This document shows, piece by piece, positions 1 through 64,000 of a DNA stretch of 64,000 bases; position 1 is the first letter of the stretch, and each line of letters starts with the position of its first letter. The notes beneath the pieces were generated by a model. That model did not search any database and was not told the origin of the DNA. It saw nothing but the letters and a program-made list of their open reading frames with translations. The stretch is from positions 1 through 64,000 of the forward strand of contig NZ_JALGQH010000022.1 in assembly GCF_022810305.1 (NCBI RefSeq). The letters are read 5' to 3'. A program made the position numbers and the translations under genes. This stretch comes from Rhodococcus sp. ARC_M6. GTDB taxonomy: Bacteria > Actinomycetota > Actinomycetes > Mycobacteriales > Mycobacteriaceae.

Positions 1-64
1 CTTCCTCGAACAACGCTACCGCTGTGACCCGCTGCTTCTCGGACAGTGAACTTCGTGCATGCAT
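1..64 (-). CDS. IS3-family OrfA-like transposase, N-terminal 21 codons only
   Basis: Reading leftward from the ATG at 64, the frame gives MHARSSLSEKQRVTAVALFE before leaving the window. The identical second copy (39281 downward) continues with a helix-turn-helix-like stretch (AVATQLGTSVHPIRELYDRW), as in the small OrfA protein of IS3-type elements, which binds the terminal repeats and is joined to the DDE catalytic OrfB by frameshifting. Only the first residues are inside the window, so completeness cannot be judged. Confidence 0.6.
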   Translation of the reverse strand, partial: MHARSSLSEKQRVTAVALFEE

Positions 65-65
65 A

Positions 66-123
66 GAACTGCTCCCCGGACGTTGGAACTGAATTTCTCA
101 GTCCAACTTCCGGGGAGCAGTTC
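66..123. repeat. Inverted-repeat stem-loop filling the IS end
   Basis: The outer arm (109-123, TCCGGGGAGCAGTTC) is repeated in inverted form at 66-80 (GAACTGCTCCCCGGA). The similarity continues inward through GTTGGA and CTGA with one substitution and one inserted base, leaving only a few unpaired bases. The hairpin occupies exactly the space between the IS tip and the transposase start codon at 64. It is present unchanged at 39283-39340. Confidence 0.8.
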
Positions 124-147
124 AATCAGCCGCGGGGTCTCTTGTTC

Positions 148-1815
148 TCAGCTACCGAATAGGCTGCCCAGGTCAGCGCTGCTGGAGCTTCCGCTCGATC
201 CTGAAGACCCGCCGTCAGGGGAGTCGACAGGAAGGAAAGCCTCGATCCCGCCGCGAAGTGGGGGCATCTTGTGGCCCTCGGGTAGTCGAGGGTCGATCGC
301 TGCGCGTGCGGGTTCCACCGATGAAGTTCCGATTGCGCCGTAGCTGACGACGATGAGACGGTTCAGAGTGTTGGGGACCGTGAATCCGTCGCTCTCGCCG
401 GATTGGGGCGCGAGGACTTTTTCGATCGAACCGGTGGCGGGGTCGATCTTCACGAGCCGGAAGTCCGTCGCTACGAACGGAGCAGCGTTGGGCCCCAGCG
501 GAACGTGGTAGCCGACCGAGATGGGTGCGAGCAAGCCGTCATTGGTAAGGGTTGGCGGTCCGCCGACAATCCACGTGGGTTCTCCGACCGTCGGGCTGAT
601 CGGAAGGACTTCCTTCGCGAGTGCTGAGAAGTCGGCACTCCAACGCTGTTGGCACTGTGAGTTGTAGGACGTCATGCTCGTGCCCTGATCGCCGAGCAGG
701 TAGATGTTGCCGTCGGGGCCTGCGGTAGGCGAGCCGCCCTTGCTGTCGGCGTCCACGCTGCAGCGGACGGAACCGTCGTCAGTCCCTGCCGCATAAAGGA
801 TTCCGGCATTATCCGTGACGTAGACAGCATTTCCGTCGGCGGAGATCGTCGGACTGGAACTGCTACCGGAGCCGACGGCTGCGCTGAAGGCAAGTGCGAT
901 TGTGCCCAGTGAACCACTAGTTCCTGGTACGTAGTCGATTCCGTAGACGTAGCCCTGTGTCGTGTCCGAGGAGACCGCAAAGATTCGGCCGGTCTTGTTC
1001 GATACCGACGGAGTGTTGGCCTGCGGCATGGTGCCACCCCAGAACAATTCCCAGGTGGGGATCGCGAGCTCGGGATCAAGCAGGCCGCTGCCGAGGAGCG
1101 TGGGCGGTTTCGGCTGGTCAGCCGGACTTGATGCCGTTGCCGGCAGTTGCGTCACGGGTGCTCGAAGAGCGCCGGTCTCGGGGTCGACCACGACGACCTT
1201 GTTCCAGGTCGTGATTCCCATGACCGAGCCGTCGGAGAGGAACTGAGCGGTGACCAGCGGCCGGAACGGGGTCGCGCGGGTGCCCTCTTGCCACGGGGAT
1301 CCGGGGGAAGCATCGGGCAGCGCGACCTTCCATTTCACTTGACCGTTCGGATGGAATGACCAAAGTTGGTTGCAGTCACTGACATACAGGTCGCCGTTGC
1401 GAGCCACCAGCGGGCTCTGCAGGACGGCACAGCTGTCGAAGTCGTCAGAATTCTGCCATTCGGCGGACTTCCATTTCAGTTTTCCGTCGGGTGCATAGGC
1501 GTACAGATTGGACTGGCCGGGTGCGAGGCCGGTCGTGACATAGGTAGTCCCGTCCGGCCCGACCACGGGAGCTGTGAGCACCGATGCGTTTTCCAGTCCG
1601 GACCAGGTGGACTGGTACTGATCGCTCGGCGAGACCGGAACAGTCTTGCGGTTGCCGGCATCGCCGTGCAGAGTCGCCCAACCGGTCTGGGCGTAATACG
1701 AGTCGATCCCGGCCGGAGCGGCGCCCGCCTGCGGTGCGAGAACTGCGCCGCCGGCAAGTGCGAGGCATACGAGGACGGTGGCGGACCTGCGAGTGATCCA
1801 TCTCGGTCTAGACAA
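148..1815 (-). CDS. Secreted PQQ-like beta-propeller repeat protein
   Basis: The 555-residue product starts with a signal peptide (RR at 9-10, hydrophobic core, AGAAPA near 32-37). The mature part has repeated short blades of the kind found in PQQ-binding-like or YncE-like propellers: DGTTYVTTG, NGDLYVSD, DGNAVYVTD and DGNIYLLGD, each followed by a hydrophobic strand and a W/Y-rich element. The C-terminus is a low-complexity Gly/Ser tail (about 530-550). I see no catalytic motif, so a binding or scaffolding role at the envelope is more likely than a true quinoprotein dehydrogenase. It is divergent from the TetR gene at 1908 and shares with it the palindrome at 1833-1861. The 3' end lies 24 bp from the IS tip. 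Confidence 0.75.
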   Translation of the reverse strand: MSRPRWITRRSATVLVCLALAGGAVLAPQAGAAPAGIDSYYAQTGWATLHGDAGNRKTVPVSPSDQYQSTWSGLENASVLTAPVVGPDGTTYVTTGLAPGQSNLYAYAPDGKLKWKSAEWQNSDDFDSCAVLQSPLVARNGDLYVSDCNQLWSFHPNGQVKWKVALPDASPGSPWQEGTRATPFRPLVTAQFLSDGSVMGITTWNKVVVVDPETGALRAPVTQLPATASSPADQPKPPTLLGSGLLDPELAIPTWELFWGGTMPQANTPSVSNKTGRIFAVSSDTTQGYVYGIDYVPGTSGSLGTIALAFSAAVGSGSSSSPTISADGNAVYVTDNAGILYAAGTDDGSVRCSVDADSKGGSPTAGPDGNIYLLGDQGTSMTSYNSQCQQRWSADFSALAKEVLPISPTVGEPTWIVGGPPTLTNDGLLAPISVGYHVPLGPNAAPFVATDFRLVKIDPATGSIEKVLAPQSGESDGFTVPNTLNRLIVVSYGAIGTSSVEPARAAIDPRLPEGHKMPPLRGGIEAFLPVDSPDGGSSGSSGSSSSADLGSLFGS

Positions 1816-1832
1816 CTGTGGCCTCCACTACG

Positions 1833-1861
1833 ATCAGGCGTTACAAGGTGTATCGCCTGAT
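1833..1861. promoter_or_regulatory. 29-bp palindrome, probable TetR operator
   Basis: The arms ATCAGGCG (1833-1840) and CGCCTGAT (1854-1861) are perfect inverted repeats, and the interior also pairs (TACA-AGG-TGTA). It sits between the divergent starts at 1815 and 1908, where a TetR dimer could control both genes. Its position also argues against the longer TetR reading frame that begins at 1818. Confidence 0.75.
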
Positions 1862-1907
1862 TGTGAAGCATGTAGCCTCAATCGCAGTGGTGTCAAGAGG
1901 GAGTTTC

Positions 1908-2495
1908 GTGGCGCAAGGACGTACTACCCACACGCTGGGACCGCATCAAGACCCGGCTGTCGACGCGGCGGTACTGGCCGCGACTCGTCGACTGCTGGTC
2001 GAAGTGGGTTATTCCGGTATGACGATCCACGGCATCGCTGCGGCGGCAGGTGTCGGCCGCCCCGCTATTTATCGTCGATGGCCGTCGAAAGCTCATATCG
2101 TGCACGAGGCTGTGTTTCCCCCGTTGACCCCCGAATGGGTCTCTGAAAATCAGATCGAAAATGAGGTCAGGAGACTCGTTTTCGGTACTGTCGCCCTTTT
2201 CGGGGACCCAGTGGTCCGTGAAGCTATCCCCGGCCTGATGAGCGAGATGCGGGCGGATCCGACTCTGCAGAAGATGCTGGACGAGCGTCTGCAGGCGGGT
2301 GTGCGCGACAAACTTACGCAGAGCCTCGCCGATTGGACTCGAACTGGGCAAGTGCGTCCGGAGATCAAAGCCACCACCCTGCTCGACGTAATGGCAGGTA
2401 CTGCGATTTTCGCATTGTCGATCCGCAACGTGGACGACCTCGAAAGCGTCGCCACGTCGCTGACGGACTTGTTGTTGCACGGCATTTTGGGGTGA
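1908..2495 (+). CDS. TetR/AcrR family transcriptional regulator
   Basis: The product has 195 residues. The N-terminal helix-turn-helix is clear: AVLAATRRLLVEVGYSGMT, then IAAAAGVGRPAIYRRWPSKA, a canonical TetR recognition helix. The remainder is the helical ligand-binding domain and ends LTDLLLHGILG. I chose the GTG at 1908 because AGAGGG lies about 8 bases upstream and because the in-frame extension to 1818 would run through the palindrome at 1833-1861. It probably represses itself and the divergent beta-propeller gene. The ligand cannot be predicted. Confidence 0.85.
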   Translation: MAQGRTTHTLGPHQDPAVDAAVLAATRRLLVEVGYSGMTIHGIAAAAGVGRPAIYRRWPSKAHIVHEAVFPPLTPEWVSENQIENEVRRLVFGTVALFGDPVVREAIPGLMSEMRADPTLQKMLDERLQAGVRDKLTQSLADWTRTGQVRPEIKATTLLDVMAGTAIFALSIRNVDDLESVATSLTDLLLHGILG

Positions 2496-2535
2496 GTCAG
2501 GAGTCGGTGTCGGCAGGTTGCCCTACGGTGTTCGA

Positions 2536-3819
2536 GTGACTTCTCCGTGGACAGTCGGGCAGGTGGCGTCGGTAGCTCCCGACGCGGCCTCGTTGGCTGC
2601 TGCGCGGAAACTGGCAGGATCCTGGACGCTCACCGGTCACCACGAGAATGCCCTCTGGGGCCTGTGCCAGGGCAGTGGATCCAAGCCCTATCAGGCAATA
2701 GTCGACGTCAGTGGCCCCGCGTACAAGTGCTCATGCCCTAGTCGCAAGTTCCCGTGCAAACACACCTTAGGTCTGCTCGTCGAATGGTCCGAAGGGCGCG
2801 TGTCGACGGTATCGGAGCCTGCCGATTTTGCCGCCGAGTGGCTGGACCGCCGGGAGGAGAAGGCGGAAACCACCCGACCGGCTGCGACGAAAGCTGTCGA
2901 CCCTTCCACCGCTCAGAAGCGTGCCGAGCGGGTGGCCGGTGGACTCGTCGAACTCGACCTGTGGATCACCGACCAGATTCGGGGCGGGCTGGCAGCGATG
3001 GACAAATCGTGGGAGGCGTTGGATGCGGTAGCCGCCCGTATGGTCGACGCCCAAGCCCCCGGGGTTGCGGGAACGCTGCGTACTTTGGCGGGCATTGTGG
3101 CGTCGAACGAGAACTGGCCTGAAAAGGTGCTCGACGAGCTCGCGCGCCTGCATCTCCTGGTCGCCGCGCATCAGAAGATTGCCGAACTTCCTGAATCCCT
3201 TCAAGATTCGGTACGCGCTCATGTGGGCTATCCGGTCGGTACGGAAAGCGTTCTGGAGCGTCCATCCGTTCGCGATCACTGGATGGTGATGGGTACTCGG
3301 GTCACAGAGGAAAAACGGCTCTTCACCCGTACCGTCTGGTTGTTTGGCCGAGTTACCGGCCAATGGGCTGTTCTGCTCGACTTTTCGCACGGTTCCCCCA
3401 ACTTCTCCGGAGTTGTCCCGCCCGTTGTCGGTTATCAGATTGACGTCGATCTCCATTTTTATCCTGGTGCGGCGGCACTGCGGGCGCGACTGGGAAACGT
3501 GCACAGTGAAGCGGAACCGTTCACGACGGTGCCACTTGGCAGCATCGACGACGCCTTGCAGAGCTATACCGATGCGGTGAGCGCCGATCCGTGGCTGCGA
3601 TCCTGGCCGGTGATGATCAGCGCGGTGACGCCATCATACGTCGACGGCTCGTGGTTCCTGGTCGATGGAACCGGTACTGCGCTTCCGGCAGAGGGTGATT
3701 CGCTCTGGACCCTGCTCGGCATTTCCGGCGGATGTCCGGTGACGGTGTGCGGTGCCTGGAATGCCCACGCCGTCAGCCCGATTTCGGTATTCACGAGCGG
3801 CCAGGTGATCGCACTGTGA
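2536..3819 (+). CDS. SWIM zinc-finger protein, first gene of the MoxR/VWA cassette
   Basis: The product has 427 residues from the GTG at 2536; a TTG at 2518 is the alternative and neither has a strong ribosome site. Residues 63-80 carry the SWIM signature CxC-x6-CxH (C65, C67, C74, H76), a zinc-binding fold found in proteins that contact DNA or other proteins. The remaining 350 residues are mixed helix and strand with no motif I recognise. The next gene starts on a GTGA overlap at 3816. E. coli YehQ, a SWIM protein, occurs in the equivalent yeh gene cluster, so a shared machine with the downstream AAA+ and VWA proteins is likely. Confidence 0.75.
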   Translation: MTSPWTVGQVASVAPDAASLAAARKLAGSWTLTGHHENALWGLCQGSGSKPYQAIVDVSGPAYKCSCPSRKFPCKHTLGLLVEWSEGRVSTVSEPADFAAEWLDRREEKAETTRPAATKAVDPSTAQKRAERVAGGLVELDLWITDQIRGGLAAMDKSWEALDAVAARMVDAQAPGVAGTLRTLAGIVASNENWPEKVLDELARLHLLVAAHQKIAELPESLQDSVRAHVGYPVGTESVLERPSVRDHWMVMGTRVTEEKRLFTRTVWLFGRVTGQWAVLLDFSHGSPNFSGVVPPVVGYQIDVDLHFYPGAAALRARLGNVHSEAEPFTTVPLGSIDDALQSYTDAVSADPWLRSWPVMISAVTPSYVDGSWFLVDGTGTALPAEGDSLWTLLGISGGCPVTVCGAWNAHAVSPISVFTSGQVIAL

Positions 3820-5288
3820 GCAGCTTGATTTCGACGGCTCTGCTCGGAACCTCGCGCACGGCTGTAGCTTTCGAAGATCTTCCCGCTGATGTTCGCGGCG
3901 CGGTGGAAACGCGAGACGGTGACCCGGCTGCAGTTCTCCTTGCCGCGGCAGTCCTGGAGCGCGCTTACCGCGCCGGGGGAGCGGGTTCCACCGCGGCAGA
4001 AGTGCCTCCGCCCGCTCCGGAGGATTCGAGATTGATGCTCCCGGAATCGTCGTCCGCGCACCTGCTGTCCATGCTCGCAGCCAAGGCGACGCTGCTTGAC
4101 GACTGGTTTTCGTTGGCGATCGAGCACAACTTCCGGGCGCCGGATCACCTTGTGGCCGAGCTCCTTTCCTATGCACGCACCAGTGAGCTCTATCGCGAGA
4201 ACATTCTGCGGATTGTCGGTGAGCGTGGACAGTGGCTGGCTGCCCGAAATCCCGAATGGTCCACGCTGATCCGCCACCGGGACGCCAGCCCGGGACCTTG
4301 GCGTCACGGCACTCCCGCCGAGCGGCTCCAGTGGTTGGCCGATATTCGTCGAAGCGATCCCGCCCTGGCCTTGGCCGAGTTGGCGAAATCCTGGGAAACC
4401 GAACGGGGAGAATACAAAGCAGCATTCATCGCAGCACTTTCCGCCGGCTTGTCGGCTGACGATGTGCCGATCCTCGAACATGCGCTTGACGACAAACGGA
4501 AAGATGTACGACGCGAAGCGGTCAACGTGCTGCGACGACTGCCGGGGTCGCCGTTTGCGGAGCGGATGGCGCAGCGAGTGCAGGTCTGGGTTCGAGTGGA
4601 ACCGGGCAGGATCATCGTTGATGTTCCGGAGGAAATTGACGCGGCAGCCCGCCGCGACGGCATCGAGGACCGGCCGAACCCGCACACTGACTACCGGTCC
4701 GAGTATGTGCGGCAGGCAATCGCTGCGACATCGTTGACGCTGTGGAGCACCATGATCGGTGAACCTGCCGCGGTGTTGAGTTCGATCACGGAAGCCATCT
4801 GGGAACCAATTCTGCATGATGCGTGGTCCACTGCAGCTGTGTTGCAGCATAACTCGGAGTGGGCCGAGGCGATCTTTACCGTCCGCGGGTTGTCGACCGA
4901 CAGGCGCTTGCTCCCCTTGATCCCGGCGCGTGCGTTGGCTGATCTCCTTCTGTCCGGAACCGGCGACGCTAATGTGCTGCATCCGGACAGGGCGGCAGTT
5001 TACGAGGCGCTTCCTCGCCCGTGGCCCGCGGACGTCACCGCGTCCGTCATTGCGCAGTGGGAACGAGTGGCTGCCCGACGCGCGGACGGCGGCGCCCGCG
5101 CCAACGAGTTCTCGCGCTACAAGTATGCAGCCTCACTGCGTCTTGCGCAGGCAAACTTTCCTTACAGCGCAGTGCCTTTGCTGAACCGGGCGGCCGAGCG
5201 CGCACGAGATATCGACTGGCAACAAGCTTTCATCAAGGCTGCCACCACAATTGTCCACCGCAAGACCCTGCTCGAGGAGCTCACATGA
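3816..5288 (+). CDS. DUF5691-family helical protein
   Basis: The product has 490 residues. The GTG at 3816 overlaps the stop of the SWIM gene (GTGA), which fixes the start; the in-frame extension to 3732 lies inside the previous gene. It is rich in Ala/Leu helices with a repeat-like section around 190-260 (DPALALAELAKSWETERGEYKAA.. then DDVPILEHALDDKRKDVRREA), resembling HEAT-type armadillo repeats. There is no catalytic motif. In this cassette it most plausibly acts as a scaffold or adaptor for the MoxR ATPase, but this is inference. The DUF assignment is from recall of the conserved neighbourhood. Confidence 0.65.
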   Translation: MSSLISTALLGTSRTAVAFEDLPADVRGAVETRDGDPAAVLLAAAVLERAYRAGGAGSTAAEVPPPAPEDSRLMLPESSSAHLLSMLAAKATLLDDWFSLAIEHNFRAPDHLVAELLSYARTSELYRENILRIVGERGQWLAARNPEWSTLIRHRDASPGPWRHGTPAERLQWLADIRRSDPALALAELAKSWETERGEYKAAFIAALSAGLSADDVPILEHALDDKRKDVRREAVNVLRRLPGSPFAERMAQRVQVWVRVEPGRIIVDVPEEIDAAARRDGIEDRPNPHTDYRSEYVRQAIAATSLTLWSTMIGEPAAVLSSITEAIWEPILHDAWSTAAVLQHNSEWAEAIFTVRGLSTDRRLLPLIPARALADLLLSGTGDANVLHPDRAAVYEALPRPWPADVTASVIAQWERVAARRADGGARANEFSRYKYAASLRLAQANFPYSAVPLLNRAAERARDIDWQQAFIKAATTIVHRKTLLEELT

Positions 5289-6385
5289 CGGCTACAACCG
5301 ATCCGACCTCGTTGATGCGTCCGCATGCCGAGCAGGAGTACGCGCACGAACTTGCTGCACTGGCTGCCGCCGACACGCGACCGCGCCCGCCGTCGTGGAA
5401 TCTCTCACCGTGGGCTGTGGTCACGTACTTGCTCGGCGGAACCTTGGACGACGGTACCGTCATTTCGCCCAAGTACGTCGGGCCACGTCGGCTCATGGAG
5501 GTGGCTGTCGCAACTCTTGCGACCGACCGCGCGCTTCTCCTTCTCGGCGTTCCCGGAACAGCAAAAACCTGGGTATCCGAGCATCTTTCGGCCGCTATCT
5601 CCGGCGCCTCGACGCTCCTGGTTCAGGGAACGTCGGGCACGCCGGAAGAGGCGATCCGGTACGGCTGGAACTATGCGCGGCTCCTGTCCGAGGGACCGAC
5701 GGCCGGCGCGCTCGTGCCCTCTCCCGTGATGACGGCAATGGAAACCGGCAAGATCGCTCGCATCGAGGAACTGACCCGTATTCCGGCCGACGTACAGGAT
5801 GCACTCATCACCATCCTCTCCGAGAAGACACTGCCGGTCCCCGAGCTGGGCACCGAAGTGCAGGCTTCCAAAGGATTCAATCTCATTGCTACAGCAAATG
5901 ATCGAGATCGGGGGGTCAACGATCTCTCCTCCGCTCTACGTCGACGGTTCAACACCGTGGTGCTGCCGTTGCCGGCCAGTGAGGAAGACGAGGTTGCCAT
6001 CGTGGCCCGTCGCGTCGAACAGTTGGGTGCCGCACTGGAACTTCCCGCCGTGCCGGCTGCTGCCGACGAAATCAGGCGCGTGGTCACCGTCTTCCGTGAA
6101 CTACGTTCCGGCACTACGTCTGACGGTCGAACCAAGCTCAAATCTCCTTCCGGGACACTGTCTACGGCTGAAGCTATTTCCGTGATCACCAGTGGGCTCG
6201 CGCTATCGGCACATTTTGGTGACGGCGTACTTCGAGCTTCCGACGTTGCCGCCGGCATCTTGGGCACGGTCGTCAAGGATCCGGTTGCCGACAAGGTTGT
6301 GTGGAACGAGTATCTCGAAGCCGTGGTACGTGAACGAGGTGACTGGTCCGACTTCTACCGGGCGTGCCGCGAGGTCACCGGGTGA
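5285..6385 (+). CDS. MoxR-family AAA+ ATPase (YehL-type)
   Basis: The product has 366 residues. The start ATG at 5285 overlaps the DUF5691 stop (ATGA). Walker A is GVPGTAKT (88-95) with the MoxR-typical AKT ending. Walker B is RIEELTR with E161-E162, sensor 1 is ATAND (202-206) and the arginine finger region is SALRRRF (217-222). MoxR ATPases form hexamers that remodel proteins together with a VWA-domain partner, and a VWA gene lies two positions downstream. The neighbours (SWIM, DUF5682, VWA) place it in the YehL subgroup rather than the RavA or CoxD subgroups. All active-site motifs look intact. Confidence 0.85.
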   Translation: MTATTDPTSLMRPHAEQEYAHELAALAAADTRPRPPSWNLSPWAVVTYLLGGTLDDGTVISPKYVGPRRLMEVAVATLATDRALLLLGVPGTAKTWVSEHLSAAISGASTLLVQGTSGTPEEAIRYGWNYARLLSEGPTAGALVPSPVMTAMETGKIARIEELTRIPADVQDALITILSEKTLPVPELGTEVQASKGFNLIATANDRDRGVNDLSSALRRRFNTVVLPLPASEEDEVAIVARRVEQLGAALELPAVPAAADEIRRVVTVFRELRSGTTSDGRTKLKSPSGTLSTAEAISVITSGLALSAHFGDGVLRASDVAAGILGTVVKDPVADKVVWNEYLEAVVRERGDWSDFYRACREVTG

Positions 6386-8598
6386 GTCTGCCTATCCATG
6401 ATCGGTCCTTGCGAGACAGCAGGGTTCGGGTCTTCGGAATCCGACACCACGGACCGGGTTCGGCCCGGGCGGTCCGGCGTGCGCTCGACGAGTTCTTGCC
6501 GGACGTGGTGCTCATCGAAGGGCCTTCGGACGCGGATCCTTTGGTGATGTTGGCTACGTCGGACTCGATGGCGCCGCCGATTGCGTTGCTCGCGTACGTC
6601 ACTGGTGAACCGTCGAAGGCTGCCTTCTGGCCCTTTGCCGTGTTCTCCCCGGAATGGCAGGCATTGCAGTGGGCTGCGCACAACGGTGCTGCAGCACGTT
6701 TCTGTGATCTGCCCGCGTTCAATCTTCTGGCGGAGTCGGACGCGCGCACTACGCGTGAGGGTGATACGTTGGCAGAGTTGGCAGCGGCGGCGGGGTACGA
6801 CGATACCGAGCGTTGGTGGGATTCGGTCGTCGAATCAGATTCTGGCACACATGCTTCCGGCGCCGAAGTTTTTGATGCGATCACCGATGCCATGATTGCG
6901 TTGCGTGAAACTGTGCCGATCGACGAGGAAACTGCTCACCGCGAAGCGTACATGCGCCAGGTGCTCCGCAAGACGCTCAAGGACGGTGCGCAACGCGTAG
7001 CAATCGTGTGCGGGGCGTGGCATGCACCGGCTCTGGTGGGTCCGCTCGGTCCGGCCGCGGTGGATGCGCGAATCCTCAAGGGAATGGCCAAGATCAAGAC
7101 TTCGTTGACGTGGGTTCCCTGGACACATTCGCGACTTTCCTCGGTGTCGGGTTACGGAGCCGGAATCACCTCTCCCGGTTGGTATCACCACCTCTTTACT
7201 GCCACCGACAACACCATTGCGCGGTGGCTCACAAAAGTCGCCCGAGTGTTGCGTGCGGAGGATCTACCGATTTCGAGTGCGCACGTCATCGAAGCAGTGC
7301 GATTGGCAGATGCGCTGGCTGCGTTGCGGTCCCGGCCGTTGGCAGGCTTGTCGGAAGTGACCGAAGCGACGCGCTCGGTGATGTGCGAGGGCAACGACGT
7401 CCTGCTGGATCTGGTCACGAGGAAGTTAGTGGTCGGCGAAGCTTTGGGTGCTGTGCCGGAAGAAACACCGACTGTTCCGTTGGAAGCGGACCTGCGGGCG
7501 CGAGCAAAGACACTGCGACTCAAACAGCAAGCCGGCGCAAAGAACCTGGATCTTGATCTTCGTCGCGATATCGACATCGAGCGCTCGCATTTCCTTCACC
7601 GATTGAGCATTCTCGACATTGGTTGGGGTCGGCCGGCGGACAGTGACATTCAATCCACCGGCACCTTCCGCGAAACGTGGGAATTGCAATGGAAGCCGGA
7701 ATTCTCGGTGTCGGTGATCGAGGCATCCCTGTGGGGTACGACGGTATCCGGCGGCGCGGGAGCTAGAATCGCAGCCAGGGTGAATACGCCGGGAGTTACG
7801 CTGGCCGAGCTGATCGAACTGTTGGAACACTCGCTCCTCGCGAACCTTCCCGATGCACTGTCCGAAGTGCTGATGAGCGTCAAAACTGTTGCAGCTCTTG
7901 ATCATGATGTGTCACACCTGATGGCGGCGCTGCCGCCGCTGACGCGAACCCTGCGGTACGGCGACGTACGGGGCACCGACGTTTCGGCGCTCGTCGACGT
8001 CGGTGACGGACTGTTGATCCGGATCTGCACGGGACTGCCCGTGGCTGTGACCGGCATGGACGATGCCAGTGCTGCGGAGTTCCGCGCTCTCGTCGACAAC
8101 GTTCACGGCGCCGTGATGATGCGCAACGACTCCGACTCCACCGCGCAGTGGCTCGGTGCGATGCGGAATGTGATCGACCGGGACGACGTCAACGGGATGT
8201 TGGTGGGAAGGATGGTTCGACTGCTTCGTGATGCTGGTTCGATCACGGAAACCGATGCGGCGGAGCGTTTGTCGCGAGCACTGTCCATCGGTAGTGCCGC
8301 CACCGACAAGGCGGGCTGGGTGGACGGGTTCCTTGGTGGCGGCGGCCTGGTCCTCGTACATGATCGTGCGCTACTGGACTTGATCGACAATTGGGTGCGC
8401 GAACTCCGCGAGCAGGATTTCATCGACACACTGCCACTGCTGCGGCGAACGTTCGGTGCATTCGAGGCAGCGGAGCGACGTGCGATCGGGCAGGCAGTGC
8501 GTGGTGGTCGGCAGGTGGAGTCGGCAGTGGAGACCGATGCGCGAAGGGGTCGAGCGGCGATGGGTGTCGTTGCCACAATTCTGGGGGTGGGTGCATGA
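6382..8598 (+). CDS. DUF5682 protein with TraB/EreA-like motifs (YehM-like)
   Basis: The product has 738 residues and starts with a GTG that overlaps the MoxR stop (GTGA at 6382). The N-terminal 220 residues contain GIRHHGPGS (19-27), DVVLIEGP (41-48, E46), an HREAYMRQ segment (186-193) and VCGAWHAPAL (209-218, H214). The order GxxH, PDxVxxE, R..M and GxxH is what I know from the TraB/Tiki and EreA-ChaN hydrolase superfamily, so a metal-dependent hydrolase activity is possible. The long C-terminal half is helical and unassigned. Size and context match E. coli YehM (about 760 residues). It is embedded between the AAA+ and VWA genes with 4-bp overlaps on both sides. Confidence 0.7.
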   Translation: MSLPIHDRSLRDSRVRVFGIRHHGPGSARAVRRALDEFLPDVVLIEGPSDADPLVMLATSDSMAPPIALLAYVTGEPSKAAFWPFAVFSPEWQALQWAAHNGAAARFCDLPAFNLLAESDARTTREGDTLAELAAAAGYDDTERWWDSVVESDSGTHASGAEVFDAITDAMIALRETVPIDEETAHREAYMRQVLRKTLKDGAQRVAIVCGAWHAPALVGPLGPAAVDARILKGMAKIKTSLTWVPWTHSRLSSVSGYGAGITSPGWYHHLFTATDNTIARWLTKVARVLRAEDLPISSAHVIEAVRLADALAALRSRPLAGLSEVTEATRSVMCEGNDVLLDLVTRKLVVGEALGAVPEETPTVPLEADLRARAKTLRLKQQAGAKNLDLDLRRDIDIERSHFLHRLSILDIGWGRPADSDIQSTGTFRETWELQWKPEFSVSVIEASLWGTTVSGGAGARIAARVNTPGVTLAELIELLEHSLLANLPDALSEVLMSVKTVAALDHDVSHLMAALPPLTRTLRYGDVRGTDVSALVDVGDGLLIRICTGLPVAVTGMDDASAAEFRALVDNVHGAVMMRNDSDSTAQWLGAMRNVIDRDDVNGMLVGRMVRLLRDAGSITETDAAERLSRALSIGSAATDKAGWVDGFLGGGGLVLVHDRALLDLIDNWVRELREQDFIDTLPLLRRTFGAFEAAERRAIGQAVRGGRQVESAVETDARRGRAAMGVVATILGVGA

Positions 8599-9758
8599 GC
8601 GCAAGCGATGACGACCAGCGGCTACGTCGATGGCGATTGATGCTCGGAGAGTCCGCAGACGAGTCACTGGGCGGGCTGGGACAACCGGGCGACAACCAGA
8701 TGGATGCGGCGCTTGGCGCTCTTTATGACAACTCCGGCCCGAAGAAGGGGAGTCGTCGCTCGGCCGGTTTGGGTGCGTCGGCGCCCAAAGTTGCACGTTG
8801 GCTGGGCGATATCCGTAGCTACTTTCCCAGCACCGTTGTGCAAGTGATGCAGAAGGACGCAATCGATCGGCTCGGCTTGACGCATTTGCTGCTCGAACCC
8901 GAACTACTCGACGCCGTGGAACCCGACGTACATCTGGTGGGGACGCTCCTCAGTCTCAACCAGGTGATGCCGGAGGCCAGTAAGGCCACGGCCCGCATGG
9001 TCGTCGGCAAGGTGGTGCGCGAAGTCGAGGAGCGTATTGCCCAGAAGACCAAGGCGGCGGTGACGGGAGCTCTCAACCGGTCGGACCGAACATCCAATCC
9101 TGCACTGCGCGATATCGATTGGAATCGCACCATCGCCGCCAACTTGAAGCACTACTTGCCGGAGTACAGAACTGTGGTGCCGGAGCGGCTGATCGGATAC
9201 GGGAGAAAATCTACGTCGGTGCAGCGGGACGTAGTCTTGGCCATCGATCAGTCGGGTTCGATGGCGTCGAGTGTTGTCTATGCCTCGGTGTTCGGCGCCG
9301 TCCTGGCATCGATGCGAGCATTGAAGACATCGCTGGTGGTGTTCGATACCGCGGTCGTGGATCTGACCGAGAAGCTGTCGGATCCGGTGGACGTTCTGTT
9401 CGGAACGCAGCTGGGCGGCGGCACCGACATCAACCGGGCGATTGCCTACAGTCAGTCGTTGATCACGCGGCCGGCGGATTCGATGTTCGTGCTCATTTCC
9501 GACCTGTACGAGGGTGGCACCCGCAACGAGATGCTCCGGCGCATGGCCGCCATGAAAACGGCCGGCGTGCAGGTCGTGGTGTTGTTGGCGCTCTCCGACG
9601 ACGGGGCGCCCTCGTTCGATCACGACAATGCGACTGCGCTGGGTGCTCTCGGCATCCCGGCGTTCGCGTGCACCCCGGACAAGTTTCCGGAGTTGCTTGC
9701 GGTTGCGTTGGAACGAGGTGATGTCGGTGCGTGGGCGGAGCAGTTGAGCGGGTGCTGA
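8595..9758 (+). CDS. VWA domain protein, MoxR partner (YehP-like)
   Basis: The product has 387 residues and its ATG overlaps the DUF5682 stop (ATGA at 8595). The first 200 residues are helical. A von Willebrand A domain follows with an intact metal-ion-dependent adhesion site: D218-x-S220-x-S222 in AIDQSGSM, T277 in GGGTD and D303 in ISDLYEGG. In MoxR systems the VWA protein couples the ATPase to its substrate. It closes the five-gene cassette that begins at 2536. No signal peptide or membrane segment is present, so the complex is probably cytoplasmic. Confidence 0.8.
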   Translation: MSASDDDQRLRRWRLMLGESADESLGGLGQPGDNQMDAALGALYDNSGPKKGSRRSAGLGASAPKVARWLGDIRSYFPSTVVQVMQKDAIDRLGLTHLLLEPELLDAVEPDVHLVGTLLSLNQVMPEASKATARMVVGKVVREVEERIAQKTKAAVTGALNRSDRTSNPALRDIDWNRTIAANLKHYLPEYRTVVPERLIGYGRKSTSVQRDVVLAIDQSGSMASSVVYASVFGAVLASMRALKTSLVVFDTAVVDLTEKLSDPVDVLFGTQLGGGTDINRAIAYSQSLITRPADSMFVLISDLYEGGTRNEMLRRMAAMKTAGVQVVVLLALSDDGAPSFDHDNATALGALGIPAFACTPDKFPELLAVALERGDVGAWAEQLSGC

Positions 9759-9794
9759 TGCTTCGAGATGCATCGTGGTGGGTACCCCGCCACG

Positions 9795-11396
9795 ATGACC
9801 CGTGAGGTTTCTCCAACGCAGGTAGGTTCAGGCTTGGTCCTCGCGGTGTTGGCATGTAGCCAGTTCCTGATGACTCTCGACAGTTCGGTCATGAACGTTT
9901 CGATGGCCACTGTTGCCGCGGATGTCGGCACCACCATCACCGGTATCCAGACCGCCATCACGTTGTACACGCTGGTGATGGCGACGCTGATGATCACCGG
10001 CAGCAAAGTCGGGTCGATGATCGGGCGTCGAAGAGCATTTGCGCTCGGACTGATCATCTACGGGGTGGGTTCGCTTACGACGGCGCTCGCACCCAATCTT
10101 GCTGTGCTGCTGATCGGTTGGTCCTTCCTCGAGGGGGTGGGGGCGGCGCTGATCATGCCCGCGATCGTGGCGTTGGTCGCAACCAATTTTTCGGCCGAAA
10201 AACGCCCCGCCGCATATGGATTGGTTGCAGCAGCGGGGGCGATGGCTGTAGCTGTCGGACCTCTGCTCGGCGGGGCCGTCACCACTTTTGCGTCGTGGCG
10301 CTATGTCTTTGTCGGAGAAGTGGTCCTGGTGGTCCTGATTCTGGCGGTTCTTCGCAAAGTCGCCGACGTGCCGCCCGTCAAGTCGCGACTGGACGGGGTC
10401 GGTTCGGTTCTGTCGGTGGTGGGATTGGGCATGATCGTGTTCGGGGTGCTGCGTTCGAGTGAGTGGGGATGGGTACAGGCAAAGCCCGGAGGCGCAGAGG
10501 TTCTCGGACTCTCACCTGTTGTGTGGTTGCTGATCGGTGGGCTGTTGGTTGTCTACGGCTTCCTGCGGTGGGAGACGCGACTGGTAGACGCTGGACGAGA
10601 GCCGTTGATGGATCCGGAGATGTTGCGAAACCGGCAACTCAGCGGTGGTCTTTTCATGTTCTTCGTTCAGTTTCTCGTGCAAGCCGGGGTGTTCTTTGCC
10701 GTTCCGTTATTTCTGTCCGTAGTTCTCGAATTGAGTGCCCTCGAGACCGGAATCCGGATTCTGCCGCTGTCTGCAGCACTTGTGTTGGCGGCGATCGGAA
10801 TTCCGAAGCTGTTGCCGAAGGCAAACCCTCGTCGCATCGTTCGAGTGGGATTGCTGTCGATGATTATCGGAATTCTATTGCTCGTCGCCGGTATGGATCC
10901 GAGTGCAAATGCCGCAGTCGTGATGGTCCCGATGTTGTTCATGGGGTTCGGGCTGGGAAGTTTGTCGTCCCAACTCGGTGCCGTCACTGTGTCGTCCGTT
11001 CCGGATGAGGAGAGCGCGGAAGTGGGAGGCCTGCAGAACACAGCTACTAATCTCGGAGCGTCACTAGGGACTGCGCTGATTGGTTCGGTGCTGATCGCTA
11101 CCCTCACTACATCGGTGATCGCGGGTATCGAGGGCAATCCTGCAGTGCCTGTGTCGGTGCAGCAGCAGGCCACGACGGACCTGGCCTCGGGCGTTCCGTT
11201 CTTGTCCACCACCGAACTTCAGAGCGCACTCACCACGGCTGGGGTCAGCGAACAGGCCATTACGGCGATTGTCGACGTCAATTCAGAAGCCAGGCTCGAG
11301 GCGTTACGGGTCGCGTTCGCAGTTGCGGCGCTCCTCGCGATTGCGGGATTGTTCGGGACAGGCCGGGTTCCGCGAACTCCTGTTGGGAGGGATTGA
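9795..11396 (+). CDS. MFS exporter, DHA2 (14-helix drug:H+ antiporter) family
   Basis: The product has 533 residues with about 14 hydrophobic helices. The DHA2 signature is near the N-terminus (LDSSVMNVSMATVA, where the family has LDxTVVNVALP), and a motif A-like loop GSMIGRRRAF follows helix 2. I chose the ATG at 9795 because GGTGGG lies upstream; a second ATG at 9768 has no ribosome site. It follows the VWA gene by 36 bp on the same strand but is probably not functionally linked. The substrate is unknown, and QacA/EmrB-type multidrug export is the usual activity. Confidence 0.8.
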   Translation: MTREVSPTQVGSGLVLAVLACSQFLMTLDSSVMNVSMATVAADVGTTITGIQTAITLYTLVMATLMITGSKVGSMIGRRRAFALGLIIYGVGSLTTALAPNLAVLLIGWSFLEGVGAALIMPAIVALVATNFSAEKRPAAYGLVAAAGAMAVAVGPLLGGAVTTFASWRYVFVGEVVLVVLILAVLRKVADVPPVKSRLDGVGSVLSVVGLGMIVFGVLRSSEWGWVQAKPGGAEVLGLSPVVWLLIGGLLVVYGFLRWETRLVDAGREPLMDPEMLRNRQLSGGLFMFFVQFLVQAGVFFAVPLFLSVVLELSALETGIRILPLSAALVLAAIGIPKLLPKANPRRIVRVGLLSMIIGILLLVAGMDPSANAAVVMVPMLFMGFGLGSLSSQLGAVTVSSVPDEESAEVGGLQNTATNLGASLGTALIGSVLIATLTTSVIAGIEGNPAVPVSVQQQATTDLASGVPFLSTTELQSALTTAGVSEQAITAIVDVNSEARLEALRVAFAVAALLAIAGLFGTGRVPRTPVGRD

Positions 11397-11644
11397 GTAG
11401 ATTGAGTAGAAGGCAGCGGCTTCGAAGCGAGCAGTGGTTCGTGACCTCTCGGTTCGATATAGGGTGAACTTCACCAAAGGGATTTTTCGGGAATGGCAAC
11501 GGGGGTTGCGAAACAGTCGCCGAGTCGGGAAAATCGCCCGTAACAGGTAACGCACTCGATAAGGGCAACGGAGGGGGTTCGGATGTTTGAAAACCGGCGT
11601 CCGACCGCGGCTGCGTTGACCTGCGACGGAGTCAGGTCACCTGA
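11397..11644 (+). other. Intergenic leader before the GGDEF-EAL gene
   Basis: This 248-bp stretch has no plausible gene. It contains short inverted repeats (for example GGCAAC-GGGG-GTTGC near 11496-11510) and could be a long 5' leader. I compared it mentally with the c-di-GMP-I and c-di-AMP riboswitch conserved cores and did not find them. Confidence 0.3.
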
Positions 11645-13987
11645 ATGCTGACGAGTGTTAGGCAACCTGGACGTCGATCCGCGTTGTCAGCATCCGAGCG
11701 CGGAGATTTCTTTCGCCGCCAACTCGACGAGACCGCCTCTGTCGCACCGCTCTCGAACATGGCGTTCATACTCGGTATCGGTTCGGTAATCGTGTTCGTC
11801 ATTCCGCCGGAACAAACAATGGTTCGTGTGTTGGGTGGGATCACCATCTTGCTGGTTTTCCTCAACTCGACTCGCGTTGCAGTTTCTCTGAGAGTGCCGC
11901 GATGGAAACAGTCGACGCGTTTCGATTACATAGGGCTGATGCTCGAAGTCGTGGTGATCGCGATTCTCGACGTCGTACTGTTCTCGAAGTTGTTCACGAC
12001 GATCGACTCCAACTACGACGTGGTGATCATCGCGACGATGGCCGGGGTCATGGGTGCCGGCACCATCAATTTCTATACAGTTCGCTCGGCCAGTCTCTCG
12101 TGGATATACATCCACGGACTGGGCTTGATGATTGTGTTCTCGACTCATTCCGAACCGTATTTGCCTGTGCTCGCGATCCAACTGGCGATCTACATGTTTG
12201 CTCTCACCGTCGGCGCGATGTATCTCTCGGCGTCATTTCAGCGACGTTGGATGGCAGAATTTCAAGCCGATTCGGAACGGCTGACGGTGTCGCTACTGCT
12301 CGACGATTTCGAAGGCGGGTCGAGAGACTGGCTGTGGGAAGTCGACACCGACGGACGTTTTTCGCACATATCTCCGCGGTTGACTCAGCTCACCAGACTG
12401 GCTGCGAGCGATCTGCTAGACATGACCTTCGGGCAATTACTCAATCATTTCGACATCACCGCCAGCGATGAGGGCAAGGTGGCTGCGGAACTACTGGTCG
12501 ACAAGTTCGAGCGGATAACACCGTTCCGGGACGTAGTGGTTCCCGTTCGGATAGACGGGGACCGACGGTGGTGGTCGCTGTCGGCAAATCCCCGCGTGTT
12601 CGACGACGGTGAGATCCATGGTTGGCGAGGTGTCGGATCCGATATCACCGAGCGCTACGTCCACGAGCAGGAAATTCTGAGACTGGCAGCAACCGATTCC
12701 CTGACGGGTCTCCCGAACCGGAGAGCATTCGGATCGGCGTTGGAACGAGCGATCGACGTACGCGGCAACCTCGATCGCGTGCGCGTCGGAATTCTCGATC
12801 TCGATAACTTCAAGTCCGTCAACGACACACTCGGGCATCCTGTCGGAGACCGATTACTCCTCGCCGTCACCGACCGTCTTCGAACGGTTGTCGGCTCTGA
12901 TGTTTTTGCGCGAATGGGTGGCGACGAATTCGGGATAGTCGCGCATGTCCCAGCCGGACGAAACTCGTACATCGGATTCGAGCGATATCTCGACGTACTG
13001 CAGGAACCCTTCTACATTGCGGGCAATCGCATCGAAGTCCGAGCCACAATCGGGTACGCCAACAATCCCGACGACTCCGGGGACGCCGACGAATTGGTGA
13101 TGCTCGCCGATCTTGCACTGAACGAGGCCAAATCGAATGGACGCAACAGGGTGGGCAGGTTTTCGCCGGCATTGCGTGCCCGGGCTTCGGAGAGGGCCAC
13201 AGCTCAGCAGGAATTGGACCGGGGTATCGCGGCCGGCCAGTTCGAACTTCACTACCAACCGCAGCTGAACGCTGTAACTGGGCAAGTTGTGGCGTTTGAA
13301 GCCCTCCTCCGATGGAACCATCCGGTCAAGGGGCTCATCGGGCCGAGTCAGTTCATCAGTGTGGCCGAAGAGACCGGCATGATCATTCCGCTCGGTGCCC
13401 AGGCAATGGCGCTTGCCTGCGCCGAAGCTGTGAAGTGGCCGGCGGGAATACGTGTCTCAGTCAACGTTTCACCGGTGCAGCTGCTCTCGATCGATTTCTG
13501 CAGAATGGTTGAAAATGCGCTCGACGTGACTGGATTGGACCCCGAGTTGTTGCAACTCGAAATTACCGAAACCGGCGTTGTCGAAGACCAGGCAATCTCG
13601 GATCTCCACACGTTGAGGTCCCGGGGAATCACCGTCGCTCTCGACGACTTCGGCACCGGATATTCGTCTTTCGGGACACTTCAACGGCTACCCATCGATG
13701 TCCTCAAGATTGATCGTTTGTTCATCGTCGACTGTGCTGATCAGCAGATGGCCGTCGTGAAATCAGTGGTGGAACTCGCCTCGCTCCTGGGCATGGTGTC
13801 ACTCGCCGAAGGTGTGGAAACACCGGTGCAACTGCGTCGAGTCCAAGCAGTCGGGTGCGATCTGATTCAAGGGTTTTACATCAGTAAGCCACTTAATGCT
13901 GCTCAACTCGAGGCGTATCTTGCTGTCACAGCGACTTCGTCCGGGCAGAACTTTCACCCGCTCGATTCAGATTTCAGTCGTCCGTAA
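11645..13987 (+). CDS. Membrane PAS-GGDEF-EAL c-di-GMP turnover protein
   Basis: The product has 780 residues. Five or six hydrophobic helices (about 35-195) form a membrane sensor, followed by a PAS-like domain (about 215-335). The GGDEF domain (about 340-505) has an intact RMGGDEF active site, but the inhibitory RxxD position reads VGSD. The EAL domain (about 515-770) keeps EALLRW, LEITET, DDFGTGYSS and AEGVET, so both cyclase and phosphodiesterase activities look possible. The last 21 bp overlap the convergent GGDEF gene at 13967. Confidence 0.85.
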   Translation: MLTSVRQPGRRSALSASERGDFFRRQLDETASVAPLSNMAFILGIGSVIVFVIPPEQTMVRVLGGITILLVFLNSTRVAVSLRVPRWKQSTRFDYIGLMLEVVVIAILDVVLFSKLFTTIDSNYDVVIIATMAGVMGAGTINFYTVRSASLSWIYIHGLGLMIVFSTHSEPYLPVLAIQLAIYMFALTVGAMYLSASFQRRWMAEFQADSERLTVSLLLDDFEGGSRDWLWEVDTDGRFSHISPRLTQLTRLAASDLLDMTFGQLLNHFDITASDEGKVAAELLVDKFERITPFRDVVVPVRIDGDRRWWSLSANPRVFDDGEIHGWRGVGSDITERYVHEQEILRLAATDSLTGLPNRRAFGSALERAIDVRGNLDRVRVGILDLDNFKSVNDTLGHPVGDRLLLAVTDRLRTVVGSDVFARMGGDEFGIVAHVPAGRNSYIGFERYLDVLQEPFYIAGNRIEVRATIGYANNPDDSGDADELVMLADLALNEAKSNGRNRVGRFSPALRARASERATAQQELDRGIAAGQFELHYQPQLNAVTGQVVAFEALLRWNHPVKGLIGPSQFISVAEETGMIIPLGAQAMALACAEAVKWPAGIRVSVNVSPVQLLSIDFCRMVENALDVTGLDPELLQLEITETGVVEDQAISDLHTLRSRGITVALDDFGTGYSSFGTLQRLPIDVLKIDRLFIVDCADQQMAVVKSVVELASLLGMVSLAEGVETPVQLRRVQAVGCDLIQGFYISKPLNAAQLEAYLAVTATSSGQNFHPLDSDFSRP

Positions 13988-15091
13988 TCCGTTTCCGCCG
14001 GCAGTCTTCGCTTGATACATCAGCGAATCCGCGACGTTCGAAGCCAACGAAATTGCGGGCGCCCCGCCGGCCCATGTCTTCGAATCGGTAGGCATGATGA
14101 CTCCGCCGACGCTCACCGTGGTGGGGATCGAATCCTGATCGTCGGACAATGCGGCATTGGTGCTGTTGATCAGGTAGGCAATTTTGTCCGGCGCCCCGGA
14201 TATGACTGCCAGGTATTCTTCGCCGCCGACGCGCCCGATGACCCCGTAGTGACCAAAATGGAGCGTCAAGCGGCTTGCTGTTCTCTGGATGACATGGTCA
14301 CCTTCGGAATGTCCGTAAACATCGTTGACCAGCTTGAACTTGTCGATATCGATGACGATGAACGCCAGGCATTCTTCTCTTGTTCTGGCACGCTCGAGCA
14401 GTTCGGCGATTGCGGCGTCGAGTCCGCGCCGGTTGTACAGTCCGGTGAGTGGATCGCGATCTGAATCGCGGGCGTCACGGTACAACGCGCGCCAGGCCAA
14501 GTGAGAAAAGATCGGCATGAGCGTCACGACGCCGAATAGGACCGTCGCTCGTGCCAGAAGGGTTGTCGTGTCTACTTCGCCTTGCTGATATGCGAGTCCG
14601 AAGACGATGGCAGTAATCGTCGTAGCCCATAAAACGTGCGCTATCAGCCATTTTGCGCTGACGAACAAGGTTGCGAAGGTGCCGCCCACCGCAAAGATAA
14701 TGCATCCGAAGGTGCCTGAGTCACGGTCGGTGACCATGAGGACTGCCAGGCCGATACCGAGATCGGCGAAAATTCCGTAAGCGAGAAGCCCGAATCGGCC
14801 GGGAAACGGAAGAGCGAACCAGCACGCGGTAACCACAATGCACGCTGTGATCATGACTACCGAAAGCGATTTTCCGACGAGGGTCGGCGGTGTATCGGGT
14901 CCGATCAATTTGAAGAATGCGGAAAGCCCGAAAATTATCGTCATCACACCGATCAGCGCACTGAAAATGGGTTGAATCGCGCGGCTCGAGCGTTGGTGCT
15001 TTATCCACTCGTAGTCGTGAGGCTCGTAGAACCACTCCTTGATCGTGTACCAAGAACTGTTCCCTGTCGGTCTGGGAGCAGTGTCGGACAT
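13967..15091 (-). CDS. Membrane diguanylate cyclase (GGDEF), paralogue A
   Basis: The product has 374 residues. The N-terminus contains a conserved soluble stretch (EWFYEPHDYEW), then six hydrophobic helices to about residue 205, then a GGDEF domain beginning DRDPLTGLYNRRG. The signature is GGEEY, a conservative form of GGEEF that keeps the catalytic glutamate. No RxxD inhibitory site precedes it. The start at 15091 (MSDTA) was preferred over 15100 because the aligned start of the neighbouring paralogue falls there. It lies 56 bp downstream of that paralogue on the same strand, so the two may be cotranscribed. Confidence 0.85.
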   Translation of the reverse strand: MSDTAPRPTGNSSWYTIKEWFYEPHDYEWIKHQRSSRAIQPIFSALIGVMTIIFGLSAFFKLIGPDTPPTLVGKSLSVVMITACIVVTACWFALPFPGRFGLLAYGIFADLGIGLAVLMVTDRDSGTFGCIIFAVGGTFATLFVSAKWLIAHVLWATTITAIVFGLAYQQGEVDTTTLLARATVLFGVVTLMPIFSHLAWRALYRDARDSDRDPLTGLYNRRGLDAAIAELLERARTREECLAFIVIDIDKFKLVNDVYGHSEGDHVIQRTASRLTLHFGHYGVIGRVGGEEYLAVISGAPDKIAYLINSTNAALSDDQDSIPTTVSVGGVIMPTDSKTWAGGAPAISLASNVADSLMYQAKTAGGNGLRTTEI

Positions 15092-15146
15092 GAGGTCCAT
15101 CTTGGCATTGAAATGCAGTACGAAGAAAATAATTCCCTAGTCGGTT

Positions 15147-16271
15147 TTAGATCTCCGCGGTGCGGAGGCCGTTTCCACCGGCGGCCTTGGCTTGATACAT
15201 CATCGAGTCGGCAACATTCGACGCGACCGAAATCGCAGTTGCCCCGCCGGTCCAAGCCTTCGATTCGGTCGGCATGATCACTGCGCCGACGCTCACAGTG
15301 GTGGGCACGGTATCCGGATGGCCGGAAATTGCCTCGACAATGCCGCCGATCAAGACGCTGATCAATTGGATTGGTCCCGATATGGCAGCGAGATATTCTT
15401 CGCCGCCGACCCGGCCGATGACCGCTCGCTGACCGAGGTGAGAACTGAGGCGGTCGGCTGTTCTCTTGATTACCTGGTCACCCTCGAAATGGCCGTGAAC
15501 ATCGTTGACCAACTTGAACTTGTCGATATCGACAACAACAAACGCGAGAGACCAATGCTCGGCCCGGGCGTGCTCGAACAAATCCAAGATCGCAGGCTCG
15601 AGTCCACGGCGATTCAACAGTCCGGTGAGGGGATCCCGATCCGAGTAGCGGGCGTCGCGGTACAGCGTGCGCCATGTCAGATGGGAGAAGATCGGAAGAA
15701 GGGTGACTGCGGTGAACAGGACCAGAGCCCGCGCTATGAGGGTAGTTATGTCGGCATTGGTCTCCTGGAAGGCCAGAAAAAACACGATGGTGCTGACGCC
15801 GGTCGCCCATACGGCATGGGCCAAAAGCCACCGGGCGCTGACAAACAATGTGGCGTAGGTACCGCTGACCACAAAGGCAATACACCCGAAAGTTGCCGAT
15901 TCGCGATCGACAACCATCAGAACCGCCCCGGCGAAGCCGATATCGGCAAAGACGGCGAATGCAATCAGTCCGCGCCGTCCCGGAAAGGGTTGGGTGAACC
16001 AGAACGCGGCGACGAGAAAGCATCCGACGATGACGCTGACCGCAAGGTATTTCCCGATTTGGGTCGGCGGTGCGTCCGGTCCGATCAATTTGAAGATGGC
16101 GGTAATCCCGAAAATCATCGTCATGAACCCGAGCAGGGCACGGAACAGTGGCTGAATCGGACGGCTGGACCGCTGCTGCCCCAACCATTCGTAATCGTGC
16201 GGCTCGTCGAACCATTCTTTGAGTGTGCGCCACGGATTGCTCCCGGAAGGTGAGGGAACCTGGCGCGCCAT
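15147..16271 (-). CDS. Membrane diguanylate cyclase (GGDEF), paralogue B
   Basis: The product has 374 residues and aligns end to end with the protein at 13967-15091: EWFDEPHDYEW, RSSRPIQPLF, FKLIGPDAPPT, the same six-helix sensor, DRDPLTGLLNRRG and RVGGEEY. It is a tandem duplicate that has diverged substantially, mainly in the sensor. As in its partner, the RxxD autoinhibitory site is absent. The start at 16271 (MARQ) is preferred over the extended frame to 16382 because both paralogues share the upstream sequence TGCCAAGAT just before this ATG. Confidence 0.85.
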   Translation of the reverse strand: MARQVPSPSGSNPWRTLKEWFDEPHDYEWLGQQRSSRPIQPLFRALLGFMTMIFGITAIFKLIGPDAPPTQIGKYLAVSVIVGCFLVAAFWFTQPFPGRRGLIAFAVFADIGFAGAVLMVVDRESATFGCIAFVVSGTYATLFVSARWLLAHAVWATGVSTIVFFLAFQETNADITTLIARALVLFTAVTLLPIFSHLTWRTLYRDARYSDRDPLTGLLNRRGLEPAILDLFEHARAEHWSLAFVVVDIDKFKLVNDVHGHFEGDQVIKRTADRLSSHLGQRAVIGRVGGEEYLAAISGPIQLISVLIGGIVEAISGHPDTVPTTVSVGAVIMPTESKAWTGGATAISVASNVADSMMYQAKAAGGNGLRTAEI

Positions 16272-16408
16272 GGTGACTATCTTGGCACCGAATTCGGACA
16301 AGAGAAAACTAAACATCCATCGCGTCAATATGTTCGGCATTTTTCGGGGAATTGGCCGAAAAGTATTGTAAGTAGCTGACACATTGCAGGTTTCGATACC
16401 AGTGCAAT

Positions 16409-17554
16409 TCAGCTAGAGGCGGGTATCCCCGCTCGTGCCGCAGCCGAACCGGCCAATGTTGCGCCGCCGACAGTGATCAAAGCGCCGAGAAGAATTGCTG
16501 CAGGCTCACCGTTTCCCAACACTCCCAGTTGTGAGCCCACCGTCACCGCAGCAACCGGAACGCCGAGTTGCGCCGCCGACAACACGCCCAGCGAAAGAGG
16601 TAAACCCGTGGCACGCAGCGCCGAGTGGACGATCAGGGTTGCGCCGCCCAGAGCTACCCCCAGCCCAACCGACGGCGGATGGCTGACCAGATCACGAAGA
16701 TTGATCGAAGCCCCGAGCCAGACGAAGAACAACGGCGCGAAGAAGCCGTCGGTGATCGCAAAGAGTTGTTTCGCGAGGCGTCGAGGTTCCCCGATCGCAG
16801 CCAGGATAAGTCCGAAGGCAAAGCCGGCGAGCATGACGGATACGTGAGTGCTCGCCACCAACGCGGCCAGCGAAAACAGGATCACCAGATTGATGCGCAG
16901 TTCGAGCGCAAACTTCCGCTTCTCCGAAAACTTGTGTAGCCGTCGCCAATCTCCGGATCGATGCAGTGCCCGCAGTACGAAGAATATTGCTACCGCTGCG
17001 ACGGTCACCACCAGCGCACCGACCGCGGCCCGGACGGCATTGCCCGGATCGATGACGAGTGGCAGCACGACGATGCACACAGTATCGGCGATGGCGACCT
17101 GCGCTGTCATCTGCAGAACCGACGTGCCGCCGAGTGCAAGCGAATCCACGATCGGAAGAATGAGCGCAGCCGACGACGACGCGATCAGAACCGCATACAA
17201 CGCCGCATGGCCGGTATCGAACACCGTCGACACCCCAAAACCGGCCGCGGCGGCAAGTGCGCCGACCACTACCGCGCGGCCGGCCCCTTTGCCGATCGCG
17301 GCGCGCACCTCGGGGTCGCGAACCGGCACATGTGAACCCGCCACCAACATCGTCAGAGCAAACCCGATATCCGCCAAGAACGTAAACGTCCGATCCGCGG
17401 AGTCGAGTAGACCGAAACCCGTCACTCCCAAAATGACGCCAGCGGCCAATTCGCCCACTACTACCGGAACGTGCCAGCTCAACCGTGCCGCCAGCAGTGG
17501 GCCGAGGAGGCCGGCGAGGGCTACCAATGCAAGTACTTCGAACGTCACCGGCAC
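16409..17554 (-). CDS. CPA2-family monovalent cation/proton antiporter
   Basis: The product has 381 residues and about 11-12 hydrophobic helices across its whole length. The N-terminal pattern (VPVVVGELAAGVILGVTGFGLLD, then DIGFALTMLVAGSHV) is that of the Na+/H+ exchanger domain of KefB/KefC-like CPA2 transporters. There is no C-terminal TrkA-N (RCK) domain, so it is the short form, probably a Na+/H+ or K+/H+ antiporter rather than a glutathione-gated channel. It is divergent from the cupredoxin gene at 17640, with 85 bp between them. Confidence 0.75.
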   Translation of the reverse strand: MPVTFEVLALVALAGLLGPLLAARLSWHVPVVVGELAAGVILGVTGFGLLDSADRTFTFLADIGFALTMLVAGSHVPVRDPEVRAAIGKGAGRAVVVGALAAAAGFGVSTVFDTGHAALYAVLIASSSAALILPIVDSLALGGTSVLQMTAQVAIADTVCIVVLPLVIDPGNAVRAAVGALVVTVAAVAIFFVLRALHRSGDWRRLHKFSEKRKFALELRINLVILFSLAALVASTHVSVMLAGFAFGLILAAIGEPRRLAKQLFAITDGFFAPLFFVWLGASINLRDLVSHPPSVGLGVALGGATLIVHSALRATGLPLSLGVLSAAQLGVPVAAVTVGSQLGVLGNGEPAAILLGALITVGGATLAGSAAARAGIPASS

Positions 17555-17639
17555 CCCCTTTTGTGGTTTGGCTCTGCCGCTCCGGGGTAATCATTGCACC
17601 GGGGAGCTGATGGGGGGCTCTGACGAGGAGGCCGAACCC

Positions 17640-18023
17640 ATGAAGCGGGTTTGTGTGGCAACCGCTGCACTATTTCTGTCGATATTCGCGTTGGGCGGGT
17701 GCGGTGACACCAGTAGCGGCTCGACTGAAATTCAGTCCGTGTCGATTGTGGAAGCGAACGGGATGGACAGTGCGGCGGCGCCGACGATCAGCATCAACGG
17801 TTTCGAATACCAGACACCGGACTCCGTCGAAGCTAGCCAGGTTGTCGCGGTCCGCAACAACAGCAGCGCCCAGCATTCCGTAACCTCGGATATGTCCGGG
17901 CTGTTTTCCGTCACGGTTAACGAGAACGATTCCGGATCTTTCAGGGCACCTGCTGAATCCGGGTCATACGCCTTTCACTGCATCTATCACTCGAACATGA
18001 ATGGGACATTGAACGTGAAGTGA
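17640..18023 (+). CDS. Cupredoxin-domain lipoprotein
   Basis: The product has 127 residues. The ATG at 17640 follows AGGAGG with 8 bases of spacing. A lipoprotein signal ends in the lipobox ALGGC (C at about 31), so the protein should be anchored on the outer face of the membrane. The last 80 residues form a plastocyanin/azurin-like fold with plausible type-1 copper ligands: H in SSAQHSV and the cluster C-x2-H-x3-M in FHCIYHSNMNG. Small copper lipoproteins of this type serve in electron transfer or copper handling. No other copper gene is adjacent. Confidence 0.75.
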   Translation: MKRVCVATAALFLSIFALGGCGDTSSGSTEIQSVSIVEANGMDSAAAPTISINGFEYQTPDSVEASQVVAVRNNSSAQHSVTSDMSGLFSVTVNENDSGSFRAPAESGSYAFHCIYHSNMNGTLNVK

Positions 18024-18044
18024 GGCAGGGATCCCCTTCTTTCT

Positions 18045-18095
18045 GCGCGAACGGTAGGCTCGTCGCCTTGGATACGCCGAAAGGTACGTTCGCTC
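18045..18095. repeat. Degenerate copy of a hairpin repeat, possible terminator
   Basis: The stretch CGCCTTGGAT, then a variable base, then CGCCGAA and a GTTCGCTC end match the right half of the perfect hairpin at 27945-27995, with 18 of 21 bases identical in the right arm. The left arm has decayed, so only the outer stem (GCGAACG) and part of the inner stem can still pair. It lies just downstream of the cupredoxin gene. No gene is visible from here to 18278. Confidence 0.5.
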
Positions 18096-18278
18096 GCAAA
18101 GAGTGAGCAGGTCCGGATCGGTGGATGTCAAGCGGTCCATTTCTTCGCCGCCGTCGCAGCGGCACAGTGACACCATGATCGATGTGGGGGTTCGGTGAAG
18201 AACCCGCCACATCGCCCCGGAATCGGCCCAGCGCGAAAGAGTCTCGCGATCATTCTCTCCGCCATCGGCACTCCTGAC

Positions 18279-19472
18279 TCAGGCGTTTGCCCAGCTGTCC
18301 GGTCCGAAGACCTCGTAGTGGATATTCTGCGCCGGAATGTCACGTGCGATCAAGGATTTGCGCATCGACAGCATGAACGGCATCGGCCCGCACAGGAAGG
18401 CCTGCGTATCGGGGTCGAGTTCGATGTCGCGGAGATCCGCTCGCCCTTCGCTGACAGCCTCGCGCGATGAGTGCACTCCCAAGTCCTCGTACCAGCGATG
18501 CAACTTCGCTGCCGGAATCTTGTCGACGAGTGCACTCAGTTCGGTTCGGTGTGCATGATCGGCGATGGACCGATCGGCGTGAATGACCGAGACGGAGCGC
18601 GTTGCGCCGGTGTCGGCGAGATGATTGAGCATGCCGATCATCGGAGTGCATCCAATGCCGGCGGATGCGAGCAGTAGCGGCGAATTGTCGTCGGGCATCG
18701 TGAGATCGCCGAAAGGTGTGGTGACGGACAGGGTGTCACCCTCGAAGACGTTGCTGTAGAGGAAGTTCGATACCTCGCCGTCGAATTCTCCGAAGATTCG
18801 CTTGACGCTGATCCGCCAATCGGAACTGCTGGGCGTCGAGCACAGGCTGTACTGGCGTATTTGACGAGCGCCGTCGGCCAAGACGACACCAACCGAAAGA
18901 TATTGTCCGGGAGCAAAAGTTGGAAGTTCAGTGCCGTCGGTCGAGGCTAGTGTCAGCGACACGGTATCGGCGGACTGTAGTACGCGTTCGGTGATTCGAA
19001 CTGTGCGCCACACGTCACCCGGCTCGACGCCGGCCAATTCGTAGAGACCACGTTCCATCGAGATCAGTGTTTCTGCCATCAGCCAGTAGACCTCATCCCA
19101 AGCGGTGGCGACCTCGGGAGTTATTGCCTCGCCGAGTATTTCGACAATTGCCGCGAAGAGATGCTCATGGACGACAGCGTACTGATCAGGTGTAATGCCG
19201 AGTGATGCATGCTTGTGTGCGATGCGGGACAGGATGAGATCTACCTTGTCCTGATCGGGTTCGATTTGCAGCGTAGCGAAGGCGGCGATTGCACCGGCGA
19301 GAGCCTTTTGCTGTTCGCCTTGCTTCTGGTTGGCGCGATTGAACAGATCGCGCTCGAGTTCCGGGTGGGCTGTCAACATTCGCTCGTAGAACCGGGACGT
19401 GATGTCTCCGATGGCGGCGCCGACCACGGGGAGGGTGGCGCGAATGACCTCGGTTGACTGTGGGGAAAGCAT
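18279..19472 (-). CDS. hmp: Flavohemoglobin, nitric oxide dioxygenase
   Basis: The product has 397 residues, the usual length for Hmp. Residues 1-140 are a globin with the proximal histidine in RIAHKHASLGI (about 85). Residues 150-260 are a FAD-binding ferredoxin-reductase domain (RQYSLCS). Residues 265-395 are the NAD-binding domain (LLASAGIGCTPM and FLCGPMPFM). The enzyme oxidises NO to nitrate with O2 and NADH in the cytoplasm. It sits 33 bp downstream of an NsrR-type gene on the same strand, the expected operon for NO-responsive control. Confidence 0.92.
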   Translation of the reverse strand: MLSPQSTEVIRATLPVVGAAIGDITSRFYERMLTAHPELERDLFNRANQKQGEQQKALAGAIAAFATLQIEPDQDKVDLILSRIAHKHASLGITPDQYAVVHEHLFAAIVEILGEAITPEVATAWDEVYWLMAETLISMERGLYELAGVEPGDVWRTVRITERVLQSADTVSLTLASTDGTELPTFAPGQYLSVGVVLADGARQIRQYSLCSTPSSSDWRISVKRIFGEFDGEVSNFLYSNVFEGDTLSVTTPFGDLTMPDDNSPLLLASAGIGCTPMIGMLNHLADTGATRSVSVIHADRSIADHAHRTELSALVDKIPAAKLHRWYEDLGVHSSREAVSEGRADLRDIELDPDTQAFLCGPMPFMLSMRKSLIARDIPAQNIHYEVFGPDSWANA

Positions 19473-19505
19473 GAGATGCTCCGTTCGGTCGAGATTCGTT
19501 GGTGT

Positions 19506-19955
19506 TCAGCCTGCTTCGTTACTCTGAGTGGTGAGACGAAGGAGAACGGTCTTGGACGGCTGGCGTGTCACGTCTGCGATCGTGACACCGTCGAGTGAGG
19601 TGAAGAACGCTTCTTGCGCGTCGTGCAATGCGCTGCGAAGAAGGCATCCGCCGCGCAGGGGGCACGGCTTGTTGCCTTCACAGTCGACGACCTCGCCGGG
19701 CCCCTCGAGGCGCCTGGCGAGCCATCCGATGGTGGCGGTGCGGCCGAGTTCGGTGATGGAGAGTCCACCGCTGCGGCCACGTTTGGTATTGACGATGCCC
19801 AGTTCGCCGAGGCGCGTAACAACCTTGGTTGTGTGGGCGTAGGACACATTGAGCTGCTGGGCAATCAGCCGGGTGCTGGGGGAGGCGTCAGCGTCGAGTA
19901 CGGCTAGCCGCATGACGACGCGCAACCCCAGATCGGTGAACTGCGTCAGTTGCAT
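19506..19955 (-). CDS. nsrR: NsrR, Rrf2-family nitric-oxide-sensing [Fe-S] repressor
   Basis: The product has 149 residues. It is an Rrf2 winged-helix protein beginning MQLTQFTDLGLRV, with the cysteine cluster C92-x5-C98-x5-C104 (DCEGNKPCPLRGGC). In Streptomyces NsrR three cysteines at this spacing plus Asp8 bind a [4Fe-4S] cluster, and Asp8 is present here. NO destroys the cluster and releases repression. It is followed directly by hmp. The 53 bp between galK and this gene are AT-rich for this genome (AATTCGCATCTAAAAT), so a separate promoter and operator there is likely, though I cannot define the operator exactly. Confidence 0.88.
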   Translation of the reverse strand: MQLTQFTDLGLRVVMRLAVLDADASPSTRLIAQQLNVSYAHTTKVVTRLGELGIVNTKRGRSGGLSITELGRTATIGWLARRLEGPGEVVDCEGNKPCPLRGGCLLRSALHDAQEAFFTSLDGVTIADVTRQPSKTVLLRLTTQSNEAG

Positions 19956-20008
19956 ATCTCGAACCTACATAATTCGCATCTAAAATGACTATTAATGTGA
20001 GGTGGCTC

Positions 20009-21127
20009 TCAGTCCCGGTGGGCGGGGCCCGATGGCGTCGCGTGAAAAAATCGCGGCACAGGCAATGACCTGCGAGTATAGGCGTCTACTACGTTTTGTC
20101 GTATATTTCGGAATTTACCAACGGGGGCGAGCGCGATGGCGCTTCCGCCGAACCCGCCGCCGGTCATTCTGGCGCCCACGGCGCCGCCCAGGCGCGCGGC
20201 TTCGACCGCGGCGTCGAGTTCGGGGCAGGAGACTTCGAAGTCGTCACGCAATGAAGCGTGAGAACTGTCGAGGAGCGGGCCGATCTCACTCACCCGGTTC
20301 TCACGCAAGAGCTTCCCGACGCCTCGCACCCGCTCGTTTTCGGAGACGACGTGGCGTGCCCGGGACCGAAGGACTGCGTCGTCCAGTGATTCGACCTGGT
20401 CGAGGGTTGCCTCGCGCAAACTACTGACGCCGAGGAAATGCGCTGCGTCGGCGCACTGGGCTCGGCGCACTCCGTATTGACCGTCGGCGAGGGAATGTTT
20501 GACCCCGGTGTCGATGACGATGAGTTCGAAACCGGTGGATGGTAGGTCGAATGGGATGTGCTCGGTGGAGTTGTCTCGGCAGTCGAGGAGAAGTGCTGTT
20601 GCGGGCCGGGCGAAGAGTGCGATGGTCTGGTCCATCCCGCCGGTGGGGGCTCCGACCCCTTCGTTTTCGGCACGGATACAGGCTTCTGCGAGTTGATGGC
20701 GGGAGAAGGGATTTCCGTGAAGTTCGTTGACAGTCAATGCTACTGAGCAGGTGAGTGCCGCGGAGCTGGAGAGTCCGGCGCCTACGGGTACTGAAGAGTC
20801 GAGGTAGAGATCGATGCCGATGTTGTCGAATCCGAGTGCCCACAGAACTGCTGTGGGATAGGCAGCCCAGCTGTGTCCGATTGTGCCGCAATCACCTTCG
20901 TGGGCGGTTGCGGATTGCTGGCTGTGGATCCGCACCAGGTTGTCGGCGCGTAGTGCGGCGGCAACGTAGGTGCGGTGTTCGAGGGCTATGGGTAGGCACA
21001 GTCCGGCGTTGTAATCGGTGTGTTCGCCGATCAAGTTGACGCGGCCGGGGGCCGACCAGGCGCCGGTCGGTTGGTAGCCGAAGGTCGAATAAAATGATTG
21101 TTGCACAGTACTTTTCAGTGAGTTCAC
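20009..21127 (-). CDS. galK: Galactokinase
   Basis: The product has 372 residues. It has the GHMP-kinase galactose signature GRVNLIGEHTDYNAG (about 28-42), the ATP-binding loop VPVGAGLSSSAA (about 113-124) and the C-terminal GGFGGSA motif. It phosphorylates galactose to galactose-1-phosphate. The GTG start at 21127 overlaps the galT stop (GTGA), showing translational coupling. No galE lies nearby, so the epimerase must be elsewhere. Confidence 0.93.
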   Translation of the reverse strand: MNSLKSTVQQSFYSTFGYQPTGAWSAPGRVNLIGEHTDYNAGLCLPIALEHRTYVAAALRADNLVRIHSQQSATAHEGDCGTIGHSWAAYPTAVLWALGFDNIGIDLYLDSSVPVGAGLSSSAALTCSVALTVNELHGNPFSRHQLAEACIRAENEGVGAPTGGMDQTIALFARPATALLLDCRDNSTEHIPFDLPSTGFELIVIDTGVKHSLADGQYGVRRAQCADAAHFLGVSSLREATLDQVESLDDAVLRSRARHVVSENERVRGVGKLLRENRVSEIGPLLDSSHASLRDDFEVSCPELDAAVEAARLGGAVGARMTGGGFGGSAIALAPVGKFRNIRQNVVDAYTRRSLPVPRFFHATPSGPAHRD

Positions 21128-22227
21128 AGTGCCAACTCCCTCAAGCGTGCGGCCACGTTTTCGGGCACGGCGTCATTGACCCATGCTCCCATTGCCGATT
21201 CGGATCCGGCGAGATATTTGAGTTTGCCAGGCGCCCGTAAGATCGAGAAAAGTTGTAGGTGAAGGCGACTCAGATGGCGATTGATTCGAACCGGCGCCTG
21301 ATGCCAGGCCGCGATGTAGGGAACTTGATCGACTTCCGGATAGAAGTGGTCGATGCGGCGCAGGAGATCCTGGTAGACCACTGCGAGTTCTGCGCGCTCA
21401 TCCGTGTTCAGTGCGGGGAGGTCCGGGACATCACGATGGGGAGCCAGGTGAATCTCGATCGGCCACCGTGCTGCTACGGGTACGTAGCCGGTCCAGTGTT
21501 CGCCGCTGTAGACGACGCGAGTGCCGGCGGCACGTTCGAAGTCGAGTACGTCGCGGAGCAGTGAGCGACCAGTGCGCTGAAAGTGCTTGTCGGCCTGTGC
21601 GGAAATGGCTTCCGTTCGGGGTGTCACATACGGATACGCATAGATCTGGCCGTGGGGGTGACGCAGAGTTACGCCGATCTCCTCGCCTCGATTCTCGAAG
21701 CAGAATACCTGCTCGACTCCCGGCAAAGCGGAAAGCTCTTCAGTTCGAGCTATCCATGCCGAGATGATCGTCTTCATGCGGGCGAGTGGGAGATCGCCTA
21801 CGGACGCAGTGTGATCGCTCGAAAAGCACAACACTTCACAGCGGCCGTCAGCGGGACGATCGAGCAGACCCAGACGCGTTCCGTTCGTGTCCGTCTCCGC
21901 GCCGAACGCGAAGCTGGGAAACCTGTTCTCGAACACTGCGACGTCGTACTGTGCTTCGGGTATCTCAGTGGCCGTGCCGGTTTCGCTGGTCGGGCACAGT
22001 GGACAGTCGGCGAGGGACGGTAGGTGTGTGCGGGTCATGCGATGTGACGCGATGGTGATCCACTCGCCTACGATCGCGTCGAAACGCATAGCCGAGTGAT
22101 GGGTGGCAGCCGGTAGCTCCCGCAGATCCGGGGCGTCATGTGCTCGATTGGTGCCGACGTCGTCGAAGTAGATGATCTCGCGGCCGTCGGCCAGCACTCG
22201 ACGGGCCTGGTGATGCGGTGAACTCAT
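21124..22227 (-). CDS. galT: Galactose-1-phosphate uridylyltransferase
   Basis: The product has 367 residues. The catalytic motif HPHGQIYAY carries the nucleophilic histidine of the HIT-like GalT family, and a zinc-binding CPLC pair sits near residue 75. It transfers UMP from UDP-glucose to galactose-1-phosphate. The start at 22227 overlaps the stop of the SMI1/KNR4 gene (ATGA) and follows GGAAG; the 5-codon extension to 22242 is less likely. It is the middle gene of a three-gene overlapping operon. Confidence 0.92.
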   Translation of the reverse strand: MSSPHHQARRVLADGREIIYFDDVGTNRAHDAPDLRELPAATHHSAMRFDAIVGEWITIASHRMTRTHLPSLADCPLCPTSETGTATEIPEAQYDVAVFENRFPSFAFGAETDTNGTRLGLLDRPADGRCEVLCFSSDHTASVGDLPLARMKTIISAWIARTEELSALPGVEQVFCFENRGEEIGVTLRHPHGQIYAYPYVTPRTEAISAQADKHFQRTGRSLLRDVLDFERAAGTRVVYSGEHWTGYVPVAARWPIEIHLAPHRDVPDLPALNTDERAELAVVYQDLLRRIDHFYPEVDQVPYIAAWHQAPVRINRHLSRLHLQLFSILRAPGKLKYLAGSESAMGAWVNDAVPENVAARLRELAL

Positions 22228-22850
22228 GCTTCGACTTCCCATTCCAAAACGCCTTTGCTTACAACGGGTTTCCAGACCCCGAGCACCGAACCCTCTTCGA
22301 GGGCGCTCGCGTGAGCCGCCAACATTACCGAGACGGAGGCCCAGATGGGGCCGCCGGTGTCCCGGGATTCCTGCGCGTACTCAGTGACGCAGTTGTGCAA
22401 TGCGCCCGCCCGAGTATCGACAAAGTAGTGATACTCGTCGAGGCCGGCAAACGGAAGGTAGGAAGGGATGAACATGCTTGCCGCAGTACCGGCTTCGTCG
22501 CCGTCACGCAGATCCATCTCGTCCTCGGCGTACAGTTCCACATTTTCGTAGATGGTTTCGTCCCACGCTTCGAGGAGGTTGAGTCGAATCTCTACGGCCA
22601 CGTCGATGGGATAAAGGAACTTGTCGGGCAGAACGCTGCCGAGAAACAACCCGGTGCGATCGTCATGCGTCACACTGCCGTTCTGTATGCGGTACAGATC
22701 TTTGAGTTCCGCGGGCCAATCGAAACCGGTGGACGCCTCGTATTCGGAGATAGTGTTCTCGGACAATCCCGGTTGCATCGCGGCAGCCGTCACCGGTGCG
22801 TGAGTACGGCACCAGGCAGTGATCCGGCTCCACTCGTGTGCAACGCTCAT
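22224..22850 (-). CDS. SMI1/KNR4-family protein
   Basis: The product has 208 residues from MSVAHEW. The pattern EYEASTGFDWPAELKDLYRIQNGS is the hallmark of the SMI1/KNR4 (SUKH) superfamily, followed by the usual acidic and aromatic segments (LEAWDETIYENV). SUKH proteins are immunity proteins in toxin systems or regulatory scaffolds. No toxin gene is visible here. Instead it is coupled to galT by an ATGA overlap, so it may simply travel with the galactose operon. An alternative start at 22874 is possible. Confidence 0.7.
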   Translation of the reverse strand: MSVAHEWSRITAWCRTHAPVTAAAMQPGLSENTISEYEASTGFDWPAELKDLYRIQNGSVTHDDRTGLFLGSVLPDKFLYPIDVAVEIRLNLLEAWDETIYENVELYAEDEMDLRDGDEAGTAASMFIPSYLPFAGLDEYHYFVDTRAGALHNCVTEYAQESRDTGGPIWASVSVMLAAHASALEEGSVLGVWKPVVSKGVLEWEVEA

Positions 22851-22870
22851 ACGCCTACGATACGTGCGCG

Positions 22871-23473
22871 TCACGACCCGTGAATCAGATACTGCAGCGT
22901 TTGCACCAGAATGGTGTCGGTCGAATCCGATCGGAGGTCAGCGATGCCTGAACGAAGGACCGACGAACCTTCGAGGACGCTCACCACTGTCTCGGCTCGC
23001 CCGCGGAGTGCGACGGAATCGAGGTCGGGCTGCGCGCGAGCGATAATGCGGTTCACGTGAGCGACATACTGCCGGTAGAAGTTTCGAACGACTGCGGCGA
23101 TCTCGGTATCGACAGAGGCAAGAGACCACACTTCGACGTACAGCCGGACAGTCGCCGGGTCCTCCTGCTCGGAGAGCAGAACGATGATGAGCCTTTCGGA
23201 ATCGGCCCGCGTGATCGGGGTATCGGACGCGGCCTCTGTCCAGGTGTCCGTCATCGCAGTGAGCCGTGCGAGCGAACGTTCGAGTGCGCGCGACATGATC
23301 GCGCGTATGAGATCTGCCCGGGTAGGGAAGTAATGTTGAAGATGGCCGACACGAACGCCCGCGGCAGCGGCAAAGTCACGCATCGCCGAGTGCGCATTGC
23401 CCGCAGTGATCAGGACTTCCTCGGCGGCGTCGAGAATCGCTGCCGTGCGGGCGGCTCCTTTCGAGAGTGTCAT
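22871..23473 (-). CDS. TetR family regulator of the adjacent reductase-like gene
   Basis: The product has 200 residues. The N-terminus (AAILDAAEEVLITAGNAHSAMRDFAAAAGVRVGHLQHYFPTRADL) is a TetR helix-turn-helix, and the rest is a TetR_C-like helical domain. The ATG at 23473 overlaps the stop of the upstream gene (ATGA), so it is the second gene of a two-gene operon whose promoter carries the 26-bp palindrome at 24526-24551. This suggests autoregulation of the operon. The extended frame to 23764 runs antisense to that gene and is not real. Confidence 0.85.
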   Translation of the reverse strand: MTLSKGAARTAAILDAAEEVLITAGNAHSAMRDFAAAAGVRVGHLQHYFPTRADLIRAIMSRALERSLARLTAMTDTWTEAASDTPITRADSERLIIVLLSEQEDPATVRLYVEVWSLASVDTEIAAVVRNFYRQYVAHVNRIIARAQPDLDSVALRGRAETVVSVLEGSSVLRSGIADLRSDSTDTILVQTLQYLIHGS

Positions 23474-24519
23474 GTCCGCAATACTGCCACTCCGTGTTTC
23501 TCGAGTTCTCCGATGATGCGTTCCGGATGCGGAACCGATTCGGGGAAAGCGACTCCGGGATGCATGTCGTTTCCGAGGACGCGTCGTAGTGCGAGGTATC
23601 CACCCACTGCTGTCAGGTGTGCTTGACCGTTCGGGTCGACCACTACTGCGCTCGAGGCGCCATGAGGCCCGGACACATCGATGCGGACTTGCGCGCTGCC
23701 GCCGGTGCCGGGTGAGTAGAGGAGCGCACGGCGTAGTGGCGTGAATTTGTTGCCGCGGCCCCATCGGAACAGTCCGGCCTTCTTGGCTGCGAGAAGAAGG
23801 TTTGTGGACACGTTCGAGCTGAATCCGATTCTGGTCGTCGCTGTTTGGACGTTCATGGTCATGGGAAATGTGAGCTGCTCGGGCGTGTCGATACGCGCAA
23901 CTTTAGTTCTGGATCCCGGAAATTCAACCCACGCGGTATCAGTCAGTGGGCTGACGGTGATCGGGTTGCCGCCCAGCATCACTTCGTAGTCCTGGCCGAG
24001 ACGGTCTATGAAGTCGACTGAATCGCGGCCGGCACGATCGTTGGTGTCGTAGCGGATCGAAATGGTGATCTCGTCGGCGCCGCCGAGTTCGTGAACCAGT
24101 GCTGCAGCAACAAGATTGGTTACTCCGCCCATCCATCCCGATGACAGGTAGACCGGACTGGTGGGCGCCAGGTGCCCTGTCAGAGTTGCTGCCCGGGCGA
24201 CCCTTCCGGTCCACCTGGTTATGTCGACGTACGGGACTCCGGCTTCTATGCATGCTCGCAGAACGCGGTCGTGTGGATCATTGACTGTCGAGACGACTGC
24301 GCGGACTGTGGCGTCGAAAGGCGTGGGGTCGCCGAGATCCCAGCGTCTTACCGAAACTCCGTGTGTTCTAGCGAGTTCGGCACCGCCAGCGGGATTGCGG
24401 CCGGCGAGCAGAATCGGAAATTTGGGCGCAGCAAGGTGTGTCAATGCGGTGCCGACGGTTCCGTACCCTCCGACGATCAGGATCGGTGCGTCGGATCTGT
24501 GGTGCAGGGAGTCGGTCAT
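23470..24519 (-). CDS. Saccharopine dehydrogenase-like NAD(P)-binding protein
   Basis: The product has 349 residues. A Rossmann fold begins ILIVGGYGTVGTAL, followed by LLAGRNP and AVVSTVNDPHDRVLRACIEAGVPYVDI, the pattern of saccharopine-dehydrogenase/reductase-like proteins. The C-terminal part (RRALLYSPGTGGSAQVRIDVSGPHG, then YLALRRVLGNDMHPGVAFPE) fits the same family. True saccharopine dehydrogenase activity is unlikely given the solitary context with a TetR gene. It is probably an oxidoreductase induced by the TetR ligand. The start at 24519 leaves the palindrome at 24526-24551 just upstream. Confidence 0.75.
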   Translation of the reverse strand: MTDSLHHRSDAPILIVGGYGTVGTALTHLAAPKFPILLAGRNPAGGAELARTHGVSVRRWDLGDPTPFDATVRAVVSTVNDPHDRVLRACIEAGVPYVDITRWTGRVARAATLTGHLAPTSPVYLSSGWMGGVTNLVAAALVHELGGADEITISIRYDTNDRAGRDSVDFIDRLGQDYEVMLGGNPITVSPLTDTAWVEFPGSRTKVARIDTPEQLTFPMTMNVQTATTRIGFSSNVSTNLLLAAKKAGLFRWGRGNKFTPLRRALLYSPGTGGSAQVRIDVSGPHGASSAVVVDPNGQAHLTAVGGYLALRRVLGNDMHPGVAFPESVPHPERIIGELEKHGVAVLRT

Positions 24520-24525
24520 GGCTGC

Positions 24526-24551
24526 CACTTTAGGTCAATTGACCTAAAGTG
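24526..24551. promoter_or_regulatory. Perfect 26-bp palindrome, TetR operator
   Basis: The half-site CACTTTAGGTCAA is followed immediately by its exact reverse complement. It lies 6 bp upstream of the oxidoreductase start at 24519, where bound repressor would block transcription. The obvious ligand is the TetR encoded by the second gene of the same operon. Confidence 0.85.
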
Positions 24552-24908
24552 TCGAGCGAGAGCAGTGTGGTCACCATTTGTGACCTTTGTGAGGGCGGTT
24601 TGAGTTGCTACTACGGGATACGCATCGCCAAACCTTTACTTCCGATTTGCGACAGATTGGAGAGTTGAGAGAAGCGGTAAATTCCTTTGTGCACCAGAGA
24701 GTTAGGTGATTTGCGACTACCGTCTACTTCCTTGTCGGCTGCGCTCGACGACGAAGGTCGCTGCGCTCGACGACGAAGGTCGCTGTGTTCGACTCGAACG
24801 GATATGCATCGCCCCATCGGTTGGGTAACAATCGGATCAAATGCGCGATATTCGAGTGTCTTGCCGATACCGTGGCGAGACATCCGACAATTCAGGGGAG
24901 TCAGCTTG
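24552..24908. other. Intergenic region with a tandem repeat
   Basis: These 357 bp between the divergent oxidoreductase and YdcF-like genes hold no convincing gene. They contain the 22-bp tandem repeat at 24738-24781 and the ribosome site (AGGGGAG near 24895) of the downstream gene. I see no recognisable riboswitch. Confidence 0.5.
24738..24781 (+). repeat. Tandem duplication of a 22-bp unit
   Basis: The unit GCTGCGCTCGACGACGAAGG plus TC occurs twice head to tail with no mismatch (24738-24759 and 24760-24781) and begins a third, broken copy (GCTGTGTTCGA). It has no spacer and is far too short for a CRISPR array. It probably arose by slippage. Confidence 0.8.
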
Positions 24909-25547
24909 ATGGTCAATGTGCGCACATCTGTGTTGAAGGGAATCGCTGCAGCAGCTTTGGTGGCAGCGGCAGGGGTGGGACTTTCGCCGGCAACGGCGAG
25001 TGCAGATATCACACCGATCACGGTGGTCAACGGTGTTCTTTCCGTCTTCGGGGGGTGTCAATCCACAGTTCGAGAGGTGGTTGTGGTGTGCACTGGCGCC
25101 GAGGCCTTGACGCGCCGGTCGCCACTGCTACTCGACCTCAACCCGGCGGGGACCAACATCGTCGTGCTTGGCGCCGGACTGTTCGACGACGGCACGATGC
25201 GTCCGATGCTGGTCGAGCGACTGCAGGCTGCGCTGGAGGTTGCGCGTCAATATCCAGCGGCGCCGATCATCACCAGCGGCGGTGCGCCCAAGTCCGGCAT
25301 TACCGAGGCCAAGGCGATGCGCGACTGGCTTGTTGCCAACGGTATCGATCCCGGAAGGATTACCGAGGAGGGCCGATCCGGGTCAACGGTCCAGAATGCG
25401 CAGAACACCGCGCAGATTCTGGCTGATCGCCGGGCGAGCGGTGTTGTCGTCGTCTCGAGTGCCAACCATGTCGAGCGGGCAATGATCGACTTCCGGATGG
25501 CAGTGGGAGGCGGCATTCCCGTCGCCGGCGTCATCGCTGCAACCTAG
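24909..25547 (+). CDS. Secreted YdcF/DUF218-like protein
   Basis: The product has 212 residues. The ATG at 24909 follows AGGGGAG at good spacing. A signal peptide (GIAAAALVAAAGVGLSPATASA, cleavage near residue 33) is followed by a DUF218-like fold: NIVVLGAGLFDDGTMRP, PIITSGGAPKSGITEAKAMRDW, ITEEGRSGSTVQNAQNTAQIL and VVVSSANHVERA. This matches the ElyC/SanA/YdcF family of envelope proteins implicated in cell-wall maintenance; the biochemical activity is not established. The extended frame to 24687 crosses the tandem repeat and is rejected. Confidence 0.75.
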   Translation: MVNVRTSVLKGIAAAALVAAAGVGLSPATASADITPITVVNGVLSVFGGCQSTVREVVVVCTGAEALTRRSPLLLDLNPAGTNIVVLGAGLFDDGTMRPMLVERLQAALEVARQYPAAPIITSGGAPKSGITEAKAMRDWLVANGIDPGRITEEGRSGSTVQNAQNTAQILADRRASGVVVVSSANHVERAMIDFRMAVGGGIPVAGVIAAT

Positions 25548-25580
25548 AGAGCCGCAACCCGAATCGCTCGCACTGGAACA

Positions 25581-25630
25581 AGCAAAGCTCCGCCCCAGGA
25601 CGCTCGAGTGTCCTGGGGCGGAGCTTTGCT
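25581..25630. terminator. Bidirectional terminator hairpin
   Basis: The 21-bp arms (25581-25601 starting AGCAAAGCTCCGCC, and 25610-25630 ending GGCGGAGCTTTGCT) are perfectly complementary with an 8-base loop. The hairpin lies between the convergent YdcF-like and exporter genes. It would serve both strands, although there is no long T run. Confidence 0.85.
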
Positions 25631-25638
25631 GTGGTTCG

Positions 25639-27303
25639 TTATCGTCGGGAGCTCACGTCTGCGGGGAGCATGCCGGCCGGAACCGCTCCTTCCGATTCGA
25701 TATCGGCTTCTTCGGCAGCGGCCAGTTTCGCGGTCAACTGTTCGTCACCGCTCTCCGTTCGTAGAACCGTCTCCTTGATGAAGACGATGGCAAAGAGGCT
25801 GAGCAGGGCCAGAATTCCCGCGATGAAGAAGATTCGTGCGGTTCCGTCGCCGTACGACGCACGGACGACGTCGGCAACGGCCTCGGGCAGTTCCTTGAGG
25901 TTCGACAGCCCGGCGCTGGATCCGCCGGCCGAACTCACGTCGATACCGAGCGCACTCAAGCCGCTGGTGGTCAGGTTTGCAACATGCGTGGAAAGAACTG
26001 CGCCCAGAACGGAGACGCCGGCAGCGCCGCCGAGCGAACGGAAGAACGAGACGGTGGAACTGGCTGTTCCCAGATCGCTGGGTGCCACTGTGTTCTGTAC
26101 TGCGAGTACAAGGTTCTGCATCACCATGCCCATACCGGCGCCGAGGACGAAGAGGAAGAATCCGACCTGCATCATCGGAGTTGTGTGATCGATTGTGGAC
26201 AGGAGGAAGAATCCCACGGACATTGCCAGCGAGCCGACAACGAGGAAACCCTTCCAGCGGCCGAACTTGGTGATGAGTGATCCCGAGATTCCCGACGAGA
26301 GCAGGGAACCGATCACCATCGGGAGCGTCAAGAGTCCGGCGACGGTGGGGGAGTAACCGCGTGCGATCTGGAAGTACTGCCCGAGGAAGACTGCGCCGCC
26401 GAACATTGCGACACCGACGGCGATGCTGGCAAGCGTCGCGAGTGTGGTGGTGCGATCACGGAACAGTCGCAGTGGGATGATGGGTTCCTCGACTTTGCTT
26501 TCCACCCAAATTGCGACCGCCAGAAGAACGATTCCGAGGCCGACCAGGAAGAATGACATCCCCGACGCCCAGTCGAAGTTCTTGCCGGCCAACGTGACCC
26601 AGATGAGGAGCGTGCTGACTCCGGCGGCAATGAGCGTCGCGCCGGCGTAGTCGATGCTGACATCCTTCTTGACGACGGGAAGGTTCAGGGTTCGTTGAAC
26701 GACGATCAGTGCGATGACAGCGAGGGGAACGCCGACAAAGAACGTCCAACGCCAGCCGAGCCAGCTGGTGTCGACGATGACGCCGCCGATCAGTGGGCCT
26801 GCAACCGTGGCAATCGACATGACTGCTGCGATGGGCCCCTGGTAGCGGCCACGTTCGCGGGGACTGAACATTGCGGCGATAACGATGATGACCAGTGCCT
26901 GCAGACCGCCGAGGCCGAGGCCCTGGATCGCGCGGAATCCGATCAGCATGCCCACGGACTGTGACAGTCCGGCCAGAACGGAACCGATGGTGAAGAGCGT
27001 GATGGACAGCTGGACAAGCAGTTTCTTGCTGACTAGATCGGAGAACTTTCCCCAGATGGGAGTTGTTGCGGTGGAAGCCAACAGAGTTGCCGTCACGACC
27101 CAGGTGTATTGGTCCTGGGTGCCGTGAAGCTCGGTAATGATGGTAGGCAATGCATTTGACACGATGGTCGAAGACAGGAATGCAACGAACATGCCGAGAA
27201 GCAAGCCGACGAGAGCTTCGATCTTCTGCTTGTGTGTCATCGGGGCTTCGGGTGGCAGTGTTGGTGACGACGGTGGGGCGTCCGTGGGCTTGGCTGTATC
27301 CAT
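25639..27303 (-). CDS. MFS drug exporter, DHA2/EmrB-QacA family, MarR-controlled
   Basis: The product has 554 residues with about 14 hydrophobic helices. Motifs include FVAFLSSTIVSNALPTI (DHA2 helix 1), GKFSDLVSKKLL (motif A) and a conserved helix 4-5 region (RAIQGLGLGGLQALVIIV). A cytoplasmic acidic tail follows the last helix. Starts at 27303 (AAGGAAA upstream) and 27360 (AGGGG upstream) are both possible; I favour 27303 because the extra 19 residues look unlike a transporter N-terminus. It lies downstream of a marR gene, and the shared intergenic region has two operator-like repeats, so export of a MarR ligand is likely. Confidence 0.82.
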   Translation of the reverse strand: MDTAKPTDAPPSSPTLPPEAPMTHKQKIEALVGLLLGMFVAFLSSTIVSNALPTIITELHGTQDQYTWVVTATLLASTATTPIWGKFSDLVSKKLLVQLSITLFTIGSVLAGLSQSVGMLIGFRAIQGLGLGGLQALVIIVIAAMFSPRERGRYQGPIAAVMSIATVAGPLIGGVIVDTSWLGWRWTFFVGVPLAVIALIVVQRTLNLPVVKKDVSIDYAGATLIAAGVSTLLIWVTLAGKNFDWASGMSFFLVGLGIVLLAVAIWVESKVEEPIIPLRLFRDRTTTLATLASIAVGVAMFGGAVFLGQYFQIARGYSPTVAGLLTLPMVIGSLLSSGISGSLITKFGRWKGFLVVGSLAMSVGFFLLSTIDHTTPMMQVGFFLFVLGAGMGMVMQNLVLAVQNTVAPSDLGTASSTVSFFRSLGGAAGVSVLGAVLSTHVANLTTSGLSALGIDVSSAGGSSAGLSNLKELPEAVADVVRASYGDGTARIFFIAGILALLSLFAIVFIKETVLRTESGDEQLTAKLAAAEEADIESEGAVPAGMLPADVSSRR

Positions 27304-27374
27304 GAGTTTCCTTGCATCGGAGCTGACGACGACGGGTTCGCACGGTTCGCGTGTGACCATCGCCGACCCCTGTC

Positions 27375-27420
27375 TAGTTGAATATTGCAACTATAAGACA
27401 AGTTGGTTGCAGTACGCAAC
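27375..27420 (-). promoter_or_regulatory. Exporter promoter with two overlapping MarR-like operators
   Basis: On the minus strand TTGCGT (27414-27419) and TATAGT (27390-27395) form a -35/-10 pair with an 18-base spacer. Two inverted repeats cover them: TAGTTG-N7-CAACTA (27375-27393) over the -10 box and GTTGC-N5-GCAAC (27406-27420) over the -35 box. The common half-site GTTG/CAAC and the adjacent marR gene point to MarR repression of the exporter. Confidence 0.65.
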
Positions 27421-27431
27421 TGTTTCGAGGA

Positions 27432-27863
27432 TTAGTTTTCCGAGTTGCCGAGACGTCGGAGCAACGACGTCAGTGTGACGATGTCCTCGGGCTTCCAGGT
27501 GGCCAGACGGGCACGCCACTCGTCGATCTGACGGTTCTGGATGTTGCTCAGTTTCGTTTTGGCCTCAGGCGTCAATGCCACCAGTTTGGCGCGGGCGTCG
27601 TCGGGATCCGGAATTCGCTCGACTAGCCCGAGGCGCTCAGCAGCATTGATCTGCCTTGTCAGGGTGGATTTCTCGATGTCGAGCGTCGAGATCAGCTCGG
27701 ACATGCGAACGGCTTGGTTCCGGTTCAGGATGACCAAGACAGGGTAGAGCGCCGGATCGAGCTTCGGATGAATTGCCCGGGCATACTTCCGGGAGCGAGC
27801 ACGACCCCGTTGCCACATGTCGGCGAGTTCCGTTTCCAGGCCGGTGATGGGATCTGAAACCAC
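27432..27863 (-). CDS. MarR family transcriptional regulator
   Basis: The product has 143 residues from a GTG preceded by AAAGGGG; the in-frame extension to 27941 is less likely. The winged helix is typical: YPVLVILNRNQAVRMSELISTLDIEKSTLTRQINAAERLGLVERIPDPDDARAKLVALT. It lies upstream of the exporter on the same strand, with the exporter's own promoter and two repeats in between. The usual ligands are phenolic or antibiotic compounds. Confidence 0.85.
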   Translation of the reverse strand: MVSDPITGLETELADMWQRGRARSRKYARAIHPKLDPALYPVLVILNRNQAVRMSELISTLDIEKSTLTRQINAAERLGLVERIPDPDDARAKLVALTPEAKTKLSNIQNRQIDEWRARLATWKPEDIVTLTSLLRRLGNSEN

Positions 27864-27944
27864 AGTTGCTACCCCTTTGGTGCGTTGCTTCCGGTGTTCA
27901 TCCAACCAGAAGGTCGACCGTCGTGATTGCCGGGAATCCATTCC

Positions 27945-27995
27945 GAGCGAAAGTGCCGTTCGGCGCCTTGGATGCGCCGAACGGCACTTTCGCTC
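27945..27995. terminator. Perfect 22-bp-arm hairpin
   Basis: The arms (27945-27966, GAGCGAAAGTGCCGTTCGGC plus GC, and its exact complement at 27974-27995) flank a 7-base loop, CTTGGAT. It lies just beyond the 3' end of the aldehyde dehydrogenase gene and upstream of marR, and would terminate the former. A decayed relative occurs at 18045-18095, so it belongs to a dispersed repeat family. Confidence 0.75.
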
Positions 27996-28031
27996 AATTC
28001 GGTGGTGGGGAAGCGGAAACGCCGACCCGTT

Positions 28032-29546
28032 CTAGCCGTGCCGCTTCGCCAACATCCAGCGGGATATCTTCATGGCGCGGGCTTTGCGTTCGATGGTCAA
28101 CAGGTCGAGTGGGGCGCTGAACTTCTGTACGGCAACGGACTTGACGCTGCTGAATTCGCGCAAGCCGTCTGCCCCGTGAATTCTGCCGAATCCGGAATCC
28201 CCGACGCCGCCGAAGGGTAGCGCCGCGATCGAGGCGAACCCGAGGACCGAATTGACTGTGACAACGCCACATTCGAGACGTTCGGCAATTGCTCGCCCTT
28301 GTGCGGAACTTTTGGTGAACACGGAGGCACCCAAGCCGTATTTGGATGCGTTGGCACGCTCGATTGCTTCGTCCATGTCGGCCACTTTGTTCACGACAAC
28401 GCTGGGCCCGAAGGTTTCTTCGGTGATCGCGGTGGAGTTCTCGGGCACTTCGGTCAAGATTATGGGGTCGATGAACGGGCCGCGGAAGGAATCGAGTCCG
28501 CCGAGAACGGCTTTCGCTCCCCGGTTGAGGGCGTCCTCGACGTGTCCTCGGACAATCGCGGTCTGCTTGCCCAGTGTCATGGGCCCGTATGTCGCGGAAT
28601 CGCTGTCTCCGGCGCGTGCATCGGTCAGGGCTGCCGTGAGTTTGGAAAGAAAAGCGTCGTAGACCGGTGCCGCGACATAGATGCGCTCGACGCCGGCGCA
28701 CGTTTGTCCGCCGTTGCCGACGGCGCCGAAGGCCGCAAAGCTGACTGCTGCATCAAGATTGGCGTCGGTGTTCACCAGCATGGGATCCTTGCCGCCGCAT
28801 TCGGCGACCAGTGGGGTCAGGGTTTCGGCGCAGGTCGCCATGACCCGCTTGGCGGTCGCCGTTGATCCGGTGAATGCGATCTTGTTCACTCCGGATGAAC
28901 ACAGCAGCGCACCGGTCTGTCCGTCGCCGGTAATGGTTTGTAGGACAGGATGACCCGGTGCGGCGATGTTCCACAGGCGTGCCAGTTCGACGCCTACTCC
29001 GGGTGAGAGTTCACTGGGTTTGAAGACGACAGCATTTCCGGCAGCCAGGGCGTAACCGATTGATCCCATCGGAGTGTAGAGCGGATAGTTCCACGGGCCG
29101 ATGACCCCGACGACTCCCATTGGGCGATAGCCGACCGACGCTGATTGGTTGGCGCTGATCAGTCCGGCACCGACGCGTCTGCGGCGCAGTACCTTCTGTG
29201 CATTGCGGGCTGCCCAATCGAGGTGCTCGAGCGCCAGCATTACCTCGAGGAGGGCGTCGTCGGCAGGTTTGCCGGTCTCGGCGGAGATGATCGCGGCCAT
29301 GGCTTCTGCATTGTTCGCGATTGCCGCGCGGAAGTCCCGCAACACTTTTTGACGTCCGGAGAATCCGAGTTGATCCCACCAGCGGGCGGCAGTGCGTGCG
29401 TCGCCTACGGCACTGTCGACAGCGGTTCGATCCGCAACGGAGTATCTAGCGATGACAGTGCTGTCTCGGGGATCGAAGCTGGCGAAGGTGTTGTCGTCGG
29501 CGTGAGGATCGATCGATGTGCTCTGACTGCCGAGTTGTTCCGTCAT
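28032..29546 (-). CDS. NAD(P)-dependent aldehyde dehydrogenase
   Basis: The product has 504 residues, normal for the ALDH superfamily. Key elements are GPWNYPLYTP (cofactor and substrate region), FKPSELSP (NAD-binding Lys), the general base glutamate in VAECGGKDP, the catalytic cysteine in GGQTCAGVER, and EETFGPSV. It resembles succinate-semialdehyde or fatty-aldehyde dehydrogenases; the exact substrate is not determined. It is divergent from the acyl-CoA dehydrogenase/gntR operon and shares its promoter region, so aldehyde and acyl-CoA oxidation may be co-regulated. Confidence 0.88.
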   Translation of the reverse strand: MTEQLGSQSTSIDPHADDNTFASFDPRDSTVIARYSVADRTAVDSAVGDARTAARWWDQLGFSGRQKVLRDFRAAIANNAEAMAAIISAETGKPADDALLEVMLALEHLDWAARNAQKVLRRRRVGAGLISANQSASVGYRPMGVVGVIGPWNYPLYTPMGSIGYALAAGNAVVFKPSELSPGVGVELARLWNIAAPGHPVLQTITGDGQTGALLCSSGVNKIAFTGSTATAKRVMATCAETLTPLVAECGGKDPMLVNTDANLDAAVSFAAFGAVGNGGQTCAGVERIYVAAPVYDAFLSKLTAALTDARAGDSDSATYGPMTLGKQTAIVRGHVEDALNRGAKAVLGGLDSFRGPFIDPIILTEVPENSTAITEETFGPSVVVNKVADMDEAIERANASKYGLGASVFTKSSAQGRAIAERLECGVVTVNSVLGFASIAALPFGGVGDSGFGRIHGADGLREFSSVKSVAVQKFSAPLDLLTIERKARAMKISRWMLAKRHG

Positions 29547-29572
29547 CTGGGTGAGGCCTCCACGTTTCGACG

Positions 29573-29617
29573 CATCACATATATGTGATGTGATTTACTG
29601 TGCTGGGTGTCACAGTA
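29573..29617. promoter_or_regulatory. Two adjacent palindromes in a divergent promoter
   Basis: A perfect 18-bp palindrome made of CATCACATA and its complement (29573-29590) is followed by TACTGTG-N8-CACAGTA (29596-29617). Both lie between the aldehyde dehydrogenase start (29546) and the acyl-CoA dehydrogenase start (29674). The GntR protein encoded two genes downstream is the nearest candidate regulator; a CRP-like protein is an alternative because TCACA/TGTGA half-sites occur. Confidence 0.65.
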
Positions 29618-29673
29618 TGCGCCGAGAAGCGCAACGACAACCCCTCACGATCACACCACTGACGGAGCAGTCG

Positions 29674-30816
29674 ATGAATATGGATTTCACGCAGGAGCAG
29701 TCCGATTTCGCCCGATCCGTCGCGGCATTCTGTAAGAAGGAAAGTGGCACGCGGGGTCAGCGCGACCAACTGACCAACTTCGGCGAACATAACCACAACC
29801 AGGCGTTCTACGAGAAGATGGCAGCATTGGGCTGGCTTGGCTTGACCGTCCCCGAGGAATACGGTGGATCCGCCGGCAGCACAGTTGACCTGTGCATATT
29901 CCTCGAAGAGGCAGCCAAGGGAATGGCTCCGATCGGCGGTCTCGGACCTACTGTCATCACGGGCGCGGCGTACGAGAAATTCGGTAGCCCGGCGCAGAAG
30001 AAGGAAGTGCTCGGAGGCATCGTTCGAGGTGCGTCGCAGTCGATTTCGATGTCGGAACCTGAAGCCGGGTCAGACGTCGGCAATCTCAGTTGCCGAGCCG
30101 AGAAGGTTGACGGCGGGTGGCTGATCAACGGTCAGAAGACGTGGTGTTCCAATGCCCATTTTGCCGAGAACATTCTGCTGGTGGCGCGCACTTCCCGGGG
30201 TGCCGGCAAGCATGAGGGCCTGACGATGTTTCACGTCCCGGCGAACATCGACGGGTTGACGATCAGCGGCATCGACACGATGGGCGGCAAAGAGGTCAAC
30301 GACCTCTACTTCACCGATACGTTCCTGCCCGAGGATGCAGTAGTCGGCGAGGTGGGCAACGGTTGGAAGCAGCTGATGGCCGGACTCAATATCGAACGAC
30401 TCATTCTTGCGGCCATGATGCTGGGAACGGCGCAGCGGGCATTCGACGACACTCTCGAATTCATCACCACTCGTAAACAATTCGGTAGGCCGGTCGGCAC
30501 ATTCCAGGCTTTACGTCATCGGATCGCGGACCTCGCCACAGAAATCGAATGCGGTCGGCTCCTGGTCTACAGCGTCGCGCGGATGGTTGACGCCAACCCG
30601 ACGACGATGTTTCCGCGAGAAGCATCGATGGCCAAGCTCAAGCTCACCGAGACCGCCAAGAAGGCGGCGCTCGAAGGCATGCAGATGATGGGCGGGTACG
30701 GTTACGCCACTGAGTTCGACATGGAACATCATGTGCGGAAGACTCTTGTGTCTTCCATTTACGGTGGTACCAACGAGATTCAGCGAGACATCATCGGCAA
30801 GACGTACGGACTGTGA
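29674..30816 (+). CDS. Acyl-CoA dehydrogenase
   Basis: The product has 380 residues. The start at 29674 follows GGAG at 6-7 bases. The three ACAD regions are complete: the N-terminal helices (ALGWLGLTVPEEYGG), the FAD/substrate loop (SMSEPEAGSDVGNL, then NGQKTWCSNA) and the C-terminal helices (RKQFGRPVGTFQALRHRIAD, GGYGYATEFDMEHHVRK, YGGTNEIQRDIIG). It catalyses the alpha,beta-oxidation of an acyl-CoA ester; the chain preference is unknown. It forms an operon with the gntR gene 9 bp downstream. Confidence 0.88.
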   Translation: MNMDFTQEQSDFARSVAAFCKKESGTRGQRDQLTNFGEHNHNQAFYEKMAALGWLGLTVPEEYGGSAGSTVDLCIFLEEAAKGMAPIGGLGPTVITGAAYEKFGSPAQKKEVLGGIVRGASQSISMSEPEAGSDVGNLSCRAEKVDGGWLINGQKTWCSNAHFAENILLVARTSRGAGKHEGLTMFHVPANIDGLTISGIDTMGGKEVNDLYFTDTFLPEDAVVGEVGNGWKQLMAGLNIERLILAAMMLGTAQRAFDDTLEFITTRKQFGRPVGTFQALRHRIADLATEIECGRLLVYSVARMVDANPTTMFPREASMAKLKLTETAKKAALEGMQMMGGYGYATEFDMEHHVRKTLVSSIYGGTNEIQRDIIGKTYGL

Positions 30817-30825
30817 GGATCGGTT

Positions 30826-31518
30826 GTGGCAGCGCCTGCACGCTCTCGGGCGGCGAACCCTGTTCTGAGACGGCGTCCGCAGCTGTCCGAGGACGTCGCC
30901 AATCACGTTCGTAACGTGATCATGTCGGGCGGCGTGCGGCCGGGTGACTTCGTTCGATTGGATGAAACTGCAGCAGAACTCGGTGTGAGTGTGACACCGG
31001 TTCGGGAGGCCCTCGTTGCTTTGCGCGGCGAGGGAATGGTCGAACTGGTGCCGCACCGGGGTTACGTCGTGTGTCCTTTGAGCCGCCAGGACATCGAGGA
31101 CATCTTCTGGCTGCAGGGTGAGATCGCGGTCAAGTTGGCGCTACGTGCATCCGACAGTATTACCGCTGAGCATTTGGCCGAATTGGTGCAACTGAACTCA
31201 GCGCTGCGAGAGGCGCTCGAGCGTTCCGACGCAACGGTGATCGAGCAGTGCGAGTTCGAGTTTCACCGGCTGATCAACAGAGTGGCGGGCGGCGCCAAGC
31301 TGGGCTGGTTCCTCTTCGGTGCCATCCGGTACACGCCGGCTCGGCTGTATGCGACTGATCCGGGCTGGGGTGAGTTGGCGGTGAAGAGTCACGACAAGCT
31401 GATCGAGGCCTTCGAGAAACGGGATCTGGGGCAGGTGGACCGGCAGATGCGAGTGCAGTTCTCCGACGGTGCTGAGCGACTCCTTGCCCATCTCGACAAG
31501 ATCGGCATCTGGGACTAG
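30826..31518 (+). CDS. GntR family regulator, FCD-type
   Basis: The product has 230 residues from a GTG. The N-terminal winged helix (VANHVRNVIMSGGVRPGDFVRLDETAAELGVSVTPVREALVALRGEGMVELVPHRGYVV) is typical GntR, followed by an all-helical FCD ligand domain (DIEDIFWLQGEIAVKLALRA, FHRLINRVAGG). It is cotranscribed with the acyl-CoA dehydrogenase and probably acts at the divergent promoter 29573-29617. Its 3' end overlaps the convergent tetR gene by 4 bp. Confidence 0.85.
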   Translation: MAAPARSRAANPVLRRRPQLSEDVANHVRNVIMSGGVRPGDFVRLDETAAELGVSVTPVREALVALRGEGMVELVPHRGYVVCPLSRQDIEDIFWLQGEIAVKLALRASDSITAEHLAELVQLNSALREALERSDATVIEQCEFEFHRLINRVAGGAKLGWFLFGAIRYTPARLYATDPGWGELAVKSHDKLIEAFEKRDLGQVDRQMRVQFSDGAERLLAHLDKIGIWD

Positions 31519-32129
31519 TCCTGCTGATTCATCGACGGCGCGAGAAGGATTGCAGCGCAACCGGATATAAGTTCTTCCTCGGTGACGTCGATGTAACCGT
31601 CGAGCCAGGCACTGAGGGTTTGTGCGAGACCACCGACCAGGAAGGTGGCCGTCAGGGTCAGTTGTCTGCTGTCCCCGAGTCGGTAGAACGTTTTGGCGTT
31701 GCCGGCGAGGAGACCGACAAACGTCATCGTCGAATCACGACGCCTGTTGGCAAGTGTCGGGTTGGTCAGTGCGGTCGCGAACAGTAGGCGGCCGCGCCGG
31801 GGGTCGCGCGCGATGGTGTGGACGATATTCGCGATGCCCGCAAGTGCTTTGTCGTGCTCCGATTCGGCGGTGTCTACGGCGGCCTGGGTGGATATTGCGA
31901 TGTCGGTGACAACACTGTCGTACACGGCTGACATCAGTGCGTCGCGGTCGGCAAAGCTTTCGTAGAAGTACCGGGCGGCCACACCGGCCTGCTTGCAGAC
32001 GCCGCGAACCGTGAGTTCGGGTTCCGGGGATCCCATCAGTTCGAGCCCGGCCTCGATCAGGGACTCTCGTCGTTGCTCCACTCGACGTGCCCCGTCGACG
32101 CCGCCATAGGGGCGCGGTTGGTCATTCAT
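31515..32129 (-). CDS. TetR family regulator
   Basis: The product has 204 residues from MNDQPRP. The helix-turn-helix reads RRESLIEAGLELMGSPEPELTVRGVCKQAGVAARYFYESFADRDAL. The upstream frame to 32318 runs antisense into the divergent gene and is rejected; starts at 32129 or 32138 are both possible. The region just upstream has the direct heptamer repeat CAAGATG-T-CAAGATG (minus strand), a possible operator element. The divergent MpaB-type oxygenase gene is the likely target. Confidence 0.8.
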   Translation of the reverse strand: MNDQPRPYGGVDGARRVEQRRESLIEAGLELMGSPEPELTVRGVCKQAGVAARYFYESFADRDALMSAVYDSVVTDIAISTQAAVDTAESEHDKALAGIANIVHTIARDPRRGRLLFATALTNPTLANRRRDSTMTFVGLLAGNAKTFYRLGDSRQLTLTATFLVGGLAQTLSAWLDGYIDVTEEELISGCAAILLAPSMNQQD

Positions 32130-32214
32130 GAATACCATCTTGACATCTTGTCGTTTCGAAGATTCACTAATCTGATCACGCATGTTCGCAGATATGGTCA
32201 CCGAGGGAGCAGGA

Positions 32215-33057
32215 ATGACGACGGGTGAGGAATTGACGCGAAGTGTCGACGTCGACGCGGAGATCGAAAAAGCGATGTCCGGCCTTGGACTACTGGCTGC
32301 CGGAGCGAATGTGATCATGCAATTGGGCAGGCCCGCAGTGGGTTACGGCGTCTACGAGAGCAAGGTCGAATCCGGGCGCTTGGATCGTCATCCCGTGAAG
32401 CGGACTCGGACGACGTTGACGTATCTGTCCGTCGCCTCGCTCGCCACTGACGAGGAGAAGAAGAAATATCGGCATGCCGTCAATGGTGCGCACAAGCACG
32501 TTCGCTCCGACGAGAACAGTCCGGTCGAATACAACGCATTCGATCCCGAGCTCCAGCTCTGGGTCGCGGCCTGCTTGTACCGGGGGTTCGAAGACGTCTA
32601 CAAGATTTTGTACGGAAATCCGGATCCGGTAACGCACGAGGCGATCTATCAGCGCAGCGCGACGCTAGGTACGACATTGCAGATGCGTCGTGAGATGTGG
32701 CCTGCCGACAGAGATGCCTTCGAGGTCTACTGGAACGACAATCTGGAAAGGATCAGCATTGACGAGACGATCCGCGCGCACCTCTACGGAATAGCCTCGG
32801 CATCGTTCACTCATCGGATCCTTCATCCGGTGGTCGGACCATTCAACAGATTCGTGACTACGGGCTTCCTTCCGCAGACATTTCGCGACGAGATGCGGCT
32901 GCCGTGGAGCGCGAGGCGTCAACGCAACTTTGATCGTTCGATGCGCGTTGTCGCCCGAGTGAATCGCTACACGCCGAAAATCGTGCGGATGTTCCCTTAC
33001 AACTTTTATCTCTGGGATTTCCGTCGTCGAATCGCGGAGGGCATTGCGCTGGTCTGA
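32215..33057 (+). CDS. MpaB/latex-clearing-protein-like oxygenase (DUF2236)
   Basis: The product has 280 residues. I chose the ATG at 32215, just after GAGGGAGCAGGA; an ATG at 32182 lacks a ribosome site. The conserved features of the DUF2236 heme-oxygenase family are present: RLDRHPVKRTRTTLTYLSV, KKYRHAVNGAHKHVRS (candidate heme ligand histidines) and NAFDPELQLWVAACLYRG. Characterised relatives are the rubber dioxygenase Lcp and fungal MpaB. The substrate here is unknown. It is divergent from the tetR gene at 31515. Confidence 0.75.
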   Translation: MTTGEELTRSVDVDAEIEKAMSGLGLLAAGANVIMQLGRPAVGYGVYESKVESGRLDRHPVKRTRTTLTYLSVASLATDEEKKKYRHAVNGAHKHVRSDENSPVEYNAFDPELQLWVAACLYRGFEDVYKILYGNPDPVTHEAIYQRSATLGTTLQMRREMWPADRDAFEVYWNDNLERISIDETIRAHLYGIASASFTHRILHPVVGPFNRFVTTGFLPQTFRDEMRLPWSARRQRNFDRSMRVVARVNRYTPKIVRMFPYNFYLWDFRRRIAEGIALV

Positions 33058-33081
33058 GTGAAGATTACGGGCAGAAAGTGA

Positions 33082-33111
33082 TTGACACCACATTGAAATC
33101 GGACACATACT
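33082..33111 (+). promoter_or_regulatory. Candidate sigma70-type promoter for the serine hydrolase
   Basis: A consensus -35 TTGACA (33082-33087) is followed after 18 bases by CATACT (33106-33111), which matches the -10 consensus moderately. The spacing to the GTG at 33165 leaves a leader of about 45 bases. Confidence 0.4.
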
Positions 33112-33125
33112 CATTCGATAGTTGA

Positions 33126-34304
<1,179 letters not shown>

Positions 34305-34354
34305 TCGATCTGCAGTAGCTAACCCTTGATGTAGCTGAATGCTTGCTGTTTTCA

Positions 34355-34378
34355 TCGATATCGGCGAGTCGATATCGG
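34355..34378. repeat. Direct repeat of a palindromic decamer upstream of the GGDEF gene
   Basis: TCGATATCGG occurs at 34355-34364 and again at 34369-34378, a 14-base period. Each contains the palindrome CGATATCG. It lies in the 205-bp gap before the GGDEF gene and could bind a regulator. Nothing else in the gap is recognisable. Confidence 0.45.
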
Positions 34379-34509
34379 TGGGAACGGTTGGTCGGATTCG
34401 TCACGGTCATTATGCTGCAATATATGGCGGCATCACCATTGGAATCCTTCTGTCACGCGGATCGTCGGCGTATGCAGCAGATTTGCGGCGACAGAAATGT
34501 GGTAGCTGA

Positions 34510-35604
34510 ATGAAAGCCCTGATCGAATTGGTCGCAGCGTGGTGGCGGCTTCCCGACCAGTTCAATACTTTCCTGCGCTACCTCGAAGACCGAGGACTTG
34601 TGGTCGCGTGCCGGCTTCTGGTCGGTGGAACTGCATTCGGAATGGGCGTCGTCCTGATCCTCATGCGTTGGAGCGAAGTGGGCCCGCAAGGAGCTCTCTG
34701 GCGATCAGTCAACCTGGGTATTTCAACGGTCTGCCTGGTCGCCGGTGTTATCTGGTGGTTTCGGCCAATCACGAGACGATGGTCGTACACGTTCGTTTTC
34801 GGCTCCGATATAGCGATAGCGTTGTCGGCGGCGTGCGATATCGACCCGCTGGCGCGACTGCTGTGCTGCGTGGTATTCGCATCGATCGGCGGTTACATCG
34901 CGTTCTTCCACAACCCGAAGCTGCAACTCGGCCACTTGGTCTTTGCAACTCTGGTGACCTTGGCTGCCGGGTGGACTCTCCTGTTCGGGGACAACACCGA
35001 CTGGGGGTTGGGTATTGCAAAAATTGGTGTCACCCTAGCAACCATTTATGTCATTCCGGTGGTCTCGCAGATCATGCTGGCAATGTTCAGTTCCGATGCG
35101 ACCACGTCGGAATTGGATCCGTTGACCGGCCTACTCAACCGTCGCGGGCTTTCCCGTCGCGCAACGGCCATCGTGGGCGACGAAATCAATGAATTGAATG
35201 CGCTACTGGTTGTGGTGATCGATCTCGACCGCTTCAAGAAGATCAATGATCTGCACGGCCACGATATCGGTGACAGCACGATCATTCGGACCGCGTTGCG
35301 TATTCAATTGTGGACGTCGAAATCGGCACTGATTGCACGGGTCGGAGGCGACGAATTCGTGGTGCTGGAACGGGTTCCCTTCGGTTCGGTCGCCAAACTC
35401 TCCACTCGAATATCTGCCGCAATGAATGGGGACAACGACGTTCCCGAGACAAGTGCGAGCATCGGAATCGCGATTCGCACAGTGCCCCAGGGTCCCGATG
35501 AGGCTGTCGACGACATGGTTTCTGCGCTCTTCCGTGTCGCGGATTCCGCCATGTATCAAGCGAAGCGAGAAGGCGGAAATCAGGTACGGGCAAGCGTTGT
35601 GTGA
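34510..35604 (+). CDS. Membrane diguanylate cyclase (GGDEF)
   Basis: The product has 364 residues. About six hydrophobic helices (35-195) are followed by a GGDEF domain beginning ELDPLTGLLNRRGL with an intact RVGGDEF signature. The position of the RxxD inhibitory site reads SKSA, so product inhibition at that site is not expected. The architecture matches the two GGDEF paralogues at 13967-16271, but the sensor sequence differs and the N-terminal PHDYEW block is missing. Confidence 0.85.
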   Translation: MKALIELVAAWWRLPDQFNTFLRYLEDRGLVVACRLLVGGTAFGMGVVLILMRWSEVGPQGALWRSVNLGISTVCLVAGVIWWFRPITRRWSYTFVFGSDIAIALSAACDIDPLARLLCCVVFASIGGYIAFFHNPKLQLGHLVFATLVTLAAGWTLLFGDNTDWGLGIAKIGVTLATIYVIPVVSQIMLAMFSSDATTSELDPLTGLLNRRGLSRRATAIVGDEINELNALLVVVIDLDRFKKINDLHGHDIGDSTIIRTALRIQLWTSKSALIARVGGDEFVVLERVPFGSVAKLSTRISAAMNGDNDVPETSASIGIAIRTVPQGPDEAVDDMVSALFRVADSAMYQAKREGGNQVRASVV

Positions 35605-35611
35605 CGGTGGG

Positions 35612-35827
35612 TCAGTTCTCGCCGAACGTCAGTCCACGTTCGGCGAGAGCTTCACCGAGAATGCGTAGCGCCTTCGGGCCCATACCGTGAAGCTTCGCCA
35701 ATTCCTTCTCTGGTACCGACGCTAGTTGCGGCAATTCGGTGTATCCAGCGCCGAGCAAGGCGCGAAGCGCGGGTGCACCGACCTTCGGGAAGTCGTCTCC
35801 GGCCTGGGCTGCATTCGATTCGGTCAA
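35612..35827 (-). CDS. Small helix-hairpin-helix protein
   Basis: The product has 71 residues. It reads as a helix-hairpin-helix pair: VGAPALRALLGAGYTELPQL and KELAKLHGMGPKALRILGEAL, the hairpin being HGMGPKA. Such small domains bind DNA non-specifically through GxG hairpins, as in RNA polymerase alpha C-terminal domains. It is convergent with the GGDEF gene, 7 bp apart. The function is unknown. Confidence 0.7.
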   Translation of the reverse strand: MTESNAAQAGDDFPKVGAPALRALLGAGYTELPQLASVPEKELAKLHGMGPKALRILGEALAERGLTFGEN

Positions 35828-36024
35828 GGCTCAACTCTCCTTTGGTGACGGAAATATGCGGGCTGCGATCATCACTCCGACACACGTTGCGACGGTAAGA
35901 CAATCAGAAGTAAACCAGCACTCGCCCTGGTGTCGATAGAGGTATCGGAAGGAGAATGCGTGCCGACGAATGTAAAGTCTCAAGTGCGCTCGAGGTCAAC
36001 TTCGAGCTAGCGCTGGGAGGCAAG

Positions 36025-36465
36025 ATGATCCGCAAGAGCGACGAACTTCTCTCCATCGGGGAGGTGTCCGCCCGTACTGGTGCGGCCGTGTCGGCCGTTC
36101 GGTACTACGAGAGCCTCGGACTGATTCCGGCCGAGCGGACCGCCGGCAATATGCGTAAGTTCCCACGCCACGCGATCAGGCGGGTGTCGTTGATTCAGTT
36201 GGCCGTTCGGTTCGGTATACCGCTCGCGGAGGTCGCCGAGGTATTTGGCTCCCTCCCCGAGGGAAGAACACCGAACAAGAAGGACTGGAGCAAAATTTCC
36301 GAGGAATGGAATCAGCGACTCGAGGACCGTAAGCAGGCGATCGCCCGTCTCCAGGAACAACTGACCGGATGTATCGGTTGCGGATGCCTGTCTCTCAAAA
36401 CGTGCAATCTTCTCAACCCGGGAGACGAACTGGGTCGAGACGGTCCCGGTGCCCGTCGACTCTGA
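36025..36465 (+). CDS. soxR: SoxR, redox-sensing MerR-family activator
   Basis: The product has 146 residues. The ATG at 36025 follows GGGAGG; the longer frame from 35956 is less likely. The MerR helix-turn-helix (LLSIGEVSARTGAAVSAVRYYESLGLIPAERTAGNMRKF) is followed by a dimerisation helix and the [2Fe-2S] motif C-x2-C-x-C-x5-C (CIGCGCLSLKTC). SoxR is activated by redox-cycling compounds. Its target is not adjacent: the next gene is convergent, so control must be in trans. Confidence 0.88.
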   Translation: MIRKSDELLSIGEVSARTGAAVSAVRYYESLGLIPAERTAGNMRKFPRHAIRRVSLIQLAVRFGIPLAEVAEVFGSLPEGRTPNKKDWSKISEEWNQRLEDRKQAIARLQEQLTGCIGCGCLSLKTCNLLNPGDELGRDGPGARRL

Positions 36466-36472
36466 CGTGCGC

Positions 36473-37279
36473 CTAGATCAGTTCACGGGGCCGGGACCGA
36501 GCATTCCAGCGCCGGTTGCGTCGTTCGATCTCGATGGGATGAGAGAAGCATTCGCTGATGTTCTCCGTCGTGATCACGTCGTCGGCGAGGCCGTTTGCGG
36601 TGATGATTCCATCCTTGATCAGCAGTGCGTGCGTCGTCGTGCTCGGAATCTCTTCGATATGGTGAGTTACGAGAATGCTTGCCAGAGATGGATTTTGGTG
36701 ACGAAGGTCGTCCAGGGCTGTCAGCAGCTGCTCGCGGGCGGCCAGATCGAGGCCGGTGGCAGGTTCGTCGAGAAGGAGTAGCCTGGGCTCGACCATGAGA
36801 GCCCGGGCGATCAGGGTGCGCCCTCGTTCGCCCTGAGACAAATTGGGCCACAGTGCATCCGAGCGCGGGCTCATGCCGAGTAGATCGATCAGGGTGTCGG
36901 CATGTGCTAGTTGTTCGGGCGTCGGTGACCATCGCGACATTATCTCGGTGGTATTGGTCAGGCCGGTGATGACGACGTTTCGGACGGTGATCGGAATCCC
37001 GATCGTGTGGCGCGGGTTTACGTGTCCGATGTCCATTCGCAGTTCGCGCATGTCGACGCGACCCAATTTGTGGCCGAGTACGAAGACGGAACCACGGGTG
37101 GGGTGCTCGGTCGCACCGAACAGGCTCAGTAGCGTGCTCTTGCCGGCCCCGTTTGCGCCGAGTAGCGCCCAGTGTTGGCCAGGCTCGATAGAAATAGTGA
37201 TGTCTCGCAACAAGTATCGGCCACCGCGGACCAAATCCACATGTTCTGTCGAGAGGACTGTGCCGTGAGGATGTTGCAC
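36473..37279 (-). CDS. ABC transporter ATP-binding protein, stand-alone
   Basis: The product has 268 residues. Walker A is GANGAGKST, the signature is LSQGERGR, Walker B is LLLLDEPA and the switch histidine is in VTHHIEE, so the ATPase looks active. The LLSLFGATEHPTRGSV and VNPRHT regions resemble ModF/YlmA-type single-domain ATPases. There is no permease gene nearby. It starts 15 bp after the stop of the gntR gene, so the two are probably cotranscribed. Confidence 0.8.
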   Translation of the reverse strand: MQHPHGTVLSTEHVDLVRGGRYLLRDITISIEPGQHWALLGANGAGKSTLLSLFGATEHPTRGSVFVLGHKLGRVDMRELRMDIGHVNPRHTIGIPITVRNVVITGLTNTTEIMSRWSPTPEQLAHADTLIDLLGMSPRSDALWPNLSQGERGRTLIARALMVEPRLLLLDEPATGLDLAAREQLLTALDDLRHQNPSLASILVTHHIEEIPSTTTHALLIKDGIITANGLADDVITTENISECFSHPIEIERRNRRWNARSRPRELI

Positions 37280-37294
37280 GTCGATGAAGCCTTT

Positions 37295-37999
37295 CTAACT
37301 ATCGAGTACGCGCAGTTGCCGCAAGACCGTATCGATGTTCTCCCGAGTGGCAGCCATCGCTGCGTCCGGGTCTGAATCCTGCAGTGCTGTGAGTAATTGG
37401 TCGTGGGTATGAGAAGTGTCGGGAACTCCCACTTCGTGGGCGACCAATTCGACAAGCGTGTCGCGGAGAAGCGGGCGCACCGACTCGAACAGGGAAAGTA
37501 GAACGGCGTTCCCTGACAGTCGAACCACTTCGGTGTGAAAGTCCAGGTCTACGTCGACGAACTGCTCGACATCACCTTCGAAGTGGCTGTGGCGCACGGA
37601 AAGTTGGCGTCGAAGCCTCTCGAGGTCGGCAGGTTGTGCACGCTCGGCTGCAAGCCTGGCAGCCTCGACTTCCAAGGCTCGTCGAACCTCGAAAACTTCG
37701 AGGAGACGTGATCTCCGGAGGAGTCGGGTGAACTCGTCGGCATGTTCGAGGTCGGATTCCGCGGCGACGAATGTGCCGATGCCGTGCCGTACTTCCAGCA
37801 GTCCGTCACGGGCCAGCAGGCGGATGGCTTCACGGATGGACGAACGCCCGACGCCCAGTTCGGCGGCAAGGGCGGCTTCGCTGGGGATCCGTGTTGTCGG
37901 AGCCCATTGTGCCTGTTGGATTCTTGACCGGAATATCTGTTCCAGTTGCGGTACCAGCGGACCGCTGCGCAGTGCAGACCCTGCATGTTCGTCGGACAC
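37295..37999 (-). CDS. GntR family regulator, FCD-type
   Basis: The product has 234 residues from a GTG preceded by GAGAGG; the frame to 38035 is an extension. The winged helix reads RIPSEAALAAELGVGRSSIREAIRLLARDGLLEVRHGIGTFVA, followed by a helical FCD domain with metal-ligand-like residues (DLDFHTEVVRLSGN, HTHDQLL). It heads a two-gene unit with the ABC ATPase. The palindromes at 38040-38067 are good operator candidates. Confidence 0.83.
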   Translation of the reverse strand: MSDEHAGSALRSGPLVPQLEQIFRSRIQQAQWAPTTRIPSEAALAAELGVGRSSIREAIRLLARDGLLEVRHGIGTFVAAESDLEHADEFTRLLRRSRLLEVFEVRRALEVEAARLAAERAQPADLERLRRQLSVRHSHFEGDVEQFVDVDLDFHTEVVRLSGNAVLLSLFESVRPLLRDTLVELVAHEVGVPDTSHTHDQLLTALQDSDPDAAMAATRENIDTVLRQLRVLDS

Positions 38000-38039
38000 G
38001 GCTACCTCTCCGGTTGACTGCAGGGAGCCTAGCAACTCA

Positions 38040-38067
38040 TCAGACGTCTGACGACAAATTTCGTCGT
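38040..38067. promoter_or_regulatory. Adjacent palindromes upstream of the gntR gene
   Basis: The 12-bp palindrome TCAGACGTCTGA (38040-38051) contains GTCTGAC, typical of FCD-GntR sites. It is followed by ACGAC-AAATTT-CGTCGT (38051-38067), itself nearly palindromic. They lie 41 bp upstream of the gntR start at 37999 and 14 bp beyond the stop of the tetR gene. Confidence 0.55.
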
Positions 38068-38080
38068 GTGTGTCGGAAAT

Positions 38081-38641
38081 TTATGTGCGGGTAACTCCGA
38101 GTAGCAGTGCGATCAGGTCGAGGGCCGTTTCGATTTCCGCCTTCTCATGCCCGAGTAGCGGCGCGTAAAGATGTACGTCGCAGATGCGAACCAGAGCGCC
38201 GCCCAGAACCTGTGGCGAGAGAGCGATCGTGATGTGGCCGGCGTTGACCTGAGTTTGCAGGATCTCAGCTGTGATCGACGCGGGGATCGACTCGAAAGAC
38301 CCCGGCAGCATTGCGAGTTTGACGAACAGCATCGGTTCACGCTTGATCAGCGCACGGAGTTCGGTGGACGATTCCACCGTGTGCATGACGCGGCCGAATA
38401 CGTCGAGAATGTAGTCAGCGCCCTGGCCGACGGCCTGCGACATGGCTTTTCGGTAGGTTCGTTCGGTGGCTTCGGCAAGGACAGTACCGAGGAGCGTGTC
38501 GCGGTTTCCGACCCAGCGATAGAGCGTCGCGCGGCCTACCCCGAGGTGCTCGGCAAGTAATGACATGTCGAGCGGCTTCTCCGCGAGGTACATGCTCGCG
38601 GCAGTGTCGATCGCCCGTCGGCGCGCGTGGTCGGAAGGCAT
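38081..38641 (-). CDS. TetR family regulator
   Basis: The product has 186 residues. The start at 38641 has AGAGG 8 bases upstream; an ATG at 38650 abuts that site and is less likely. The helix-turn-helix reads AIDTAASMYLAEKPLDMSLLAEHLGVGRATLYRWVGNRDTL. It is divergent from the phosphotriesterase-like pseudogene, and the inverted repeat at 38725-38749 lies between them, so it was probably the repressor of that gene. Confidence 0.83.
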   Translation of the reverse strand: MPSDHARRRAIDTAASMYLAEKPLDMSLLAEHLGVGRATLYRWVGNRDTLLGTVLAEATERTYRKAMSQAVGQGADYILDVFGRVMHTVESSTELRALIKREPMLFVKLAMLPGSFESIPASITAEILQTQVNAGHITIALSPQVLGGALVRICDVHLYAPLLGHEKAEIETALDLIALLLGVTRT

Positions 38642-38724
38642 CGGGGGCATCCTCTAAGTTGGCCGGCGTTGCAACATCACGTATTGATCGGGCTGGGCTG
38701 TACCTGTTGACGAACCGCATGTTG

Positions 38725-38749
38725 TGAGACAAACTTTCACATTGTCTCA
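38725..38749. promoter_or_regulatory. Inverted repeat between tetR and the lactonase-like gene
   Basis: TGAGACAA (38725-38732) and TTGTCTCA (38742-38749) are perfect 8-bp arms with a 9-base spacer, a plausible TetR operator. It lies 37 bp upstream of the phosphotriesterase-like start at 38786 and 84 bp from the tetR start. Confidence 0.65.
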
Positions 38750-38785
38750 TATTGGTGATGCCAATCACAGTCAGGGGTTTGATCG

Positions 38786-39901
38786 ATGGGTTCAGTACAA
38801 ACCGTTCGTGGGCCGGTGGATACAGCCGATCTGGGAATGGTGCTGATGCACGAACATGTCTTCGTGCTCGGAGAAGAGATGCGTCAGAACTTTCCCGACT
38901 ATCCCGAACCGTGGGATGAGGACGTACGGGTTGCTGATGCCGTTGCCAAGCTCAGGGAACTTAAGTCCCGAGGCATCAGCACCATCGTCGATCCGACCGT
39001 TATCGGTCTCGGTCGCTACATTCCACGCATTGCGCGTATCAACGAGCAGGTTGATCTCAACATCATCGTTGCCACCGGCATCTACACCTACAACGACCTT
39101 CCGTTCCAATTCCACTAACCAACGCTCCTCTGCCGCGAACTCGCCATCTGTCGTACAACTCGCGGATCGGGTGCACGCTCGTTCCCAATTGTGTCGCGAC
39201 CGCGCACGTGCCCGCACCTTCCTCGAACAACGCTACCGCTGTGACCCGCTGCTTCTCGGACAGTGAACTTCGTGCATGCATAGAACTGCTCCCCGGACGT
39301 TGGAACTGAATTTCTCAGTCCAACTTCCGGGGAGCAGTTCAGAACCGACATCCGTGCGTCGTTCCTCAAATGCGCAATCGAGGAACCCGGCCTCACGTCG
39401 GGCGTCGAGCGCGTGATGCGCGCAGTCGGAGCGGCGCAGGTCGAAACCGGCGTGCCGATCACGGTCCATACCAACCCACACACCGAATCCGGCCTGGTCG
39501 TACAGAAAGTGCTGGCCGACGAGGGTGTAGACCTCGCGAAAGTCGTCATCGGTCATTCGGGCGATTCGGCAGACCTCGATTACCTGTGTGCACTCGCGGA
39601 CGGGGGTTCGCTGTTGGGCATGGACCGGTTCGGTCTGGATGTGTTGCTGCCCTTCGAGAACCGGGTGAATACCGTGGTCGAAATGGTGCGTCGTGGATAT
39701 GCCGAGAAGATGGTCCTCGCACACGACGCCGCGTGTTTCATCGACTGGTTCTCGAGTGAGGCGAAAGATGCGGCCGTACCGAACTGGAACTTCACTCACA
39801 TCAGCGATCAAGTCATCCCGGCCCTGCTCGAACGCGGAGTGACCGAAGAGCAGATCACGACAATGCTGGTGGACAATCCGCGTCGATACTTCGAGAGCTG
39901 A
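38786..39901 (+). pseudogene. Phosphotriesterase-like lactonase, disrupted by an IS remnant
   Basis: The N-terminal 110 codons (38786-39118) and the C-terminal 187 codons (39341-39901) belong to one phosphotriesterase-family amidohydrolase. The first metal-binding pair is HEH (22-24). After the break come the carbamylated-lysine region FLKCAIEEPG, HTNPH, VIGHSGD and VLAHDAA. Between them lies 225 bp of IS sequence, and roughly 25-40 codons that the family has at this point are missing, so the gene lost sequence as well as being interrupted. Relatives (PLLs) hydrolyse lactones. The N-terminal fragment stops at a TAA created at the junction. A truncated C-terminal product from a GTG at 39413 is possible but would lack the first metal ligands. 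Confidence 0.85.
39117..39341 (-). mobile_element. IS3-family-like remnant with one end and 55 codons of orfA
   Basis: Positions 39218-39341 are identical to 1-124 of this window. The remnant continues to about 39117, where the transposase OrfA frame (start 39281, MHARSSLSEKQRV.., helix-turn-helix AVATQLGTSV) runs straight into antisense phosphotriesterase sequence after about 55 codons (RGRGALV). No second terminal repeat is present. An IS insertion followed by a deletion that removed the rest of the element and adjoining host DNA explains the structure. Confidence 0.85.
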
Positions 39902-39915
39902 TCATGGACTGTCTT

Positions 39916-41418
39916 TCAGTTCTGTTTCTGTGCGACCAGTTCTGTGCGATCGATCGAGCGCTTGAGGATTTTGCCGGTAGATCCCTTGGGTAGCGAGTCG
40001 ACAAACTGGACGACGCGAGGAATCTTGTAGGCGGACAGATGGTCCCGCGCCCAGCCCGTCACGTCATCCGCAGTGACGGACGATCCTGGTCGTACCGCGA
40101 CTACCGCCGCAACTTCTTCGCCGTAGTAGTCGTCGGGAATGCCGATCACTGCGGCTTCGATGATGTCGGGATGGCTGTAGAGCACTTCCTCCACCTCGCC
40201 GGGGTACACGTTGTATCCGCCGCGAATGATCAGATCCTTGACGCGGTCGACAATGCGGAGATCGCCATCGCCATCAGTCTCACCGAGGTCTCCGGTGCGG
40301 AACCAGCCGTCCGGCGACAATACGGCGGACGTGTCCTCCGGGCGCTTCCAGTACCCTTTCATCACGGTTGGGCCTTTGATGAAGACTTCGCCGACAATGC
40401 CTGCAGTGCAGACATTTCCGTCGTGATCCCGAACTTCGGCTAGTGTTCGCGGTACAGCTCGGCCGGTGTACCCGATCTTTGCGCCTCGATCGATGTTGTT
40501 GAAGGTTCCGAACGCGCTGGTCTCGGTCAGTCCGTAGCCCTCGAGGATGGTGCAGCCGAAACGCGCTTCGAAGGCGCGCGCAACTTCTCCCGGCAAAGAG
40601 GCGCCGCCGGAGATCGCGATCCGAAGCTGTTCGAAATCCGAGCTGTCCACATCGGCGGCCGCATGCAGCATGGCATTCCACATGGTCGGGACACCGGCCA
40701 TGACGGTCAGTTGATCTCGGCGAACCATCTCGAGCATGGCAGCGGGATCGAAGCGTGGGAGCAGAGACAGCGATCCGCCGCCGATGAAGGTAGGCATCAT
40801 CACGGAACCCTGACCGAAGATGTGGAACAGGGGCAGCCCGGTGCCAGTTCGATCCGAAGAATTTCCTCGACTGCTTTCAGCCCCGATTTCGCCGGCAGAC
40901 AACAGGTTTCCCACGGTCAGCTGTGCGCCCTTGGGGCGTCCGGTAGTGCCGGAGGTGTAAAGAATCGCGGTGGTGTCGCTGCGGTCGCGGTCCGTGATCG
41001 ATGTCGGTGTGTGCGGCCCCGTTGCAGATTCTTCGGTCAGTTCCCACACCGGCACGCCGCGGGCTGCCCCGGCGTCGTGGATTGCGGGCCCGAGTTGGTG
41101 CCAGGCAACGGCGAGTTCAATTTCGGCGTCCTCGAGTACGTATTCGATTTCAGGCTGCGCAGACATCGTGTTAACCGGAACTACGACGCACCCTGCCGCT
41201 TGAATGCCCAGATAGGCCACTACGAATTCGGCGGCCGACGGGGCAACGAGCAAAACTCGATCACCGATGTTCAACCCGGCGCCGCGGATTCGGCCTGCGA
41301 AAGTGAGGGACGCGTCGTGGAGTTGCCGGTATGTCCAGTGCTGCTGGGAACCACGGATTGCGATGTTGTCCGGATTGGCTTCCGCGTGACGAGTCACCGG
41401 GTCGAGGACATTGACCAT
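39916..41418 (-). CDS. AMP-dependent acyl-CoA synthetase/ligase
   Basis: The product has 500 residues. It has the adenylate-forming signatures YTSGTTGRPKGA (about 153-164), YGLTETSA (about 297), GWFRTGDLG and DLIIRGGYNVYP, plus the C-terminal catalytic lysine in GSTGKILKR. It activates a carboxylic acid to its CoA thioester. It is divergent from the tetR at 41554, and the 17-bp palindrome at 41480-41496 lies in their shared promoter. In the levulinate pathway of Pseudomonas the ligase LvaE has this role, so activation of a short hydroxy- or keto-acid is a reasonable inference. Confidence 0.87.
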   Translation of the reverse strand: MVNVLDPVTRHAEANPDNIAIRGSQQHWTYRQLHDASLTFAGRIRGAGLNIGDRVLLVAPSAAEFVVAYLGIQAAGCVVVPVNTMSAQPEIEYVLEDAEIELAVAWHQLGPAIHDAGAARGVPVWELTEESATGPHTPTSITDRDRSDTTAILYTSGTTGRPKGAQLTVGNLLSAGEIGAESSRGNSSDRTGTGLPLFHIFGQGSVMMPTFIGGGSLSLLPRFDPAAMLEMVRRDQLTVMAGVPTMWNAMLHAAADVDSSDFEQLRIAISGGASLPGEVARAFEARFGCTILEGYGLTETSAFGTFNNIDRGAKIGYTGRAVPRTLAEVRDHDGNVCTAGIVGEVFIKGPTVMKGYWKRPEDTSAVLSPDGWFRTGDLGETDGDGDLRIVDRVKDLIIRGGYNVYPGEVEEVLYSHPDIIEAAVIGIPDDYYGEEVAAVVAVRPGSSVTADDVTGWARDHLSAYKIPRVVQFVDSLPKGSTGKILKRSIDRTELVAQKQN

Positions 41419-41479
41419 GGTTGCGCCTTTCGTGAGGAATCGACCGATTGTGTGTCATAGGTCTCACCAGAGGGTACGC

Positions 41480-41496
41480 TTGAATCCGGCGTCAAC
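41480..41496. promoter_or_regulatory. Operator copy 1 of the catabolic-island TetR
   Basis: TTGAATCCGGCGTCAAC is an imperfect palindrome (TTGA, CCGG centre, TCAA) located between the divergent ligase and tetR genes. The same 17 bases occur in reverse orientation at 42794-42810 on the other side of the tetR/maoC pair. Confidence 0.78.
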
Positions 41497-41553
41497 ATTG
41501 AGTTTGTTGTGAATGTCCTTCGATGACAGCGAACTTCAAGAAAGGGGAGCACT

Positions 41554-42234
41554 GTGTTTGATGACGATTCTCGGATATCGGCGCTGCCGCTCGCTCCGCC
41601 GGCGTTGCATCGCGATCCACCCAGCACGCAACGTGGCGCCAGGACCCGCGCAGCTCTGATCGCCTCGGCACGTGAGGTTTTCGAGACCGCCGGCTACCTC
41701 GATGCTCGCCTGATAGACATTGCGAAGGGAGCCGGGTGCGCCACCGGCTCTTTCTATACGTATTTTGCCAACAAAGAAGAGGTCTTCGCGGCAGTCCTCG
41801 ACGTTGCACGTGAAGAGATGATGCATCCCGGGATGGGCCGGGTTGCCGGTACGGACGATCCGTATGCGGTTCTGGAGGCGAGCAATCGAGCGTATCTTGC
41901 TGCGTATCAGCGTAATGCGAAGCTGATGGGTCTCATGGAGCAGGTCGCGCATATCGACTCGGAGTTTCGTAGGATCCGCAACGAACGCGCCGACGCCTTT
42001 ATCAGGAGAAATGCCCGGGGTATCGCCGATCTGCAGAAACGTGGCATTGCTGATGCATCGCTGGATCCACTGACGTCGTCGATAGCGTTGTCCGGCATGG
42101 TGAGCCGGTTTGCTTACAGCGTTTTCACGTTGGGAGAGGGTCTGGTGGGCGGGCGATCCTTGGATTTCGAAGACGTCGTTGTCACCGTCACAAAACTATG
42201 GGCAAACGCGCTCAGGTTTTCTGATCACGGTTGA
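41554..42234 (+). CDS. TetR family regulator of the catabolic island
   Basis: The product has 226 residues from a GTG preceded by AAAGGGGAG. The helix-turn-helix reads RAALIASAREVFETAGYLDARLIDIAKGAGCATGSFYTYFANKEEV, and the C-terminal domain is longer than average, as in KstR/FadR-like TetRs that bind acyl-CoA esters. The gene lies between two copies of the same palindrome (41480-41496 and 42794-42810). It therefore probably represses the ligase, itself, the maoC gene and the long rightward operon, with a CoA ester as the likely inducer. Confidence 0.85.
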   Translation: MFDDDSRISALPLAPPALHRDPPSTQRGARTRAALIASAREVFETAGYLDARLIDIAKGAGCATGSFYTYFANKEEVFAAVLDVAREEMMHPGMGRVAGTDDPYAVLEASNRAYLAAYQRNAKLMGLMEQVAHIDSEFRRIRNERADAFIRRNARGIADLQKRGIADASLDPLTSSIALSGMVSRFAYSVFTLGEGLVGGRSLDFEDVVVTVTKLWANALRFSDHG

Positions 42235-42242
42235 TTCCGCGA

Positions 42243-42719
42243 TCAGGCCTTCTCGACGACTCGAGCAACCGACTCTGCAACGGCGACAGGCTTGTCCGAG
42301 CCTTCGCATTCGACTACCTGGTTCATGGTCAGCTGAATTCCGCCTGACAGTTGCTCGACAGCGACCACCGTCGCGCGCATCCGGAGTCGAGATCCCGCGG
42401 GTACCGGCGCCGGAAAGCGGACCTTGTTGTATCCGTAGTTGAGGCCGTGCGCGAACCCGTCGAAGGCCAAGAGTTGGTACGAGAATTGCGGTCCGAGCGA
42501 AAGGCTGAACAGTCCGTGCGCGATGGTCGTACCCAGTGGGCTGGATTTTGCCCGCTCCGGGTCGACATGAATCCACTGGTGATCGTTGGTTACCTCCGCG
42601 AAGGCGTCGACGCGATCCTGGGTGATGTCGTACCACTCGGTTGGGCCCAGTTCCTGCCCGATCAGTGCCTCGAGTTCGGCGAACGTGGACGGGCGGACCG
42701 GTAGTTCACGTGAGGTCAT
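42243..42719 (-). CDS. MaoC-like enoyl-CoA hydratase
   Basis: The product has 158 residues. The start at 42719 follows AAAGGAAA; the frame to 42782 is an unneeded extension. It has a single hot-dog domain with the hydratase-2 motif: DAFAEVTNDHQWIHVDPERAKSSPLGTTIAHG, where the D..N..H catalytic residues are present. It adds water to a trans-2-enoyl-CoA to give an (R)-3-hydroxyacyl-CoA. It is convergent with tetR, and its promoter carries operator copy 2. Confidence 0.87.
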   Translation of the reverse strand: MTSRELPVRPSTFAELEALIGQELGPTEWYDITQDRVDAFAEVTNDHQWIHVDPERAKSSPLGTTIAHGLFSLSLGPQFSYQLLAFDGFAHGLNYGYNKVRFPAPVPAGSRLRMRATVVAVEQLSGGIQLTMNQVVECEGSDKPVAVAESVARVVEKA

Positions 42720-42793
42720 CGATTTTCCTTTACTCGCAGTTCGCGGTGCCGAATTCGGCGCGTTCAGCGGGAGGCTAGGCAACCTTGGTTGAA

Positions 42794-42810
42794 GTTGACG
42801 CCGGATTCAA
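42794..42810. promoter_or_regulatory. Operator copy 2 of the catabolic-island TetR
   Basis: GTTGACGCCGGATTCAA is the exact reverse complement of the 17 bases at 41480-41496. It lies between the divergent maoC (start 42719) and SDR (start 42879) genes and so could control both. Flanking GTTGAA/TTCAAC bases extend the inverted repeat. Confidence 0.78.
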
Positions 42811-42878
42811 CTATACATGAGGAGAGACGTGGATCACTGATAGGAACTTCCGGTGAATGCAAGCGAGAGGAATCGAAC

Positions 42879-43700
42879 GTGAAGGTTGCCCAGAAGGTTG
42901 CAATAGTCACCGGTGGCGGCGGGGGAATCGGGGGTGCGCTCGCCCGGAAGCTGGCAGCAGAGGGTGCCAGCGTCGTTGTTGCCGATCTCAACGCTGATGC
43001 GGCCGCTGCTGTTGCCGACGAGGTCAATGCGGCGTATCCGGGATCAGCTGTTGCCTCCTCGGGCGATGTATCCGACGCCGGCGTGATCGAGGGTTTGATT
43101 GCGCTCGCCGAAGAGTCGTTCGGCCCCGTAGATCTGTACTTCGCGAATGCCGGCATTACCGGTGGACTTGGCCTCGATGTCGACGAAGACGGCTGGGACA
43201 TTGCCTTCGACATCAACGTTCGGGCTCACATTCGGGCCGCTCGTTTGCTCGTGCCCGGTTGGGTTGAGCGTGGAGAGGGCTATTTTGTCAGCACCGCCTC
43301 TGCCGCCGGCCTTCTCACCCAGGTCGGTTCGGCGGTGTACTCCGTTACCAAGCATGCCGCAGTCGGTTTTGCCGAGTGGCTATCGATGACCTACGGAGAC
43401 AAGGGCGTCCGAGTCAGCTGCCTCTGTCCGATGGGAGTCAATACCAAACTTCTCTACGAGGGCAAGGACTCCGGTGATCCGCTGGGCGAAGCCGCGACCG
43501 GTGCAGTTCTTGCCGCCGGGGAGGTCATCGAGCCCGATCAGTGTGCCGAAATTGTGCTTGCTGCAGTAGATGCCGAGCACTTTCTTATTCTTCCGCACCC
43601 GAAGGTTCTGGACATGTACCGACAGAAAGGTGCAGATTACGACCGCTGGCTGCGCGGAATGCGCCGCTACCAAGCGTCGTTGCTTGCAGGAAGCCGATGA
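42879..43700 (+). CDS. Short-chain dehydrogenase/reductase 1
   Basis: The product has 273 residues from a GTG with GAGAGG 8 bases upstream. The cofactor motif is [10 protein letters not shown], the structural NAG is in FANAG, the catalytic serine in STASAAG and YxxxK is YSVTK. The C-terminal extension ([24 protein letters not shown]) is of the kind seen in SDRs of lipid and steroid catabolism. It is the first gene of the long rightward operon and is preceded by operator copy 2. Oxidation of a hydroxyacyl-CoA or reduction of a keto-acyl-CoA is likely; the substrate is not defined. Confidence 0.85.
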
Positions 43701-43755
43701 GCCCACGGCATTCAGCTTCGTAAATTTCCCTTTTCCCTCGCTATCAGGAGTCCGC

Positions 43756-44976
43756 ATGTCATTCTTCGAGTTTTCGGATCGCACCAAGAAGTATCAGGCC
43801 GAGTTGAACGATTTCATGGACAAGCACGTCTACCCAGCTGAGGCCGTCTACGAAGAGCAGATGCGCGCCGCCGGCAATCCCCATTTCCAGCCGCCGATCA
43901 TCGACGAGCTGAAGAAGGAAGCCAAGGCGCGTGGGCTGTGGAACCTCTTCCATCCCCATCCGGAATGGGGTCCCGGCCTGACCAACCTGGAGTATGCGCC
44001 GCTCGCAGAGATCATGGGCCGCAGCCACCTTGCGTCCGAAGCTACCAACTGCGCTGCCCCTGATACCGGCAACATGGAGGTGCTCACTCTCTTCGGCACG
44101 GACGAGCACAAAGAGAAGTACCTCAAGCCCCTGCTCGACGGTGAAATCCGCTCGGCGTTTGCGATGACCGAGCCCGAGGTGGCAAGTTCGGACGCTACCA
44201 ATATTCAACTCCGCATGGATCGTGACGGTGACGAGTACGTCCTTAACGGACGTAAGTGGTTTGCCTCCAACGCATTGCATCAGAACTGCAAGGTTCTCAT
44301 CGTGATGGGTAAGACCGACGTCAATGCTGCGACGCACCGCCAGCAGTCCATGATGGTGGTTCCGATCGACGCGCCCGGTGTCACCATCCTCCGTAACCTG
44401 CCGGTCTTCGGATATCAGGACCGCGAAGGACACGGCGAGATCACCTTCGAGGACGTACGCGTACCCGCCAAGGACATCCTCGCCGGCGAAGGCGAAGGCT
44501 TTGCCATCAGCCAGGCACGTCTCGGACCCGGTCGCATTCACCATTGCATGCGAGCCATCGGAATGGCCGAGCGCGCACTGGAACTCATGTGCAAGCGCGC
44601 ATCCACTCGCATCACGTTCGGCAGGCCCGTCAGCGACAACGCCAATATTCAGGACTGGATTGCCGAGGCGCGTATCGAGATCGAGATGGTCCGGTTGCTC
44701 ACGCTCAAGGCCGCATACATGATGGACACGGTGGGCAACAAGGAAGCGCGTACCGAAATCGCAGCTATCAAGGTTGCGGCGCCGAACATCGCCCTCAAGA
44801 TCATTGACCGCGCCATCCAGGTCCACGGCGGCGCCGGCGTTACCGACGATTTCCCGCTTGCAATGGCCTACGCGCACATGCGCACGCTTCGTCTGGCCGA
44901 CGGTCCGGACGAGGTGCATAAGCGCGCTATCGCCAAGCAGGAACTGCGCAAGTACCGCGATGTCAAGGCGAACTGA
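43756..44976 (+). CDS. ACAD11/LvaC-type acyl-CoA dehydrogenase
   Basis: The product has 406 residues; AGGAG precedes the ATG. It has features I associate specifically with the C-terminal half of mammalian ACAD11: [62 protein letters not shown] and [14 protein letters not shown]11 and Pseudomonas LvaC act on 4-phosphoacyl-CoA made by a partner kinase and isomerise it toward beta-oxidation rather than simply desaturating. The partner APH-type kinase is encoded two genes downstream (45753). An SDR lies between them, starting 1 bp after this stop. Confidence 0.85.
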
Positions 44977-44977
44977 G

Positions 44978-45760
44978 ATGTCAGGGCTGGATCTCACGGG
45001 TAAGACGGCGATTGTCACCGGTGCCTCGCGGGGCATCGGTCTTGCGACAGCGCAGGCGATTGCCGCGGCCGGCGGAAACGTTGTATTAACTTCGCGCTCA
45101 AAGGAATCCGCCGATACGGCAGCGGCTCAGATCGCTGGCAACGCGATTGGAGTCGGTGCACACGTGACGGATGAGGATGCAGCGCGCCGGTGCGTCGAGT
45201 TGACCATCGAACGTTTCGGAAGTCTCGACATCCTCGTGAACAACGCGGGCACCAATCCGTCGTTCGGACCGATCATCGATCAGGATCACTCGCGCTTCGC
45301 CAAGACCTTCGACGTCAACGTGTGGGCTCCGGTCCTGTGGACAGGCCTTGCTGCGCGAGCATGGATGAGTGAACACGGTGGCGTCGTGGTCAATACGGCG
45401 TCCATCGGCGGCATGGCATTCGAGGCCGGTATCGGTACGTACAACGCGTCGAAGGCTGCTCTCATCCACATCACCAAACAGCTTGCTCTCGAACTGTCTC
45501 CGAAGATCCGGGTCAACGCGGTTGCTCCGGGAGTCGTGCGCACTAAGCTGGCCGAGGCGCTGTGGAAGGAACACGAAGAAGCAGTATCAGCGTCGACAGC
45601 GTTGGGCCGCATCGGCGAGCCGGACGATGTCGCCTCCGCTATCGCGTTCTTGGTTTCCGACGCAGCGGGGTGGATTACCGGTGAGATCATGACTATCGAC
45701 GGTGGTCAGTTGCTCGGTGATGCAAAGCCGTTCAGGCAAGGAGCATCTCTCGGTGGCTAG
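44978..45760 (+). CDS. Short-chain dehydrogenase/reductase 2
   Basis: The product has 260 residues. It has TGASRGIG (cofactor), NNAG, the catalytic serine in NTASIGG, YNASK (YxxxK) and a C-terminal ITGEIMTIDGG. It is a classical SDR of the FabG/3-ketoacyl reductase type. The start lies immediately after the ACAD11-type gene and its end overlaps the APH-type kinase gene by 8 bp, so the three are translated as one block. In the levulinate pathway an SDR (LvaD) interconverts 4-keto- and 4-hydroxyacyl-CoA; this is a candidate for that step. Confidence 0.85.
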   Translation: MSGLDLTGKTAIVTGASRGIGLATAQAIAAAGGNVVLTSRSKESADTAAAQIAGNAIGVGAHVTDEDAARRCVELTIERFGSLDILVNNAGTNPSFGPIIDQDHSRFAKTFDVNVWAPVLWTGLAARAWMSEHGGVVVNTASIGGMAFEAGIGTYNASKAALIHITKQLALELSPKIRVNAVAPGVVRTKLAEALWKEHEEAVSASTALGRIGEPDDVASAIAFLVSDAAGWITGEIMTIDGGQLLGDAKPFRQGASLGG

Positions 45761-46787
45761 TGTCGAAGTAGTGGGGTTGGATCCCGGAGCTGTCACCCAG
45801 TGGATATCGGGATTGGGAATCGACGTCAGCGGCCCGCTGACTTTTGATCGCATTGGTCTGGGACAGTCCAATCTCACCTATCTCGTTCAGGATCAGGGCG
45901 GCGGGAAGTGGGTGCTACGACGCCCACCTCTCGGTCACCTTCTGGCGTCCGCGCACGATGTGGCACGCGAAGCTCGGATCCTGTCCGCATTGGAATCCAC
46001 GGAGGTGCCGTCGCCCCAAGTTTTCGGGTTGACGGAAGACCCGGCAGTTACCGAAGTTCCTTTGCTGCTCATGGAATTTGTCGAGGGCGCGGTAGTGGAC
46101 CGAATGCCCTTGGCAGAAGCGTTGTCGCCCGAGAGGCGCGGGGCAATCGGCATCTCGCTTGCCCAGACTTTGGCCAAAATTCATGCCGTCGACCTGCAGG
46201 CTGCGGGCTTGGACGATTTGGCCAGCCACAAGCCCTATGCGGCCAGGCAATTGAAGCGGTGGGGCGGGCAGTGGGAACAGTCGAAGACTCGGGAGTGCCC
46301 GGATCTCGATGACTTGACCAGGCGCTTGATCGCCGCGCAGCCGCAACACACCGAAACCACGTTGGTGCATGGCGACTTTCACCTGCGCAATGTGATCACA
46401 TCAGTTGACGACGGCTCTGTGGTTGCCGCCCTCGACTGGGAACTATGCACACTCGGTGATCCGCTCGCCGATGTCGGAAGTTTGCTTGCGTACTGGCCGG
46501 CGGCCGGCGAAGATACTGGCGGAGATTTCCCGGCGTCGTCGCTCCCGGGATTCCCGTCGAGAGACGAGATGTCGCAGGTCTATCTCGATGCCACCGGTCG
46601 GGATCCTGCGGCACTGAAGTTCTGGCATACGTTGGGGCTGTGGAAGGTTGCGGTGATCGCCGAGGGCGTGATGCGTCGCGCGCGCGATGAGCCACAGAAT
46701 GCGGCCGAAAGTGGTACACCCACTGTTGAACGTATCGATGCTCTGATTGCCAAGGCCAGAGAAGTTGCAGATCAAGCCGGAATCTGA
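45753..46787 (+). CDS. APH-fold kinase, ACAD10/11 N-terminal or LvaA type
   Basis: The product has 344 residues from a GTG with CAAGGAG about 9 bases upstream. The aminoglycoside-phosphotransferase fold is complete: GLGQSNLTYLV (nucleotide loop), VLRRPPLGHLLASAHDVAREARIL, the catalytic HGDFHLRNV (HGD 206-208, N213) and the metal-binding DWE (228-230, in ALDWELCTLGDPLAD). The SNLTYL and PPLGHLL segments match the N-terminal domain of ACAD10/11, not antibiotic-resistance APHs. The inferred reaction is ATP-dependent phosphorylation of 4-hydroxyacyl-CoA. Antibiotic resistance is unlikely in this context. Confidence 0.82.
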   Translation: MASVEVVGLDPGAVTQWISGLGIDVSGPLTFDRIGLGQSNLTYLVQDQGGGKWVLRRPPLGHLLASAHDVAREARILSALESTEVPSPQVFGLTEDPAVTEVPLLLMEFVEGAVVDRMPLAEALSPERRGAIGISLAQTLAKIHAVDLQAAGLDDLASHKPYAARQLKRWGGQWEQSKTRECPDLDDLTRRLIAAQPQHTETTLVHGDFHLRNVITSVDDGSVVAALDWELCTLGDPLADVGSLLAYWPAAGEDTGGDFPASSLPGFPSRDEMSQVYLDATGRDPAALKFWHTLGLWKVAVIAEGVMRRARDEPQNAAESGTPTVERIDALIAKAREVADQAGI

Positions 46788-46826
46788 CGAGATCGCCGGT
46801 TTCACCACAATGTATTTGGAGGACAA

Positions 46827-47585
46827 GTGAGTCAGGAACGCAGAACGGCGATCGTCACGGGTTCAGCTCGTGGTATCGGTGCGGCAGTGGCAAAGCGTCT
46901 ATCGGCAGACGGGTTTGCCGTTGCAGTACTCGATCTCGACGAAGCAGCGTGCGCGGGCACGGTTGACGCGATCAAGGCTGCGGGCGGTGAAGCGCTGGCC
47001 GTCGGAGCCGATGTATCCGATGAAGCATCGGTGGCCGCCGCGGTCGAAAGGATCGCAACTGAACTCGGTTCGCCCACTGTATTGATCAACAACGCCGGTA
47101 TCACTCGGGACAATCTGCTCTTCAAGATGACCGTTGCCGAGTGGGATTCCGTCATCAATGTTCACCTTCGCGGCGCGTTCTTGATGTCGCGCGCTGTGCA
47201 GAAGTACATGGTGGAAGCCAAGTTCGGCCGTATCGTGAATCTCTCGAGCACGTCGGCACTGGGTAACCGGGGTCAGGTCAACTACTCGGCAGCGAAGGCG
47301 GGCATGCAGGGATTCACCAAAACTTTGGCCTTCGAATTGGGCAAGTTCGGCGTCACGGCCAATTCGATTGCTCCCGGATTTATCGAAACCGAGATGACTG
47401 CGGCAACGGCGGAGCGCATGGGCGTCGGCTTTGAGGATTTCAAAACAGCTGCCGCTTCACAGATTCCGGTCAACCGCGTCGGCCAGCCCGAGGATATCGC
47501 TCACACTGCGTCCTTCTTTGTCAGTGAGGGCGCAGGATTTGTCTCCGGCCAGGTTGTCTACGTTGCCGGTGGGCCCAAGGACTGA
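46827..47585 (+). CDS. Short-chain dehydrogenase/reductase 3 (FabG-like)
   Basis: The product has 252 residues from a GTG preceded by TTGGAGGACAA. It has TGSARGIGAAVA, NNAGITRDNLLFKM, LSSTSALGNRGQVNYSAAKAG (Ser, Tyr and Lys of the catalytic set) and the FabG-like FSPGFIETEM-equivalent IAPGFIETEMT. It is closest in pattern to 3-oxoacyl-ACP/CoA reductases and could serve the 3-hydroxyacyl-CoA step of beta-oxidation. It is 39 bp downstream of the kinase gene in the same operon. Confidence 0.86.
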   Translation: MSQERRTAIVTGSARGIGAAVAKRLSADGFAVAVLDLDEAACAGTVDAIKAAGGEALAVGADVSDEASVAAAVERIATELGSPTVLINNAGITRDNLLFKMTVAEWDSVINVHLRGAFLMSRAVQKYMVEAKFGRIVNLSSTSALGNRGQVNYSAAKAGMQGFTKTLAFELGKFGVTANSIAPGFIETEMTAATAERMGVGFEDFKTAAASQIPVNRVGQPEDIAHTASFFVSEGAGFVSGQVVYVAGGPKD

Positions 47586-47622
47586 GCTTCACCCCCCCAT
47601 CGCTCGAACTGTAGGAGTTTGC

Positions 47623-48816
47623 ATGGCTTTCGATGAAGATGCAGTATCGCGTGATCTTGCCGAAAAGGTGAACACGCTTCTTGCCGATCATGATCCGGCG
47701 AAGACGTCAGTATCGAAGTTCCTCGGCGCACGATTCGACGCCGGATTGGCGTGGGTCCATTTCGCCGAAGGTCAGGGGGGTCTCGGTGTGCCGCAGAGCT
47801 TCCAGCACCGGGTTAACGCTCAATTGGCGGCAGCGGGTGCGCCGGGGCCGGATGTGGGCAAGAACGGCATCGGACTGGGCATGGCAGCGCCCACCATTTC
47901 CGCATTCGGCACGGAGGAGCAGAAGCGGAAGTTCCTGCGCCCCTTGTGGACTTCGGAGACGGTTTACTGCCAACTGTTCAGCGAGCCGGGTGCCGGTTCG
48001 GATCTGGCCGCAGTGGCTACGCGCGCGGTACGCGACGGCGACGACTGGATTGTGAACGGGCAGAAGGTCTGGACGTCGGGCGCTCAGAACGCGCAGTTGG
48101 CAATTCTGGTGGCCCGGACCGATCCGGAGCGTTCCAAACATGCCGGGCTGAGCTACTTCATCTGCGATATGACTGATCCCGGCGTCGACGTCCGTCCACT
48201 ACGTCAGATCACCGGTGAGGCCGAGTTCAACGAGGTATTCCTCACGGACGTACGCATTCCGGATGCCAATCGCCTCGGCGCAGAGGGGCAGGGTTGGAAG
48301 GTCGCTACCACGACGTTGAACAACGAGCGTGTGGCCATCGGATCCGGCGCTCCGCGTGAAGGCGGAATGATCGGCAAGGTTGCGCAGGCTTGGCGAGAGG
48401 AGTCGCAGCTGCGTAACCCGGCGATGCACGACGAGTTGATGCGGCTCTGGACCGAATCCGAAGTTGCCCGTCTGACCGGGGTACGGCTCGGCCAGCAACT
48501 TGCAGCCGGGCAGCCCGGACCGGAGGGCTCCGGCATGAAACTTGCGTTTGCCGGTCTCGCCCAGCAGATTTCGGGCTTCGATCTCGAACTGCACGGTGAA
48601 GCCGGATTGCGTTACGACGACTGGACGCTCCGGCGACCGGATTCCGTGGACTTCACCGGACGTGAACCGGGCTACCGCTACCTTCGAGCCAAGGGTAATT
48701 CGATCGAAGGCGGGACGTCGGAGATCCTTCGCAACGTCATCGCAGAGCGAGTCCTCGGGTTGCCGCCCGAGCATCGCGTCGACAAGGACATCGCCTGGAA
48801 GGACCTACCCCGATGA
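47623..48816 (+). CDS. Acyl-CoA dehydrogenase, large subunit of a probable heteromeric pair
   Basis: The product has 397 residues; TAGGAG precedes the ATG. Motifs are LFSEPGAGSDLAAV, NGQKVWTSGAQ and the C-terminal SIEGGTSEILRNVIAERVLG, in which the glutamate of IEGG occupies the catalytic-base position. The next gene is another acyl-CoA dehydrogenase overlapping by 4 bp. In actinobacteria such pairs form alpha2-beta2 enzymes that act on sterol side chains and other bulky acyl-CoAs. Substrate identity is not shown by the sequence. Confidence 0.86.
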   Translation: MAFDEDAVSRDLAEKVNTLLADHDPAKTSVSKFLGARFDAGLAWVHFAEGQGGLGVPQSFQHRVNAQLAAAGAPGPDVGKNGIGLGMAAPTISAFGTEEQKRKFLRPLWTSETVYCQLFSEPGAGSDLAAVATRAVRDGDDWIVNGQKVWTSGAQNAQLAILVARTDPERSKHAGLSYFICDMTDPGVDVRPLRQITGEAEFNEVFLTDVRIPDANRLGAEGQGWKVATTTLNNERVAIGSGAPREGGMIGKVAQAWREESQLRNPAMHDELMRLWTESEVARLTGVRLGQQLAAGQPGPEGSGMKLAFAGLAQQISGFDLELHGEAGLRYDDWTLRRPDSVDFTGREPGYRYLRAKGNSIEGGTSEILRNVIAERVLGLPPEHRVDKDIAWKDLPR

Positions 48817-49907
48817 GCGCCGATCTGCTGTACACCGAGACCGAACAAGACCTGCGGGCCAGTGTTCGACGCTTGCTGAGCGAACGCGCCGCAGCCGAGA
48901 CTGTGATGACCGCGTACGACGAGGTGCCGGCAGACTTCACCGGTTTGTGGAAATCGCTTGCATCGGAACTCGGGTTGGCGGGATTGCTGATACCCGAGGA
49001 GTTCGGGGGAGCAGGTGCGTCCACCCGTGAGGCTGCGGTGGTGATGGAGGAGATCGGCCGCGCTGTCGCTCCCGTTCCGTTCTTCACCAGCGCAGTGCTG
49101 GCAACGACGGCACTGTTGACAGTCGGTGAGCGAGAAGTACTCGGGCGCTTGGCTTCCGGTGAGTCGACTGCCGCGTTGGTGATCCCACTGTCGACGGCGC
49201 CCGGTACTTTTGTCGCCTCGGTCAGGGCAACGGATTCAGGTCTCGTCGGCCGTGTCACCACGGTTGCCGGTGTTGCCGAGGCCGACGTTCTTGTTGTTCC
49301 GGTATCCGGCGGCGGCGGTCTCGAATTGCATACCGTGCGTATCGCTGATGCGAAAGTGACGTCGGTGTTGTCCTTGGACATGACTCGCCGGCTGGCCGAC
49401 GTCGAGTTTTCCGGAGCGTCGTCGGTGCGGGTGGATGGCGGGAACGCTGTTGGCGCTGTGGAAGAAGCGTTGATCGTTGGAAGCGCGCTACTTGCGTCGG
49501 AGCAGTTCGCGGTTGCTCAGTGGTGCTTGGAGACCACGCTCGCCTATGTGAAGGAGCGCAAGCAGTTCGGTCGAGCGATCGGCTCGTATCAGGCGATCAA
49601 GCACCGTCTGGCGGACTTGTGGCTCGAAGTCAGCTCCGCCGGTGCGGCCGCGCGCTATGCCGCAGACACTTACGCCCGTAGTGACGAGGATTCGGCGGTT
49701 GCCGCAACACTCGCTCAGGCATTCTGCAGTGACGTCGCTGTTCACGCTGCCGAAGAATGTGTGCAGCTCCACGGAGGAATCGGAATGACGTGGGAGTACC
49801 CGGCGCACCTGTACCTCAAGCGCGCCAAGAGTGATCAACTGACGCTGGGTACGGCGTATCAGCATCGGGCGCGGCTGGGTGAACTCGTCGACCTTCCTGT
49901 TTCCTGA
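48813..49907 (+). CDS. Acyl-CoA dehydrogenase, second subunit of a probable heteromeric pair
   Basis: The product has 364 residues; the ATG overlaps the previous stop (ATGA). The N-terminal LGLAGLLIPEEFGGAGAS and the C-terminal RKQFGRAIGSYQAIKHRLADLW and CVQLHGGIGMTWEYPAHLYLKRAKSD are clear. The middle beta-domain is poorly conserved: the usual SEPxAGSD and NGxKxW motifs are missing, and there is no YEGT/EGGT glutamate near the C-terminus. This asymmetry is typical of the non-catalytic or FAD-sharing partner in heteromeric dehydrogenases. Confidence 0.84.
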   Translation: MSADLLYTETEQDLRASVRRLLSERAAAETVMTAYDEVPADFTGLWKSLASELGLAGLLIPEEFGGAGASTREAAVVMEEIGRAVAPVPFFTSAVLATTALLTVGEREVLGRLASGESTAALVIPLSTAPGTFVASVRATDSGLVGRVTTVAGVAEADVLVVPVSGGGGLELHTVRIADAKVTSVLSLDMTRRLADVEFSGASSVRVDGGNAVGAVEEALIVGSALLASEQFAVAQWCLETTLAYVKERKQFGRAIGSYQAIKHRLADLWLEVSSAGAAARYAADTYARSDEDSAVAATLAQAFCSDVAVHAAEECVQLHGGIGMTWEYPAHLYLKRAKSDQLTLGTAYQHRARLGELVDLPVS

Positions 49908-49940
49908 AACGCACAATTACTATCTGAGTGGAGAATTCCT

Positions 49941-50924
49941 GTGAAGGCTTGGCGCATCAACGAACTCGGTGAACCCCGAGATGTACTGAAGCTTGAAGAA
50001 GTGGCAGATCCGACGCCGAAGTCCACCGAGTTGTTGGTGAAACTCCTTGCCGTACCGGCCAACTTCCCCGATGTGCTGATGTGCCGCGGCGAGTACCAGA
50101 TCAAGCCGCCCCTGCCATTCACGCCCGGCGTCGAGATGTGTGGTGAAGTTGTCTCGGTCGGAGAATCCGTCACCAAATTCTCGGTCGGTGATCGAGTGAT
50201 CGGCAACCCGAGTCTGCCGGATGGCGGTTTTGCCGAGTTCTCGATTCTGGACGAAACCAACACGTACCCGGCGCCGGCCGCGCTGGATGACGCCGAAGCG
50301 TCTGCTCTCACCGTCGGCTACCAAACGGCGTGGTTCGCGCTGCACCGTCGTACGCAGTTACTCGAAGGTGAGACTCTCTTGGTGCATGCCGCAGCCGGTG
50401 GTGTGGGAAGTGCTGCCGTCCAGATCGGTAAAGCAGCCGGCGCCAAGGTGATCGGTGTTGTCGGTGGACCGGACAAGGTGGAGTACGCACGCAAGCTGGG
50501 TGCGGATTTGGTTGTCGACCGGCACAGCGAGGATTTTGTCGCAGCGGTGAAAGAATTCACCGGCGGTAAGGGCGCCGACGTGGTGTTCGATCCGGTCGGC
50601 GGAGACGCCTACGCGAAGTCGACCAAGTGCATCGCTTTCGAGGGGCGCATCGTGATCATCGGTTTCGCGGGCGGCACCATTCCGCAACCGGCTCTCAATC
50701 ATGCTCTGATCAAGAACTATTCGATCATCGGTCTGCACTGGGGCCTCTACAAGGCGTACAACCAGCAGGCTATCGACGATTGCCATGTCGAGCTCACCAG
50801 GCTTGCGGATGCCGGATTGATCAAACCGTTGATCGGCGAGCGGTTGCCGTTGTCCGACGTTGCCGAGGGTGTCGGTCGACTCGGGGACGGCACAACCGTC
50901 GGCCGCGTGGTGTTTGTTCCCTGA
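49941..50924 (+). CDS. Zinc-independent quinone oxidoreductase-like MDR protein
   Basis: The product has 327 residues from a GTG (SD GGAG upstream). It has the medium-chain reductase fold without the structural zinc cysteines: TPGVEMCGEVVSVGESV, GDRVIGN, the Rossmann loop HAAAGGVGSAAVQIGKAAGAKVIG and GADVVFDPVGGDAY. This is the QorA/NADPH:quinone reductase group. Many members in catabolic operons reduce enoyl-CoA double bonds. It is 33 bp downstream of the dehydrogenase pair and is followed by a strong hairpin. Confidence 0.84.
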   Translation: MKAWRINELGEPRDVLKLEEVADPTPKSTELLVKLLAVPANFPDVLMCRGEYQIKPPLPFTPGVEMCGEVVSVGESVTKFSVGDRVIGNPSLPDGGFAEFSILDETNTYPAPAALDDAEASALTVGYQTAWFALHRRTQLLEGETLLVHAAAGGVGSAAVQIGKAAGAKVIGVVGGPDKVEYARKLGADLVVDRHSEDFVAAVKEFTGGKGADVVFDPVGGDAYAKSTKCIAFEGRIVIIGFAGGTIPQPALNHALIKNYSIIGLHWGLYKAYNQQAIDDCHVELTRLADAGLIKPLIGERLPLSDVAEGVGRLGDGTTVGRVVFVP

Positions 50925-50928
50925 CTCC

Positions 50929-50976
50929 TGCTGTGCGCCTTTATTACCCGCCCGCGGTTAATAAAGGCGCACAGCA
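50929..50976. terminator. Hairpin with 18-bp perfect arms inside the operon
   Basis: The arms TGCTGTGCGCCTTTATTA (50929-50946) and its exact complement (50959-50976) enclose a GC-rich 12-base loop. It lies between the quinone oxidoreductase and the last SDR. It probably ends most transcripts of the operon, leaving limited read-through into the SDR gene. Confidence 0.75.
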
Positions 50977-50999
50977 CTAGGTTTGAAAGGTTTGATCAG

Positions 51000-51785
51000 A
51001 TGAGCTTGTTGGACGGACTGTTCGACGTCAGTGGCAAGACTGTCGTGGTGACCGGTGGATCACGCGGAATCGGCTACATGATCGCTCGCGGATTTGTCGA
51101 GGGCGGCGCGACAGTCATCATCTCCGCGCGCAAGGCAGAGGCATGTGACAAGGCGGCGCAGGAACTCTCGGAGTTCGGCACCTGCATTTCACATCCGGCC
51201 GATTTGTCGACCGACGAAGGCGTCGCAAGTTTGGCGGCGAAGGTCGCCGAGGTATCGCCGACGCTCGACGTGCTGGTCAATAATGCCGGCGCGACCTGGG
51301 GCGCTCCGGTCGACGATTTTCCGGCCGCCGGGTTCGACAAGATCTTCGATCTCAACGTCAAAGCGATCTTCTTGCTGACGCAGAAGTTGTTGCCGCAGTT
51401 ACGTGCTGCGGCAACAACCGAGGATCCGGCGCGCGTGATCAATATCGGTTCGATCGACGGACTGGTGGTGTCCGGCTCCGAGAACTTCTCTTATGGTGCG
51501 AGTAAAGCTGCCGTGCACATGTTGACCCGGAAGTTGGCGGCAACGCTTGCAGCGGAAAAGATCACGGTCAATGCGATTGCTCCGGGACCTTTTCCGTCGA
51601 AGATGATGGCCTTCCTTCTCGAAGACGAGGAGAGTGCTAAAGCCGTGGCCGCATCGGTTCCGCTCGGGCGTGTGGGTTCGCCGGAAGATGCTGCCGGGCT
51701 GGCGATCTTCCTGTCCTCCCGCGCCGGTGCTTATCTCACCGGCGCGGTGATTCCGCTCGACGGCGGAGTGAGCGGAACCCGCTGA
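51000..51785 (+). CDS. Short-chain dehydrogenase/reductase 4
   Basis: The product has 261 residues; GAAAGG precedes the ATG. Motifs are TGGSRGIGYMIA, NNAGATWGAP, the serine in NIGSIDG, YGASK and LTGAVIPLDGG. The ATWGAP segment after NNAG is found in SDRs related to RhlG and gluconate-5-dehydrogenase-like enzymes. It is separated from the upstream operon by the hairpin at 50929-50976 and may therefore be expressed less. It is convergent with the YhgE/Pip gene, 6 bp apart. Confidence 0.84.
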   Translation: MSLLDGLFDVSGKTVVVTGGSRGIGYMIARGFVEGGATVIISARKAEACDKAAQELSEFGTCISHPADLSTDEGVASLAAKVAEVSPTLDVLVNNAGATWGAPVDDFPAAGFDKIFDLNVKAIFLLTQKLLPQLRAAATTEDPARVINIGSIDGLVVSGSENFSYGASKAAVHMLTRKLAATLAAEKITVNAIAPGPFPSKMMAFLLEDEESAKAVAASVPLGRVGSPEDAAGLAIFLSSRAGAYLTGAVIPLDGGVSGTR

Positions 51786-51791
51786 TCTGAC

Positions 51792-53816
51792 TCAGCTGTG
51801 TGTCGGCTGGAGATACACGATCTCCTCCGTGATGGGAGCGTTGTCGTCGGGAGTGGGTTCCTGACGGCGACGCCACCAGATGGTGAAGGCAACAGCTCCG
51901 ACCACCAGAAGGAACAGACCGGCTACTGCCAGCCAGAATTTCGGTCCGTAGTAACCGACCAGAACCATGCGCATTGCGTTGCGCGCCCAGGTCAGTGGCA
52001 TCAGGGCGTGCAACCACTGCAGCGGCGCCGGCATCTGTTCGATCGGGTACACGGCGCCGAAGGCGAAGATCTGAATCATCAAGGCGCCCAGGGCGATGAA
52101 AGTGCCGTTGATCGCGCCGAATACGACAGTGAACAGTCGTCCCAATGCCACTGCTGCGGCACCCACGAGAATCATGACGGCGATCATTGCGACGACGCTC
52201 GGCGGGTCCACATTCGCGACGGTCAGCGACACTACCGACAGAACGAGTGCTGTCACCAAAGTGACGAGAGCCGGAACGCGGTACCGGCGCAGACCTTCTC
52301 GGACGACGGAGCTGTGTACTTGCTCCGAGCGGCCTCGGCGCGGGCGAACGATGAACCAGGTCAGGATTCCGCAGAGGAACAGGATCACAGACATGACGGC
52401 GGGTACTGCGCCCGGTCCGAAGCCGGCGGCAGGGTAGTTGTTCTGAGCGTCGACGGAGACGGGTGCCGAGAGCAGGTTGGCGGTGGTGGAACGTTCCTCT
52501 TCGGTGAACTGCGGAACCTGGGCAGCGCCATCGGTGAGTCCCTGCGCCAGTTCGTTGCTACCGGCGTCCAACTCACCGACGCCGGTGGACAACTCGCCCA
52601 GTCCATCGCGGAGTTCGATGCTGCCGGCTGCCAGCTGGCCGAGGCCGGAAGATAGTTCGTTCGCGCCGGAATCGAGTTGATGTGCACCGGTGGAAAGCTC
52701 GCCGAGACCACTACTCAATTCGCCGACGCCGGCTGCTGCTGCATTCAATCCGCCGCGGTAGTCGCTCTTCGGATCGGTGAGTTGGTTCGTGATTTCTCGG
52801 GCACCGTCACGCAGTTGGCCGAGTTGGCTGACGATGTCGTCTTCTGCCGGCTGCGCTGTCAGCGTGGCACGCAAGCCGGACAGTGCGTCGACGAGTCCGG
52901 CGGAGACGGGATCGCCCGCAAGGCGTAGTGAAGTGATCAATGAATCGATCTGGCCGACTATCTGTCCGGACGAGCCGACGAGGTCGAGGATCGGGGTGGT
53001 CACCATGTCGACCACTTCGCTGATCTGGCCGGCGCCGGCGCCGAGCTCATCTGTTCCGGCGACCAACTGCTTCATGCCGGCATTCAGTTCCTGTGCCCCG
53101 GCGGCTGCCTCGTCTGCCCCGGCAGCAAGTTCTCCGGTGCCCGCTGCGAGTTCCTTCCCACCCTGGTTCGCCTCACCGAGGCCTGTCGCCAGTTCCTTGC
53201 TGCCGTCGTGGAGTTGCGTGGTGCCGGCCAATGCCTGGCCGGTTCCGTCGGAAAGCTGTTTCGCGCCGGCTGCAGCTTCTCCGAATCCGGCGCCCAGATC
53301 GCCGAGGCCGATGAGGACCTGGTCGATGGACTGCTCGCCGATCGACTCGGAGACGGCTGAACGCACCTGCGCGATGACGCTTTCGCCGACAGGCGTTGCT
53401 ACGAGGCTGTTGTAGTCGTTGTAGACCACCTGGAGCTGAGCCTTGCGGCCCGACCCGGTGGCAGCACTCGCGACATCGGCGCTGAAGCTCTCGGGGATCA
53501 CCACGGAGAAGTAGAAGCTGCCGTCGTCGACACCGTCCTTCGCCTCCTGGGCCGTCACAACTTTCCACGCGACGTCACCGCTGTCGACCAGTCCGGAGAC
53601 CACTTCGGTTCCGGCTTCGAGGCGAGTTCCGTCGAGATCGGTGCCGGCGTCGGCGTTGACGATCGCGACCGGCAATTGGTTCACGGTGTCGCCGGGGTTC
53701 CACAGCGCCCACATGTAGAACGCAGCCATCGAGAGAGGCGCAATTACGAGGATGGCGAGGATTGTGCGAATGAGGTGCGTTCGACGCGTAGAGACGTCGG
53801 AACCGGATGGTGACAC
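51792..53816 (-). CDS. YhgE/Pip-family membrane protein
   Basis: The product has 674 residues. One N-terminal hydrophobic helix (about 18-38) precedes an extracellular region that begins with the conserved Pip motif VAIVNADAGTDLDGTRLEAG. From about 180 to 430 there is a long run of GxxELxxG-like units (for example AAGTGELAAGADEAAAGAQEL, shown in part), predicted as helical or coiled rod. The C-terminus has about five membrane helices of ABC-2 type. Relatives include the phage infection protein Pip and the ESX-associated YueB. The exported substrate or partner is unknown. The promoter region has an inverted repeat at 53923-53938. Confidence 0.8.
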   Translation of the reverse strand: MSPSGSDVSTRRTHLIRTILAILVIAPLSMAAFYMWALWNPGDTVNQLPVAIVNADAGTDLDGTRLEAGTEVVSGLVDSGDVAWKVVTAQEAKDGVDDGSFYFSVVIPESFSADVASAATGSGRKAQLQVVYNDYNSLVATPVGESVIAQVRSAVSESIGEQSIDQVLIGLGDLGAGFGEAAAGAKQLSDGTGQALAGTTQLHDGSKELATGLGEANQGGKELAAGTGELAAGADEAAAGAQELNAGMKQLVAGTDELGAGAGQISEVVDMVTTPILDLVGSSGQIVGQIDSLITSLRLAGDPVSAGLVDALSGLRATLTAQPAEDDIVSQLGQLRDGAREITNQLTDPKSDYRGGLNAAAAGVGELSSGLGELSTGAHQLDSGANELSSGLGQLAAGSIELRDGLGELSTGVGELDAGSNELAQGLTDGAAQVPQFTEEERSTTANLLSAPVSVDAQNNYPAAGFGPGAVPAVMSVILFLCGILTWFIVRPRRGRSEQVHSSVVREGLRRYRVPALVTLVTALVLSVVSLTVANVDPPSVVAMIAVMILVGAAAVALGRLFTVVFGAINGTFIALGALMIQIFAFGAVYPIEQMPAPLQWLHALMPLTWARNAMRMVLVGYYGPKFWLAVAGLFLLVVGAVAFTIWWRRRQEPTPDDNAPITEEIVYLQPTHS

Positions 53817-53922
53817 TGTCTAGGCTCCTGTCGTTTGACCGGAGCGCAAGTGCGGTTGACGCCACGGCAAAGGTTGGACGTATGTCCAGCTGTGTCACAG
53901 TACAAAGAGATGGTCATCAGTG

Positions 53923-53938
53923 TGACCGTTTTCGGTCA
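53923..53938. promoter_or_regulatory. Inverted repeat upstream of the YhgE/Pip gene
   Basis: TGACCG-TTTT-CGGTCA is a 16-bp inverted repeat about 107 bp upstream of the YhgE/Pip start at 53816 and 53 bp beyond the stop of the GyrI-like gene. It looks like a TetR-type operator. No regulator gene is adjacent, so the factor would act in trans. Confidence 0.5.
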
Positions 53939-53990
53939 ATTGGTGTGGCAATGACGGGCAATCTGTAACTCTGAGTCGTGGCGTAGTTGG

Positions 53991-54608
53991 CTAAGCGGAG
54001 CAAACGGGTTGGCGGAGGATGGTTCGGAGCTTGGCCGGAACGCTCTTGCGGGCGTCACTCAAGTAGATCTCGTGGTGATCGCCGTTGAAGGTCAGTCCGT
54101 GCTCGGGCATGAACTCGGTGTGTAGCCGGGCGAGAGTGGGGGCTTCGTCGTCATAGGGGCCGATATGCAGGATCTGGACGCTGCGGCCTTCGGTGAATGT
54201 GACCGGACGCAGTAGATCGAGAGCCGGGAGATCCTTCTTGCCGGCCACCGTCACGCGGGCTTGCTCGATGTCGGCCCCGGTGATCCACTCCGGCTGCGCG
54301 ATCATCATCGTCCAGCCCCAATCATCCTTGTTGCCGGCGACGAAGGCGCCCAGATCGGAGGCCCGCCACAGGCCTTCGAGTGGTGCGACCACGTAGTCGC
54401 GATTCTGTGCCTTCTTGCTGGTGAACTTGACCGTGTAAGCCACGGCGTACAAAGCCTCGATGGCGGCGGCATGCTCGGGCGATGTGTTCGGGTTGCCGTG
54501 CCCGTCGACTGCGATGTAGGTCAGCTCGGGCACATCGACAAAAACGAAGGCCTTGGTGGTCGGTGCGTAAAGCTCCTTGTGCGCCTTCTTGCAGTCGTAC
54601 TTGTCCAT
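53991..54608 (-). CDS. GyrI-like small-molecule-binding protein
   Basis: The product has 205 residues; AAAGG precedes the ATG. The opening KELYAPTTKAFVFVDVPELTYIAVDGHGNPN and the closing VQILHIGPYDDEAPTLARLHTEF, then HHEIYLSDARKS, match the GyrI-like (SHS2/SRPBCC-adjacent) family of stand-alone ligand-binding proteins. Some homologues hydrolyse or sequester cyclopropanoid and other toxic compounds. It has no attached DNA-binding domain. The function here is unknown. Confidence 0.78.
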   Translation of the reverse strand: MDKYDCKKAHKELYAPTTKAFVFVDVPELTYIAVDGHGNPNTSPEHAAAIEALYAVAYTVKFTSKKAQNRDYVVAPLEGLWRASDLGAFVAGNKDDWGWTMMIAQPEWITGADIEQARVTVAGKKDLPALDLLRPVTFTEGRSVQILHIGPYDDEAPTLARLHTEFMPEHGLTFNGDHHEIYLSDARKSVPAKLRTILRQPVCSA

Positions 54609-54647
54609 GGCCGAGCCTTTCTGCTTTCTATCGGATGGCGAGCTGGA

Positions 54648-55139
54648 TCAGCACGGGCTCGGTTCGTCGATCTTGACTGCGGACAACACTGCTTCGATTT
54701 CCCCGAACGGGCTACCCGCTGACGGCGTCTGATCGACGACGATCCAGTTCGAATCGACCACCTGGCGTCGGCCTGCGCCCGTCGCATCTGCGCTCCGGGA
54801 GAAGAAGACGCCGGCGGCCTGGATGGTGTCCTGCGCATCTTGGAGATTCATGCACATGACGTCAGGCATCGTCGCGGGCGCTGCGGCAGGTGTCACGACC
54901 GGGGGTGCGACGGGAGGAGGCGCAACAGGCGAGACAGCGGTCGTTGTCGCGACCGGGGCAGCTGTTGTCGTGGTGACCAGTGCGCTGGTTGTCGTCGGCG
55001 CTGCCGTTGTCGATGTGGGCTTGGTGTCCGCGCTTTCTCCGGAGCATGCAGTCAAGGCGGTTGCAGCAAACGCCGCGACGATCATGGTGCGCGTAACTGT
55101 ACTGGAGGTCCGAAAGCGGAGGGAGCGTCTGGTGCGCAC
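54648..55139 (-). CDS. Lipoprotein with Thr/Pro/Ala linker and PASTA-like domain
   Basis: The product has 163 residues from a GTG preceded by AAGGAA; the frame to 55229 is an upstream extension. A lipoprotein signal ends with the lipobox ALTAC (C at about 32). A low-complexity linker rich in Thr, Ala and Pro (about 38-95) spaces out a C-terminal domain beginning MPDVMCMNLQDAQDTIQAAG and ending with WIVVDQTPSAGSPF, which follows the PASTA pattern (PDVxGxxxxxAxxxL...VxxQxPxxG). PASTA domains bind peptidoglycan, so a cell-wall sensor or anchor is likely. Confidence 0.75.
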   Translation of the reverse strand: MRTRRSLRFRTSSTVTRTMIVAAFAATALTACSGESADTKPTSTTAAPTTTSALVTTTTAAPVATTTAVSPVAPPPVAPPVVTPAAAPATMPDVMCMNLQDAQDTIQAAGVFFSRSADATGAGRRQVVDSNWIVVDQTPSAGSPFGEIEAVLSAVKIDEPSPC

Positions 55140-55301
55140 GAGGTATTCCTTGGTTTGAGGTGACCCGAAGTAGGGAACTCCGAGAAAAATACACATTAGA
55201 TGAACGTGATCCGTTGCGGGTCCGTTCATCTATTTATGTTGCCATGCAACGAAACTCGTAGATATGTCGACGCGGACGGTTCGGAGAATGGATTGACATC
55301 A

Positions 55302-56456
55302 ATGGTGAAGTTGTCGGCGACAGCGGTTGCCTGTGTAGTCGCGTCCACTGCACTACTCGGTGCGACGCACGCGCAAGCGTCTCCGTGGGACTGCAATGTC
55401 ACCGGAAGCCTCGAAAAGTCTGGTGGGCCCACCAACCCGATTCCCTGGCTCAACGGGACCAACGGAAATCTTCCCGAACTGCAGGGTCGTACCTCGGCGG
55501 TCGAGTACATCACCGGCGCGCTCAGCCCCAACCAGACCGTCGAACGGTTCAATGTCCTGGGCACGGATCTCGGGATCATGTGGGACAACGGTGCCGGTCA
55601 GGTGCTGACGGTATTCGGCGACACAGTCGGCATCGGGTCGGATCTCCTCTGTAGCGGAGTTGTGGGGGACTGGCGCAGCAATGTCCTGTTCCGCAGTGGC
55701 GACGGCAATCTGTCCGACGGTATGAATATCGATTCCTCGCCTACAGACCGGCCAAATCACTCACGCGAGATCATCGGAAGCCTCAAGGTCACCGGCGTCG
55801 AGACCAGCAGCATTCCCACGACGGGCATTTCGGTGAACGGAGTGCAGTACGTCAACTACATGTCTGTGCGGGCATGGGGCGGATCAGGAGAATGGGCCAC
55901 CAACTTCTCGCAGATCGCGTCTTCGCACGACAACGGTGAGACGTGGCAGGTCGAACCGTCGTCGGCGCGTCCAAATCTGCCGTTGACGGGCAACGCCAAT
56001 TTTCAGATGGGGTCCTTCGTCAAAGACGGTGGGTACGTCTACAACTTCGGGACGCCGCCGGGTCGTTTCTCCGAAGCGAGACTTTCGCGGGTGAAGGAAG
56101 AAGCGATTGTCGACGCGGCAGCCTACGAGTATTGGGACGGAAAGGATTGGGTACCAAACAATCCCGACGTTGCTGTGCCCGTTCTCGATGGTGATGTGAG
56201 TGAACTGTCGGTGCAGTACAACAACTATCTGGGCAAATTCGTTGCCATGTACTCCGATGCATCAGGCTCGCTGGTGTTGCGAACAGCGGATCAGTTGACC
56301 GGACCGTGGAGTGCATCCGACGTCGTGATCGGATCGGGCGCCGTCCCGGGTCTGTACGGTGCGTACATGCATCCGTGGTCGCAGGGTCATGATCTGTACT
56401 TTCTTGCGACTACCTGGTCCGACTACAACGTGATGCTGATGAGGACGACGCTGTAG
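55302..56456 (+). CDS. Secreted DUF4185 protein, possible arabinan-acting glycoside hydrolase
   Basis: The product has 384 residues from MVKLSATAVAC, with a signal peptide ending ATHAQAS (about 27). The mature protein has DUF4185 features: a beta-propeller-like pattern with NVLGTDLGIMWDNGAGQVLTVFGDT, DWRSNVLF, GGYVYNFGTPPGRF and LYGAYMHPW. DUF4185 is the domain of recently described endo-D-arabinofuranases (GH183) acting on mycobacterial arabinogalactan, so remodelling of the rhodococcal arabinan is plausible. The catalytic acids cannot be assigned confidently from sequence alone. The extended frame to 55200 lacks a ribosome site. Confidence 0.75.
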   Translation: MVKLSATAVACVVASTALLGATHAQASPWDCNVTGSLEKSGGPTNPIPWLNGTNGNLPELQGRTSAVEYITGALSPNQTVERFNVLGTDLGIMWDNGAGQVLTVFGDTVGIGSDLLCSGVVGDWRSNVLFRSGDGNLSDGMNIDSSPTDRPNHSREIIGSLKVTGVETSSIPTTGISVNGVQYVNYMSVRAWGGSGEWATNFSQIASSHDNGETWQVEPSSARPNLPLTGNANFQMGSFVKDGGYVYNFGTPPGRFSEARLSRVKEEAIVDAAAYEYWDGKDWVPNNPDVAVPVLDGDVSELSVQYNNYLGKFVAMYSDASGSLVLRTADQLTGPWSASDVVIGSGAVPGLYGAYMHPWSQGHDLYFLATTWSDYNVMLMRTTL

Positions 56457-56484
56457 TAATAGAGTGCGTCGCTATCGTTGACCG

Positions 56485-57750
56485 GTGAGCACCGTCGACA
56501 ACGCACCTCAACTGATCTCGGCTCTACGCGACGTCTTGGTCGGTCCGCTACCCGAGATCGGGAACCGGTTTTCGGCGCTGATAGCTGATACGGCACCACA
56601 CTCGTCGCTCGTGATATTCACCCGCGAATGCACCGGTAGGCCGCGCAAAGTGGCTGGCGATCCGGCCGTCGTCGATCGGGTTACCATCGCTGAACTCGAT
56701 CACATTCGCAGCAGTCTGGCTGTGGGACAGATCTTTCGGGGCGTCATGACGGTTGCAGGTCGTGAGCGGGAGGTATTCGCGATTCTTGATCGGACCGATA
56801 CGCTGCTCGTGCTGACACCGCGTGCTGCGGCCGCCCGGAACGCATCGCTCGCGGTCGTGGCGGCGCTGTTCGGCGTTGTGGCGACAGGCATTCAATTGCA
56901 GGTCCGCAACGCCAGTCCGGCGTATCTGGCGGAGTCGAGAGCAGCGTCGTCGGAACGCGCACGCACGGTTGCCGAGATGACGGAAATCCATGCTGCGACG
57001 CTGGAAACCGTTCTTGCCACGTTGCGCTCGGATGATCTCGACGACACTCGGGCGCGAACGTCTGCTCGTGAGACAACCTCGTCGGCGTTGATCGGGTTGC
57101 GGTCAGCCGTCGACGTTCACCGTGAACTGGCAGAAGAAGCCATCACCACGGCGTTTGCGCGGATGCGAGGGGAGTTGCGGTCACTGATCAAACACCGCGA
57201 GATCGAATTGGAAATGGTGGAACCGCCCGTCGACGGCCGCGGCCTTCCCGGTGAAGTCGCCCACGGTGCGCGGGCAGTGGTGCGGGGTGCGGTGCTCGCA
57301 TTGGCCGACCAGCACACGCTGTCCAGGATTCGTGTGGCATGGAGTGTGGACAGTTCTGCGCTGCTGCTCGATATTCGCGACGACGGGGGAGGTGAAGCGG
57401 ATGTCGCTGATATCGAGCGTCAATTACGTTCTCGGGTAGAAACGTTGGGAGGACGGATCGATTCCGAATCGACGCCTGGTTGGGGTAGTCGAATCAGTGC
57501 TTCCCTTCCGCTCGACGTACACCTGGCGCTTCCGGTGGACCACACACTCGCGGAGTTGGCGCCGCGCGAATTCGAAGTGCTCGAGCATCTGGTCGCGGGG
57601 CGCCGTAACAAGGCGATCTCCGAACGGCTCGGTGTCAGTGAGAGCACGGTCAAATTTCACGTTGCCGGAGTGCTGAAAAAGTTAGGCGTCGAGAGCCGTG
57701 GCGCTGCCGCTGCCGTGGGTACTGAAGCTGGCATCAAGCCGGCACATTGA
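56485..57750 (+). CDS. HATPase-like/LuxR one-component regulator
   Basis: The product has 421 residues from a GTG. Residues 1-110 are unassigned, followed by a hydrophobic stretch (about 115-135) and helices (150-230). Residues 240-350 look like a degenerate histidine-kinase ATPase domain (LLLDIRDDGGGEADV.. and TLGGRIDSESTPGWGSRISASLPL, NarL-type kinase features). The C-terminal 65 residues are a LuxR/GerE helix-turn-helix (LAPREFEVLEHLVAGRRNKAISERLGVSESTVKFHVAGVLKKLGV). No phosphoacceptor receiver domain or clear phosphorylated His is present. Kinase-like sensing fused directly to DNA binding is unusual. It lies upstream of the iron importer genes, but its own target is unknown. Confidence 0.75.
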   Translation: MSTVDNAPQLISALRDVLVGPLPEIGNRFSALIADTAPHSSLVIFTRECTGRPRKVAGDPAVVDRVTIAELDHIRSSLAVGQIFRGVMTVAGREREVFAILDRTDTLLVLTPRAAAARNASLAVVAALFGVVATGIQLQVRNASPAYLAESRAASSERARTVAEMTEIHAATLETVLATLRSDDLDDTRARTSARETTSSALIGLRSAVDVHRELAEEAITTAFARMRGELRSLIKHREIELEMVEPPVDGRGLPGEVAHGARAVVRGAVLALADQHTLSRIRVAWSVDSSALLLDIRDDGGGEADVADIERQLRSRVETLGGRIDSESTPGWGSRISASLPLDVHLALPVDHTLAELAPREFEVLEHLVAGRRNKAISERLGVSESTVKFHVAGVLKKLGVESRGAAAAVGTEAGIKPAH

Positions 57751-57796
57751 ACATCTGACCAGGTTAAATGCAAATCTCGTTTACCTACACCCTGTC

Positions 57797-57815
57797 TTAG
57801 GTATGCCAACCCTAG
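57797..57815. promoter_or_regulatory. DtxR/IdeR-like iron box
   Basis: TTAGGTATGCCAACCCTAG matches the 19-bp IdeR consensus TTAGGTTAGSCTAACCTAA at 14 of 19 positions by my alignment, including the outer TTAGGT and inner CC pairs. It lies 61 bp upstream of the substrate-binding protein start at 57877. Iron-loaded IdeR would repress this importer. Confidence 0.6.
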
Positions 57816-57876
57816 GGGTAGCATCACCCGACGAAGGCAGCCGGGAGTGGTCCCGGCCACTACAGGACGGATGGAT

Positions 57877-58926
57877 ATGCGCAAGCGATTCGGACGGATT
57901 TCAGGGATTGCGTTGGCTACGGCTGCAGTCTTGGCAGTTGCCGCGTGCTCGAGTTCGGATTCGGACAAGACGACGGAAACCAGTGAAGCGGGTGCTCCCG
58001 AGTCGATCACGGTCTACAACGCTCAGCATGAGTCGCTGACCAAGGAGTGGGCCGACGCCTTCACCAAGGAAACCGGCATCAAGGTCGAGATGCGTCAGGG
58101 CAGTGACACCGAGCTCGGCAATCAGTTGGTTGCCGAAGGTGACAAGTCGCCGGCTGATGTTTTCCTCACGGAGAACTCGCCCGCGATGACCCTCGTCGAG
58201 AACGCCGGCCTCTTCACCGACGTGAAGGCTGACACCATCGCGCAGGTTCCCAGCGAGTACCGCCCGTCGAGTGGCAAGTGGACCGGCATCGCTGCACGCT
58301 CCACCGTCTTTGCCTACAACAAGGACATGCTGACCGAAGATCAGCTGCCCAAGTCGCTCCTGGACTTGCAGAACCCGGAATGGAAGGACCGCTGGGCGGC
58401 TTCGCCTTCGGGAGCAGACTTCCAGGCGATCGTCAGTGCCCTCCTCGAGCTCAAGGGTGAGGACGCAACCAAGGCATGGCTCGCGGGCATGAAGGACAAC
58501 GTCCGCACGTACAAGGGCAACGGCACGGTCATGAAGGCCGTCAACGCGGGTGAGATCCCCGGCGGCGTGATCTACCACTACTACTGGTTCGGCGATCAGG
58601 CCAAGACCGGTGAGAACAGCAAGAACGTCACACTGCACTACTTCAAGAACGAAGATCCGGGCGCATTCGTCAGTGTCTCCGGCGGCGGTGTTCTGAAGTC
58701 CAGCTCGAAGCAGGATGCAGCGCAGCAGTTCCTGAAGTTCGTCACCGGCAAGTCCGGCCAGGAAGTTCTCCAGAACGGTACGTCGTTCGAGTACACGGTC
58801 GGCAGCGATGTTCCGGCCAACGCGAAGCTGGTTCCCCTGGCAGATCTGCAGGCGCCGAAGATCGATCCGGCGAAGTTGAACAGCCCGCAGGTGACGCAGC
58901 TGATGACCGAAGCTGGTCTGCTCTGA
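57877..58926 (+). CDS. Iron(III) ABC transporter substrate-binding lipoprotein (FbpA-like)
   Basis: The product has 349 residues from MRKRFGRIS; AGGACGG lies upstream of this ATG. A lipoprotein signal ends with the lipobox VAAC (about 22-24). The mature protein is a type-1 periplasmic-binding fold: ITVYNAQHESLTKEWADAFTKETGIKVEMRQGSD, AGLFTDV, VMKAVNAGEIPGGVIYHYYWF (the FbpA-type YxYYW tyrosine patch that binds Fe3+). It captures ferric iron at the cell surface for the permease and ATPase encoded next. It is preceded by an IdeR-like box. Confidence 0.85.
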   Translation: MRKRFGRISGIALATAAVLAVAACSSSDSDKTTETSEAGAPESITVYNAQHESLTKEWADAFTKETGIKVEMRQGSDTELGNQLVAEGDKSPADVFLTENSPAMTLVENAGLFTDVKADTIAQVPSEYRPSSGKWTGIAARSTVFAYNKDMLTEDQLPKSLLDLQNPEWKDRWAASPSGADFQAIVSALLELKGEDATKAWLAGMKDNVRTYKGNGTVMKAVNAGEIPGGVIYHYYWFGDQAKTGENSKNVTLHYFKNEDPGAFVSVSGGGVLKSSSKQDAAQQFLKFVTGKSGQEVLQNGTSFEYTVGSDVPANAKLVPLADLQAPKIDPAKLNSPQVTQLMTEAGLL

Positions 58927-58946
58927 ATCTCGGATTGAAGGACCGC

Positions 58947-60509
58947 GTGCGGTCGGAGCGAGCACAGGCTCGCCCGACCGCACGTCGGAACCGACCCTCG
59001 TTTCTCCTGGCCGTAACCGCCATTGTGGTGGTTGCGGTTTCGTTCGTTCCACTGGGCTACGTGATCGCGCAGAGTATCGATACAGGCTGGGATACCGCTT
59101 CGGCGTTGCTGTTCCGGCCGCGGGTGCTCGAATTGCTGGTCAATACGGTGCAATTGGTGGTTGTCACCGTGCCCCTGTGCGTGATCGTCGGTGTTGTCGC
59201 CGCCTGGTTGGTGGAGCGCACCCGCGTCTTCGGGGCCAAGATCTGGGCTGTTCTTCTTGCTGCCCCACTTGCCATTCCGGCGTTTGTCAACAGCTACTCC
59301 TGGGTGACGGCCATTCCGTCGCTCGGGGGACTGCACGGCGGTGTGCTGATCGCGACGCTGTCCTACTTTCCTCTGGTCTACATTCCCGTCGCGGCGACCT
59401 TGCGACGGTTGGATCCCGCCGTGGAGGAATCTGCCCGCGCGCTCGGACTCGGTCCGTGGGGCGTGTTCTTCCGTGTAGTCGTTCCGCAGCTACGGCTTGC
59501 TATCTCCGGTGGTGCGCTGTTGGTTTCGCTGCATTTGCTCTCCGAGTACGGCGCCTTCGTGTTCATCCGGTTCGACACCTTCACCACTGCGATTTTCGAG
59601 CAGTACCAATCGACGTTCAACGGAGCCGCCGCGACGATGCTCGCCGGCGTTTTGGTGCTGTTCTGCCTGACTCTCCTGGTGATCGAATCCGTCGTCCGGG
59701 GTAGCGCGCGATATGCGCGAATCGGTTCCGGTTCGGCCAGGCGTATGACGCCGGCTGATCTGGGTTGGCGGTACCAGCCAATCGCGCTCGTCTTCCTTGC
59801 CGCGACGATCATTCTGTCCGTGGGCGTTCCGGTTGCGAGTGTTCTGCGGTGGACCGTTCTCGGCGGGCGCGACGTGTGGAAGTTCGACGAACTGGCGTCG
59901 GCGCTCGGTCAGACTCTGGGCTTCGGGCTTGCCGGCGCTGTGGTTACGTGTGTGCTCGCGTTCCCGATCGCCTGGATCTCGATTCGTCATCGGGGGCGCT
60001 TCAGCCGCTTCCTCGAAGGCGCAACGTACATTTCGAGTTCCTTGCCCGGCATTGTCGTCGCCTTGGCCTTGGTGACGGTCACCATCAGATACGTGCATCC
60101 GCTCTATCAGACCGTGGGCGTGGTCATCGCCGCCTATTGCCTGTTGTTCCTGCCGCGTGCGCTGGTGAATCTGAGAGTCGGGCTCTCGCAGGCACCGACG
60201 GGACTCGAAGAAGCGGCTCAGTCCCTGGGCATTTCACCGTTCTCGGCATTCTTCCGCGTCACACTGCGTCTCGCTGCTCCCGCGACAGCAGCGGGTGGCG
60301 CATTGGTCTTTCTCGGAATCGTGAACGAGTTGACCGCCACTCTGCTGCTCGCGCCCACGGGAACTCGCACGCTGTCCATGCGATTCTGGTCGCTGAGCAG
60401 CGAAATTGACTATGCCGCCGCCGCTCCGTACGCGCTCATGATGATCGTGCTGTCTCTACCGATGACGTATCTGCTCTTCACTCAGTCCAAAAAGGTTGCC
60501 GGTCTATGA
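58947..60509 (+). CDS. Iron(III) ABC transporter permease, fused dual-permease form
   Basis: The product has about 520 residues and roughly 12 membrane helices made of two permease halves. Both halves carry an EAA-type loop: EESARALGLGPWGVFFRVVVPQL (about 175) and EEAAQSLGISPFSAFFRVTLRL (about 430). This fusion is characteristic of FbpB/SfuB ferric permeases. I chose the GTG at 58947 because GAAGGA lies just upstream; a TTG at 58935 is the alternative. The stop overlaps the ATPase start (ATGA). Confidence 0.86.
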   Translation: MRSERAQARPTARRNRPSFLLAVTAIVVVAVSFVPLGYVIAQSIDTGWDTASALLFRPRVLELLVNTVQLVVVTVPLCVIVGVVAAWLVERTRVFGAKIWAVLLAAPLAIPAFVNSYSWVTAIPSLGGLHGGVLIATLSYFPLVYIPVAATLRRLDPAVEESARALGLGPWGVFFRVVVPQLRLAISGGALLVSLHLLSEYGAFVFIRFDTFTTAIFEQYQSTFNGAAATMLAGVLVLFCLTLLVIESVVRGSARYARIGSGSARRMTPADLGWRYQPIALVFLAATIILSVGVPVASVLRWTVLGGRDVWKFDELASALGQTLGFGLAGAVVTCVLAFPIAWISIRHRGRFSRFLEGATYISSSLPGIVVALALVTVTIRYVHPLYQTVGVVIAAYCLLFLPRALVNLRVGLSQAPTGLEEAAQSLGISPFSAFFRVTLRLAAPATAAGGALVFLGIVNELTATLLLAPTGTRTLSMRFWSLSSEIDYAAAAPYALMMIVLSLPMTYLLFTQSKKVAGL

Positions 60510-61543
60510 CATACGCACTCGAAGTTGCCGGGATCGACAAGTCGTTCGGAACGACGAAGGTGTTGCGCGGTATCAGCTTTGCCGTCGAATCCGGATCCAC
60601 GACCGCCATCGTCGGGCCTTCGGGTTGTGGCAAGACGACACTGCTCCGGATCATCGCCGGTTTCGAGAAGCCGGACCAGGGCAGTATTGCGCTGAACGGG
60701 CGCGCCGTCGCCGGCACCGGATGGGTGCCCGCACACCGGCGAACAGTCGGGTACGTGGCTCAGGACGGTGCACTGTTCCCCCATGCGAACGTCGCGGCCA
60801 ACGTAGGTTTCGGATTGCCTCGGCGGGCCCGGACAAAGTCGCGGATCGCGGAGCTGCTCGAGATGGTCTCGCTGGACGAGTCCTATGCATCGCGTCGTCC
60901 CGACCAATTGTCCGGCGGGCAACAGCAGCGAGTTGCGTTGGCGCGTGCACTTGCTCGTGAGCCCGAACTGATGTTGCTCGACGAGCCGTTCTCCGCCCTC
61001 GACGCCGGACTGCGCGTAACCACCCGTCGGATCGTGGCCGAGGTTTTGGCGAAAGCTGGCATCACGACAATCCTGGTCACGCACGATCAATCCGAGGCGT
61101 TGTCCTTCGCCGACCATGTTGCCGTGATGCGCGCCGGCAGTCTGGCCCAACTCGGTTCACCGCGTGAAATTTACGACGTTCCTGTCGACGTTCCGACCGC
61201 AGAATTCATCGGCGACGCCGTCGTTCTGCCGGCGGTAGTGAGAGGATCGACCGCAACCTGTGCGCTCGGTTCCATCGCGGTATCGCCGAACTCCGCCGGA
61301 ATCAGCGGCGCTGCGCGCATCATGCTGCGGCCGGAGCAGATCGAAGTGACGACCGACGTGACGGCAATGTCGGGGACCGTCGTCGATGTCGAGTATCTGG
61401 GCTCGGAGGCACTGGTCGGGATCCATGTCGACGGCGACCTCGCTGAGCGTGTGACGGTTCGCAGATTCGGAACGAGCGAACTGGCGGCCGGTGATCGAGT
61501 GGGTATTCGTGTTCTCGGTGCTGCCATCGCGTATGCGCCATGA
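60506..61543 (+). CDS. Iron(III) ABC transporter ATP-binding protein (FbpC-like)
   Basis: The product has 345 residues. Walker A GPSGCGKTT, Q-loop VAQDGALFPH, signature LSGGQQQR, Walker B LMLLDEPF and switch H in VTHDQSEA are intact. Residues 240-345 are a TOBE-like regulatory domain (IMLRPEQIEV). It powers iron uptake with the adjacent permease. The start ATG overlaps the permease stop (ATGA). Confidence 0.88.
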   Translation: MTYALEVAGIDKSFGTTKVLRGISFAVESGSTTAIVGPSGCGKTTLLRIIAGFEKPDQGSIALNGRAVAGTGWVPAHRRTVGYVAQDGALFPHANVAANVGFGLPRRARTKSRIAELLEMVSLDESYASRRPDQLSGGQQQRVALARALAREPELMLLDEPFSALDAGLRVTTRRIVAEVLAKAGITTILVTHDQSEALSFADHVAVMRAGSLAQLGSPREIYDVPVDVPTAEFIGDAVVLPAVVRGSTATCALGSIAVSPNSAGISGAARIMLRPEQIEVTTDVTAMSGTVVDVEYLGSEALVGIHVDGDLAERVTVRRFGTSELAAGDRVGIRVLGAAIAYAP

Positions 61544-61657
61544 GCGGTAGTTTGGTATTTAGGCTAGGTCGATCAGTTAGTTCGGCCAGGGTTCCGGTTC
61601 GGATATTCGGGCTAATCTCATAGTGCGTTTTATTCATCGAGCCAGGAGCTAAGAGCC

Positions 61658-62746
61658 ATGCCACAGCAGGTACGCGGCGTCATCGCCCGATCCAAGGGTG
61701 CCCCCGTCGAGATCGTTCTCATCACGATTCCCGATCCCGGTGCAAACGAGGTGGTTGTTGCCATCGCAGCGTGCGGCGTGTGCCACACCGACCTGACGTA
61801 CCGTGACGGCGGAATCAACGACGAATACCCGTTCCTTCTCGGACACGAGGCGTCGGGAATCGTCGAGAGCGTCGGCGCCGATGTCACCCACGTCGAGGTC
61901 GGCGACTTCGTTGTTCTCAACTGGCGCGCGGTGTGCGGACAGTGCCGTGCGTGTAAGCGTGGACGCCCGCAGTACTGCTTCGACACGTTCAACGCCGAGC
62001 AGAAGATGACCCTCGAAGACGGCACCGAACTGACGCCGGCCCTGGGTATCGGGGCCTTCGCCGACAAGACCCTCGTCCACGAAGGCCAGTGCACCAAGGT
62101 GGACGCCTCCGCCGATCCCGCAGTGGTCGGTCTCCTCGGCTGCGGCGTCATGGCCGGTATGGGTGCCGCCATGAATACCGGCAATGTCAGCCGCGGAGAC
62201 TCGGTGGCAGTGATCGGCTGTGGTGGTGTCGGCGACGCCGCCGTCATGGGTTCACGCCTGGCCGGCGCCGGAACGATCATCGCGATCGACCGCGATCCGC
62301 GAAAGCTGGAGTGGGCCCTGGAACTTGGTGCCACCCACACGATCAATGCAACCGAGGTCGACGACGTCGTCGAGGCCGTTCAGGAACTGACCGGCGGTTT
62401 CGGCGCTGACGTCGTCATCGACGCCGTGGGACGACCCGAGACCTGGAAGCAGGCCTTCTACGCACGTGACCTCGCGGGAACCGTAGTGCTGGTGGGTGTT
62501 CCGACGCCAGATATGAAGCTCGAGATGCCGCTCATCGACTTCTTCTCGCGTGGCGGATCATTGAAGTCGTCCTGGTACGGAGACTGCCTGCCCGAGCGCG
62601 ACTTCCCGTTCCTGGTCGACCTGTACCAGCAGGGGCGTCTGCCGCTCGAGAAGTTCGTCAGTGAACGCATCAAGCTCGACGAGGTCGAGAAGGCCTTCGA
62701 GACGATGCACCGCGGCGAGGTCCTCCGCTCGGTGGTGGTCCTGTGA
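61658..62746 (+). CDS. mscR: S-(hydroxymethyl)mycothiol dehydrogenase
   Basis: The product has 362 residues. It is a zinc-dependent MDR with the catalytic CGVCHTDL (C39, H42 region), HE in GHEASG, the structural zinc cysteines [15 protein letters not shown] and the NAD loop [10 protein letters not shown]. The patterns [18 protein letters not shown] and [13 protein letters not shown] are characteristic of actinobacterial MscR/AdhE2, which oxidises the mycothiol-formaldehyde adduct and can reduce S-nitrosomycothiol. The next gene starts on a GTGA overlap, as in the mycobacterial locus. Confidence 0.9.
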
Positions 62747-63369
62747 CCTTGCGTGTAGATCGTGTCATCACTTCCGGTTCATTCAGCCTCGACGGCGGAA
62801 CGTGGGAGGTGGACAACAACATCTGGCTGATCGGTGACGACAACGAGGTGGTCATCGTCGACGCCGCGCACACCGCGCAGCCCATCATCGACGCTGTCGC
62901 CGGTCGCAAGGTTGTCGGCATCGTGTGCACTCACGGACACAATGATCACGTCACGGTTGCCCCTGAGCTGTCCGAGAAGCTCGACGCCCCGATCTACCTG
63001 AACCCGGCTGACGACGTCCTCTGGGAGATGACGCATCCCGGTGTCAAGCACCTGAGCCTGGAAGACGATCAGCGAATTGTAGTGGCGGGCACGGATATTC
63101 TTGCCTTGCACACGCCAGGCCACTCGCCGGGGTCGACGTGCCTCTACCTACCGGAAGCCGGCGAACTGTTCAGTGGTGACACCCTGTTCTCCGGTGGTCC
63201 CGGAGCAACCGGACGCTCGTACTCCGATTTTCCGACCATCATCGGATCGATCCGGGACAGATTGTTTGCGCTCCCCGCCGAGACCAAGGTTCACACCGGC
63301 CACGGCGACGGCACCACCATCGGCACCGAGGCGCCGCATCTCGAAGAATGGATCCGCGCCGGATCCTGA
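62743..63369 (+). CDS. Metallo-beta-lactamase-fold hydrolase, partner of MscR
   Basis: The product has 208 residues from a GTG overlapping the mscR stop. It has the MBL metal motif THGHNDH (HxHxDH), a further His in [15 protein letters not shown] and the final HTGHGDG, all consistent with a glyoxalase-II-like thioester hydrolase. Given its coupling to mscR, hydrolysis of S-formylmycothiol to formate and mycothiol is a sensible inference, completing formaldehyde oxidation. No formate dehydrogenase lies in view. Confidence 0.85.
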
Positions 63370-63383
63370 GCAATCTCCACGAG

Positions 63384-63424
63384 ACCCGGTAGGCAGCGTT
63401 CAATACGCCTGGTGCCTACCGGGT
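63384..63424. terminator. Terminator hairpin between convergent genes
   Basis: ACCCGGTAGGCA (63384-63395) and TGCCTACCGGGT (63413-63424) are perfect 12-bp arms with a 17-base loop. It lies 14 bp after the MBL gene. It overlaps the last codons and stop (63400) of the convergent hydrolase gene, and would serve both strands. Confidence 0.75.
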
Positions 63425-64000
63425 TTCGCTTTGGCCTGTGGATGCTGAATATCGAACCACGCCTCGGTGGCCTGCCAGTTCGCATGATCGGGATCGATCA
63501 CATCGAAATGATCGGTGTTGATCATCTCCAGGTAGGAAACCGGCTCGTCGTCGGTCATCGCGACGCGTATGTAGTTGCGACTGTGTTCGATCGGTACTCG
63601 ATCGTCCTGGCATCCGTGCACGATCAGGCGTCGGTGACCGTGGGCAGCCTGCGAGATCGGCGAGGCATCGAGGTAGGCCTGCGGATCGGTATCGGGCTCC
63701 GAACCCATGAAGGGCAGGGTTGCGCTTTCGCCGAGTTCTTCGCGGACACACCGCGCAAGATCAGTGATCGGTGCCAACGCAACTGCCGATTCGATCAGCC
63801 CTTGAGCGAGCGACATCAACGCCAGATGTCCACCGGCGGAATGGCCGATGGCGACAGTCGGTAACCCGTCCGGTTCGAGTTCGGCAGCACCGATGGCGGC
63901 GATTGCATCCTCAACGTCGTTCATCGTTACGGGCCATCCCCCGGAATCATCGCCGGTACGTCGGTACTCGACGTTGGCAACTGTCCAACCCGAGCGATGC
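63400..64000 (-). CDS. Alpha/beta hydrolase, 5' end beyond the window
   Basis: The reading frame is open to the right edge of the window, through WTVANVEYRRTG and GGWPVT before the first internal ATG (63924), so only the C-terminal 199 residues are present. The nucleophile elbow is GHSAG in VAIGHSAGGHLAL. ALAPITDL, the acidic residue in HGCQDDRVPIEHS and the histidine in NTDHFDVID complete the triad. The N-terminal pattern (VEYRR, then GGWP..DDV) is that of carboxylesterase/BD-FAE or kynurenine-formamidase-like hydrolases. The exact substrate is unknown. Confidence 0.8.
   Translation of the reverse strand, partial: HRSGWTVANVEYRRTGDDSGGWPVTMNDVEDAIAAIGAAELEPDGLPTVAIGHSAGGHLALMSLAQGLIESAVALAPITDLARCVREELGESATLPFMGSEPDTDPQAYLDASPISQAAHGHRRLIVHGCQDDRVPIEHSRNYIRVAMTDDEPVSYLEMINTDHFDVIDPDHANWQATEAWFDIQHPQAKAKPGRHQAY

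Follow-up and report, generated by a model that had tools for sequence, protein, structure and literature searches.

The window analysed here, 64,000 nt of contig NZ_JALGQH010000022.1 from Rhodococcus sp. ARC_M6, holds an operon of nine genes (42879-51785) from which an acyl-CoA ligase gene diverges (Table 1). The acyl-CoA dehydrogenase (ACAD) reading frame opens with an ATG at 43756 and closes with a stop codon at 44974-44976; 55 nt separate it from SDR-A, whose start was picked by comparison with locus L177 and whose position upstream of ACAD is conserved in our locus comparison. No gene among the nine has the size of LvaB, and ACAD, SDR-B and the kinase gene directly adjoin or overlap. SDR-B ends in a TAG at 45758-45760 and overlaps the kinase start, a GTG preceded by AGGAG, by 8 nt, in agreement with an earlier note on this DNA, which had placed an overlapping SDR between the two genes. 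The same note had counted a ligase, a hydratase and other SDRs among the genes of the island; the ligase and the SDRs are real, but a hydratase resembling that of the relatives' operons was not found within 29001-55000 at a threshold of 42% identity and 60% coverage. SDRs were typed as NAD or NADP by their beta-2 motif.

Table 1. Genes of the operon and its upstream flank, with the basis of each assignment
Feature	Coordinates	Strand	Basis
Divergent acyl-CoA ligase (AMP-binding), predicted acid activation	39916..41418	-	Pfam; best PDB match feruloyl-CoA synthetase 8wev
Putative TetR-type regulator, upstream of the operon	41554..42234	+	Named from sequence
SDR-A, 273 aa, operon gene 1	42879..43700	+	Pfam; NAD-type by motif
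ACAD10/11-LvaC-type acyl-CoA dehydrogenase (ACAD), 406 aa; predicted 4-phosphoacyl-CoA phosphate-eliminating enzyme	43756..44976	+	PDB match, residues, tree
SDR-B, 260 aa; predicted 4-oxoacyl-CoA reductase (LvaD role)	44978..45760	+	Pfam SDR, motif, conserved position, tree
APH-fold kinase, 344 aa, GTG start; predicted 4-hydroxyacyl-CoA kinase	45753..46787	+	Pfam APH, core residues
FabG-type SDR, probable 3-hydroxyacyl-CoA dehydrogenase	46827..47585	+	NCBIfam/Pfam
FadE-a, ACAD subunit	47623..48816	+	Best PDB match 4x28 chain A, 156 bits
FadE-b, partner ACAD subunit	48813..49907	+	Best PDB match 6wy8, 108 bits; 4x28 chain D, 93 bits
NADPH:quinone oxidoreductase / enoyl-reductase-like MDR	49941..50924	+	NCBIfam PIG3 model below cut-off; Pfam
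SDR-D, last gene of the operon	51000..51785	+	NADP-type by motif; Pfam

Judged from its sequence, the protein encoded at 43756-44976 belongs to the ACAD10/11-LvaC type of acyl-CoA dehydrogenases. The ACAD11-type segments that the earlier note had recognized in it are present, and in a phmmer search of the PDB its top match is ACAD11 itself (8v3u, 443 bits, E 1e-131), followed by 8v3v, 2wbi and 4hr3 at 437-441 bits, with the next family at 156 bits. According to PMC12440821, structure, modelling and mutation show that R626, H634 and R637 of ACAD11 handle the 4-phosphate and that D753 is the base. The HCMR motif, the upstream Arg (R626) and the catalytic Asp (D753) are all matched in our protein (255-266 and D382), which carries R255, R260, H263-C264-M265-R266 and D382. 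Conventional ACADs are described as lacking the R/H/R cluster and as having a Glu where the catalytic Asp stands (PMC12440821, PMC11342911). Scanning the strain's own genome for GPGRI-xxx-HCMR gave two places and a reversed-pattern control none, which is more than chance; the second place is an ACAD on contig C7 that is 38-40% identical and reads IFHCMR. In a tree built by a quick method, with ACAD11 on a long branch, our protein and ACAD11 fall in one clade of 51 of the 58 rows (SH-aLRT 99), apart from ordinary FadE. This clade includes three proteins without HCMR. Percent identity proved no guide to function, as two paralogues from the same genome that lack HCMR are 51% identical to ACAD11 and sit in the same 51-row clade, against 53% between our protein and the dehydrogenase half of ACAD11.

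The kinase matches Pfam APH (E 1e-51) and contains the three segments GQSNLTYLV, HGDFHLRNV and LDWEL that the earlier note had read from it. Its best PDB matches are 9o56 (182 bits), 3dxp (152 bits) and the kinase half of ACAD11 (148 and 144 bits), to which it is 34% identical. The APH/PKL core is intact, comprising D208 and N213 (HGDxxxxN), D228 (DWE) and the alpha-C Glu E73, and R165 corresponds to the Arg of the RQ motif (R176 of ACAD11). R86 of ACAD11 is unmatched, as counting along the PDB alignment gives the Arg beside the alpha-C Glu another number, so that only the Arg/Glu pair was compared. In the kinase tree, which omits kinases more than 80% identical to a retained row, the kinase half of ACAD11 has 32 companion rows (support 100), most of them Burkholderiales kinases encoded next to an HCMR ACAD, and our kinase lies in a separate actinobacterial clade. 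An AU test holding the two together, run without the rows L007, L008 and L009 (two of which form long branches, the third being a piece of the gene studied here), did not reject the joint placement (p 0.42). The phylogeny that the earlier note had proposed as a check on its kinase-dehydrogenase pairing bears it out for the dehydrogenase, which also has the phosphate residues; for the kinase the tree gives separate clades, and at that depth the AU test accommodates both placements. In a comparison of the fold of a kinase model with known structures, 8v3u/8v3v and 9o56 are absent from the 50 matches listed, which excludes nothing. Its fold, core residues and partnership make a role as 4-hydroxyacyl-CoA kinase plausible.

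SDR-B has an NADP-type beta-2 motif. In a tree limited to SDRs of 220-340 aa, it is placed among other SDRs that adjoin a kinase or an ACAD (support 88), and the SDRs found next to the kinase in one Burkholderia and two Pseudomonas loci fall close by.

The arrangement recurs in the genus. We searched 28 same-genus genomes and found the kinase in 24, of which 20 have the order ACAD-SDR-kinase (21 places, with 783-828 nt from the ACAD end to the kinase start); SDR-B is present in all 20 of these by tblastn, and the remaining four comprise one without the SDR and three cut by contig ends. The operon occurs in 19 of the 24 kinase-bearing genomes (19/28 sampled). A hydratase is added in 14 of the 19 and a thiolase in seven, the divergent ligase is found in 17 (the exceptions being the closest two relatives, L175 and L176), and a TetR-type gene lies at the same position in 10 at the threshold used. 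Outside the genus, four of five genomes with a close kinase have the trio, and the partnership of kinase and ACAD recurs in actinobacteria and Burkholderiales. The ACAD-kinase partnership is nonetheless loose, because there are loci with the ACAD that lack the kinase or SDR-B: five (L199-L202, L205) carry an HCMR ACAD of the same clade without SDR-B and without a kinase of this type, and 3/28 same-genus genomes have the ACAD with only a 57-59% identical kinase elsewhere, two of them keeping ACAD and SDR-B without the kinase (L203, L204).

The known systems closest in chemistry are ACAD11 and ACAD10, which share with our genes both catalytic halves, the 4-phosphate residues of the dehydrogenase and the Asp, Asn, DWE and RQ Arg of the kinase (PMC12440821, PMC11342911). 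They differ in that here the halves are encoded by distinct genes flanking an SDR, in a catabolic operon and without a HAD domain, and in that the kinase falls in another clade of our tree. The description of the locus as a split ACAD11 has to be reversed, since bacteria are known to encode the two proteins separately, as in LvaA/LvaC (PMC11342911, PMC12440821).

We propose, with a probability of about 0.72, that the operon and its divergent ligase form an actinobacterial pathway for acids with an oxygen at C4, whether present from the start or gained in beta-oxidation. The ligase would convert the acid to its CoA ester, SDR-B would reduce a 4-oxo group with NADPH in the role of LvaD, and the kinase would phosphorylate the CoA ester at its 4-hydroxyl. 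The HCMR-type ACAD would then bind the 4-phosphate through R255, H263 and R266 and take the alpha proton with D382; its FAD would be reduced and reoxidised within the cycle, and phosphate would be expelled to leave a 2-enoyl-CoA. A hydratase, the FabG-type dehydrogenase and a thiolase would complete the cycle, the hydratase and thiolase lying in the operon in some relatives and presumably being supplied from elsewhere in this strain. The kinase and ACAD half-reactions we infer from their published homologues; the role of SDR-B and the substrate class are guesses. A narrower version of this route is tentative and, in our view, rather doubtful: a second, actinobacterial solution in which an HCMR ACAD and a kinase lineage recruited apart from the ACAD11/betaproteobacterial one would be joined to a dedicated NADPH 4-ketoreductase for bulky (cyclic, terpenoid- or steroid-derived) 4-oxo- or 4-hydroxyacyl-CoA, as one operon in 19 of 28 genomes. 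Hydration of oleate to 10-hydroxystearate was considered as a source of 4-hydroxy acids and rejected, as a search of the strain's own genome with PF06100, the family of oleate hydratases, gave no match.

A pathway equivalent to lva, in which the ligase would stand for LvaE, SDR-B for LvaD, the kinase for LvaA and ACAD for LvaC in the use of levulinate, 4-hydroxyvalerate or gamma-valerolactone, is unlikely. The lva operon of P. putida (LvaA-LvaG), set beside ours by description, likewise brings together four activities, namely a kinase, an HCMR-type ACAD, an SDR and a ligase (PMC6692424, PMC11342911); the NADP-type motif of SDR-B would fit, and the P. citronellolis LvaD homologue is described as a 255-aa SDR clustered with the LvaC homologue (PMC6692424). 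However, the nine genes here include no LvaB, no transporter (LvaF/LvaG) and no sigma-54 regulator (LvaR), their order by the same description differs in being ACAD-SDR-kinase, and they add FabG as well as a FadE pair, a quinone oxidoreductase and two further SDRs (SDR-A and SDR-D), the latter three additions being unneeded for C5. A levulinate or 4-hydroxyvalerate route, the former suggested in the earlier note, is not supported, because the levulinate route passes from 4PV-CoA to 3HV-CoA without a FadE step (PMC6692424), whereas the operon has a FadE pair and its counterparts in relatives add a hydratase and a thiolase; the FadE pair points to an acyl chain that is longer or bulky, more than to levulinate. 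The lack of LvaB among the nine genes, an absence that the note had remarked, does not by itself mark a variant pathway and is not diagnostic, because the P. citronellolis lva region is also without LvaB (PMC6692424) and a B. pseudomallei LvaA orthologue is reported to replace the kinase part of ACAD10 in vitro (PMC11342911).

The two FadE subunits match the two different chains of 4x28, which we take to be the steroid enzyme ChsE4-ChsE5. FadE-b is also IpdE2-like, with a score under the cut-off of the IpdE2 model. At 156 and 93 bits the likeness to such heteromeric pairs (4x28, 6wy8) is too distant for the substrate to be deduced from them. Quite improbable, too, is that the kinase acts on another hydroxyl of a bulky terpenoid- or steroid-like acid, with the HCMR ACAD or another enzyme eliminating the phosphate. 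Its precedent, the 25-hydroxysteroid kinase of Sterolibacterium denitrificans (PMC8449060; PDB 9ft5, 9fsg), has an APH-type fold and phosphorylates an alcohol before elimination, but is 19% identical to our kinase, and its target is a tertiary alcohol in the side chain of a steroid; that paper had not identified its lyase. Ordinary beta-oxidation, with a plain acyl-CoA dehydrogenase and an unrelated small-molecule APH kinase in the operon by chance, agrees with the ordinary fold and Pfam domains of ACAD and with its occurrence without this kinase in several loci, but is very improbable against the phosphate cluster and catalytic Asp that set it apart from conventional ACADs and the recurrence of the kinase partnership in two bacterial groups.

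In the literature covered, the published basis of ACAD10/11 chemistry, in which the 4-hydroxyl is phosphorylated and the flavoenzyme then expels phosphate, consists of one pseudomonad operon, the mammalian proteins and a Burkholderia pair; among the papers listed in a search of open-licence literature, none reports it in Rhodococcus or actinobacteria, and one found through RHA1 locus tags estimated from map position deals with another gene. The operon, present in most sampled Rhodococcus, would establish this chemistry as a regular component of catabolism for a third group, and its separate, tractable enzymes would aid study of the odd flavin mechanism. It would also offer a testable function for genes annotated just as "acyl-CoA dehydrogenase" and "phosphotransferase", and the question of substrate could be addressed directly in R. 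jostii RHA1, a laboratory strain. The RHA1 kinase, SDR-B and ACAD (L190) are 77, 85 and 83% identical to ours, and that strain has a second trio (L196) and further ACAD copies.

Related genes were also seen in other settings. Among Pseudomonas, the kinase query matches 58 of 59 genomes and the ACAD gives an alignment in 145 of 149. Two loci with a further kinase (L133, L134) and five with a further copy of the ACAD (L167-L171) were examined there, and none resembles lvaABCD; in two neighbourhoods of the common Pseudomonas kinase (L135, L136) an SDR adjoins it, with no ACAD. On an R. qingshengii plasmid, a 65% identical kinase adjoins a 628-aa ACAD that does not score as ACAD11-type, which weighs against the proposed route; in its favour, the R. 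opacus plasmid pRop44186_a carries the same ACAD-SDR-kinase trio as our operon.

The genes for the acyl-CoA dehydrogenase (ACAD), the short-chain dehydrogenase SDR-B and the APH-fold kinase likely encode a conserved actinobacterial version of ACAD10/11-Lva chemistry that has a kinase lineage and an operon of its own. The earlier note had read this interval as the two halves of ACAD11 in separate genes, one LvaC-like and one LvaA-like; its coordinates and quoted segments for both proteins are correct, as is the overlap of an SDR gene with the kinase gene (SDR-B, 8 nt), so that its observation stands, while its interpretation is borne out in part. The trio lies within nine genes of the same direction, in the order SDR-A, ACAD, SDR-B, kinase, FabG, FadE-a, FadE-b, quinone oxidoreductase and SDR-D. 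Two neighbouring pairs overlap, by 8 and 4 nt, and the intergenic gaps measure 1-75 nt.

Coordinates of the operon, its surroundings and the compared loci
Feature	Location	Strand	Remark
Nine-gene operon	window 42879-51785	+	
ACAD	window 43756-44976	+	
SDR-B	window 44978-45760	+	
Kinase	window 45753-46787	+	
Putative TetR-type regulator gene	window 41554-42234		upstream of operon; named from sequence only
Acyl-CoA ligase	window 39916-41418	-	divergent, upstream of operon
GalK-like and GalT-like genes	window 20009-22242	-	adjacent to each other
MPAB/Lcp (rubber oxygenase-like) catalytic domain family protein	window 32182-33057		
ACAD locus, own-genome contig C80	L110:8121-10249		
ACAD locus, own-genome contig C117	L109:2475-4034		
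ACAD-kinase locus, own-genome contig C7	L111:7171-9722		
Pseudomonas kinase locus	L136:4997-6971		
R. qingshengii plasmid locus	L018:12031-14996		

The dehydrogenase matches ACAD11 PDB entries at 443, 441 and 438 bits (next family, 156), with 53% identity to the 8v3u sequence across 401 aa. A study of ACAD11 (PMC12440821) describes the 4-phosphate as held by R626, H634 and R637, with D753 as the base and R631 as a general ACAD residue; the window protein carries R255, R260, H263-C264-M265-R266 and D382. A quickly built tree of 58 rows, whose single mammalian row sits on a long branch, places the window protein and ACAD11 within a 51-row clade (support 99), inside which the window protein is nested in an 18-row actinobacterial clade (support 98). 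Two paralogues from the same genome, on C80 and C117, fall in the same 51-row clade and are also 51% identical to ACAD11; at the motif, the paralogues read MHYAMR (C80), IHHAMR (C117) and IFHCMR (C7). This shows that the motif, unlike identity, discriminates among the genome's own ACADs. Both motif tests were passed by 148 of 155 distinct ACADs of ACAD11/LvaC type, a ratio that characterises the family and should not be taken as a frequency, because the loci were fetched by similarity; four of the other seven have HCMR but fail the second pattern, and three lack HCMR. Scanning the genome for GPGRI-xxx-HCMR returned two places (control, 0).

The C80 and C117 ACADs, 59-60% identical to the window ACAD and altered in the phosphate motif, may have changed chemistry; the C80 enzyme comes after a divergent APH kinase in which our alignment shows no RQ arginine. 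The C7 ACAD (38-40% identical) adjoins a divergent APH kinase, and the two are possibly a second, remote kinase-dehydrogenase pair.

The window kinase and ACAD were both searched for in one set of 28 same-genus genomes, 24 of which (own genome counted) hold the kinase at ≥67% identity. The ACAD ends 783-828 nt ahead of it in 20 of these 24 (21 places), and SDR-B fills the gap in all 20. In genome G172 the two genes are 55 nt apart with no SDR-B; the kinases of G155, G168 and G175 sit close to contig ends, with SDR-B visible in both neighbourhoods that were fetched (G155, G175). Of the four genomes without a ≥67% kinase, three (G165, G170, G176) have the ACAD at 80-84% identity, but only a 57-59% kinase, and in the fourth, G171 (75% complete), neither protein was matched at the cut-offs applied. 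Eight of the operon genes, all except FabG, occur together in 19 of the 24 genomes, FabG being under threshold in three of the 19; the divergent ligase accompanies 17 of these operons, being absent from the two nearest relatives (L175, L176), and the TetR-type gene accompanies 10. In a set of 296 genomes from the class, own genome counted, five others outside the genus have a close kinase (E 1e-140), and four of these five carry the trio. The trio is also found on a R. opacus plasmid. Genome G156 is R. jostii RHA1, an ACAD match on its second contig having the coordinates of the match on plasmid pRHL1; the genus is thus Rhodococcus.

Partnerships are looser elsewhere. A second conserved arrangement in the genus (L199-L202, L205) runs TetR, SDR-A, ACAD (81-86%), FabG and quinone oxidoreductase, and lacks both SDR-B and a kinase of the window protein's clade; in at least two of these five loci (L199, L205), a kinase from a different clade is encoded a few kb off. 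An R. opacus plasmid locus (L024) pairs ACAD and SDR-B with an other-clade kinase on the opposite strand, and in the R. qingshengii plasmid locus a kinase 65% identical to ours precedes a 628-aa ACAD and a MaoC dehydratase; an ABC transporter and a carboxyl transferase belong to the same cluster. Such partner exchange weakens any argument from neighbourhood alone.

After its second strand, SDR-B has the SR motif that is usual in NADP(H) SDRs; this fits a 4-oxo reductase, which would be the role of LvaD. Kinase-adjacent SDRs of two Pseudomonas loci and one Burkholderia locus group with it in a tree of rows chosen by similarity (support 88, below the starred level). The operons of seven genomes (L177-L183) are larger: SDR-A and ACAD have an enoyl-CoA hydratase between them, and a thiolase, identified by sequence and position only, separates quinone oxidoreductase from SDR-D. 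Once these two are counted, the genes make up a complete set for beta-oxidation together with a 4-hydroxy unit. The hydratase occurs in 14 of the 19 operons and the thiolase in seven. Both genes are absent from the operons of the window strain and of its two nearest relatives; in the window strain these steps must therefore come from elsewhere.

As to the substrate, a levulinate route requires no FadE. FadE-a and FadE-b are distant matches to one chain each of 4x28, not the same one, and FadE-b matches 6wy8 as well; both structures are steroid-type heteromers. The ligase has feruloyl-CoA synthetase as its nearest solved structure, as a family relative only, and no oleate hydratase was found in the strain's own genome. 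Our guess is a longer or cyclic 4-oxo or 4-hydroxy acid.

In Pseudomonas, a kinase of the window family matched 58 of 59 genomes and an ACAD of the window type 145 of 149, with HCMR in 30 of 30 fetched; both kinase loci that were read (e.g. L136) have an SDR and no ACAD beside the kinase. An unassigned core 4-hydroxyacyl-CoA system is possible there. Within Rhodococcus, a report on R. rhodochrous GD02 (PMC12167813) concerns a two-component kinase that initiates the catabolism of hydroxyphenylethanone, a further route of the genus in which phosphorylation comes first.
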